Shown piece after piece: positions 1 to 41,288 of a stretch of DNA of 41,288 bases (position 1 is the stretch's first letter; the number at the start of each line of letters is the position of its first letter). Both the position numbers and the translations under genes were made by a program. The notes beneath the pieces are model-generated. The model was given only the letters and a program-made list of their open reading frames with translations, was not told the origin of the DNA and made no database searches. Where the stretch lies: assembly GCA_903926385.1 (NCBI GenBank), contig CAIYIS010000046.1, positions 1-41,288 of the forward strand, written 5' to 3'. Source of the stretch: an uncultured Bacteroidota bacterium (GTDB taxonomy: Bacteria > Bacteroidota > Bacteroidia > 2-12-FULL-35-15).

Positions 1-2934
1 CATTGAAAAACATTGGCTCCCGCACCTAATCCTGTAATTGTCGGTGTGGGAGATGCAGGCGTTGTAATGGTTCCTATTCCGCTTATCAATGTCCAAAGTC
101 CGGTTCCTACAACAGGTGTATTTCCAGCCATAGTAGCGGTTGTTCCGCAAACAGTTTGATTAGCTCCGGCAACGGATGTTGTGGGGCCTCCAGTATTAGT
201 TATAATAACTTGAGAAGTGGAAGCTACACATGGTGCATTAGAAATGGTCCATTGAAAAACATTGGCTCCTGCTCCTAATCCTGTAACGGTGGATGTTGGA
301 GATGTTGGTGTTGTAATCGTTCCACTTCCGCTTACCAAGGTCCATAAACCTGTTCCTATTGTTGCCGTATTTCCTGCCAGTGTTGCTGATGTGGAACAAA
401 TGGATTGATTTGGTCCTGCATTCGCAACAGTTGGTGAAGCTACAGAAGTGATCGTAACTTGTGATGTACTTGGTGCGCACGGTAAATTATCTATCTCCCA
501 TTGATAAACATTGGATCCGGCACCTAAGCCTGTAATAGTTGTTGTTGGGGATGTAGGAGTTGTAATTGTACCTATTCCGCTTATCAATGTCCAAAGTCCG
601 GTTCCTACAACAGGTGTATTTCCAGCCATAGTAGCTGTAGTTCCGCACACAGTTTGATTTGTACCAGCCACTGAAGTTGTCGGGCCTCCTGTATTAGTTA
701 TGGTAACCTGAGAGGTAGAAGCCACGCATGGAGCATTCGAAATAGTCCATTGAAAAACATTGGCCCCCGCTCCTAATCCTGTAACAGTTGATGTTGGAGA
801 AGTTGGTGTTGTTATCGTTCCGCTTCCGCTTACCAAGGTCCATAAACCAGTTCCAAATGTTGCTGAGTTACCAGCTAGTGTTGCAGAGGTAGAACAAATG
901 GATTGATTTGGTCCAGCATTCGCAACGGTAGGTGAAGATAAAGATGTAATAGTAACTTGCGATGTACTTGGTGGGCAAGGTAAATTATCTATCTCCCATT
1001 GAAACACATTAGCTCCCGCTCCTAAACCTGTGATGGTCGTTGTTGGCGAGGCTGGAGTAGTAATGGTTCCTGTTCCGCTTATCAATGTCCAAAGACCTGT
1101 ACCTACAATAGGTGCATTTCCTGCCATAGTAGCTGTAGTTCCGCAAACAGTTTGATTCGTGCCAGCAACCGAAGTAGTCGGGCCTCCTGTATTCGTAATT
1201 GTAACCTGCGAGACTGAAGCAACACAAGGCGCATTAGAAATAGTCCATTGAAAAACATTGGCTCCTGCTCCTAATCCTGTAACGGTTGATGTTGGAGAAG
1301 CAGGTGTTGTAATTGTTCCGCTGCCGCTTAACAGGGTCCATAAACCGGTTCCTATAGTTGCCGTATTTCCTGCCAGTGTTGCTGATGTAGAACAAATGGA
1401 TTGATTTGGTCCTGCATTGGCAACGGTAGGTGAAGATACTGAAGTAATAGTAACTTGAGATGTACTTGGTGGGCAAGGTAAATTGATAATCGACCATTGA
1501 AACACATTGGATCCAGCACCTAATCCCGTAATTGTGGTTGTGGGAGAGGTAGGTGTTGTAATGGTTCCTGTTCCGCTTATCAATGTCCAAACTCCGGTTC
1601 CAATTGTTGGGGTGTTACCGGCCATTGTTGCGGTTGTACCGCAAACAGTTTGGTTAGTACCTGCAACAGATGTTGTCGGTCCGCCTGTGTTAGTAATGAT
1701 CACTTGAGAAGTAGTCGAAGCACATGGAGCATTCGAAATCGTCCATTGAAAAGTATTTGCACCTAATCCTAATCCTGTAACGGTGGATGAAGGAGAACTA
1801 GGCGTTGTAATAGTTCCTGTTCCTCCTACCAATGTCCATAACCCGGTTCCTAAAGTTGCATTATTCCCAGCGAGCGTTGCAGAGGTTGAGCAAATCGATT
1901 GACTTGCTCCTGCATTGGCAACAGTAGGCGAAGCAACTGAAGTAATTGTAACTTGAGAAGATGATGGGGCACAAGGTAAATTGCTAATTGTCCACTGAAA
2001 GACATTGGCTCCTGTACCCAACCCGGTAATGGTTGTTGTTGGCGATGTTGGAGAAGTAATAGTTCCTGTTCCGCTTATCAATGTCCAAAGGCCTGCACCT
2101 ACAATAGGCGCATTTCCTGCCATAGTAGCTGTAGTTCCGCAAACAGTTTGATTCGTACCAGCAACCGAAGTAGTCGGTCCTCCTGTATTGGTAATGGTAA
2201 CTTGAGAAGTGGATGCAACACATGGTGCATTCGAAATAGTCCATTGAAAAACATTGGCTCCAGCTCCTAATCCTGTAACAGTTGACGTTGGCGAAGTTGG
2301 AGATGTAATCGTTCCGCTTCCGCTTACTAAGGTCCATAATCCGGTTCCTACTGCAGCTGTATTTCCAGCCAACGTAGCAGAAGTAGTACAAACCGATTGA
2401 TTCGCTCCGGCATTAGCAACTGTAGGTGATGCAAGAGAAGTAATTGTTACTTGAGAAGAACTAGCAGGACAAGGTAAATTGCTAATTGTCCATTGAAAAA
2501 CATTGGCTCCGGCAGCTAAGCCTGTAATAGATGTTGTTGGGGATGTTGGTGTTGTTATGGTCCCTGTTCCGCTTACTAAAACCCAAAGTCCTGTCCCTAC
2601 AACTGGTGTATTCCCAGCCATTGTAGCTGATGTTCCACACACAGTTTGATTGGTACCGGCTACTGAAGTAGTTGGTCCACCTGTGTTTGTTATGGTCACC
2701 TGTGATGATGATGGAGCACATGGAGGAAGTGTTATCGTCCATTGAAAAACATTGGCTCCTGCTCCTAAGCTGGTAACAGTTGTATTGGCCATTGCAGAAT
2801 TTGTAATGGTACCTGTACCGCTAACTAATGTCCATGTACCAGTTCCAACTGTTGGCACATTCCCTGCAAGAGTAGCAGTGGTTGAACATACCGATTGATT
2901 CGCTCCGGCAACTGAAGGTGTAACTCCTGCATTT
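1..2934 (-). repeat. Twelve tandem 249-bp coding repeats in alternating A/B order
   Basis: The conserved FQW codons (plus-strand cattgaaaa or a close variant) begin at 1, 250, 499, 748, 997, 1246, 1495, 1744, 1993, 2242, 2491 and 2740, an unbroken 249-bp spacing. Two subtypes alternate. One carries SNAPC before the SSQVTI strand (at about 235, 730, 1228, 1724 and 2222). The other carries NLPC (at about 478, 976, 1478, 1970 and 2470). The real duplication unit is therefore probably 498 bp. The innermost unit near 2740 (TLPPC) is more divergent. The array continues past the left edge. Confidence 0.95.
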
Positions 2935-4742
2935 ACTGTTACAACAACAGCTTTTCGAAACATCCCTGGACAAATTCCTACATAATACGTAGTAGTAGCT
3001 ACCAAAACTGGGGTTGTGTAAGTAGTGCCGGTGCCCAATATAGAACCTCCTGTTGGAGCATTATACCAAGTAATTGTTCCAGGAATTGTTCCAACAATTG
3101 CAGCTGTTAATGTGGCTGAACTGCCTGAGCAAATTGATACGTTGGCTGTAGTTAAAGTATCTATTACCGGAACAATTTCGTTGGGTAAGCCTACAGCTCC
3201 TTTTGTTGCTCCATTAGGTGTAAATTCTGTCAATGCTGCTGAATTTGAAGTCCCGTTATTTCCTGGTGCAGCTGAAATGGTAGGTGCCCCGTTTGTGCGA
3301 GCTACGTATCCACCACCACCACCACCACCAGGACCTTCAGATTCATTTACACCACCACCTACAACCTGATTACCGCCAGCCCCGCCTTGTGCATTAATAA
3401 GAACACCTGAGATAAGACCAACTGAATTAAGAACAACGGTTCCACCACCACCTCCTCCACCAGCACCATCAATTCCTGTGTTTCCTCCTGGATTTCCATT
3501 TGATGTAAATGCTGCATTTGCACCCGTACCGGTTATCGTTCCATAACTTAGTACATAAATCATTCCTCCTCCTTGCCCACCGGTCCCTCCTGCATTATTA
3601 TCTTCGTCACCGGCACCTCCGCCACCACCTAAAAATAAACGCCCGGTTGAATAATCCAGAGGACGGCCACCTAAACCACCATTGTTTCTGCGGTAATCTC
3701 CATTCCAGGCATTGGTTCCACTTACCCAAGGGCCAAGCGTTGTTGCATTCTGATTAGTGGCTGCAAACGAATATCCTCCTTTTCCACCTCCCGGAGAAGT
3801 GTGAGCTGAAAAGCCTGCTGCCTCTAAGTTCCATGCCGAAACCCATCCTGCTCCTCCCGAAACATCCGGATTACCCAACCCATCCCAGCCAACAATATTT
3901 CCAGCGTTTGCTCCGCCTCCTCCTGCCGAATTATGACTGTCTCCTCCACCTCCGGCATTGGCTCCTGCTCCTCTGGCTTGGCCTCCTCCTATTACATTAT
4001 AATCGGTTTGATAACCTCCAATGCCTTCTCCTTTTTGCGCTCCTTCACTTATACTTGTAGCACTTACCTGGCCACCTCCATAATTCGTATTATTACCGGA
4101 TAAAGCCCCTCCTCTGAATCCAAGGCCAGTAGCATTAAAGCTAGTGTTCGCTGCCAGAATAGTATTCCCTAAAACTTCTACTGCAATAACACCCCCGATA
4201 TGTGCAGCTCCCCAGGCTGTACAAGCAATGCTTCCCGGGTTGGTTAATGTTAATGAACTCAAACGAGGCACTCTTACAATCTGAGTTCGCCCTGTGGCGG
4301 TGTAAGCATGCTGAAGTCCGCAATCTATAGTAATGGAGCTTGCATTCGGAACGGTGGCAACCTGGCAAAATTCGTAATTACCGCAGTTGTTATAAGCTAT
4401 TACCCCTCCCGAAGTATTATCATCAGGAAAGCCTAAGTATGTACCGCTTCCAACGGGCCATTCGACAGAAGTGCCGCTTAATGAAGCTCCCTGCATTTGA
4501 ATAATCATTATTAAATCTCCGGGAGCAAGTGAGGCCGTAAACCTTGCATTGGCATTTAATCCGCTTGCGGCAACTGTAATAGAAGTAGATCCGGCAGCAG
4601 CATCTGCGGTTAAAGTAGTATATTCATTCAATATTCTGTTGGCAGTTGTTACCGTTAAACTTCCGTCTTTTCCACGCTGAGCAAAGGAGAAAAGTGAAGC
4701 AACAGTAAACGCAATCAGAATAAAATATCTGGTAAATTTCAT
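1..4742 (-). CDS. Giant secreted repeat protein (adhesin-like), N-terminal part, runs off the left edge
   Basis: The reading frame starts at the ATG at 4742-4740 and stays open to position 1, so about 1580 codons are visible and both the C-terminus and the stop lie outside the window. Residues 1-21 (MKFTRYFILIAFTVASLFSFA) form a Sec signal peptide ending just before QRGKDG. Residues about 180-500 are extremely Gly/Asn-rich (runs such as GGGGGGG) with no recognisable catalytic motif. Residues about 525-592 match the Ig-like domain associated with CHU_C proteins (ICSGSSATLTA, TWYNAPTGG, TTYTTPV, TTYYVG). From about residue 600, twelve PKD/Ig-like repeats follow at an exact 83-residue period, each with NQ(S/T)VC, TGxWxLVSG(S/T)G, GANVFQWTI and PC...SSQVTI. 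Each repeat has two conserved Cys. Such proteins are usually surface adhesins exported by T9SS; that the missing C-terminus carries a sorting domain is inference. Confidence 0.93.
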   Translation of the reverse strand, partial: MKFTRYFILIAFTVASLFSFAQRGKDGSLTVTTANRILNEYTTLTADAAAGSTSITVAASGLNANARFTASLAPGDLIMIIQMQGASLSGTSVEWPVGSGTYLGFPDDNTSGGVIAYNNCGNYEFCQVATVPNASSITIDCGLQHAYTATGRTQIVRVPRLSSLTLTNPGSIACTAWGAAHIGGVIAVEVLGNTILAANTSFNATGLGFRGGALSGNNTNYGGGQVSATSISEGAQKGEGIGGYQTDYNVIGGGQARGAGANAGGGGDSHNSAGGGGANAGNIVGWDGLGNPDVSGGAGWVSAWNLEAAGFSAHTSPGGGKGGYSFAATNQNATTLGPWVSGTNAWNGDYRRNNGGLGGRPLDYSTGRLFLGGGGGAGDEDNNAGGTGGQGGGMIYVLSYGTITGTGANAAFTSNGNPGGNTGIDGAGGGGGGGTVVLNSVGLISGVLINAQGGAGGNQVVGGGVNESEGPGGGGGGGYVARTNGAPTISAAPGNNGTSNSAALTEFTPNGATKGAVGLPNEIVPVIDTLTTANVSICSGSSATLTAAIVGTIPGTITWYNAPTGGSILGTGTTYTTPVLVATTTYYVGICPGMFRKAVVVTVNAGVTPSVAGANQSVCSTTATLAGNVPTVGTGTWTLVSGTGTITNSAMANTTVTSLGAGANVFQWTITLPPCAPSSSQVTITNTGGPTTSVAGTNQTVCGTSATMAGNTPVVGTGLWVLVSGTGTITTPTSPTTSITGLAAGANVFQWTISNLPCPASSSQVTITSLASPTVANAGANQSVCTTSATLAGNTAAVGTGLWTLVSGSGTITSPTSPTSTVTGLGAGANVFQWTISNAPCVASTSQVTITNTGGPTTSVAGTNQTVCGTTATMAGNAPIVGAGLWTLISGTGTITSPTSPTTTITGLGTGANVFQWTISNLPCAPSSSQVTITSVASPTVANAGASQSICSTSATLAGNNATLGTGLWTLVGGTGTITTPSSPSSTVTGLGLGANTFQWTISNAPCASTTSQVIITNTGGPTTSVAGTNQTVCGTTATMAGNTPTIGTGVWTLISGTGTITTPTSPTTTITGLGAGSNVFQWSIINLPCPPSTSQVTITSVSSPTVANAGPNQSICSTSATLAGNTATIGTGLWTLLSGSGTITTPASPTSTVTGLGAGANVFQWTISNAPCVASVSQVTITNTGGPTTSVAGTNQTVCGTTATMAGNAPIVGTGLWTLISGTGTITTPASPTTTITGLGAGANVFQWEIDNLPCPPSTSQVTITSLSSPTVANAGPNQSICSTSATLAGNSATFGTGLWTLVSGSGTITTPTSPTSTVTGLGAGANVFQWTISNAPCVASTSQVTITNTGGPTTSVAGTNQTVCGTTATMAGNTPVVGTGLWTLISGIGTITTPTSPTTTITGLGAGSNVYQWEIDNLPCAPSTSQVTITSVASPTVANAGPNQSICSTSATLAGNTATIGTGLWTLVSGSGTITTPTSPTSTVTGLGAGANVFQWTISNAPCVASTSQVIITNTGGPTTSVAGANQTVCGTTATMAGNTPVVGTGLWTLISGIGTITTPASPTPTITGLGAGANVFQ

Positions 4743-4895
4743 TTTAAAATCTTCAAGTACTTAATAAAGCGTACCAAAATAGAACATTTTTTCGGACTGA
4801 AAAAATAAATAAATATTAAGTAGATTAATTGCCGGTATCATGGGGTGGAAATGAGGATGAATAATGTGTTTTGTAAATTAATCAACAGACATTCA

Positions 4896-6140
4896 TTATT
4901 CTTCTTTAAATGGATTTCTCGGAATCCAATCAGTAGGTTTAAGATAATCTATAAACGGCTTGATAATTCTGTTGGATAAAGGATTCCGGTGACGGATGTA
5001 ACACTTGAGTTCATGGGCCTTTGCGCCAACTGTACTTTTTATTTCCGAAGCGGTACGGCCAAGAAATAACTGCGCGGAATGATTACCGATGGCTTCTTTT
5101 ATATAATCATAAAGGATGTTCTGATATATCTCAAGTTCTTTATTCAACCCATAATCTAATCCGATGAAATGAGCTTCCACGTGTTCTTTCATAACAAATG
5201 ATGTTCGAAAACCTGCCATTTTACCGTTATAATAATAAGCAGTAAATACAAAGGACTCTTTTAAGGCGGATTGCAATTCAGCAAAATAAGTAGGAGTTAG
5301 AGTGGCCATTCGGAACTTTGCTTTGTGATGTACATTATTATAAAGCTGTTCTATTTCCGTATGGTTTGAAATAATGTCGGCTGCTGAGAATGTTTTACGC
5401 TCCAGCACCTGGCCTTTGCTGACAATGCTTTTAGCTCGTTTTCTGTATTTCTTACTCATGGCATTCAGATACTCATCAAATGTGTTCCATTCAATATCCA
5501 CAATCATATTGGGCTCTACAAAAAAATCGTGGTAATTATATTCTTCGAGTTCTTTTGAATACGGAAGCGAAGTGGAGTAAAAATCTTTTACCAGAACAGC
5601 GGCTATTTTTCCTCTTAGTTTTTCGGCACGAGAGATTCGATAGATTACATCAGCCAAAGCATCAAAAGCCTTCGTTTTGTTCAAATCGGGAATCATGGTA
5701 AAACCGTGCTCACCGCTGATGCAGGCATTTCCGCAAATAAGCAAGCGCATATTTATTTTATCCGCATTGCGCAAAATATGATTGGCGACATGTTTCTTTA
5801 TGTACCCTCCCACAAGGCAACTGAACTCATCTTGCTCTAGTGTCATGGAGTTGCCGAAACTTTCGGAAGAAAAATCGATAACCTGAAAGTAAGCTATGGC
5901 AACCGGTTTGTTTGCCTTATACAATATGGAATAATGAAATCGCATATTATCTGGATGTTCTTTTTCCAAAACATTCAGATAATTGAGTTCTAAAAATTCG
6001 CTTCCGTGTTTCACCACACTGTTCCAATGTTCGGTGTTTATCATCGATGCGGAATCGTAAACAGCAAACGAAAAATCGGATGGCTTTTTACGAATAGCTG
6101 ATTTCTTTTTATTCGGAATTTTATCGCAATGAATTAACAT
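4896..6140 (-). CDS. GNAT / FemAB-like acyltransferase (Acetyltransf_6 type)
   Basis: This is a 414-residue soluble protein with no signal peptide. Its layout fits the double-GNAT, FemAB-like proteins common in Bacteroidota. An N-terminal half (about 25-200) has a FLELNYLNVLE / YSILYKANKPVAIAYFQV strand pattern. A C-terminal half (about 210-370) starts at DIEWNTFDEYLNAMSKKYRKRAK, the basic helix typical of Acetyltransf_6, followed by YYYNGKMAGFRTSFV and HFIGLDYGLN. Members transfer acyl or aminoacyl groups; the substrate here cannot be told from sequence. It stands alone between the giant adhesin and the DUF885 gene, 77 bp downstream of the latter, and could be cotranscribed with it. The family call is fairly sure; the substrate is unknown. 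Confidence 0.72.
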   Translation of the reverse strand: MLIHCDKIPNKKKSAIRKKPSDFSFAVYDSASMINTEHWNSVVKHGSEFLELNYLNVLEKEHPDNMRFHYSILYKANKPVAIAYFQVIDFSSESFGNSMTLEQDEFSCLVGGYIKKHVANHILRNADKINMRLLICGNACISGEHGFTMIPDLNKTKAFDALADVIYRISRAEKLRGKIAAVLVKDFYSTSLPYSKELEEYNYHDFFVEPNMIVDIEWNTFDEYLNAMSKKYRKRAKSIVSKGQVLERKTFSAADIISNHTEIEQLYNNVHHKAKFRMATLTPTYFAELQSALKESFVFTAYYYNGKMAGFRTSFVMKEHVEAHFIGLDYGLNKELEIYQNILYDYIKEAIGNHSAQLFLGRTASEIKSTVGAKAHELKCYIRHRNPLSNRIIKPFIDYLKPTDWIPRNPFKEE

Positions 6141-6217
6141 GATACTAGTAAATTGTTGGTTGGCTTATACAAACACCACAGCCTGCGTTGGGCACACAGA
6201 CAGTGGTAAAATAAAAA

Positions 6218-7984
6218 CTATTTTTTGGTTTGATTCATTTCTACAAGCATTAGTTCCTTTATGTCTTTAACAGGAGCGCTGCCGTAGCTCAGAAACTTTT
6301 CATGGAACTTTTTTAGGTTAAATTTATCTCCCATTTGTTTTTTAAGTTCTTCCCGAAAATCATAAATCTCGGTGTATCCTGTAAAGTAACAACACAACTG
6401 CACCTGAGTAACGGATACTCTTCGCCATTTATTTTCGGCTTCTGTTTTTTGCTGAAAAGCTTCGTTCATCAATAAGTTCATGGCTTCTTCTTTACTCATA
6501 TTCTTGGTATGAACACTATAATCCAGAATGGTGTTACAAGTACTGCGCAAGTTCCATTTGTAATACATCAACCACATTTCATCTTCGTTGTTGCCATAAC
6601 CATTTTCGAGCATCATGCGCTCTGTGTATACTGCCCATCCTTCAATCATGGCATTATTACCAAACAATGATTTAATCAAACTAGGAGATTGATTGCTATA
6701 CACAAGCTGTGTGTAATGTCCCGGAATGGCTTCGTGAATATTCAGAATCTGAAGTATGTATTTGTTGTATTCTCTCAAATAACTTTCGGCTTTGTCTTTA
6801 TCCCAGGCAGCAAGGCTTCCCACATTGTAATAGGTGTTTCCGTTTTTATCATACGGCCCCGGAGCGGATATAGATGCACCCGCAACTCCTGCCATGTATG
6901 CTGGCTCTTTGCGCACCACTAGCGGTTTGGAAGGGTCGATAAAAATTAAATCTTTATCTTTAATAAATTGAATAAGCACCGGCAATTGCTGTTCAATTGC
7001 TGCTTGAAACTCATCAGGCTTACCATGCGTTTCCGAAATTTTGTCAATCACATTTCTTATTTCCACAAGTTTATCACCCGGCTTCGGGGTTTTGTTCATA
7101 TACTTTTCCCACAAACGGTCGGCAAGCTCAAACATTTTTTCGTGAAGTTCTTTTTTATGAGCCAATGCTTTCTCGTAAATCTGGTCTACAGTGTAGCCGC
7201 TTTGAATATCGAACTCAAACTTTTTTGCATACAATTCTTTTCCCAGTCTGAAACTTCTTGGCTTATCGTTTTTCAGTTTCTTAAGCCAGTCGGCAAAGTT
7301 CTTAATGGCTTTCACTGCATCAGCAGCACGTTCGTTGAGTTTGCTTATTTCATCTTTGGTTAGTTTCGATTTTTTAATGGCATCTGTCAGGTCTTTTTCG
7401 AATACCGAAACACCTCCCAGGTTTTGTTCGATAGCCAGCTGAGTATGCTCTAGTGTGGGGTCTTCTATATTTTTACGAGCAGCTTTGTAAAACTCCGGTA
7501 CATTTCTAAGCTTCTGACTGAAATTATGAAGTCTTACATCCAGCGAATCGTAAGTGCCGTTTAGTATTTCGGCAAAAGCACTGCATACATTGTATTCAGA
7601 AGGATTCCACTCCCACGACTTTTGTTCTTTTACTGCCCACACTGCCGACAACAACTGATTTTCTATCATTCGATAATCGGTTTTGTTATTATCCGAAAGG
7701 GCTGCTAAATCAAATGTTTTTAATGTATCCAAATTGGCACTTGCAAATCGAACTTCGGCATCGCGCTCGTTCTGATCGGGGATTACCAGTATGTCATCAT
7801 ACTTATGATACCCCTGACTGCTGGCCCATCCGGGATAAACTTTCCAAAGGTTTTCAATAAAACTATTTTTGAAAACTTCGAAACGCGGATTGGCATCGGC
7901 CACTGCTTTTGTTTCTTTTTTCTGTTCGCTGCCTCCGCATGAAGCCAAAGCAATACACAATACAGGAACTATAATTTTTTTCAT
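6218..7984 (-). CDS. DUF885 family lipoprotein, putative zinc-dependent hydrolase
   Basis: The product has 588 residues. The N-terminus MKKIIVPVLCIALASCGG gives a lipoprotein signal with lipobox LASC (Cys16), so it should be anchored in the envelope. The body matches the DUF885 family, which usually has about 550-600 residues. The hallmark HExxPGH motif is present as HEAIPGH at residues 417-423, followed by EGWAVYTERMMLENGYG, the usual downstream Glu-containing helix. The family is thought to be a gluzincin-like metallohydrolase or peptidase; the substrate is not known. A GGAGAG just before the ATG is an unusually good ribosome site for this phylum. A prolyl oligopeptidase lipoprotein with a similar signal lies at 14570, so two envelope peptidase-like lipoproteins are present, though not in one operon. 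Confidence 0.88.
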   Translation of the reverse strand: MKKIIVPVLCIALASCGGSEQKKETKAVADANPRFEVFKNSFIENLWKVYPGWASSQGYHKYDDILVIPDQNERDAEVRFASANLDTLKTFDLAALSDNNKTDYRMIENQLLSAVWAVKEQKSWEWNPSEYNVCSAFAEILNGTYDSLDVRLHNFSQKLRNVPEFYKAARKNIEDPTLEHTQLAIEQNLGGVSVFEKDLTDAIKKSKLTKDEISKLNERAADAVKAIKNFADWLKKLKNDKPRSFRLGKELYAKKFEFDIQSGYTVDQIYEKALAHKKELHEKMFELADRLWEKYMNKTPKPGDKLVEIRNVIDKISETHGKPDEFQAAIEQQLPVLIQFIKDKDLIFIDPSKPLVVRKEPAYMAGVAGASISAPGPYDKNGNTYYNVGSLAAWDKDKAESYLREYNKYILQILNIHEAIPGHYTQLVYSNQSPSLIKSLFGNNAMIEGWAVYTERMMLENGYGNNEDEMWLMYYKWNLRSTCNTILDYSVHTKNMSKEEAMNLLMNEAFQQKTEAENKWRRVSVTQVQLCCYFTGYTEIYDFREELKKQMGDKFNLKKFHEKFLSYGSAPVKDIKELMLVEMNQTKK

Positions 7985-8187
7985 CTCTCCAAAATTTTAA
8001 AATGGGTATAAAGGTAGGTAAAATTTCAAGTTTCAAGTTAAGGTTTCAAGTTTCGGGTTGGACCTTGCAGCGAAGCGCAGCAATCTCTAACTATCCCTTA
8101 TCCCAAACATCACACATCTCCCTCTCTATGCCTTGAGAGGACTCTTTGCCATGTAATAGTCGTTAATGACTTTTTAGGTCATGTTTT
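7985..8187. other. Intergenic stretch with short tttcaagt repeats
   Basis: It separates the DUF885 gene from the upstream discoidin protein on the same strand. At 8021-8058 the words tttcaagt and aagtttc recur several times in slightly imperfect copies. On the minus strand a TACCTTTA, one mismatch from the Bacteroidota -7 box TAnnTTTG, lies near 8010 and could serve the DUF885 gene. No small ORF is convincing. Confidence 0.4.
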
Positions 8188-10611
8188 CTATTTTATTTTT
8201 ACAAACCTTTTTGTTATTCGCTTTTTGCTATCAGCTATCACTGCTATGTAAGTTCCAACAGGAAGTTCAGAGGTGCTGATTGTTGTTATGCCTGTGCTTA
8301 TAGTTTTGTCGAGCCATAATTTGCCTTGCAGGTCGTAGATTTGTAAAGAGGCTTTTTCTCTTACATTTGTTTTAACAGTAATAAATTCTGATGCCGGGTT
8401 AGGATATAAGTTTAATTCGAAACCGGTTTCGGTATTCGAATTTATGCCAACAGTTGCATTGTTTCCGCAATTGCAATCGGTAGTGAACACTTCGAACTCT
8501 CCTAGGCGATAATACCCCGCATTGTAATTGGTCAAGTCTAATTTAACATAGCGCCCACTTACATTTTGAAGATAACTATATAAATCAACTGCTCCGTTTC
8601 CATTTATTGATGTGGCAATAGTGGTGTAAGTAATATTATCATTTGACACTTGAATGGTATAATCTTTTCCAAAGAAAATCCAATCCCAGTTTAATTTAAC
8701 TGCCGATATTTTTTTTACACTACCTAAGTCAATAACAGCATTGCAAAGCGGAACTCCCCAAAGGCTGCTCCATGCAGAATTCATGTTCCCGTCAATTAAA
8801 TTTGTGCCTGCATTTACAGCAGCCGTATCAGCAACAGAAGAAACGGTAACGGTTGAAAACCTTGACTGTGCCGGCCCGGCATTGGTGTAACTGCTATCCA
8901 CCCATACAGGAACATTTTCTGCATTTACATTTGAACCTATTGCTTCAAATTGTGCTTTGGTCATATAATGCACTCTTGGCAAATAGCATTGCATAAAGCC
9001 ATTTCGCCAGTTGATGCCAATTAAACTACTATCATATAAAGTGCCCGACCAATCGGAATGTGAGAAATCCAGATTTGCTTCGTGGGGATCGTAAGGGAAT
9101 GTCCATTCTGGTTTTACATTTACCCAGCGCATTAATAATCCAATATCGCTTTGAGTTCCGTAATTAACCCAGCTTACTCCATTGCCTGCATAGGCATTGG
9201 TTGGGCGTTCGGTATCTCGCGAATAACAAATTACATAATTTCTGTTTCCATCTATGGTTACCTCATCATCGGTAATAGCATGAATTGTAGTGGCAGGCAT
9301 AGGCGAAAGCGGGTCCTGGTCGAGGCCGATGATGCTCCAGTAACGAACATCGGCAGAGGTCATGGTTGGTTCTCCATTTCGGGTAGATGGAAATGTGGGC
9401 AATTTACCCGTTAATACAGCTACCATTCCGGGAGCAAGCGATACCGTTCGGCCAAGATAGGTTGCATAATTATTAGTTGTGGCGTGAGGTTCGTAATTGC
9501 CGGGTGCAGGTTGAAACTCCCCTCTGCCTGTCCAACCCAGGTCGATGGCTCTTACTCTTGCCGAACTATCCGGACGATGCCAGTTATTAGAAATACATAC
9601 ACCGTTTAACATGGAACGAGTGATGCCCCACGACTTGTACCAGCCGGCAGCAGGGCCATAACCACTCTGACTTCCTGGAGCAGTTACTCGGTTGGCTATG
9701 GTGGTATCGGCTCTTCTCTGTAAGGCAGAAAAATCGGAACCTACAAAATACTTATCTCCGTTAGGTAATTGAAAATAGGCTTTAGGAAGAGGAACACCGC
9801 CCAATCTGTCCACATTATTATCGGGTTCGTAAATACGAATCCAGACAGCGCCCAGATTCCAATCGCCCTGTTGATTGGCCGGTAATGCAGTTCCTATTAC
9901 CGTTTGATGTCCGAGCGGGCCCTGATACACCATCATTGCTCCTTTTCTGTTATTGGTGTTTTCGCGGTAAGGGTATTGAAAGGCCGTGTCGTTAAGGGTT
10001 ACAGGGTCGCCTGTGGTTAAATCTACTTCTACTTTATAACTTCGGTTGGTTGCATTTCTGTTGGCACCTACTCTGAAAGGGTTAATACTACCTGCGTTTG
10101 GCTCTATGTCGGCATCGGCCCAACCTACTTCGGCTGTTCCGAATTGTCGCTGGGCGTAATATTCTTTACCATTTAAAGGTGGTGTAACCTGAATGGAGAA
10201 AAAACGGCAGTGAGGAAATTCGCCTTCTATAATTAGCTTGCTTCCGAAAGGTGCAAGCGCAGAGCCTAAAAACAAGTAGGTAACTTTAGGGTCGGGAATG
10301 CCGCCTAACAAGGAGTCGTGGTTGATGGGTTTTGCATAGCGCACCGCCCAGGTTTCGAAACCTGTTGTTGAATCGGCATTTTTTAAATAAAAGTTTCGTG
10401 AATCGGTAATGCCTTGGGGAATGAGGCTATCGGGGATACTGTTGGGAACTAATCCTTGTGTCCATTTAATAATGTAAGATTCTAAACTGTCGGAAAGGGT
10501 TTGTGCCTGTGCTACTATTGTTGTTGGGTTTGCATTGGGATAAGGTGTGGAGGGTGGAAGGCAAGCGTATAATGTAGTTGCTATTATGGTAAGGTAAAGC
10601 AGTTTCTTCAT
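8188..10611 (-). CDS. Large exported protein with discoidin (F5/8 type C) domain and T9SS sorting domain
   Basis: The product has 807 residues. The N-terminus MKKLLYLTIIATTLYAC is hydrophobic and ends in a possible lipobox (LYAC, Cys17). Residues about 60-560 form a large region I cannot assign to a named family, with many Trp/Tyr/Gly (for example GPAAGWYKSWGITRSMLNG). Residues about 580-710 read as a discoidin / F5/8 type C carbohydrate-binding domain (LIDGNMNSAWSS, AVIDLGSVKKISAVKLNW, YTIQVSND, GRYVKLDLTNY, RLGEFEVF). Residues about 732-807 are a T9SS type A sorting domain (NLYPNPASEFITV, LQIYDLQGKL, LPVGTYIAVI, KRFVKIK). It is probably secreted or surface-attached and may bind glycans. Its start codon overlaps the stop of the upstream small gene as ATGA, implying translational coupling. 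Confidence 0.88.
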   Translation of the reverse strand: MKKLLYLTIIATTLYACLPPSTPYPNANPTTIVAQAQTLSDSLESYIIKWTQGLVPNSIPDSLIPQGITDSRNFYLKNADSTTGFETWAVRYAKPINHDSLLGGIPDPKVTYLFLGSALAPFGSKLIIEGEFPHCRFFSIQVTPPLNGKEYYAQRQFGTAEVGWADADIEPNAGSINPFRVGANRNATNRSYKVEVDLTTGDPVTLNDTAFQYPYRENTNNRKGAMMVYQGPLGHQTVIGTALPANQQGDWNLGAVWIRIYEPDNNVDRLGGVPLPKAYFQLPNGDKYFVGSDFSALQRRADTTIANRVTAPGSQSGYGPAAGWYKSWGITRSMLNGVCISNNWHRPDSSARVRAIDLGWTGRGEFQPAPGNYEPHATTNNYATYLGRTVSLAPGMVAVLTGKLPTFPSTRNGEPTMTSADVRYWSIIGLDQDPLSPMPATTIHAITDDEVTIDGNRNYVICYSRDTERPTNAYAGNGVSWVNYGTQSDIGLLMRWVNVKPEWTFPYDPHEANLDFSHSDWSGTLYDSSLIGINWRNGFMQCYLPRVHYMTKAQFEAIGSNVNAENVPVWVDSSYTNAGPAQSRFSTVTVSSVADTAAVNAGTNLIDGNMNSAWSSLWGVPLCNAVIDLGSVKKISAVKLNWDWIFFGKDYTIQVSNDNITYTTIATSINGNGAVDLYSYLQNVSGRYVKLDLTNYNAGYYRLGEFEVFTTDCNCGNNATVGINSNTETGFELNLYPNPASEFITVKTNVREKASLQIYDLQGKLWLDKTISTGITTISTSELPVGTYIAVIADSKKRITKRFVKIK

Positions 10612-10925
10612 TTCGTATTGTATAATTGTTCAAGGTCAAGTTTAAAGTGTCCGAATATGTCTTTTTCAATAATGTTTATAACCAAAACAATAAAAACACT
10701 CGTGTGGTTTGTTGGTAATAAGATATGTTCAAATGTGTTCAAAGAGTTTCTATAAACTTTCTCAACTATTTGCTTTTCTAAAACATATTTCAAAACGATG
10801 TTGTCTATTGAAAGTTGTTCTACGTATTCCCAAATATCAAGTACAGGTTCAGCCGTTTCTGTCACGTCAAACATCTTGTCCCCAAATGTACTTTTAAATT
10901 GTTCTTCCGTTAATTGTTTTGTCAT
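10608..10925 (-). CDS. Small conserved-looking hypothetical protein, coupled to the discoidin T9SS gene
   Basis: The product has 105 residues with no signal peptide and no confident TM segment. Composition looks protein-like: an acidic N-half (FGDKMFDVTETAEPVLDIWEYVEQL) and a hydrophobic strand FIVLVINIIEKDIFGHFKLDL near the C-terminus. I do not recognise a family. Evidence that it is real: the ATG at 10925 is preceded by TGGAG, the frame is intact, and its TGA overlaps the ATG of the 807-residue gene in an ATGA arrangement. Frames on the opposite strand over the same stretch look like shadows. Whether it works with the secreted protein is unknown. Confidence 0.7.
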   Translation of the reverse strand: MTKQLTEEQFKSTFGDKMFDVTETAEPVLDIWEYVEQLSIDNIVLKYVLEKQIVEKVYRNSLNTFEHILLPTNHTSVFIVLVINIIEKDIFGHFKLDLEQLYNTK

Positions 10926-11251
10926 ACTCCAGCTGTTTATTTCAGTTTATGTTGTCGTGTCGCTATCGTTTACACTCGGTCTTACACTTGCTTCCAACAA
11001 CCATCCCCGCAACAAAATTAAAAAAATATCATTGATAATCAATTTTAGTAAAAAAATCGTGCTCTTAGGTACAACTTATTGAGAAATTTATTAATTTTGT
11101 TTTCGGATGGATGCTGACAGAAGTTTTCTTCCTTAGGTTTCCCTCCTTGCGATAGGTATCTTTAGTGTGTATGTCCAATGGGCAAGCGTTTTTACTCTTA
11201 ATCTCTTTTTATGTAAATTAAATTAAGTATTCATTCCATCTGTTTTCCCAC
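10926..11251. other. Divergent intergenic region, no gene seen
   Basis: This 326-bp space lies between the minus-strand small gene and the plus-strand LytTR gene and should hold promoters for both. A TAATTTTG at 11092-11099 (plus) fits the -7 box TAnnTTTG, but no clear -33 box lies at proper spacing. I see no RNA gene and no convincing small ORF; the frame at 10798-11082 has poor composition and mostly overlaps the opposite gene. Confidence 0.5.
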
Positions 11252-11698
11252 ATGTCAACTCTGCCCTCCTTAAATTACCTATTGGAATTAAAAGACGAAT
11301 CGGGTTTTGTCAAATCTGCAGAGTTGCAGGAAATAGAGTATGGAAGGGTGCAGGAAGATGGTAATAACCTTTATGTGTGGGTTAACAATGAAAAGTTTAG
11401 TTTACCCAAGTCGCTCAAACAATTTATAAAATTTGCACAGCATCTCGACTTATATATAAGAGTTCACAGGAGTTATTTTGTAAATATTAAATATGTCGAC
11501 CGGCATTCTGCAAAGGAACTTAAACTACTATTAAAATCTGGCGGAGAAATAACCTGTACGAAAGAAGGATTGGCGCTTTATCTGGAAATGAAAAAGAAAC
11601 ACAACGATTCGAAAACCTGCAACGAAGGTACAAGCCACCATAGCTGTTTGGGTGCAGCTTGCCCAAATTTTAAAAACTGCAGGTCTAGAAAAAAGTAA
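11252..11698 (+). CDS. Stand-alone LytTR DNA-binding protein with Cys/His-rich C-terminal tail
   Basis: The product has 148 residues. Residues about 20-115 form a LytTR DNA-binding domain: EIEYGRVQEDGNNLYVWV, LPKSLKQF and the hallmark RVHRSYFVNIKYV at 70-82. There is no receiver domain and no membrane segment, so phosphorelay control is not evident. After residue 118 comes a tail that is not part of LytTR, with C123, H129, H130, C132, C137 and C143 (C-x8-C-x4-C-x5-C), then a basic end RSRKK. Four closely spaced Cys and two His suggest a metal or redox site; this is inference. It is a single gene facing the repeat-rich region. Confidence 0.88.
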   Translation: MSTLPSLNYLLELKDESGFVKSAELQEIEYGRVQEDGNNLYVWVNNEKFSLPKSLKQFIKFAQHLDLYIRVHRSYFVNIKYVDRHSAKELKLLLKSGGEITCTKEGLALYLEMKKKHNDSKTCNEGTSHHSCLGAACPNFKNCRSRKK

Positions 11699-11740
11699 AC
11701 CAAGAGGCTTGTTTTGAAATCCCCTTTTTATGAAACAAGA

Positions 11741-11955
11741 CCTCACCCCCGCCCCCTCTCCGAAGGAGAGGGGAGATGCTTCCAGACGTACTTTGTGTGA
11801 GAGAAGTAGGGTATTTGCTTTTTTTAAAATCCTTTTTAATCCGCGTCATCTGAGTCATCTGCGTTCCGTTTTTTTTCAATCCTACATCTAACATCCTACA
11901 ATACGTTTCTCATCTGTTTCCCCCTCTCCTTTGGAGAGGGGATAAAGGGGTGAGG
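11741..11955. mobile_element. MITE-like element with 33-35 bp terminal inverted repeats
   Basis: The left end 11741-11773 begins CCTCACCCC and contains CCCCTCTCC-gaa-GGAGAGGGG. The right end 11921-11955 is its near reverse complement, ending GGGGTGAGG. Each end is itself a hairpin. About 147 bp lie inside, without a credible ORF, including a direct repeat of the word gtcatctg (near 11845-11865). No target-site duplication is obvious. It could instead be two copies of a dispersed palindromic repeat in inverted orientation; a third related copy lies at 13403. Confidence 0.6.
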
Positions 11956-12035
11956 CTATTATAATCTTAGATTACTGCCAATAAAATTTAATTCCTCCAG
12001 CAATTTTAATTCAAAACAAGGAGGACGAAATTCCA

Positions 12036-12098
12036 AACTCCATTAAAAAAGGTGTGAACTCCATTTTTTTTGGTGCGTTCTCCATTTTCTTTTTCCGG
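12036..12098. repeat. Three degenerate 21-bp tandem units (aactccatt type)
   Basis: The word aactccatt (then ttctccatt) starts at 12036, 12057 and 12078, exactly 21 bp apart, each followed by an A- or T-run and ggtgtg/ggtgcg. The third unit is decayed after tccatt. It lies about 130 bp before the larger 21-bp array. No ORF with a start codon uses it convincingly. Confidence 0.7.
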
Positions 12099-12228
12099 GC
12101 ATTCTTTTCCGTTGTAAGTTTATATCGCAATTTCCATTCATCATCCGAATCAGAAAAAGCAAGTAATAACGTTCTTTAAAAGTCTTTTAAACGAGAAAAA
12201 GGGGTTGAGAAAAGAGAAAAAGCGGCAT

Positions 12229-12501
12229 TTGTACAAATCGTGTAGTGACTTGTACAAATTGTGCAGTGACTTGTACAAATTGTATAATGATTTGTACAAA
12301 TCGTGTAGTGACTTGTACAAATTGTATAATGATTTGTACAAATCGTGTAGTGACTTGTACAAATTGTATAATGATTTGTACAAATCGTGTAGTGACTTGT
12401 ACAAATTGTATAATGATTTGTACAAATCGTGTAGTGACTTGTATAAATTGTATAATGATTTGTACAAATCGTGTAACCATTTGTACAAAAGTTGTAACAT
12501 T
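12229..12501. repeat. 13-unit, 21-bp tandem array centred on the palindrome TTGTACAA
   Basis: TTGTACAA begins at 12229, 12250, 12271, 12292, 12313, 12334, 12355, 12376, 12397, 12418, 12439, 12460 and 12481. That is twelve exact 21-bp steps; only the 12439 copy is altered (TTGTATAA). The intervening 13 bp come in two forms that mostly alternate, atcgtgtagtgac and attgtataatgat, giving a 42-bp higher-order unit. Because 21 is divisible by three, five of the six frames are open across it, reading as heptads such as DLYKSCS/DLYKLYN (plus) and DLYKSLY/NLYKSLH (minus). Coding sense is therefore ambiguous. Two helical turns per unit would place every palindrome on the same DNA face. Confidence 0.95.
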
Positions 12502-12723
12502 TTAAAGAAATGGTGTTTTTGGGTTTTTAAATAAAAATGTACCAAATCAAGAAATTCAAAATGGAACGCCATTTTCCTTTTTTCGATAACAAAAAACGAA
12601 ATAATTGGCTTAAAAATTAACAAAACACAATGCAATCGGCATAACCCTCGCCTCAGTTATGAGGTTGCATCAATAAATAATAAATAACTAAAACAAAAAT
12701 TAACGGGGCAAAATAAAAACACA

Positions 12724-13389
12724 ATGAAACTAGCAGAAAAGTTACTTAAATTTCATTTCTATTATAAAGCTTTTGTGGCTTTTATAATAGCGCATTTTTC
12801 AGATTTGATGGTGAGCGAAGCTCAAAAAGACATTTTATCTGACGACTGGGACGACTGGGATGATAAATTTACAGCCTATACCACTCCCGACACGCACAAT
12901 ACACCAAGTATTTCCGACATCAATGCAGCCTACGAACTCTACGCTCCGCGAATGGAAGCGGTGAGAGTGCAAATTAGAGACAATACGGCCATTACACTTA
13001 ACGGTATCGAGATGTCGAATTTGAATATTAAAATGGTCGACAAAAACCCTACTAAAGTACTACCTCCTAATTACGCTCCATCCATCGGTTTGGTGTCGGT
13101 TGGTAGTCTAACTGTAAATTTGTTTGTGTTCGACCCAACACATACAGGAAGCAAAGCAAAACCTCCAGGAGCAAAATTTATTGGTTCAAAGGTGGCGTTC
13201 ACTGGGGTAGATGCAGGAGCACCTGCATTAACTGAGTATTCCACACGCGTACCCGAAGGAAAAACAACATTTCCAATTCTTTATTCGTCAGATAAAGTAG
13301 GCAAAAAAATGTGGATTATTTGCTGGTACATGAGCCCAACCGGAAAACCCGGTCCGGTAAGCGAAGCTTTCTCGGTGGTGCTTACGTAG
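12724..13389 (+). CDS. Hypothetical protein, unrecognised, with an Asp/Trp-rich linker
   Basis: The product has 221 residues. The N-terminal 30 residues are hydrophobic/aromatic (FHFYYKAFVAFIIAHF) but lack a typical signal cleavage site. They are followed by a curious DDWDDWDDKF stretch (about 40-49). The rest looks like a compact domain with a fibronectin-like strand pattern. It includes MEAVRVQIRDNTAITLNGIEM and a C-terminal VGKKMWIICWYMSPTGKPGPVSEAFSVVLT that resembles the last strands of an Fn3-like fold. I cannot name a family. It sits alone, directly after the 21-bp arrays. Codon use looks like that of its neighbours. It may be a cargo or accessory gene of that repeat locus, but this is only positional inference. 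Confidence 0.75.
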   Translation: MKLAEKLLKFHFYYKAFVAFIIAHFSDLMVSEAQKDILSDDWDDWDDKFTAYTTPDTHNTPSISDINAAYELYAPRMEAVRVQIRDNTAITLNGIEMSNLNIKMVDKNPTKVLPPNYAPSIGLVSVGSLTVNLFVFDPTHTGSKAKPPGAKFIGSKVAFTGVDAGAPALTEYSTRVPEGKTTFPILYSSDKVGKKMWIICWYMSPTGKPGPVSEAFSVVLT

Positions 13390-13402
13390 GGCAGCTAAGC
13401 GG

Positions 13403-13447
13403 CCTCTCCCCTTAATCCCCTCTCCGAGGGAGAGGGGGAAGGGCGGG
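13403..13447. repeat. Dispersed palindromic repeat, related to the ends of the 11741 element
   Basis: CCTCTCCCCTTAATCCCC is followed by TCTCC-gag-GGAGAGGGGG. Its layout (CCTC-CCCC spacer CCCCTCTCC hairpin) matches the terminal repeats at 11741-11773 and 11921-11955. It lies 14 bp after the stop of the 221-residue gene and could act as its transcription stop in RNA. Confidence 0.6.
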
Positions 13448-13658
13448 AAAGGTTTGGGGAAAAGAATTTAGAACAATTGAACAGACGAATAGTGAATTTT
13501 GAAGTGAGTTGCATCATTCTTAATTCAATTGTTCTATTGTTCAGTTGTTCTATTGTTAATTGAATATCCAAAAATCCTGCTCCGAAAGGGGTGGGATTTT
13601 TTTGGGGAAGTAGGTTAGGCGGAATGGCTAAAGACTTTTCTTTTTTATATAAATTCAT

Positions 13659-13666
13659 TATTTTTG
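13659..13666 (+). promoter_or_regulatory. Bacteroidota -7 box (TATTTTTG) before the 198-residue gene
   Basis: It matches TAnnTTTG. A TTTTC at 13635-13639, 19 bp upstream, could serve as a weak -33 box (consensus TTTG). The gap to the ATG at 13755 is about 90 bp. Called by consensus only. Confidence 0.4.
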
Positions 13667-13754
13667 TAGTCACAAAATTAATTTAGAATCACCTTATGAT
13701 AATTTATGATTAGTTAAAAACTAATAAGTATTGAATAAATAAACCAGTTAAGTT

Positions 13755-14351
13755 ATGTTAGTACCATCCATGACCATGAAGGAAATTAGAAAGGAGATAG
13801 AAAAAGATTTCCCCTCTGTTATTCATCATGCATCTGTGGTACAAGATAATTTGATGAAAAATCATCGCCAATTATTCAATAGGCGAATTGTACATGTAGG
13901 AGACATGGTTTCGAATCAAAAAAACAATTGGATTTATAAAATAGTTTTGAAAAGAAAATTGCAGACAACAAATTTCCTGGCTTATTATTTTAATGATATT
14001 GGATTATCAGCTGTAGAAGCAACAGTAGGGCCATACATGCTGTTTTTCACTACTCACTTTTTTAAACGATACAACGAACGATTAAAATTAAACCTTGTTA
14101 ATCCTTATGATATACTTCACCATTATATGAAATGGCATAGTGTTTATCAGTTTAAAACTGTAAAAAAAATTACTGAAAATTTAGTCGAGGTTTTCGGTGT
14201 TAACGAGCAAGGAGCATTACTCGGAACATTAGATACTGAACTTAACTTTTATAAGATTAATACATTTATTACAAATGAAATGTTGAAAGGAGAACAGATG
14301 GAAGAAGAGGCACGAATAAAAGCATTAATGGAAAAATATATGGAAACGTAA
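13755..14351 (+). CDS. Hypothetical protein of unknown function
   Basis: The product has 198 residues with no signal peptide and no TM segment. It is rich in basic and aromatic residues (FNRRIVHVGDMV, HFFKRYNERLKLNLVNPYDILHHYMKWH). It appears as an alpha/beta domain followed by an acidic helical tail (EQMEEEARIKALMEKYMET). I do not recognise a family; the composition and intact frame support a real cytosolic protein. An in-frame second Met at residue 6 is an alternative start. It is flanked by non-coding DNA on both sides and is transcribed alone. Confidence 0.75.
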   Translation: MLVPSMTMKEIRKEIEKDFPSVIHHASVVQDNLMKNHRQLFNRRIVHVGDMVSNQKNNWIYKIVLKRKLQTTNFLAYYFNDIGLSAVEATVGPYMLFFTTHFFKRYNERLKLNLVNPYDILHHYMKWHSVYQFKTVKKITENLVEVFGVNEQGALLGTLDTELNFYKINTFITNEMLKGEQMEEEARIKALMEKYMET

Positions 14352-14569
14352 AATTACCTCCCTGCGGAGTAAGCTCCTTTCCCTCGTTCAGCTTATTAAG
14401 TAACGTCTCGCCACTACACTGAACACTTAAAAATAATTAAGAATTCACATTGTAATTTAATCAGTGTATCTGTGGCTAACCTTCACACCTCACCATCTGA
14501 AATCTGAAACCGAGACTTACCGAATGGAATTGGAAATTAATTTCTACTTTTAGGGTCTCAAAAAAAACG

Positions 14570-16699
14570 ATGATGAACAAAAAAATTATACCTATGATTT
14601 TACTTTCGGCACTTGCAGGATGCAACGGTGGAGAAAAGAAAGAAACAAAACCAGCATTGACGTATGTAAAAACGCGTAAGTGCGACACGGTGGATACGTA
14701 TTTCGGAACTAAAGTGGCCGACCCTTACAGATGGCTGGAAGATGATAAGTCGGCCGAAACGGGGGAGTGGGTGAAGGCTCAAAACAAAGTAACGTTTGAT
14801 TATTTGGCGAGCATACCGTTTAGAGATAAAATAAAAGAAAGGCTAACCAAGATTTGGAATTATGCGAAATGCAGCGCTCCGGGCAAAAAGGGGAAGTATT
14901 ATTTTTATTCGAAAAATACAGGGGTTCAGAATCAGAGTGTGTTGTTTGTTCAGGAGGGTATAAACGGTGAAGCTCGGCAACTGCTCGACCCAAACACACT
15001 GGCTGCTGACGGCACAGCATCGCTTGGAACTATATCGGTTAGTAAAGATGCAAAATATATGGCGTATACTATTAACCGCGCAGGGAGCGATTGGGAAGAG
15101 ATTTTTGTGATGGATATAGCTAGCGGAAAGAATTTGAAGGATACGATTAAGTGGGTTAAGTTTTCGGAGATAGCCTGGAAGGGTGATGGATTCTATTATT
15201 CGGCTTATGATGCACCGGGCAAAGATGCGCATGCGCTGTCGGGTAAAAATGAATTTCACAAAGTGTTTTATCACAAAGTGGGCACTGAGCAAGGCAAAGA
15301 CGAGCTTGTGTATGAAGATAAAAAACATGGGTTGAGAAATTTTTCGGCTTCTACTACAGAGGATGAAAAATTGTTGTTGCTTTACGGCACGGAATCTACA
15401 TCGGGAACATCGCTTGCAGTAAAGGATTTGACAAAGCCTAAATCTGACTTTGTAACATTGGTGGATAATTTTGAAAACAATTATGGTGTGGTGGATAATG
15501 ATGGAAACAACTTGTATGTGTTGACAGATAAAGGTGCGCCCAAATATCAATTGTTGAAAATAGATATCAGCAAAAAGCCGGTGTATGAAAACTGGGAAAA
15601 GATAATTCCGGAAGCAGGAGATTTGCTGGAGAGTGTGTCGATATGTAACGGGAAATTTGTTGCCAAGTATTTAAAAGATGTAACTACTCGTTTGTATGTT
15701 TTCGACAAATCTGGAAAGAAAGAAAACGAAATACAGTTGCCCGGAATATGCAAGGTGGGCGAGTTTGACAGTGATAAGGAAGATAGTGTGGCTTTCTTTT
15801 CGTACAACACGTTTACGGCCCCTGCTGTGATTTATAAATATAATATTGTTACCAATAAAATGAATGTGTGGTTTAAACCGGAAGTGGATTTTAAATCGGA
15901 CGACTACGAAACCAAACAAGTGTTTTATGCAAGCAAAGACGGGCAAAAGATACCGATGTTTATTACCTGCAAAAAAGGAATTAAACTGGATGGAAACAAT
16001 CCATGTTTTCTGTTTGGTTACGGAGGGTTTAATTCTTATTACTCTCCCGAATTCAGAACAGACAGAGCTTTGTTTCTGGAAAACGGAGGAGTGTATGCTA
16101 TTCCGGGATTGCGCGGAGGTGGAGATTATGGAGAGGAATGGCATAAGGCCGGAACCAAATGTAAAAAGCAAAATGTGTTTGATGATTTTATAGCGGCAGC
16201 TGATTATTTGGTAAAAGAAAAATATACTTCTCACGAAAAACTGGCTATTCATGGTCGTTCTAACGGAGGATTGTTAATAGGAGCTGTGATGACTCAACGC
16301 CCCGATTTGGCTAAAGTGGCTATACCTACTGTGGGAGTAATGGATATGTTGCGTTATCATAAATTCACTATAGGGTGGGCGTGGGCCAGCGATTATGGTA
16401 CCAGCGACAGTGCGGAGTATTTTAATTGTTTGATTAAATATTCGCCATTGCATAATATTAAGGAAACCGAATATCCGGCAACACTGGTAACTACCGGTGA
16501 CCACGATGACCGTGTGGTGCCAGCGCATTCGTTTAAATTTATTGCCACATTGCAGGAAAAACAAAAGGGCAGCAATCCCGTTATTGTAAGAATTGATACC
16601 AATGCCGGACATGGTGCAGGCAAGCCTACTTCGAAACAAATAGAAGAATATTCGGATATCTGGAGTTTTGTGTTTTATAATTTAGGTATGAAATATTAA
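14570..16699 (+). CDS. Prolyl oligopeptidase family lipoprotein (S9A)
   Basis: The product has 709 residues. The signal MMNKKIIPMILLSALAGC ends in lipobox LAGC, predicting an envelope lipoprotein. Residues about 35-430 form the N-terminal beta-propeller domain (DPYRWLEDDKS is the typical S9A entry motif). Residues about 430-709 form the alpha/beta-hydrolase domain. The catalytic triad is visible: Ser564 in GRSNGG, Asp646 in DHDDRVVP and His681 in NAGHGAG, with spacing almost identical to the classical enzyme. It should cleave short peptides after proline. ATG codons at 14570 and 14573 are both possible starts. Upstream, a TACTTTTA near 14545 is one base off the -7 consensus. The DUF1801 gene follows after 30 bp and may be cotranscribed. 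Confidence 0.95.
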   Translation: MMNKKIIPMILLSALAGCNGGEKKETKPALTYVKTRKCDTVDTYFGTKVADPYRWLEDDKSAETGEWVKAQNKVTFDYLASIPFRDKIKERLTKIWNYAKCSAPGKKGKYYFYSKNTGVQNQSVLFVQEGINGEARQLLDPNTLAADGTASLGTISVSKDAKYMAYTINRAGSDWEEIFVMDIASGKNLKDTIKWVKFSEIAWKGDGFYYSAYDAPGKDAHALSGKNEFHKVFYHKVGTEQGKDELVYEDKKHGLRNFSASTTEDEKLLLLYGTESTSGTSLAVKDLTKPKSDFVTLVDNFENNYGVVDNDGNNLYVLTDKGAPKYQLLKIDISKKPVYENWEKIIPEAGDLLESVSICNGKFVAKYLKDVTTRLYVFDKSGKKENEIQLPGICKVGEFDSDKEDSVAFFSYNTFTAPAVIYKYNIVTNKMNVWFKPEVDFKSDDYETKQVFYASKDGQKIPMFITCKKGIKLDGNNPCFLFGYGGFNSYYSPEFRTDRALFLENGGVYAIPGLRGGGDYGEEWHKAGTKCKKQNVFDDFIAAADYLVKEKYTSHEKLAIHGRSNGGLLIGAVMTQRPDLAKVAIPTVGVMDMLRYHKFTIGWAWASDYGTSDSAEYFNCLIKYSPLHNIKETEYPATLVTTGDHDDRVVPAHSFKFIATLQEKQKGSNPVIVRIDTNAGHGAGKPTSKQIEEYSDIWSFVFYNLGMKY

Positions 16700-16729
16700 A
16701 CAAGAAAAAAGGAAACAGATTTTCTATAA

Positions 16730-17143
16730 ATGGCCGAACTTAAAACCAAAAAGACCAATCAAAGTGTTGATGAATTTATCAATACTATTGCGGATGAACA
16801 AAAGCGTAAGGATTGTTTGGCTATCTCCAAACTAATGGAACAGGTTACTAAGGAAAAACCAAAGATGTGGGGACCTGCAATTATAGGCTTTTGCGATGTG
16901 CATCTTAAATACGAAAGCGGAAGAGAACTAGATTGGTTTCATATCGGGTTTTCTCCCCGCAAATCGAATATTACTCTTTATATAGGTGGCGAAATGCACC
17001 AACAGTCGGGATTACTGAAACAATTGGGTAAACATAAATTGGGAGGAAGCTGTTTGTATATTACTAAACTGGCAGATGTAAATACGGATGTTTTAAAACA
17101 AATGATAGAGCAATCGTATAAAGCACGGGCCTTTCATAAGTGA
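16730..17143 (+). CDS. DUF1801 (YdhG-like) domain protein
   Basis: The product has 137 residues and is cytosolic. It matches DUF1801 by the N-terminal helices (SVDEFINTIADEQKRKDCLAISKLMEQVTKEKPKMWG), the strand GFCDVHLKYESGRELDWFHIGFSPRKSNITLYI and the C-terminal GGSCLYITKLADVN. The family has a small alpha/beta fold with no established reaction. Its 3' end overlaps the convergent rlmH gene by 10 bp. Confidence 0.85.
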   Translation: MAELKTKKTNQSVDEFINTIADEQKRKDCLAISKLMEQVTKEKPKMWGPAIIGFCDVHLKYESGRELDWFHIGFSPRKSNITLYIGGEMHQQSGLLKQLGKHKLGGSCLYITKLADVNTDVLKQMIEQSYKARAFHK

Positions 17144-17607
17144 TGATAAGGTTCGTTTCGGAGGATGGTCATTGCTCTGTAAAGTTGCTCAACAAAAAAC
17201 AAACGAACCATTTGATGAGAGAATGTCATTTTGGAGAGAGAAATTTTTCCATTCGCGCGTTTGTATACTTCGTCTGAAAATCCGTAAGGACCGCCCACAA
17301 CAAACACCAGGTTCTTTATTCCGGAATTCATTTCCTTTTGAATGAATTGAGAAAAACTAACAGAAGAATGTTCTTTACCGTTTTCGTCAAGCAGAATTAA
17401 CTTGTCGGACGGTTGCAAGCCCTTTAATATAAGTTCGCCTTCTTTTTGTTTTTGCTGTTCAATGCTCATTGCTTTTGTATTCCGGAGTGCCGGAATAACG
17501 GTTGTTTCGAAAGGAATATAATGTTTCAAACGCTGTTCGTACATCGAAAACCCTTTTATAATATAATCGTCTTCGGTTTTGCCGTTAAGAATAAGTGATA
17601 TTTTCAT
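17134..17607 (-). CDS. rlmH: 23S rRNA (pseudouridine1915-N3)-methyltransferase RlmH
   Basis: The product has 157 residues, the normal length for this SPOUT methyltransferase, which methylates pseudouridine 1915 in helix 69 of 23S rRNA using SAM. Visible signatures are the start MKISLILNGKTEDDYI, the SAM-binding loop VVGGPYGFSDEV, the knot segment ISLSKMTFSHQMVRLFFVEQLYRAM and the C-terminal NEPYHHL. Order with DUF4783-nadC-yihY beside it (divergent) fits a Bacteroidota housekeeping neighbourhood. It overlaps the DUF1801 gene tail-to-tail by 10 bp. Confidence 0.96.
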   Translation of the reverse strand: MKISLILNGKTEDDYIIKGFSMYEQRLKHYIPFETTVIPALRNTKAMSIEQQKQKEGELILKGLQPSDKLILLDENGKEHSSVSFSQFIQKEMNSGIKNLVFVVGGPYGFSDEVYKRANGKISLSKMTFSHQMVRLFFVEQLYRAMTILRNEPYHHL

Positions 17608-17762
17608 GTTTAATTTATTAAATCAATGCAAAAAAACTATATTTTTGTTTCGGATTAACAAAGGTGTTAATTATTAATTAAAAATGTTGTAAAAATAATT
17701 TCAAATAGGGATAAATCTACAATGGCTTAATTATTGCCAAACCGAACGAAACAAAAGTAACA

Positions 17763-18149
17763 ATGAAAAGTAAATCTATACTGGTAATATTTATAATGTC
17801 TATCACTCTGGTGGCTTTCAGAACAGATGTAATAGATGATATAGCTTCAGCAATCCGTTCGGGCAACCCTAAAAGTATTTCAAAATACTTTATTGAAAGA
17901 ATAGATATGAAAATGATTGATAAGGAAGATGTGTTTAGCAAACAGCAGGCAGAAATGATATTAAAAGATTTTTTTGATAAGCATGTTATCAAATCGTACA
18001 CGGTAGCTCACAAAAGCGAAGCTAAAAATGGGTCGCAATATGTAATAGGAACTTTGGACACTTCGAACGGAAAATTCAGAACTTACTTTTTAATAAAAAC
18101 AACCGGAGACAAAACACTTGTTCAGCAATTCAGAATTGAAAATGAGTAA
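17763..18149 (+). CDS. DUF4783 family exported protein
   Basis: The product has 128 residues. The hydrophobic N-terminus MKSKSILVIFIMSITLVAF reads as a signal peptide or anchor. The mature part (DVIDDIASAIRSGNPKSISKYFIERIDMKMIDKEDVFSKQQAEMILKDFF, then NGSQYVIGTLDTSNGKFRTYFLIK) matches DUF4783, a small NTF2-like fold found almost only in Bacteroidota. The function is unknown. Its stop overlaps the nadC start by 8 bp, so the two are probably translated from one message. Confidence 0.88.
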   Translation: MKSKSILVIFIMSITLVAFRTDVIDDIASAIRSGNPKSISKYFIERIDMKMIDKEDVFSKQQAEMILKDFFDKHVIKSYTVAHKSEAKNGSQYVIGTLDTSNGKFRTYFLIKTTGDKTLVQQFRIENE

Positions 18150-19014
18150 AAAATCAGTACCCGAACGTCTCTATAATATTAATCTCAAAAAATTTATTGC
18201 CTCTGCTCTTGCTGAAGACAGAGGAGATGGAGACCACACTTCGTTGGCTTGTATTCCTGCTTCGGCCAAAGGAAAAGCTCAATTACTGGTTAAAGAAAAC
18301 GGAGTGCTTGCCGGTGTGCAACTTGCTGTAGAAATATTTAAAGTAGTTGACAAAACACTAAAAGTAAAAGTTCTTATAGCAGATGGCAGTACTATTAAAA
18401 TTGGAAATGTTGTGCTGACTGTGGAGGGCAAATCTCAATCTATTCTTCTTGCCGAACGACTTGTGCTTAACTGTATGCAACGTATGAGTGGCATTGCAAC
18501 CAAAACTAATTATCTGCTTCAGTTGTGTAAAGGCACTCATGTAAAAGTAATAGACACACGTAAAACAACACCTAATTTCCGTGCTATGGAAAAATGGGCA
18601 GTGTTGCTTGGAGGTGGAGCTAATCATCGAATAGGATTATATGATATGATTCTGATTAAAGACAATCATGTTGATTATGCTGGAGGAATAAAACAAGCTA
18701 TTGATGCAGCCAACAGCTACCTTAAATCAAAAAAGAAAAAGCTAAAAATTGAAATAGAAACTCGTAATCTGGAGGAAGTAAAACAAGTTCTGAAAGAAGG
18801 AAGAGTGCATAGAATAATGCTCGATAATTTCAGCACGGGTGATTTGAAAAAGGCCGTGAAACTCATAAATGGCAAATATGAAACAGAAGCATCGGGAGGA
18901 ATTACGGAACAGACTATTGGCAATTATGCTCGTTGCGGAGTAGATTTTATTTCGGTAGGCGCACTTACCCATCATATCAAAAGCCTTGATTTAAGCCTAA
19001 AAGCTATAAAATAA
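18142..19014 (+). CDS. nadC: Nicotinate-nucleotide pyrophosphorylase (carboxylating)
   Basis: This quinolinate phosphoribosyltransferase converts quinolinate and PRPP to nicotinate mononucleotide in de novo NAD synthesis. With the ATG at 18142 it has 290 residues, the normal length; a TTG eight codons upstream is possible but would add an atypical leader. Motifs present are DRGDGDHTS, ERLVLNCMQRMSGIAT, VIDTRKTTPNFR, GGGANHRIGLYDMILIKDNH (quinolinate/PRPP site), IEIETRNLEE, IMLDNFS, EASGGI and VDFISVGALTH. The start overlaps DUF4783 by 8 bp and the stop abuts the yihY ATG directly, so the three genes form a tight operon. Confidence 0.97.
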   Translation: MSKKSVPERLYNINLKKFIASALAEDRGDGDHTSLACIPASAKGKAQLLVKENGVLAGVQLAVEIFKVVDKTLKVKVLIADGSTIKIGNVVLTVEGKSQSILLAERLVLNCMQRMSGIATKTNYLLQLCKGTHVKVIDTRKTTPNFRAMEKWAVLLGGGANHRIGLYDMILIKDNHVDYAGGIKQAIDAANSYLKSKKKKLKIEIETRNLEEVKQVLKEGRVHRIMLDNFSTGDLKKAVKLINGKYETEASGGITEQTIGNYARCGVDFISVGALTHHIKSLDLSLKAIK

Positions 19015-19956
19015 ATGCAGCGCAAAAACATTAAACGATTAGTAAAGTTTAAGCCCGTTTATAGTTTAATTAAGGCAAGCAGAAAAATTGTAATTCCCGG
19101 TTTCGAAGGATTATCATTCTATATTGTTTCGAAATTTTTCTTTAAGGGACTCCGAAATGGAACACTCAACATGCGAGCTTCCTCATTATCGTTTAGTTTT
19201 TTTTTGGCGTTATTTCCAACTATTATCTTTTTATTCACACTCATTCCCTACATACCGATAGCGCATTTTAAGGATTCGCTGTTTACTTTACTGCAAAGCA
19301 TCATGCCTAAGTCGGCCTTTGCTGCTACTGAAGATACCATAGTAGACATTATCCAGAAACAACGTGGAGGATTGTTGTCCATCGGTTTCTTTTCGGCTCT
19401 ATATTTTTCAACCAATGGTTTTAATGCTATGATAAATGCTTTTAACGAAACGTATCATGAGATAGAAACTCGTCACCCTTTGCATCAACGGTTGATATCA
19501 CTCTATATGCTTTTTATAACTGCTATACTTATTTCACTTTCCATTACATTAATTATCGGGGGAGATTCGGGAATCCATTACTTTTTCCATAAACATAAAG
19601 TCCTTATTATAGTTATGAATATTCTGAAATGGATTATTTTGTTCGGTTTGTGTTACACCCTTATTTCTTTCTATTACTATATAGGACCCAAGATGAAAAA
19701 GGGGTGGAAGTTTTTCTCGGCAGGCTCAATGTTTTCTACCGTACTGATAATTATTGCAACCTTGGTCTTTTCGTATTATGTAAACAATTTTGGAAAGTAC
19801 AATAAACTCTATGGTTCTATCGGAACATTAATTGTGGTGATGATGCTTATTTACATCAATTCGTTTATTCTTTTACTTGGCTTCGATTTAAACTCTAGTA
19901 TTCACACAGCCAAGCGCCATCACGAGTTATTCAAGAGAATTCGATTGTCTAAATAA
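19015..19956 (+). CDS. YihY/BrkB family inner-membrane protein
   Basis: The product has 313 residues with about six hydrophobic segments (for example LSFSFFLALFPTIIFLFTLIPYI and MLFITAILISLSITLIIGG). Family signatures include NGTLNMRASSLSFSFFLALFP (YihY proteins carry a similar R-A-x-x-L-S/A-Y segment), FSTNGFNAMINAFNETY and YNKLYGSIGTLIVVMMLIYINSFILLLGFDLN. The family function is unsettled; the old RNase BN label is not supported. The ATG follows the nadC stop without a gap. The 3' end overlaps the convergent TerC gene by 8 bp. Confidence 0.93.
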   Translation: MQRKNIKRLVKFKPVYSLIKASRKIVIPGFEGLSFYIVSKFFFKGLRNGTLNMRASSLSFSFFLALFPTIIFLFTLIPYIPIAHFKDSLFTLLQSIMPKSAFAATEDTIVDIIQKQRGGLLSIGFFSALYFSTNGFNAMINAFNETYHEIETRHPLHQRLISLYMLFITAILISLSITLIIGGDSGIHYFFHKHKVLIIVMNILKWIILFGLCYTLISFYYYIGPKMKKGWKFFSAGSMFSTVLIIIATLVFSYYVNNFGKYNKLYGSIGTLIVVMMLIYINSFILLLGFDLNSSIHTAKRHHELFKRIRLSK

Positions 19957-20779
19957 TATCGCGCTTATCGCTATTGGTATCGCGTTTTCGCTTCTCTTCC
20001 TTTCTTCGCATTCTTACATTCATCATTTCAACAAAGAAGGAGAAGGCGATTGATATGTAAACAAATTTCTTGTCCACTTCTTTATGAAAAGATTCTAATA
20101 TCAGCATCACACCAATCATTAGAAGAAATGATAAAGCAAGAACTTTAATGGTTGGGTTGTCATTTATAAAGTCACTCACTTTTCCGGAAAACAAAATCAT
20201 AATAATCATTGCAATGATTACCGCTGCAATCATGATAAGAAGATTACTAACCAAACCTACTGCAGTAAGAATAGAGTCGAACGAAAACACAATGTCAATA
20301 ATTACTATTTGAAATACGATAGCATTAAAGCTTTCTTTACGAACCTTCATTTCGTTTTCTTCATAACCTTCAACTTTATTGTGTAATTCGATAGTGGTTT
20401 TATATAGTAAGAACACCCCTCCTGAGAATAGTATAAGGTCACGACCTGTGACTCCAAAATCGGCAATGGTGAATAAAGCATCTTTTAAATTGGCAATCCA
20501 AGATATGCTAAAAAGTAAAATAATGCGCATTATTAAAGCTAGTAATAGCCCTATTGTGCGGGCCTTTCCTTGCCGGTTTCGAGGCAATTTGCCTGAAACA
20601 ATTGAAATAAAAATAATATTATCTATTCCCAGAACTATTTCCAGCACTGATAAAGTAAGCAAACTAATTAATGAAGCAACAGAAAAAAGTTGGCTGAAAT
20701 CTTGAGCTAAATGCATACTAATATTTAATTTCTGCAAAAATACAGAGATTTTAGACAATCCTGCTAAATTTTTTCTCAT
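19949..20779 (-). CDS. TerC family integral membrane protein
   Basis: The product has 276 residues with about seven TM helices. The two TerC acidic motifs are visible in membrane segments: LEIVLGIDNIIFISI and IDIVFSFDSILTAVGL. They are related to metal (Mn) handling in characterised TerC proteins. A basic cytosolic tail (RMRRKEEKRKRDTNSDKRD) closes the protein. The ATG at 20779 adds 21 residues before a second Met (20716) that lies nearer the usual family start; the shorter form is quite possible. The 5' end faces the PadR operator, so the two genes are divergent and the 20797-20839 palindrome lies only 18 bp from this start. Confidence 0.92.
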   Translation of the reverse strand: MRKNLAGLSKISVFLQKLNISMHLAQDFSQLFSVASLISLLTLSVLEIVLGIDNIIFISIVSGKLPRNRQGKARTIGLLLALIMRIILLFSISWIANLKDALFTIADFGVTGRDLILFSGGVFLLYKTTIELHNKVEGYEENEMKVRKESFNAIVFQIVIIDIVFSFDSILTAVGLVSNLLIMIAAVIIAMIIMILFSGKVSDFINDNPTIKVLALSFLLMIGVMLILESFHKEVDKKFVYISIAFSFFVEMMNVRMRRKEEKRKRDTNSDKRDII

Positions 20780-20796
20780 TGAAAATTAAGCTACTG

Positions 20797-20839
20797 TATA
20801 ATATTTGGTACTATGTGATGCAAGGTACTAAATATTATA
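20797..20839. promoter_or_regulatory. Long palindromic operator in the terC-padR intergenic region
   Basis: The arms TATAATATTTGGTAC (20797-20811) and GTACTAAATATTATA (20825-20839) are inverted, match at 14 of 15 positions and are separated by 13 bp. The position just before a PadR gene fits an autoregulatory operator, as is usual for this family. It may also touch the terC promoter. Confidence 0.75.
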
Positions 20840-20841
20840 TA

Positions 20842-20849
20842 TATCTTTG
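20842..20849 (+). promoter_or_regulatory. -7 box TATCTTTG of the padR-pspC operon
   Basis: It fits TAnnTTTG and is followed by gcatcg. It begins 3 bp after the palindrome, so a repressor on the palindrome would cover the -33 region. No good -33 TTTG is present at proper spacing. Confidence 0.5.
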
Positions 20850-20890
20850 CATCGCAAACAGAAAAATAAATATCAAAGAACATTTAAATT

Positions 20891-21220
20891 ATGAATATAG
20901 AAAACACAAAAGCTCAAATGAAAAAAGGCGTACTTGAGTTTTGTATTTTGTCAGTCCTGTCGAATGGAGATTTGTATCCATCCGAAATAATTGAAAAAAT
21001 GAAAGAGGCAAAACTGATTGTGGTAGAGGGGACGCTTTATCCATTACTTATGCGATTGAAGAATGATGACCTTTTAAGTTATCGTTGGGAAGAATCGCTA
21101 ACAGGCCCACCTCGGAAATACTACAAGCTAACCCCATTAGGTAAACAGTATTTAAAAGAGCTAAAAGCCACCTGGGCCGAATTGGTTACCTCCGTAAACA
21201 AAACAATAGAAAAGAAATAA
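20891..21220 (+). CDS. PadR family transcriptional regulator
   Basis: The product has 109 residues, the short subfamily-2-type PadR. The winged helix is plain: MKKGVLEFCILSVLSNGDLYPSEIIEKMKEA, then VEGTLYPLLMRLKNDDLLSYRW (recognition helix and wing) and GPPRKYYKLTPLGKQYLKEL. PadR proteins are dimeric repressors released by small ligands or stress. It is followed after 33 bp by a PspC-domain gene, a pairing common in Firmicutes and Bacteroidota in which PadR controls the membrane protein. Self-control through the 20797-20839 palindrome is likely. Confidence 0.95.
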   Translation: MNIENTKAQMKKGVLEFCILSVLSNGDLYPSEIIEKMKEAKLIVVEGTLYPLLMRLKNDDLLSYRWEESLTGPPRKYYKLTPLGKQYLKELKATWAELVTSVNKTIEKK

Positions 21221-21253
21221 TACGAAATTTATTAAAACTAAAATCCAATAATT

Positions 21254-22918
21254 ATGAATCGTACAATAACAATGAACCTGAGTGGCATCATTTTTCACAT
21301 CGAAGAAGATGCGTATGAAGTACTCAATAAATATCTGAATGCAATAAAAGGATATTTCAGAGATTCGGAAGGACGTGATGAAATAATGAAAGACATTGAA
21401 GCTCGAATTGCGGAAATGCTCGAGGAGAAAGTAAGCAATATTAAACAAGCGGTATTGCTTATGGATGTAGAAAGCGTGATTGCTGTGATGGGAAAACCAG
21501 AAGATTTTGCAGGTGAAAGCGAAAATTCGGAGCAGACAAATACAAACACTAATTATTCTGAAGCCTCGAATACGTCTTATCCCAATAATAAAAGAAGACG
21601 TGTGTTCAGAGATGAAGACAATAAAATTTTGGGAGGTGTGTGTGCGGGTGTAGCTAATTATTTCGACTTAGATCCAATTTGGCTCAGAGGAGCATTTGCA
21701 ATAAGTTTCTTTGCTTTTGGTTCAGGATTTCTATTGTACATTATATTATGGATAATTATTCCTAAAGCTAAAACTACAGCTGAAAAACTTGAAATGCACG
21801 GAGAAAAAGTGGACGTAAATAATATCGGTAAAGCGGTGAACGATGAATTCGAAGATTTCAAAAAGCGGATGAATGAATTTGGCAACAAAGCCAAGTCGCC
21901 CGAAACAAAGGATAAATTGAGGGATACTGCCCAAAAAGCAACAGGTTTTGTTGGGGACATTTTTTATAACATGGTTCATATTGTAGGAAAAGTTGTAGTC
22001 TTCTTTCTTGTTTTTTTAGGAATAGCGCTTATGGTGGCCTTGCTGGCAACTATTTTTGGACGAGGAACAATTTCTGTTTTTAACTCACCCACAAGTAATA
22101 TTCATTTCTCGTTATACGAATTTGGTTCTGCAGTTTTGCCTTCAGATTTATCCATAACGCTTGTGGTTATTGCCATCATTCTGTTTTTGGGAGTGCCTTT
22201 GTTGTCCCTTATTTATTCGGGTATCCGACATCTGTTTGGTATCAAACACAAAAATAAAATTGTAAAATATACAGCAAACACGCTTTGGTTAATCGGACTA
22301 GGTCTGGTAATCTATATTGGTGTCGAAACTGCAAATGATTTTTCTGAAGAAGCATCGGTGAAACAAAAAGTGGAGATGGTACAACCGGCAGGTAATGTGC
22401 TATACCTCGACTTAAAGCCTTTGCCAGATGATGATTTAGATGTTACCTATTATCGCCACAAAAACCACAAACTTAAACTTGGTGACTGGACGATGGTATC
22501 GAAGGACGAGAACAATTTCAGCATTGGATATCCTATTATGGATATTGTGAAAAGTGAAACGGACAGTTTTCAGGTGGTAGTTGTAAAAACTGCCAGCGGT
22601 TTTGATAAGCAAGATGCCACCTTCCATGCTAAGAATATTCAATATTCAGTAGTGCAAAAAGACTCGACATTTATTTTTGACAGCTACTTTGATGTAAACA
22701 GCAAAGATAAACTACGTGCTCAGGGTGTAAAAATTATACTCAAGGTGCCAAAGAATAAAGTGATTTATTTGAACAAACGAATGGCTAAAATTATTTACGA
22801 CATTCATAATTTAAATGGGGCGCTTGACAATGAAATGGTGAACAGAAAATGGGTGATGACAGAGCAGGATCTGGAGTGTTTGGATTGTAAAGGATTGGAA
22901 CCTGCTAAGAAAAATTAA
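21254..22918 (+). CDS. PspC-domain multi-pass membrane protein
   Basis: The product has 554 residues. Residues 1-85 are a helical cytosolic domain (IEEDAYEVLNKYLNAIKGYF, then DIEARIAEMLEEK) typical of Bacteroidota PspC proteins. Residues about 113-172 are the PspC domain (RRRVFRDEDNKILGGVCAGVANYFDLDP, then a TM helix ending WIIIPKA). Three more hydrophobic segments lie near 240-268, 295-325 and 338-360. Residues about 365-554 form an extracytoplasmic beta-rich region similar in layout to the DUF2807-like tails of such proteins. A membrane-stress role linked to the upstream PadR is known for the family; the signal here is unknown. Confidence 0.92.
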   Translation: MNRTITMNLSGIIFHIEEDAYEVLNKYLNAIKGYFRDSEGRDEIMKDIEARIAEMLEEKVSNIKQAVLLMDVESVIAVMGKPEDFAGESENSEQTNTNTNYSEASNTSYPNNKRRRVFRDEDNKILGGVCAGVANYFDLDPIWLRGAFAISFFAFGSGFLLYIILWIIIPKAKTTAEKLEMHGEKVDVNNIGKAVNDEFEDFKKRMNEFGNKAKSPETKDKLRDTAQKATGFVGDIFYNMVHIVGKVVVFFLVFLGIALMVALLATIFGRGTISVFNSPTSNIHFSLYEFGSAVLPSDLSITLVVIAIILFLGVPLLSLIYSGIRHLFGIKHKNKIVKYTANTLWLIGLGLVIYIGVETANDFSEEASVKQKVEMVQPAGNVLYLDLKPLPDDDLDVTYYRHKNHKLKLGDWTMVSKDENNFSIGYPIMDIVKSETDSFQVVVVKTASGFDKQDATFHAKNIQYSVVQKDSTFIFDSYFDVNSKDKLRAQGVKIILKVPKNKVIYLNKRMAKIIYDIHNLNGALDNEMVNRKWVMTEQDLECLDCKGLEPAKKN

Positions 22919-23025
22919 GGCGAAAATCTTATTAGTTGTTTTCAACTTTATAAAATATTCTATAGCAGTTGTAACTTTTTTATAGGTTCAATCGTCTTAT
23001 TGTAAAATTTCAAACAATAAGAAAG

Positions 23026-23346
23026 ATGAAAAAACTAATAATGATTATTACAATTATGGTGACGGGCTCATTGCTGGCAAACGCAGGAAATGGGAAACAA
23101 ATTAACTCATTACTTTCAAAACATCTTCGGATTCCTGCTCAACTGAAAGAAAGCAAACTGAATGAAAATGTGAACGTGATGTTTCAGGTAGATGAAAATG
23201 GGAAAGCAACTGTAATGAATGTAGAAACACATAATCTGGACCTGAAACATTATATCTTGGAACAAATTCCGAAGATTGAATTCAGAGGGGTGAACGAAAA
23301 GCCTGAAGAGACTTATGTTGTAGATATTAGTTTTAAGGTTTTGTAA
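23026..23346 (+). CDS. Small exported protein, TonB-C-like strand pattern
   Basis: The product has 106 residues. The signal peptide MKKLIMIITIMVTGSLLANA precedes a mature domain of about 85 residues. The pattern HLRIPAQLKESKLNENVNVMFQVDENGKATVMNVETHNLDLKHYILEQI...FRGV...VDISFKVL resembles the small alpha/beta periplasmic proteins of the TonB C-terminal type (V-x-F-x-V-x-x-x-G-K). The assignment is tentative. It lies 107 bp after the PspC gene and may belong to the same transcription unit; a hairpin follows at 23418. Confidence 0.75.
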   Translation: MKKLIMIITIMVTGSLLANAGNGKQINSLLSKHLRIPAQLKESKLNENVNVMFQVDENGKATVMNVETHNLDLKHYILEQIPKIEFRGVNEKPEETYVVDISFKVL

Positions 23347-23417
23347 AATAGGATATATCAGAATACATGAGTATAGTTAATAGGGAGGGGGTTTAAGTAT
23401 TCGTGCAATGAAAATAA

Positions 23418-23459
23418 GGGAAACAAGTTTGTAGCATTTCTTGTTTCCCGCCCCTTTTT
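23418..23459 (+). terminator. Probable terminator after the small exported protein
   Basis: Arms GGGAAACAAG (23418-23427) and CTTGTTTCCC (23440-23449) enclose a 12-nt loop. They are followed by GCCCC and then five T. The T-run is slightly displaced from the stem, so strength is uncertain. Confidence 0.6.
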
Positions 23460-23552
23460 CTCCCATCATCCATCTTTATTTCATTTACCCAATTTGATTC
23501 AATATCTTTGAATCAAAAATCGCAAATTATTTCACAGCTACTTTTCTTTTTG

Positions 23553-23560
23553 TACTTTTG
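23553..23560 (+). promoter_or_regulatory. -7 box TACTTTTG before the 239-residue gene pair
   Basis: It fits TAnnTTTG and lies 18 bp before the ATG at 23578, predicting a very short 5' leader. The -33 region is only T-rich (ttatttcac). Confidence 0.45.
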
Positions 23561-23577
23561 TTGCTCAAACTTCAATT

Positions 23578-24297
23578 ATGAAAAAGATTATCCTACTCTT
23601 GTCAGTTTTTTTGCTTCATAAAATCGGTGTTGCACAAGACACAATTATGAAGCGCAACGGTGACCGCATCATAGCCAAAGTGACCGAAGTTAACACTACA
23701 GAAATAAAATATAAAAAATTCAATTTCCAGGATGGTCCTGTTTATATTGAAAAAAAATTTGATATTGAAAGTATCACTTATTCTACAGGTCTAAAGGAGC
23801 GTTTTGAAAGAGAAAAACTACCTACGACAGATTACTACAAAGCGCCTCAGAGAGACCCTGATTATTATGGAGGGCCTGTGGGACAAAGTCCGAGTAATAA
23901 AATTACCGAATTCGGCAGTAAATATAACTATCAAAACAGAAGGATAGGCGAACGGGAGTTACACAATGTATTAATGAGTACAAATGACAAGCATATAATG
24001 GGCCTAGTTCAATCTGCCAAAGAAGCTCACGGCTTACAATTCATTGGTTTTGCTGGAATTCCTTTGGGCATTGCTGCTGTATATTGTTTAGCCGCAAGCC
24101 AAATGAGTACAACTAGTGCTTATAATTCTCAAACAGGAGGTTACACTTACAGCAATCCTAACCAGAACGGATTACAGGCGGCTTCTGCAATTTGTGCTGT
24201 TATTGGTTTTGGTTGCCCTATTGCATCCACTGTTTTTAAGTACAGAAAGGCTAGTTTAAATCGCGAAGCAATTCAGCTCTATAATCAGAAATATTAA
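23578..24297 (+). CDS. Exported/membrane protein of unknown function, first of a tandem pair
   Basis: The product has 239 residues. Signal peptide MKKIILLLSVFLLHKIGVAQ is followed by DTIMKRNGDRIIAKVTEVNTTEIKYKKFNFQDGPVYIEKK, a beta-rich motif frequent in exported Bacteroidota proteins (a G-D-x-I-x-A-K-V-x-E-V-x-x-x-E-I-K-Y-K core). A variable linker follows. Two hydrophobic helices (about 157-180 and 200-220) lie near the C-terminus, which ends KASLNREAIQLYNQKY. The topology suggests a periplasmic domain tied to the inner membrane. Function is not known to me. It is a clear paralogue of the next gene. Confidence 0.82.
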   Translation: MKKIILLLSVFLLHKIGVAQDTIMKRNGDRIIAKVTEVNTTEIKYKKFNFQDGPVYIEKKFDIESITYSTGLKERFEREKLPTTDYYKAPQRDPDYYGGPVGQSPSNKITEFGSKYNYQNRRIGERELHNVLMSTNDKHIMGLVQSAKEAHGLQFIGFAGIPLGIAAVYCLAASQMSTTSAYNSQTGGYTYSNPNQNGLQAASAICAVIGFGCPIASTVFKYRKASLNREAIQLYNQKY

Positions 24298-24325
24298 GAT
24301 GGAAATCAATTTAGGCTTATTTTGA

Positions 24326-25045
24326 ATGGCAAAAGGAATGAAATATTTCATCATAACTTTATCAATTATTGTTTTTCATTTCCAAAAAACATTCGCGCAA
24401 GATACCATCATAAAAGTTACAGGCGAATGGGTGATAAGTAAAATAACAGAGATAAGTGATGAAGAGGTTAAATTTAAAAAATTTAACAATCAAGATGGAC
24501 CTGTTTATATAGAGAAGAAATATGCCATAAAAATGATTAAGTATTCTAATGGCATTGTTGAATTAATGGGGCCAAGAGAAAAAGTTCCAGTAAAAAACCA
24601 ACCAATTGATATTACTATTGATAAAAATGCTCCGACTAATTCGGTTTCTGGTAAAATAGAAGATTACGGAACTCATTTTGTTTATAAATCACAACCTTTA
24701 AACGAGGAGCAAATTCAGGGGGTTTTGTTTCAAAGTGGAGACAAAAGAATAATCAATTTGGTTCAAAAGTCTCAGCGTTCGCGAAATCTTACAGGCATTG
24801 GATATGGTGGTATTGCATTTGGAATATGCGCTACCATTGCAGTTCCGTACTGGGCTTTTTTAGCTATTGAATACAATAATAATGGTCCCGAAAAGTATTC
24901 GTTTTCTGAACGCAATAAGTACGGGGCATTAGCCGCTTTGGCTGTGGCCGGAAGTATTGCATGTCCTATTGTCGGTGGTATTAATTCTACCAAACGAAAA
25001 TATTACAATTCGAAAGCTATCTTAATTTACAATCAAAATTATTAA
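24326..25045 (+). CDS. Exported/membrane protein of unknown function, second of a tandem pair
   Basis: The product has 239 residues, exactly the same length as the preceding gene 28 bp upstream and collinear with it. Signal MAKGMKYFIITLSIIVFHFQKTFAQ is followed by DTIIKVTGEWVISKITEISDEEVKFKKFNNQDGPVYIEKKYAIKMIKYSNG. Shared middle and end blocks include ITEFGSKYNYQ versus IEDYGTHFVYK, LMSTNDKHIMGLVQSAKEA versus LFQSGDKRIINLVQKSQRS, and AIQLYNQKY versus AILIYNQNY. The loop between the two helices is the most divergent part. It arose by tandem duplication; the function is unknown. It is probably cotranscribed with its twin. Confidence 0.82.
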   Translation: MAKGMKYFIITLSIIVFHFQKTFAQDTIIKVTGEWVISKITEISDEEVKFKKFNNQDGPVYIEKKYAIKMIKYSNGIVELMGPREKVPVKNQPIDITIDKNAPTNSVSGKIEDYGTHFVYKSQPLNEEQIQGVLFQSGDKRIINLVQKSQRSRNLTGIGYGGIAFGICATIAVPYWAFLAIEYNNNGPEKYSFSERNKYGALAALAVAGSIACPIVGGINSTKRKYYNSKAILIYNQNY

Positions 25046-25068
25046 GGATTTATTTTCTACTCCTTAAT
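25041..25068 (+). terminator. Weak terminator-like hairpin overlapping the stop of the second twin
   Basis: ATTAAGGA (25041-25048, which includes the TAA stop) pairs with TCCTTAAT (25061-25068) around a 12-nt T-rich loop. It is followed by aattttcc. The low GC content makes it weak. Confidence 0.35.
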
Positions 25069-25425
25069 AATTTTCCTATTCACTACATTTTTTGTTTATT
25101 GTGTTGGTTTTAAGTAAATCATTGTTAATTTACGGAGGGGTTGACTTAAAATGTATATCCCTATTCCAACGTATGTTGAGTAACCCCTCTTTTTGAAATG
25201 AGCAATTCAATTTGTCAGAAAATTCATCATTACACATCATTTTTCACCAAAGTGGCCACAAATTGTAGTTTTTTGTTCTTTTTTCGAAGAACTCGACCCT
25301 TAAAGAGCAGAAATATGGGAGGTGAAAGGAAGAATAGAAAAACTATTGGGTTTTTTCATTCCAATATGAAATAAAAAAAACTCCCGAACACGTTCGGGAG
25401 TTTTTAAATTTTTAGGGAAGTGAAC
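25046..25425. other. Convergent intergenic region, no gene seen
   Basis: It lies between the plus-strand twin genes and minus-strand groEL. It contains the weak hairpin at 25041 and the strong one at 25381. The rest is AT-rich with no ORF, RNA gene or repeat that I can support. Confidence 0.6.
25372..25405. terminator. Bidirectional intrinsic terminator of groEL
   Basis: CTCCCGAAC (25381-25389) and GTTCGGGAG (25392-25400) form a nine-pair stem with a 2-nt apex, flanked by an A-run on the left and T5 on the right. It can stop groESL transcription from the minus strand and read-through from the plus strand. Confidence 0.92.
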
Positions 25426-27144
<1,719 letters not shown>

Positions 27145-27435
27145 TTATACTATTGCGAAAATATCGCTTTCTCTCATTATAAGAACATCTTTACCGTCTA
27201 CCTGAATTTCAGTTCCAGCGTATTTGCCATACAATACTGTATCGCCCACTTTAACTGTCATAGGTTCGTCTGCCTTACCGGCACCCACAGCAATCACTTT
27301 ACCTCTTTGGGGTTTTTCTTTAGCTGTATCCGGAATAATAATTCCTCCAGCTGTTTTTTCTTCAGCGGCAGCTGGTTCTACAATAACTCTGTCTGCCAAT
27401 GGCGTAATGCCACCTTTACTCGTTGTTTTTGCCAT
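27145..27435 (-). CDS. groES: Co-chaperonin GroES (10 kDa)
   Basis: The product has 96 residues and forms the heptameric lid for GroEL. Signature [42 protein letters not shown] includes the mobile loop ([11 protein letters not shown]). It is followed by [15 protein letters not shown] and the C-terminal [11 protein letters not shown]. An N-terminal MAKTTSKGG extension of a few residues is longer than in enteric proteins. A region of about 130 bp upstream, before the secG terminator, must hold its promoter, but no clear -7 box was found. Confidence 0.98.
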
Positions 27436-27563
27436 TTTTTTTATTTTGTATTTAAAGTTAAACTTAATTTTTAATTTTTACGTGCGCCCTAAGTCAGATA
27501 TTGTACCAAAGTTGTTTTTTCTGACAATAGCAGACAAAATTTCAGTTATTCGTTATTGGGCAA

Positions 27564-27606
27564 AAAAAATGTCAGAAGTGTAAGTGACACTCTGACATTT
27601 TTTCAG
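27564..27606 (-). terminator. Terminator of the secG transcription unit
   Basis: AAAATGTCAGAAGTGT and ACACTCTGACATTTT pair with one bulged base around AAGTG. The stem is flanked by A- and T-runs on both sides. It begins within 20 bp of the secG stop and separates it from groES. Confidence 0.85.
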
Positions 27607-27621
27607 TATTGTTAAATGCTA

Positions 27622-28011
27622 TTATTTTTTCCCTGGCTGAGGTACTGGTGTTGCAACCGGAGCGCCTGGTGTTGCTGCTCCCGGAGAAGGCATAGTTGTT
27701 GTTTTCTTATCTCCACCCGGAGCTGATTTGGTTCCGCCTATTTCGCGGGTTTTTGATGTCGAAGTTCCTTCTGTGCTTGCTCCCTCAGTTGTTTTGTTGT
27801 AAGCAGCTGACCCTAGGCTCAACGCCAATAATGCTATAGCAAGTGTCCATGTAGCTTTTTCCAAAAAGTCGGCTGTTTTACGAACTCCCATTACCTGATT
27901 AGATGATGAGAAAGAAGAAGCCAAACCTCCTCCTTTAGAATTTTGTACTAATATGACTAATATTAGCAGTACACATACGATTACGATTAAAATTGAAATA
28001 ATGGTTCCCAT
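27622..28011 (-). CDS. secG: Preprotein translocase subunit SecG
   Basis: The product has 129 residues. Two TM helices (about 3-22 and 50-72) flank the conserved cytoplasmic loop VQNSKGGGLASSFSSSNQVMGVRKTADFLEKATW, which is diagnostic of SecG. The C-terminal tail of about 55 residues is rich in Thr, Pro, Gly and Ala (PSPGAATPGAPVATPVPQPG) and longer than in enteric SecG. It supports SecYE in protein export. The gene starts 6 bp after the TPR protein stop and ends the miaB-lptE-secG gene run. Confidence 0.95.
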   Translation of the reverse strand: MGTIISILIVIVCVLLILVILVQNSKGGGLASSFSSSNQVMGVRKTADFLEKATWTLAIALLALSLGSAAYNKTTEGASTEGTSTSKTREIGGTKSAPGGDKKTTTMPSPGAATPGAPVATPVPQPGKK

Positions 28012-28017
28012 TGTTTT

Positions 28018-29319
28018 TTATTGCTTTTGTTGATTAATTAATTTCCTTATATTTTTAATTTGGGCTGCAAAGTAAAGCCTTTTTTCCGGATATTTCAAAT
28101 GTAAATTTTCATAAGCTTGCAAAGCCTTGCTGTAATTGCCTTGTAGCGTGTAAATTTTTGCCAGCGTTTCGCTCACAAAGGTAATATCATCGGCAACCGA
28201 CTGTTTTGCCATATTAACCGGATTGTAAAATTCGGCTTTAGGGCGAGATAGCTTTGGTTCCTCTTTAATAAACTTATCAATCAGTTCAAACGCATCCATT
28301 GGTTTCTCTCCTTTTACCGGCTCTTCGGCTACCATAGTTTTCTCCACTATTGTATGGCCGGCATCCAGATGTTTTAACCAGTCGGTGAATGACAATGAAT
28401 CTGAATCCACCACCACTTGCTCTGCTACTTTAGTCTCTTCCGGTTTCGTTTTTTCTTCTACACTTTCCTTGACAGGTGGCTTTTCTTCAATAATGTTTTC
28501 AGAAACAATAATTGGTTGAGGAATGATGGGCTCTGAATTATGGAGTTCAATTTCGAAACGGGCATTTATTGCCTCTGTTCTGAATTCGCTTTCCAAATCA
28601 ACGAAAGTATCTTGTTCTATTTCTTTTTCTTCCGTTTGCTCAATTATCTCCTCCACCTTCTCCATCACCTGTTCCTCGGCTTTTTCTCTTTCCGGCAACT
28701 CTGTTATTACAGATTCTGTTTCCGCTTCGGGTATTTCTTCTACAACAGGTAATAAAGAGTGTTCCGCAATTTCTTCTTTCACACTATTTATCACCGCCAG
28801 TTTTATCACGGCAGTTTCTGTAACTTCTGATGCAGGTGATTTTGTCTCAGGAACTTGTTCCGGATCAATTTGACTGATTACAGGAACAATAGTATGCTCT
28901 GCCACCTCTTCGGTTACAGTGTGTTTAACACTTTGCATTATTTCAGAATCTTCCGTTTTGGCAATTGTTTCTTTAATAATCGTGTTCTCAACTTCAGGTT
29001 GAATAGTTACTTCCGGAGCTTTTACTTCTTCAACAAAAGGTGTGGTTGAAGGAAGCGGAGTAAGAACAAGCTCGAGGTCTTCACCCGGTTTGCTTGTAAT
29101 TAGTTTATGAAGAATTCTTCTGTCAGATGCATAAGCAGCTGTAATTTTTAGCTGATTATTATAATGTATGCTGTTCTGGTTATGCAGACCTTTGGTATAA
29201 AGTAAATGTGCGGTCTGAAAATAAGGGAAGTTTTTAAGCAATTCCCCAAGCAATGCAGCATCACCTACTGATAATTTATCAGGGTTTTCTACATACGATA
29301 TGAACTGGTTTTTATTCAT
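28018..29319 (-). CDS. Acidic protein with a C-terminal TPR-like segment
   Basis: The product has 433 residues from the ATG at 29319; a TTG one codon earlier is also open. It has no signal or TM segment. Residues 1-90 are a conserved-looking N-terminal domain (FISYVENPDKLSVGDAALLGELLKNFPYFQTAHLLYTKGLHNQNSIHY). Residues about 95-330 are low-complexity and rich in Glu, Val, Ile, Thr and Pro, probably disordered. Residues about 385-430 hold a TPR-like hairpin (LAKIYTLQGNYSKALQAYENLHLKYPEKRLYFAAQI). It lies between lptE and secG, with a spacing of a few bp on each side, as in other Bacteroidota. The function is not known; a scaffold role in envelope assembly is only a guess. Confidence 0.85.
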   Translation of the reverse strand: MNKNQFISYVENPDKLSVGDAALLGELLKNFPYFQTAHLLYTKGLHNQNSIHYNNQLKITAAYASDRRILHKLITSKPGEDLELVLTPLPSTTPFVEEVKAPEVTIQPEVENTIIKETIAKTEDSEIMQSVKHTVTEEVAEHTIVPVISQIDPEQVPETKSPASEVTETAVIKLAVINSVKEEIAEHSLLPVVEEIPEAETESVITELPEREKAEEQVMEKVEEIIEQTEEKEIEQDTFVDLESEFRTEAINARFEIELHNSEPIIPQPIIVSENIIEEKPPVKESVEEKTKPEETKVAEQVVVDSDSLSFTDWLKHLDAGHTIVEKTMVAEEPVKGEKPMDAFELIDKFIKEEPKLSRPKAEFYNPVNMAKQSVADDITFVSETLAKIYTLQGNYSKALQAYENLHLKYPEKRLYFAAQIKNIRKLINQQKQ

Positions 29320-29322
29320 CAA

Positions 29323-29817
29323 TTACCAATCATTTAATGCTCGGTTAAAAATATCCTGAACAAGTTGTTCGTTTATATCTTTTAATAACTGGTCTTCCAC
29401 AGCTGTTATGGTTTGTGCACTGGAATAATCTGAAAATCGGGAAAAGGTTTGTTCGAAATTTTTCTTTTCGTCAAACGAGCATTTGTATTTCACATTTACA
29501 GTAATGGTTAGCCTGTTCATAGCAGCCTGATCCGTACTTTGAATGGCAATGGGGCCGGTAGAATAACCGGTAATGTTTCCTTCAAAACTCAAGTCCCCAC
29601 CCTTGTTTACAAGTGCCAATCTGGTTTGAGAGCTTAATTTGTCGCGCAATGCTTCGGTAAACGCTTGACTCAATGTAGGAGGAGCAAGGGATGCGTTGTT
29701 TTGAAAATATTGAACCGACACAGTTTTCGCTTCTGGAGGTATAGAAGCTCCGCTAAATGAGTAATGTACTTTACATCCCGATAAGATGACGAGTGCAAGA
29801 ATGGAAAGCTTCAACAT
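29323..29817 (-). CDS. lptE: LptE family LPS-assembly lipoprotein
   Basis: I prefer the ATG at 29817 (164 residues), since it gives a textbook lipoprotein signal MLKLSILALVILSGC with lipobox LSGC. The frame is open further to a TTG at 29862, which would add 15 atypical residues. The mature domain (KVHYSFSGASIPPEAKTVSVQYFQNNASLAPPTLSQAFTEALRDKL, then GGDLSFEGNITGYS) matches the Bacteroidota LptE family. LptE plugs the LptD barrel that inserts LPS in the outer membrane. It lies between the sigma-54 activator gene and the TPR protein gene. Confidence 0.9.
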   Translation of the reverse strand: MLKLSILALVILSGCKVHYSFSGASIPPEAKTVSVQYFQNNASLAPPTLSQAFTEALRDKLSSQTRLALVNKGGDLSFEGNITGYSTGPIAIQSTDQAAMNRLTITVNVKYKCSFDEKKNFEQTFSRFSDYSSAQTITAVEDQLLKDINEQLVQDIFNRALNDW

Positions 29818-29901
29818 CCGAAGGGAAAGGAGGAGTATATTGTTATGTTTGTTCAATCTCAATTTAAGCAGAGGTTAGTTAAGAATTATTTCTTTTTAGC
29901 G

Positions 29902-31149
29902 TTATAGTATATTGTATTCAGTAATTTTCCTGTACAACGTGCGCTCTGATATACCTAGCTCCTTTGCAGCTTTCTTTCTTTTACCTTTATATTTTTCAAG
30001 CGCTTTACGTATCAATTCTTCTTCTGCACCTTGAAGTGAAAGAGGTACTGATTCTTCAACAGCATCTTGAACCGGTTCGTTGGCAGGTTCTAGTTTTACC
30101 ATAGGTTCCTCACTGCTGCTTGTGTAAGCTAATTGTATAGGCGATTCGGCTGTGCCCACTTCCTGATAAAGTTTTTTGATGATTTGAGCATTCTCCGGAT
30201 GAAAATCCTGATTCAGTTGGTTATCGTTCTCTATTAAATCTATTACAATTTTTTTCAAATCGGTTAAGTCCTTTTTCATGTCGAACAGTACTTTGTAAAG
30301 TAAATCACGTTCGTTAAAGTCGGTCTGTTGATTATTTCCTCCAATTCTCATTGGTAATTGCGAGATTTGTGATTGGGGCAAATAACTCGATAGGATGGGA
30401 GCTGTAATATCCCTTTGTTTTTCAATCACCGAAATTTGTTCGGTAATGTTTTTTAATTGACGCACATTACCCTGAAAGTTATAGTTGGATAGCATTTGCT
30501 CGGCTTCTGCATTTAACTTTATAGTAGGCATTCGGTATTTGCTCGAAAAATCGGAAGCAAATTTACGGAACAATAAAAAAATGTCTTGTTTGCGGTCGCG
30601 CAAAGGTGGTACATTGATAGGAACTGTGTTCAATCGGTAATACAAATCCTCTCGGAATTTCCCTTTTTCAATTGCTTGTTGAATATTTACATTCGTTGCG
30701 GCCACTATCCGAACATCTGTTTTCAAAACCTTTGAAGCCCCCACTTTCATAAACTCTCCCGATTCAAGCACTCTCAGTAGTCGGGCTTGTGTAGCCAAAG
30801 GCATCTCGGCAACTTCATCCAGAAAAATTGTTCCACCGTTAGCCACTTCAAAGTAACCTTTGCGCGCTTCGTGTGCACTCGTAAAAGAGCCCTTTTCATG
30901 CCCGAATAATTCTGAATCTATCGTTCCTTCGGGTATAGCACCGCAGTTAACGGCAATGTACTGCCCGTGCTTACGAGCACTCAGCGCATGAATAATTTGA
31001 GGGAAAACTTCTTTTCCTGTACCGCTTTCTCCGGTGATAAGCACGGTTAAATCAGTTGGTGCAACTTGCTTTGCGATATCAATTGCTCTGTCGAGCAATG
31101 GTGAACTACCAATGATTCCGAATCTGTTTTTAATCTCTTGAATGGTCAT
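29902..31149 (-). CDS. Sigma-54-interacting transcriptional activator, no receiver domain
   Basis: The product has 415 residues. An AAA+ domain starts almost at the N-terminus: Walker A GESGTGKE (40-47), Walker B GGTIFLDE (105-112), R-finger region FREDLYYRLN and sensor II VRQLKN. A linker of about 110 residues follows, then a Fis-type helix-turn-helix (ALEKYKGKRKKAAKELGISERTLYRKITEYNIL, last 33 residues). There is no receiver or GAF domain, so signal input is unclear. The sigma-54 contact loop, normally GAFTGA, reads GSFTSA at 87-92. It is encoded 17 bp after miaB and upstream of lptE, an order typical of Bacteroidota. Confidence 0.93.
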   Translation of the reverse strand: MTIQEIKNRFGIIGSSPLLDRAIDIAKQVAPTDLTVLITGESGTGKEVFPQIIHALSARKHGQYIAVNCGAIPEGTIDSELFGHEKGSFTSAHEARKGYFEVANGGTIFLDEVAEMPLATQARLLRVLESGEFMKVGASKVLKTDVRIVAATNVNIQQAIEKGKFREDLYYRLNTVPINVPPLRDRKQDIFLLFRKFASDFSSKYRMPTIKLNAEAEQMLSNYNFQGNVRQLKNITEQISVIEKQRDITAPILSSYLPQSQISQLPMRIGGNNQQTDFNERDLLYKVLFDMKKDLTDLKKIVIDLIENDNQLNQDFHPENAQIIKKLYQEVGTAESPIQLAYTSSSEEPMVKLEPANEPVQDAVEESVPLSLQGAEEELIRKALEKYKGKRKKAAKELGISERTLYRKITEYNIL

Positions 31150-31166
31150 ATAAATATGTTTAAAAT

Positions 31167-32600
31167 TTAATCAACCGCTTTCCCTATAAGTGTTCCGCCA
31201 GTGCAACTTTCTACAAGTACATTAACGTAATCCCCTTTTTTATAATTCTTCTTCGGAAAAACAACCACCGTGTTTTGTGAATTTCTTCCGTACAATTCTT
31301 CTGCCGATTTTTTGGAAACTCCTTCCACAAGCACCCTGAACACTTTCCCAACCCCTTCTTTGGTACGTTCTGCTGAATGTTTTACTTGTAAATCCACAAT
31401 TTCCTGAAGTCTTCTTTTTTTAATCTCTTCCGGCACATCGTCTTTGTATGTTCGTTCTGCCAATGTTTTCGGACGTTCACTGTAGGCAAACATATAACCG
31501 AAATGATATTTAACCTCTTCCATCAAAGAAAGGGTGTCTCTGTGTTCTTCTTCTGTTTCTGAGCAAAAGCCTGTGATGATATCCATAGAAATAGCTGCAT
31601 CCGGAATAATGGTTCGTATAGCCGCAATTCTGTTGATATACCATTCGCGGGTATAACCTCTGTTCATCATCTCAAGTATTCTTGAATTACCCGATTGTAC
31701 TGGCAAATGCACATAACTGCAAATGTTATCATGTTTTGCAATAATATGAAGTACTTCGTCACTCATATCTTTGGGATGAGATGTGCTGAATCGGACTCTC
31801 AAATCAGGATGAATGAGTGCCACTTTTTCCATCAATTGAGCAAATGTAGTTGCTTCTGATAATTCTTGTGCTGTAGGGTTTTCTTTTTTCAATCCTCCAC
31901 CTGTCCATAGGTACGAGTCCACATTTTGACCAAGTAAAGTTACTTCTCGATAACCTTTTTCGAACAAATCTTTTGCTTCGTTAACTATGGTTTCTGGGTC
32001 TCGGCTTCGTTCGCGTCCTCTGGTAAAAGGAACTACACAAAACGCACACATATTATCACATCCGCGAGTAATGCTAATGAATGCAGTCACTCCGTTGCTT
32101 CCCAAACGTACCGGAGCAATGTCTGCATAGGTTTCTTCCTTCGAAAGTAAAACATTTACCGCTTTCTGTCCGGTTTCTGCTGTTTCTATCAATTGAGGCA
32201 AACTACGGTATGCGTCTGGGCCTACAACGATATCCACCAATTTCTCTTCTTCCAGAAATTGAGATTTCAGTCGTTCGGCCATACATCCCAACACTCCAAT
32301 AATTAAATCAGGATTTGTTTTTTTAGCTTTTCGGTATTCGGTTAAGCGTTTACGAACACGTTGTTCGGCTCCTTCGCGAATAGCGCAAGTATTAACGAAT
32401 ATTACATCTGCTTCAAAAAAGTCCTGTGTAGTGGAAAATCCTTGATCTTTTAGAATTGATGCAACAATTTCGGAATCCGAAAAGTTCATAGCGCAACCAT
32501 AACTTTCAAGGAAAAGTTTTTTTCCTCCTTTGGCAGCAGGCGATTCTATCATTAAAGCTTCACCTTGTTTACTCTCGTCTATTTCTTTGTTTTCGTGCAT
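31167..32600 (-). CDS. miaB: tRNA-2-methylthio-N6-dimethylallyladenosine synthase MiaB
   Basis: The product has 477 residues. This radical-SAM methylthiotransferase modifies i6A37 of tRNAs to ms2i6A. The N-terminal UPF0004 domain carries the auxiliary-cluster cysteines C36 (ESYGCAMN), C72 (NTCAIREGA) and C106 (GCMAER). The radical-SAM cluster is C181, C185 and C188 in [24 protein letters not shown]-terminal TRAM domain spans about 405-477. The first 25 residues are a variable extension. It is the first gene of the run miaB, sigma-54 activator, lptE, TPR protein, secG, with a good promoter at 32618. Confidence 0.98.
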
Positions 32601-32617
32601 CTTTTTTTTATGGGATG

Positions 32618-32647
32618 CAAAGGTAATAAAAATAAGAGTCTGACAAA
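32618..32647 (-). promoter_or_regulatory. Promoter of the miaB-secG gene run
   Basis: On the minus strand TTTG (32647-32644) is followed after 18 bp by TACCTTTG (32625-32618). This is close to the Bacteroidota pattern TTTG-N19-TAnnTTTG. The miaB ATG follows 18 bp downstream. It is the best promoter match in the window. Confidence 0.65.
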
Positions 32648-32926
32648 ATGGCAGTGTCTCGATTTCGGTTTAATAGAAAGAACAAGACGGGCCGTGTTCT
32701 TTTAATGAATTATTAGGTAAAGTGAATTGTTAATCATTAAAAAGGGTAAAGTGAGTAAGAGATGTTGTTAAATAAGTATATTTGTCGGGAAATTTTGAAT
32801 TGAAAGAGCGAGGAAATATAGAAGCAAAATCAGCAACGTAAACTCACTCTGAGGAATTGAAGTGGGGGATTAAAAGAAAGTATAAAAATACAAATAATAA
32901 AAATCAATAAACACAATAGAATACTT
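32648..32926. other. Divergent intergenic region upstream of the propeller protein
   Basis: Apart from the miaB promoter at its left end, it holds a TATATTTG at 32777-32784 on the plus strand, a fair -7 box for the gene at 32927 with a leader of about 135 nt, but with no -33 at correct spacing. I see no RNA gene or repeat. Confidence 0.45.
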
Positions 32927-34963
32927 ATGAAAAGATTACTACTAATTACAATCCTGTTTCTTTCAGTAAATTTAACAAATGCTCAATGGCTCCAAACAAA
33001 TGGGCCATTAGGTGGCAATATTACAAGTATTATTATAAGTGGAGCAAATGTTTTTGCAGGAACCAACGGAGGTGTTTATTTATCTTCAAATAATGGTTCA
33101 AGTTGGGTGGCTGTCAACAATGGATTATCCAATCTGGATATTTTATGTTTGGCTGTAAATGGAAGTAATTTGTTTGCCGGAACAGCAGGTGGAGGTGTTT
33201 TTAAATCAACAAATAACGGAGCAAGCTGGACAGCCGTGAATACAAATCTTGGTAATTTGAATGTGCACGGAATTGCCACAGATGGAGTAACTCTTTTTGC
33301 GGCCACTTATGGGGGGGCAGGTATTTATAGTTCACCAATCGGAAGTATTAATTGGACTATTGCCGGAGCGATGCTCCCAACAACTTTAATAAATTCGATA
33401 GCCATCAGTGGTTCCACTTTATTTGCAGCCACTCAGGGTGGGGGAGTGTGTACCAGCACAAATAACGGACTTAGCTGGGCTACCGCAAACATCGGTTTGT
33501 CATCAACATTGATTAATTGTATTACCATTAGCGGAAGTAATGTGTTTGCAGGCACTTTGGGTGGTGGGGCTTACATTTCTCCTGTTAGTTCTATAATCTG
33601 GAGTACCATAAATTCAGGTTTAACAGCAACTGACGTTAACGGATTTGCCATTAATGGCAGCAACCTTTTTGCAGCGACAAGCCTTGGAGTGTTCTTATCA
33701 ACTAACAATGGCAGCAACTGGACACAGGTGAGTAGCGGAATAACCAGTTCTCCTGTTCTGTCAATTGCAGCCAATAGCACTTTTGTTTTTGCCGGCACTC
33801 ATGGTGGTGGAATGTTTACTACTAACAATAATGGAACTAGTTGGACTGTTGCCAATACGGGTTTGAATGGCTCTACGGTTACAGCAACAGCTATGATTGG
33901 TAGCAATATTTTTGCAGGTACTGCTGGTTCAGGAGTGTTCATTTCGGGAAATAATGGAAGCAGTTGGACAGCTGTAAACTCAGGGTTGACTAATTTGAGT
34001 ATTCATGCGCTGGTTGTTAGCGGTACCGATTTATTTGCAGCTACCGAGGGAGGTGGCGTGTTTTTGTCTTCTAACAATGGAGGGAGCTGGACTGCAGTTA
34101 ACACAGGTTTAACTAGTCCAAATGTGATGGCATTGGCTAGTAATGGTTCTGTTATTTTTGCCGGAACAATTGGTGGAGGTGTATTTAAGTCGGTTAATAA
34201 TGGAACAACATGGACTCCTGTAAACACTGGATTAACTGTGACTACTGTAAATTCATTAATCATAAGCGGAACGTATGTTTTTGCAGGAACCAACGGAGGA
34301 GGAGTGTATCGTAATTTGATAACTGCTAACAACTGGAACGCTGTTAATTCTGGACTTACCAGCACAGATATCAGAGCATTTGCAATCACAGGAACAGATT
34401 TGTATGTCGGTACATGGAATGGAGTGTTTTTGTCAGCTAATAATGGTACAAATTGGGTGGTCGCAAGTACTGGTATCACCAACTTAAACATTACATCATT
34501 TGCGGTAAGTGGCACCAGCATTTTTACAGGTACTTATGGTGGAGGTGTATTTTATTCTGCCAACAACGGAACTAACTGGTCGCCTGTGAATTCTAATTTG
34601 ACATCGCTTACCATAAATTCTTTAATAATAGGTGGAGCTAATGTTTTTGCCGGTACGCATGGAGGAGGTGTATGGACACGTCCGGTATCTGAAATGGTGG
34701 GAATAAGCGAAAACGAACTTTCGACAGAATTCAACATTGCTCCAAATCCATTCAGCAATCAAACTGTCATTACCTTTAATGAGGAACAAAAGAACACAAG
34801 TATTACTATAATAGACATTCTTGGGAAAGAGATTAAAACGGCCATTATGAAAGAAGGCAATCGTTTTGTTATTGAAAAAGGATGCATGACCCCGGGGGTA
34901 TACTTTGTTCAGATAACGGATGAAATGAAAAAAGTGGTCAATCGGAAAATAATAGTTGAATAA
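32927..34963 (+). CDS. Secreted beta-propeller repeat protein with T9SS sorting domain
   Basis: The product has 678 residues. Signal peptide MKRLLLITILFLSVNLTNA is followed by fourteen repeats of about 41 residues. Their core reads (L/V)FAGTxGGGVFxSxNNGxxWTxVNxGLTxxxVxxxAxxGS; each contains an Asp-box-like S-x-N-x-G-x-x-W turn, as in BNR/sortilin-type propellers, with Asn instead of Asp. Fourteen units would make two seven-bladed propellers. Residues about 600-678 form a type A T9SS sorting domain (FNIAPNPFSNQTVITF, TIIDILGKEI, GVYFVQITD, KIIVE). No catalytic residues are evident; it is probably a surface or secreted binding protein. A terminator follows at 34982. Confidence 0.93.
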   Translation: MKRLLLITILFLSVNLTNAQWLQTNGPLGGNITSIIISGANVFAGTNGGVYLSSNNGSSWVAVNNGLSNLDILCLAVNGSNLFAGTAGGGVFKSTNNGASWTAVNTNLGNLNVHGIATDGVTLFAATYGGAGIYSSPIGSINWTIAGAMLPTTLINSIAISGSTLFAATQGGGVCTSTNNGLSWATANIGLSSTLINCITISGSNVFAGTLGGGAYISPVSSIIWSTINSGLTATDVNGFAINGSNLFAATSLGVFLSTNNGSNWTQVSSGITSSPVLSIAANSTFVFAGTHGGGMFTTNNNGTSWTVANTGLNGSTVTATAMIGSNIFAGTAGSGVFISGNNGSSWTAVNSGLTNLSIHALVVSGTDLFAATEGGGVFLSSNNGGSWTAVNTGLTSPNVMALASNGSVIFAGTIGGGVFKSVNNGTTWTPVNTGLTVTTVNSLIISGTYVFAGTNGGGVYRNLITANNWNAVNSGLTSTDIRAFAITGTDLYVGTWNGVFLSANNGTNWVVASTGITNLNITSFAVSGTSIFTGTYGGGVFYSANNGTNWSPVNSNLTSLTINSLIIGGANVFAGTHGGGVWTRPVSEMVGISENELSTEFNIAPNPFSNQTVITFNEEQKNTSITIIDILGKEIKTAIMKEGNRFVIEKGCMTPGVYFVQITDEMKKVVNRKIIVE

Positions 34964-34981
34964 AAATTTCTTCTTAATAAA

Positions 34982-35012
34982 AACTCCCGACATGTTTGTC
35001 GAGAGTTTTTTT
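34982..35012 (+). terminator. Intrinsic terminator after the propeller gene
   Basis: AACTC-c-CGACA pairs with TGTCG-a-GAGTT (one C/A mismatch) around TGTT, followed by seven T ending at 35012. Confidence 0.85.
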
Positions 35013-35107
35013 GTTCCAAACAAAAAGTCATTAAACGGAGACGAAAAAACATTTCGCCCTTGCCCGCCTTATTATTTGTAATTTCGCCCAAAATTCAGAA
35101 ATAGAAC

Positions 35108-35716
35108 ATGGAAATAAAAACAGCTCAATTTGTAATGAGCAATACGGAAGTGGCTAAATGCCCAAAACCTGATATGCCCGAATATGCATTTATCGGAAGA
35201 AGTAATGTAGGGAAATCTTCGCTTATTAATATGCTTTGTTCCCGAAACAACATGGCGAAAACTTCGGGCAAGCCTGGAAAAACCCAATTAATCAATCATT
35301 TTATTATCAACTCTAACTGGTATCTGGTCGATTTGCCCGGATATGGTTACGCACAGGTGTCGAAAGATAGAAAAGATACGTGGGTGAAATTTTTACAGGA
35401 TTACATCCTTGAACGCCAGAATTTGATGTGCATGTTTGTTTTGCTCGATTCGAGAATTCCTCTGCAAAAGATAGATTTGGAATTCATGAACTGGTTGGGC
35501 GAAAATCAAATTTCATTTGTAATGGTATTCACCAAAATGGATAAATTGTCTAAAAAACAGTTTGCTGATAATATTGCTCGATACAAGGAAGAAATGAGTG
35601 TACATTGGGATGAATTGCCAATCTGTTTTTACACTTCGGCCGAAAAAAAGACCGGAAGAGAAGAAATTTTGATATTTATCGGGGATAGTAACAAATTGTT
35701 TAAAAAGGTAGTTTAA
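35108..35716 (+). CDS. engB: Ribosome biogenesis GTPase EngB (YsxC/YihA)
   Basis: The product has 202 residues, the normal length. All G motifs are present: G1 GRSNVGKS (30-37), G2 around GKTQLINHF (T59), G3 DLPGYG (75-80), G4 TKMD (142-145) and G5 SAEK (177-180). EngB aids late assembly of the 50S subunit. It is encoded alone between the propeller gene and a 42-bp repeat array. The start ATG at 35108 gives the usual N-terminus MEIKTAQFVMSNTEVAKCPKP. Confidence 0.97.
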   Translation: MEIKTAQFVMSNTEVAKCPKPDMPEYAFIGRSNVGKSSLINMLCSRNNMAKTSGKPGKTQLINHFIINSNWYLVDLPGYGYAQVSKDRKDTWVKFLQDYILERQNLMCMFVLLDSRIPLQKIDLEFMNWLGENQISFVMVFTKMDKLSKKQFADNIARYKEEMSVHWDELPICFYTSAEKKTGREEILIFIGDSNKLFKKVV

Positions 35717-35814
35717 GAGAATTGCCTCAGGAAAAGGAATAAAAACTACCTTCTGTTCAATTTAAAACACTTTTTTTAATTAAAAGTGGGCAAAATATTA
35801 AAAATTAGCAGTTG

Positions 35815-36024
35815 CTAAGGTAATAGTTGGTTCACCAAATGTCGTCTTAGAATGTGCTAAGGTAGTATTTTGTCAGCCAAATGCTACCTTAGCACATTCT
35901 AAGGTAGTATTTCGTCCGCAAAATACTACCTTAAGAGTTACCAAGGTAATTTTTAGACAGCCTAGTATTACCTGGGAAGGTTCTAAGGTTACATTTTGGC
36001 AAAAAAAACAAACCTTAGCAAGGG
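35815..36024. repeat. Five 42-bp tandem units, each an imperfect hairpin (CTAAGGTAGTATTT arms)
   Basis: Units start at 35815, 35857, 35899, 35941 and 35983, an exact 42-bp step. In unit 2, CTAAGGTAGTATTT and AAATGCTACCTTAG pair at 13 of 14 positions around an 8-nt loop. Arms of neighbouring units also pair (CTACCTTAG-cacatt-CTAAGGTAG), so one half-site occurs every 21 bp with alternating orientation. Units 1, 4 and 5 have decayed more than 2 and 3. In one frame the units read as heptads (KVVFCQP, NATLAHS, KVVFRPQ, NTTLRVT). Confidence 0.93.
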
Positions 36025-36165
36025 GTTTTAACAATTTCAAAGGAAAAATTAGGATTAGAACCTATTGGCCTTTGTGAAAAAAAATATTTGATTCTGAAAA
36101 AATAAGGATATTACCTACATTTTTAGGGTAAAAAATAAAAAGTTTTAGAATTTGCCAAAGAATCT

Positions 36166-36173
36166 TATATTTG
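36166..36173 (+). promoter_or_regulatory. -7 box TATATTTG of the PPIase gene
   Basis: It fits TAnnTTTG and is followed by caccccc. A TTTTAG at 36143-36148 is the only -33 candidate at about the right distance. The ATG lies 70 bp downstream. Confidence 0.5.
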
Positions 36174-36243
36174 CACCCCCAAATTTAAAAATAGGGAGAA
36201 GAAATTTAATAAACAACAATTAAACAAAATAACAATTAAACAA

Positions 36244-38445
36244 ATGAGTGTTTTAGAAAGATTACGTAAACGTTCGGGATTATTAGTAGCCATCGTAGGA
36301 TTAGCTTTATTAGCTTTTGTACTTACCGGTCTGTTCGAAAAAGGTTCCGGAGGTTTTGGGCGTTCCGAAAGAGCGGTTGGCGAAATATATGGCAAGTCAA
36401 TAGACTATAATATGTTTGACGGTAAAGTGAAAGAAGCACTTGAAAACCAAAAAAGAAATACTCAGAAAACTACCTTGTCGCCTGAAGAAACGGACCAAAC
36501 AGTTCAACAAGTATGGAATCAGACCATCAATGAAAATGTGATGAATAAAGAGTATGATAAATTAGGGATTGCTGTTTCTGATGATGAATTGTATGATTTA
36601 ATGGTAGAGCACCCACACAGCGCACTAGTTCGTAATCTTAGCGACCAACAAGGAAAAGTTTCTCAAATGTTTGCTGACCCTGCAACTGGTCAGGTAAGTC
36701 CTGCCAAAATAAAAGAGTTTACTCAGAAAATGACAGACGAACAAGAGCAAAGCTGGACTAAATTGGAAGAATACATTAAACAAGTTCGTACGGTAGAAAA
36801 ATACAATAACCTTATTAAAAAAGGAATGTATATACCAACTGCTTTTGCTAAACGCGAATTCATTAGTACAAATTCGAATGCAACGGTTAGGTTTGTTACT
36901 AAGAAATACAAAATGATTGCTGATAGTACCCTTAAACCTACAGATGCTGAACTTGACAACTATTATAAATCACACCAAAACGAATTTAAACAAGAAGCTT
37001 CTCGTAAATTTGAATATGTAGCTTTTGATATTTTGCCGTCTCAAGAAGATTTTGATTTAGCTAAAAAAGCTATGGAAAACACTGCGACAGAATTCAAAAC
37101 CAAGAAAGCCACTGAAGATTCAGCTTTTGTTGTTTCTGAATCTGAAACAAGAAACTTTGATATGACATTTCATACAAAAGGAACTCTATCTCCTTTGGTG
37201 GATACAGCCATGTTCAGAGCAGAAATCGGAACAGTAATGGGGCCTTTTCTTGAAAATGGTTCTTACAAGATTTTTAAACTGATTGCAAAAAAGACATCTG
37301 CCGATTCAGCAAAAGTTCGTCACTGTCTGATTGCATATAAAGGCGCACAAGGAGCACCTCCTAATGTTAGTCGTTCAAAAGAACAAGCAAAATCGCTTGC
37401 AGATAGTTTATGCGCATTGTTAAAGAAAAAAGGAAACTTCAAGGATTTTGTTGCTAAATACTCTGACGATCCAGGTAAAAACACACCTTTGCCTAAGGAT
37501 AAAAAAGAAACGGATTTTGTAATGGGTCGCAACGGAGAATACGGTTGGCTAAATGCAAAAAGCGGTTTTGTTGAACCATTCAAAGACGGAGGGTTGGATA
37601 ATAAAAAAGGAGATTTCGTAGTTATAGAAGCTCAATTTGGATACCACATCATGGAGATTCTTGATTCGAAAGGAAAACAAACCAAAGTTCAGGTGGCTTC
37701 TATAGAAACTAAAGTTGGGCCAAGCAGCAAAACTATGCAGGGTGTATATGTTAAAGCATCAGAATTTGCAGGGAAAAATAATACAAATGAATTGTTTCAA
37801 AAAGCTGTAATAGACCAGAAACTAAACAAACGTATTGCCGATAATATTAAAGAAAACGATAAAACTATTGCCGGTATCGAATCTCCACGTGTTTTGGTAA
37901 GATGGATTTATGATAACAAAAAAGGTACTGTTTCTGAAGCTCAGGAATTCGGTGATAAATTTGTAGTAGGAGTTATTACTGACGTAAAAGAAAAAGGTAT
38001 CGGGACTATGGAAGATGTAAAAGACGCATTAACTGCAAAAGTTTTGAAACAGAAAAAAGGAGAGCAAATAACTAAGGAGTTTGAAACAGCAATGGCTGCA
38101 GGAAAAACAATTGAAGAAATTGCAGCAAAAATGAATTTGCAAGTTTCTCAACCTGTACCTAATGTTAATTTTACTTCTAATGGTGTTCCAGATTTAGGTA
38201 ATGAACCAATATTTGCTGGAACAGTTGCTGCTTTGAAAGCTAAATCGATGAGCAAAGCCATTGCCGGAAGTGAAGGTGTCTTCGTATTATATGTAGACTC
38301 AAAAGTAGACGCACCAGCGCAAAAAGATTATAAAGCACAGCAAACTTCTCAATTATCTCAAGCCGCTCAACGAGTAGATTCTGAAGTGTACGAAGCATTA
38401 AAACAAAATGCTAACGTTACTGAGCACTTGGTAAGATATTATTAG
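36244..38445 (+). CDS. Membrane-anchored peptidylprolyl isomerase, SurA/PpiD type
   Basis: The product has 733 residues. An N-terminal TM anchor (13-30, LLVAIVGLALLAFVLTGL) follows MSVLERLRKRSG, a start typical of Bacteroidota PpiD-like proteins (E. coli PpiD begins MMDSLR). Residues about 45-200 are the SurA_N-like helical chaperone part (YGKSIDYNMFDGKVKEALENQ, IAVSDDELYDLMVEHPHSAL). Residues about 355-477 are a parvulin rotamase domain (KVRHCLIAYKGA, FKDFVAKYSDDPGKN, GEYGWLNAKSGFVEPFKDG, FGYHIMEILDSKG). A second, degenerate rotamase-like region follows to the C-terminus. It assists folding of exported proteins at the periplasmic face. The gene ends in a strong terminator and is preceded by the 42-bp array. 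Confidence 0.94.
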   Translation: MSVLERLRKRSGLLVAIVGLALLAFVLTGLFEKGSGGFGRSERAVGEIYGKSIDYNMFDGKVKEALENQKRNTQKTTLSPEETDQTVQQVWNQTINENVMNKEYDKLGIAVSDDELYDLMVEHPHSALVRNLSDQQGKVSQMFADPATGQVSPAKIKEFTQKMTDEQEQSWTKLEEYIKQVRTVEKYNNLIKKGMYIPTAFAKREFISTNSNATVRFVTKKYKMIADSTLKPTDAELDNYYKSHQNEFKQEASRKFEYVAFDILPSQEDFDLAKKAMENTATEFKTKKATEDSAFVVSESETRNFDMTFHTKGTLSPLVDTAMFRAEIGTVMGPFLENGSYKIFKLIAKKTSADSAKVRHCLIAYKGAQGAPPNVSRSKEQAKSLADSLCALLKKKGNFKDFVAKYSDDPGKNTPLPKDKKETDFVMGRNGEYGWLNAKSGFVEPFKDGGLDNKKGDFVVIEAQFGYHIMEILDSKGKQTKVQVASIETKVGPSSKTMQGVYVKASEFAGKNNTNELFQKAVIDQKLNKRIADNIKENDKTIAGIESPRVLVRWIYDNKKGTVSEAQEFGDKFVVGVITDVKEKGIGTMEDVKDALTAKVLKQKKGEQITKEFETAMAAGKTIEEIAAKMNLQVSQPVPNVNFTSNGVPDLGNEPIFAGTVAALKAKSMSKAIAGSEGVFVLYVDSKVDAPAQKDYKAQQTSQLSQAAQRVDSEVYEALKQNANVTEHLVRYY

Positions 38446-38472
38446 AATACTCTACCTATTTACACTAGGAAT

Positions 38473-38510
38473 AAAAAATCCTGCTTCATTCAGTTGAAGC
38501 AGGATTTTTT
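38473..38510 (+). terminator. Intrinsic terminator of the PPIase gene
   Basis: AAAAAATCCTGCTTCA (38473-38488) and TGAAGCAGGATTTTTT (38495-38510) form a perfect stem around a 6-nt loop. Flanking A and T runs make it usable in both directions. Confidence 0.95.
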
Positions 38511-38709
38511 ATTTGTAAGTTAATCTTCTTACTAAGTTTTAGCATAGAAATGCCAAAAACGATGATTAGAATCATTGTTTTTGTTGTCCCCCCCCCCTTT
38601 AATTTTACTTTTTTGTGTAATACTTCACAATTAATTCTGCTTTTTGCAAGTTTTAGGGGGGTGTTAATAAATATTTGATACTTATTTTAACTTGTACCCC
38701 GTGAATTTT

Positions 38710-38717
38710 TAATTTTG
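38710..38717 (+). promoter_or_regulatory. Possible -7 box TAATTTTG of glnN
   Basis: It matches TAnnTTTG; the -33 partner is poor (a TTG at 38692 is only 15 bp upstream). Confidence 0.35.
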
Positions 38718-38768
38718 TCCCAGAAAAATCATTTTTTAATTAATAAATCATACTAAATAATATCAAAC

Positions 38769-40958
38769 ATGGCTTTCCACAGATTTAAAGCATTAGAAAC
38801 CGTACTTTCGAGAGTGCCGGTTAATGTTACAATGCCAAGTAACAAAGTATCTGAATTTTTTGGCGAAAACGTATTTGGCATAGATGCCATGCGTGAGTAT
38901 TTATCCGAAGAGGCTTTTAAAAGCGTAATGTCGGCAATGGAACTGGGAACACAGATAGACCGTAAAATGGCCGATCAGGTGGCAGCTTCCATGAAAGCAT
39001 GGGCTAATTCGAAAGGTGCAACGCATTACACTCATTGGTTTCAACCATTGACTGGTGCCACTGCCGAAAAGCATGATGCGTTTTTTGAACCTACCGAAAA
39101 CGGTAGAGCTATTGAGCGATTTGGGGGTACTCAGTTGGTACAGCAAGAATCGGATGCTTCCAGTTTTCCTAACGGAGGGATTCGTAATACTTTTGAGGCA
39201 AGAGGCTATACAGCGTGGGACCCAACCTCGCCTGCTTTTGTAATGGGGAAAACACTATGTATCCCGACCATTTTTGTTTCTTATACAGGAGAGGCATTAG
39301 ACTTTAAAACTCCTTTATTAAAAGCACTTCATGTTTTGGATAATGCCGCTGTAGATGTTTGTCAGTATTTTGATAAAAATGTAACCAAGGTTATTGCAAC
39401 ATTGGGTTGGGAGCAGGAATATTTTTTGGTGGATGAAGCTTTATACAATGCTCGTCCCGATTTGGCAATGACAGGTCGTGCTTTGTTTGGGCACTCTCCC
39501 GCTAAAGGGCAACAACTCGAAGACCATTACTTTGGTTCCATTCCCGACAGGGCAACATCATTTATGCGTGATTTTGAAGTGGAATCTTTGAAACTTGGCA
39601 TTCCTGTAAAAACACGTCACAACGAGGTTGCTCCAAATCAGTTTGAATGTGCTCCTGTTTTTGAAGAATGTAATTTAGCTGTTGACCACAATCAATTACT
39701 AATGGATGTAATGGAAAAAGTAGCTCGCAGACATAATTTCCGTGTGTTGCTTCACGAGAAACCATTTGCCGGAGTAAACGGAAGTGGTAAACACAATAAC
39801 TGGAGTATGAGTACCAACACTGGTAAGAACTTGTTGAGTCCGGGAAAAACTCCAAAAACAAATTTGCAGTTCTTAACTTTCTTTATCAATACAGTTAAAG
39901 CAGTTCACGACAATGCCGACTTACTGCGAGCTTCCATTGCTTCCGCTAATAACGATCATCGCTTGGGTGCCAACGAAGCTCCTCCTGCTATTATGTCTGT
40001 TTTCTTGGGAACCCAACTTTCGAACGTATTGGATGAATTGGAGACGAAAGTAAAAACAGGAAAAATGAGTCCTGACGAAAAAACAGCATTAAAACTGGGC
40101 GTTGGAAAAATTCCTGATATTCTTTTGGATAACACTGACCGCAATCGGACTTCTCCTTTTGCTTTTACCGGTAATAAATTTGAATTCCGTGCAGTTGGTT
40201 CTTCTGCTAATTGTGCCGGACCAATGACTGTTTTAAATGCTATTGTTGCTGAACAATTGGTAAACTTCAAAAAAGAAGTGGATCAATTGATGAAAAAAAA
40301 TGTAGAGAAGGACGAGGCCATTTTCCAGGTATTACGCAAATGCATTATCGACTCTAAAAAAATACGTTTCGAAGGAAACGGATATGGAGAAGAATGGGTG
40401 AAGGAAGCAGCCAAAAGAGGACTTTCGAACATTAAAACTACTCCGCTTGCGCTTTCGGCTTTTGTTTCACCTAAAACAATCGATATTTTTACTCGCAATG
40501 GAATTATGAACGAACGCGAACAACATGCTCGTTACGACATTTATCTGGAAACATATACCAAAAAAATTCAAATCGAATCGCGAGTTATGGCCGATTTGTC
40601 GCTGAATCACATAATTCCTACAGCAATAAAATATCAAAGTTCGCTTATCGAAAATGTAAAAGGATTAAAGGAAATTATGAATGCTTCCGATTTTAAAAAG
40701 AATGCAAGTATTCAATTGGGAATGATTACCGAAATATCCGACCATATTAATTTTATTAAAACCAATGTGGACGCAATGACCGAAGCACGTAAATCGGCAA
40801 ACAAAGTGACTGATGTGAAAAAACAAGCCGCTTTGTATTGCGATAAAGTGAAAGCCTATTTTGAATCCATCCGTTATCATGTGGATAAGTTAGAACTTAT
40901 TATTGATGACGAAAGCTGGCCATTACCAAAATACAGAGAGATTTTATTTACGAAATAA
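38769..40958 (+). CDS. glnN: Glutamine synthetase type III
   Basis: The product has 729 residues, the size of GSIII rather than the about 450-residue GSI. It makes glutamine from glutamate, ammonia and ATP; GSIII enzymes form dodecamers and are typical of Bacteroidota. Motifs are GWEQEYFLVD (from 213, the first metal-binding Glu strand), RHNEVAPNQFECAP, HEKPFAGVNGSGKHNNWS (329-346, catalytic His/Asn region), NDHRLGANEAPPAI (the Arg/Glu motif), NRTSPFAFTGNKFEFRAVGSSANCAGP, and a long helical C-terminal part ending DDESWPLPKYREILF. No adenylylation site of the GSI type is seen. It is transcribed alone, with a strong terminator. Confidence 0.98.
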   Translation: MAFHRFKALETVLSRVPVNVTMPSNKVSEFFGENVFGIDAMREYLSEEAFKSVMSAMELGTQIDRKMADQVAASMKAWANSKGATHYTHWFQPLTGATAEKHDAFFEPTENGRAIERFGGTQLVQQESDASSFPNGGIRNTFEARGYTAWDPTSPAFVMGKTLCIPTIFVSYTGEALDFKTPLLKALHVLDNAAVDVCQYFDKNVTKVIATLGWEQEYFLVDEALYNARPDLAMTGRALFGHSPAKGQQLEDHYFGSIPDRATSFMRDFEVESLKLGIPVKTRHNEVAPNQFECAPVFEECNLAVDHNQLLMDVMEKVARRHNFRVLLHEKPFAGVNGSGKHNNWSMSTNTGKNLLSPGKTPKTNLQFLTFFINTVKAVHDNADLLRASIASANNDHRLGANEAPPAIMSVFLGTQLSNVLDELETKVKTGKMSPDEKTALKLGVGKIPDILLDNTDRNRTSPFAFTGNKFEFRAVGSSANCAGPMTVLNAIVAEQLVNFKKEVDQLMKKNVEKDEAIFQVLRKCIIDSKKIRFEGNGYGEEWVKEAAKRGLSNIKTTPLALSAFVSPKTIDIFTRNGIMNEREQHARYDIYLETYTKKIQIESRVMADLSLNHIIPTAIKYQSSLIENVKGLKEIMNASDFKKNASIQLGMITEISDHINFIKTNVDAMTEARKSANKVTDVKKQAALYCDKVKAYFESIRYHVDKLELIIDDESWPLPKYREILFTK

Positions 40959-40981
40959 TTTCGGTTAGTTTTTGACAAAAA

Positions 40982-41018
40982 AATCCCGCTTCGTTTGTTC
41001 GAAGCGGGATTTTTTTTT
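40982..41018 (+). terminator. Intrinsic terminator of glnN
   Basis: AATCCCGCTTCG (40982-40993) and CGAAGCGGGATT (41000-41011) pair perfectly around TTTGTT. The stem is followed by a T-run to 41018. Confidence 0.96.
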
Positions 41019-41288
41019 AAAGTTGGGGAGGAAAATGGAATTTTTGAATTTTAGATTTGTAGAGTTTTAGAATGAAAAAAGAGTTTTAAATTTTTTTTAT
41101 TAGTACAATCAACAATTTTTAAATTATTTTTCGAAACATGATATAAGTCATATCGTATTAAATTTACTGTGTTTACATTTGGCCCCAGATAAAATAATTA
41201 AATACAGTTTTTCAATGATTGTAATTCTTTTAAATATCGTTTTCCTACTCCTATTATATAGAGTAATATTTAACTTACTCAATACTCA
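41019..41288. other. Right-edge non-coding DNA
   Basis: These 270 bp are very AT-rich after the glnN terminator. I see no ORF, RNA gene or repeat. It may hold the promoter region of a gene beyond the window. Confidence 0.5.

Follow-up and report, generated by a model that had tools for sequence, protein, structure and literature searches.

Among the described systems, the closest to the array reported here are the operators of LytTR proteins (those of LytTR regulatory systems, and those of CoxC and RcoM), which are described as 9-bp direct repeats with mostly 12-bp spacers, that is, with a 21-bp step (PMC6193735) or, for other LytTR operators, as three repeats at two-helical-turn intervals (PMC11347149). 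The array that we analyse shares this spacing and adjoins a LytTR gene, but the operators in those reports have two or three repeats (compared with 7-17 units in the arrays of the gene family described below) and are built of direct repeats, whereas the array units are locus-specific and tend to dyads.

Other systems resemble the locus in its layout. BrickBuilt, a minisatellite inside a MITE in Porphyromonas gingivalis, is a dispersed intergenic Bacteroidota element with a tandem array between flanks (PMC4596501), and the segment of about 630 bp that holds our array likewise has several genomic copies with shared flanks, at five places including the one analysed here. Nevertheless, BrickBuilt is described with a 23-nt unit belonging to one unit family, whereas the arrays here differ by locus and are fixed before a gene family; it is also described with terminal inverted repeats (PMC4596501). 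Of 36 inverted pairs in 12050-12800, the 25 longest all lie inside the array or touch it. In Beggiatoaceae and some Bacteroidetes, direct repeats of TAACTGA likewise form numerous tandem arrays between genes, in part close to start codons, and occur in few lineages, but their description gives one repeated 7-bp sequence instead of many different 21-bp units (PMC4679880). In the type III toxin-antitoxin system ToxIN, tandem repeats stand 5' of a small-protein gene (PMC8860590); unlike in the published system, no T-run terminator was found in the 12 family leaders, no strand-specific RNA signal is seen, and the downstream protein is modelled as helices with an FN3-like sandwich and not as a ToxN ribonuclease fold, none of 11 aligned family members having a PADLOC match. 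Finally, the Omega/ParB sites of pSM19035 are contiguous short repeats over promoter regions, where dimers bind cooperatively, but in the cited account they consist of one sequence, the 7-bp WATCACW heptad (PMC9499535).

Our array lies in a window of 41,288 nucleotides (the whole stretch of DNA that was analysed, from an uncultured Bacteroidota bacterium), between a LytTR regulator gene and the gene of an unnamed 221-aa protein (Table 1). The preliminary description of this DNA had reported the array, and was silent on the adjoining LytTR gene and on the downstream gene family. The array is a real, helix-phased DNA array, and one of a large class in its genome and in G299, a genome of the same taxonomic class. 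The reading that we favour, tentatively and with binding presumed from the layout, is that it may be an expanded, helically phased operator of the downstream gene, read by the LytTR protein; the main rival is a neutral helix-locked minisatellite.

Table 1. Features of the locus, with positions in the window.
Feature	Position	Strand	Basis
LytTR DNA-binding protein, 148 aa, candidate array reader	11252..11698	+	Pfam LytTR, E 5.9e-09
Segment with array and flanks	12135..12763		Whole length common to C52; shorter parts common to C83, C45, C7
Array, thirteen 21-bp units, TTGTACAA core in 12/13, 42-bp superperiod	12229..12501		Sequence and TRF
Leader, array to start codon	12502..12723	+	Four further copies elsewhere in the genome
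221-aa gene, multi-copy family, predicted three long helices then FN3-like beta-sandwich	12724..13389	+	Family search, model, fold matches

The units follow one another from 12229 at an exact step of 21 bp, equal to two turns of the double helix, until the last one ends at 12501; twelve of them are intact and unit 11 carries TTGTATAA in place of TTGTACAA, which confirms the earlier observation of thirteen palindromic units in strict register with one altered. TRF recovers this period (12.4 copies, 81% matches) together with a period of 42 (6.2 copies, 94% matches). The two alternating spacers previously claimed hold for ten of the 13 units (type A in units 1, 4, 6, 8 and 10, type B in units 3, 5, 7, 9 and 11), but units 2, 12 and 13 have spacers that differ from both types. 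The further claim, that the palindrome is kept while the spacers vary, draws weak support from the window array alone, with 1/8 palindrome columns and 7/13 spacer columns variable across units 1-12 (Fisher p=0.07).

Arrays of this kind were sought by autocorrelation (window of 63, at least 42 matches, periods 8-70) in 469 kb of the window's genome and 342 kb of G299. The scan found 31 non-coding-like arrays in the former, 24 of them with a period of 21, 42 or 63, and 69 arrays in the latter, of which 65 have such a period; block-shuffled sequence of the same genome sample yielded no array that passed the scan threshold. Of 40 stretches taken from further genomes, six were unreadable; the set contained 20 arrays, of which six have a period of 21, 42 or 63. 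A wider scan (larger samples, periods up to 130, near-multiples of 21 counted) gave 27 21-type arrays for G000 (486 kb), 81 for G299 (342 kb) and, from 220 kb each, 15 for G034, 10 for G120, one for G014 and none for G005. Within the family arrays a subrepeat of 10-11 bp was not seen, those lags being depleted. Several repeats were observed in passing: a second array in the window (35801-35976, period 42, 267 bp 5' of a 734-aa ORF) alternates between two kinds of palindromic unit, TACCTTAG...CTAAGGTA and GTATTTTG...CAAAATAC; short intergenic repeats around TTCAATTGTTCTATTG form a simple array of period 8 and 16 at 13524-13562; a 249-bp tandem repeat of about 10.6 copies (1-2782) is likely part of a large repeat protein; in G012, a further 21-bp array has units TTGTACAGTTGTACAA and TTGGAGAA (L019:2420-2640); and many of the contigs fetched from G299 (e.g. 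L110, L115, L117) start within an array, as though the assembly had been interrupted at it.

The general properties of the class are those on which the main rival draws. According to it, the array is a minisatellite without function of its own, whose step the duplication machinery would lock to two helical turns, and such arrays would accumulate in long non-coding gaps, of which the gene family would simply have some upstream; we consider this a serious, if doubtful, possibility. The 21-type arrays are intergenic, in all gene orientations, and make up 28% (G299 sample) and 9% (G000 sample) of the non-ORF DNA; most loci have units of their own, though some units are shared (in the window's genome and G299), and many arrays have uniform middles and degenerate edges. 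The same reading is favoured by the copies of the window segment, among which array length varies, the array being long and degenerate in C52 and C45, reduced to about five units in C83 and to one or two in C7. The right flank of the segment is repeated in these copies with 94% (C52), 80% (C83), 75% (C7) and 74% (C45) identity; in C52 and C45 the first codons of the downstream gene are kept and similarity is then lost. Among 35 congeners, the flank had matches in 7 genomes, all of them short and with E 1.4e-4 or weaker. Counting against the minisatellite, we know of no duplication mechanism that accounts for a 21-bp step, and the placement and symmetry of the arrays, treated below, weigh on the same side.

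Of the 36 genomes of the genus, 8 (among them that of the window) have relatives of the 221-aa protein, each with 4 to 15 copies. The family profile matches 14 times in G000, 20 in G034, 16 in G012, 5 in G023, 8 in G299 and 2 in G120, with no match in the array-poor G014 and G005. For the 11 aligned members, Pfam, NCBIfam and PHROG returned no match better than E 0.028 (none at E 0.001), a search for solved relatives by sequence gave a single match (E 0.13), and no relatives were confirmed in viral contigs. The predicted structure, a confident model (pLDDT 89.2, pTM 0.84), has its sandwich at the C-terminus, and the best solved fold matches, mostly FN3 domains at E 7.3e-5 and weaker, cover the sandwich only. 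In a hand-picked set of 20 proteins encoded behind arrays, four have an fn3 domain (L092, L162 and L196 above the Pfam cut-off, L103 below it).

At all 12 testable members (11/11 without the window's own), an array ends 79-360 bp before the start codon; these family arrays have 7-17 units and a period of 21 or a multiple of it, 41 in one case. The 12 members, from eight genomes, are the 10/10 testable ones of 12 loci plus L104 and L201; L188, whose gene is broken, and L192, which lacks upstream DNA, were excluded, and L046, found through its array, was not counted. By the same criterion, an array precedes 25 of 316 genes in G000 (8%), 14 of 158 in G034 (9%), 7 of 172 in G120 (4%), 44 of 219 in G299, 1 of 134 in G014 and 0 of 148 in G005, in a background that covers three of the eight genomes supplying the 12 members and has genes called by ORF length only. 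For genes with a gap of at least 250 bp this background is higher, at 28% in G000, 29% in G034, 27% in G120 and 56% in G299, which weakens the case for the operator; the contrast between 12/12 family members and 27-29% in three genomes argues against arrays that merely accumulate in long gaps. The preference for a binding platform over plain slippage, expressed in the preliminary description, holds up here, the placement of arrays before one gene family fitting such a platform better.

The position of the arrays seems to be retained where their sequence is not. Unit similarity beat all 20 shuffles in four of 45 member pairs, about two being expected: the margin over the shuffles is at least two bases for L184-L191 (74% protein identity), L193-L194 (65%) and L184-L185 (63%), and one base for L186-L194 (39%), and units are unrelated in other pairs at 58-66% protein identity. 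Array position and period thus seem to outlive unit sequence. The same comparisons bear on the idea that the operator is read by another protein, for example by the 221-aa protein itself, with each paralog on its own array. It would be consistent with the arrays that precede members without a LytTR neighbour (L104, L189, L194) and with the alike units of the few close paralogs (L184-L191, L193-L194, L184-L185), but the unrelated units of the further pairs at 58-66% identity do not fit it and the family has no recognised DNA-binding domain; we regard it as very unlikely.

Dyad symmetry is found in many units. Against a null with permuted columns and array similarity kept, circular dyad symmetry reaches p<0.05 in 9/26 arrays of G000 and 30/70 of G299, which speaks against a minisatellite without function; local palindromes of 8 bp do so in only 4 arrays of G000 and 11 of G299. 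Dyad symmetry at p<=0.05 was also found in 8/12 family arrays, in a test that sought the axis over two periods and its null over one and therefore leans slightly to significance, a flaw from which the column-permuted test on the G000 and G299 arrays is free. Arrays inside larger ORFs were left out, as were those with fewer than three units (dyad test) or four units (covariation). Covariation of symmetric positions about the consensus axis is modest (z 3.8 overall, 1.6 in G000 and 3.4 in G299), and z ranges from -2.6 to 1.9 with the axis shifted by 1 to 4 bases; placing the axis at best complementarity gives z 7.5, but this choice is biased towards the result, and only the consensus-axis value is therefore used.

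TTGTACAA as such does not stand out. A public collection has 18 stretches with three TTGTACAA at 21 bp (by their titles, 14 from Bacteroidota, 3 from Bacilli and 1 from Caldilineaceae); in the phylum sample the pattern is present in one of 395 genomes, the window's own, with no match seen for the reversed control. Four copies of TTGNNCAA at 21 bp are found in 6/295 genomes, and four copies of the reversed control AACNNGTT likewise in 6/295; the TTGTACAA core is thus one choice among many, and we reject it as a specific protein site. Of the binding platform proposed earlier, what survives is its helical phasing, the dyads that recur with other units and the placement before one family, but not a protein specific for TTGTACAA. 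In a Culturomica MAG, a family member lies directly 3' of the TTGTACAA array by which alone this MAG was found (L046:3163-4026), and the ORF of that member continues in frame into the array; each of the three TTGTACAA arrays of this MAG (L046, L051, L058) follows a gene at 16-26 bp from its 3' end, and these genes fall into one similarity cluster with a C-terminal WWSSSE...RC motif.

The arrays could also act as RNA. In such an RNA leader element the array would be transcribed in the 5' leader and work like a type III antitoxin or a riboregulator, and promoter motifs give this some ground. TAnnTTTG is a -7 motif of Bacteroidota; before ordinary genes it is found 39 times in G000 (7.0 expected) and 12 times in G034 (3.3 expected). 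In the 200 bp 5' of the family arrays it occurs 7 times against 1.5 expected, at 7 of 12 loci, a count that 0 of 200 shuffles reach (antisense, 1), and between array and start codon it is absent, where only 0.4 are expected. In 41 other arrays it occurs 19 times in the leader (2.4 expected) and 5 times 5' of the array (3.8 expected). Based on the enrichment 5' of the family arrays, these may be transcribed; the window locus, however, lacks the motif in the 200 bp 5' of its array, and promoter placement is thus a trend of the family only. Folding of the window array is also much stronger than that of shuffled sequence on both strands (z -6.9 and -12.0), but antisense strands fold equally well in many arrays. 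Wobble pairs are not in excess: in symmetric pairs of 58 unoriented arrays there are 47.3 G-T and 45.6 A-C mismatches (p 0.67), and on the sense strand of 12 gene-oriented family arrays 10.3 G-U and 9.9 A-C. Since A-C is as frequent as G-T, symmetry at the level of DNA is favoured over RNA hairpins. Rfam gave 27 matches at E up to 1, none at gathering score, and the 12 family leaders contain no hairpin of at least five perfect pairs followed by a T run (weaker hairpins fall outside this scoring). With a downstream protein modelled as helices and an FN3-like sandwich, the RNA leader is an unlikely explanation, and the structured RNA suggested at the outset has so far found no support.

A translated heptad-repeat peptide had been named as the alternative to binding. 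Five of six frames are indeed open through the units of the window array (1.6 expected), as had been stated, and an excess is also seen elsewhere: open frames average 2.1 in G000 and 2.9 in G299, where column permutation leads one to expect 1.5 and 2.1, and just 2 arrays in each have no open frame at all (6.1 and 8.1 expected). The copies of the segment nevertheless contain, in the stretches read, at least seven (C52) and at least four (C45) stops in each of the six frames, and several arrays in other genomes have stops in several frames. On the evidence of C52 and C45 we reject a peptide gene, and consider this reading extremely improbable.

The gene 5' of the array brings the argument back to the operator. 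Pfam finds no receiver domain in the LytTR protein, whose C-terminus (window 11621-11698) is a short tail rich in Cys, CNEGTSHHSCLGAACPNFKNC, of a kind that is unusual in transcription factors; the protein has no match on plasmids at E 1e-5. In the matching 5' gene Pfam recognises LytTR at L184, L186, L187, L191, L193 and the window, and not at L185 and L189. In four genomes (G000, G034, G012 and G023; 52 of 55 family matches, three short fragments being dropped), at least 7 of 52 family matches have a LytTR domain encoded on their strand no more than 2 kb 5', against 0.24 expected; the other 45 have no LytTR neighbour among the positions listed. Each of the three LytTR genes in the G000 sample has a 21-type array starting 137-956 bp beyond its 3' end, by a measure that finds one at 20 of 330 genes there. 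LytTR proteins as the cause of all arrays are nevertheless rejected, since their gene counts (two in the array-rich G299, 13 and 6 in the array-poor G014 and G005) do not track those of the arrays. LytTR makes a good candidate reader at the window locus and does not explain the class. The units are not matched by known LytTR site sequences (p 0.29 for 12 arrays combined, 0.065 for the window array); given that LytTR sites are diverse, this misfit leaves room for another specificity.

In the expanded operator that we propose, the array would be a cis-regulatory DNA element of the following gene, each 21-bp unit presenting the same face of the helix, and its most likely reader at the window locus would be the LytTR protein encoded just upstream. 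Given the published 21-bp step, thirteen units would make a greatly expanded LytTR-type operator, which might tune the helix-bundle/FN3 gene by cooperative binding. Units would turn over by tandem duplication, so that paralogs come to have different unit sequences at unchanged spacing and position. From an observed array with its period and dyads, from a gene family with an array before 12/12 members, and from LytTR linkage at some of them, we infer binding, which protein is the reader, and the direction of regulation.

The array and its gene family together look like a regulatory layout not previously described; for the terms searched, titles and abstract openings held no description of 21-bp-locked arrays or of their pairing with the gene family. 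On a wider scale, some Bacteroidota might possess a genome-wide system of 21-bp helix-locked arrays, each with a locus-specific dyad unit, in which period, symmetry and position are conserved and the sequence is free, and in which cassettes of an array plus a helix-bundle/FN3 gene, some with their own LytTR, multiply within genomes, although we hold this generalisation to be somewhat unlikely. Ordinary motif searches miss an element whose period and position are conserved but whose sequence is free. If the arrays are neutral, their strict 21-bp lock calls for a duplication mechanism that senses the DNA helix. If they seat cooperative regulators, an unnamed gene family would be tied to a candidate regulator, and the arrays would be naturally occurring operators of 7-17 phased sites in which site number can be related to response.
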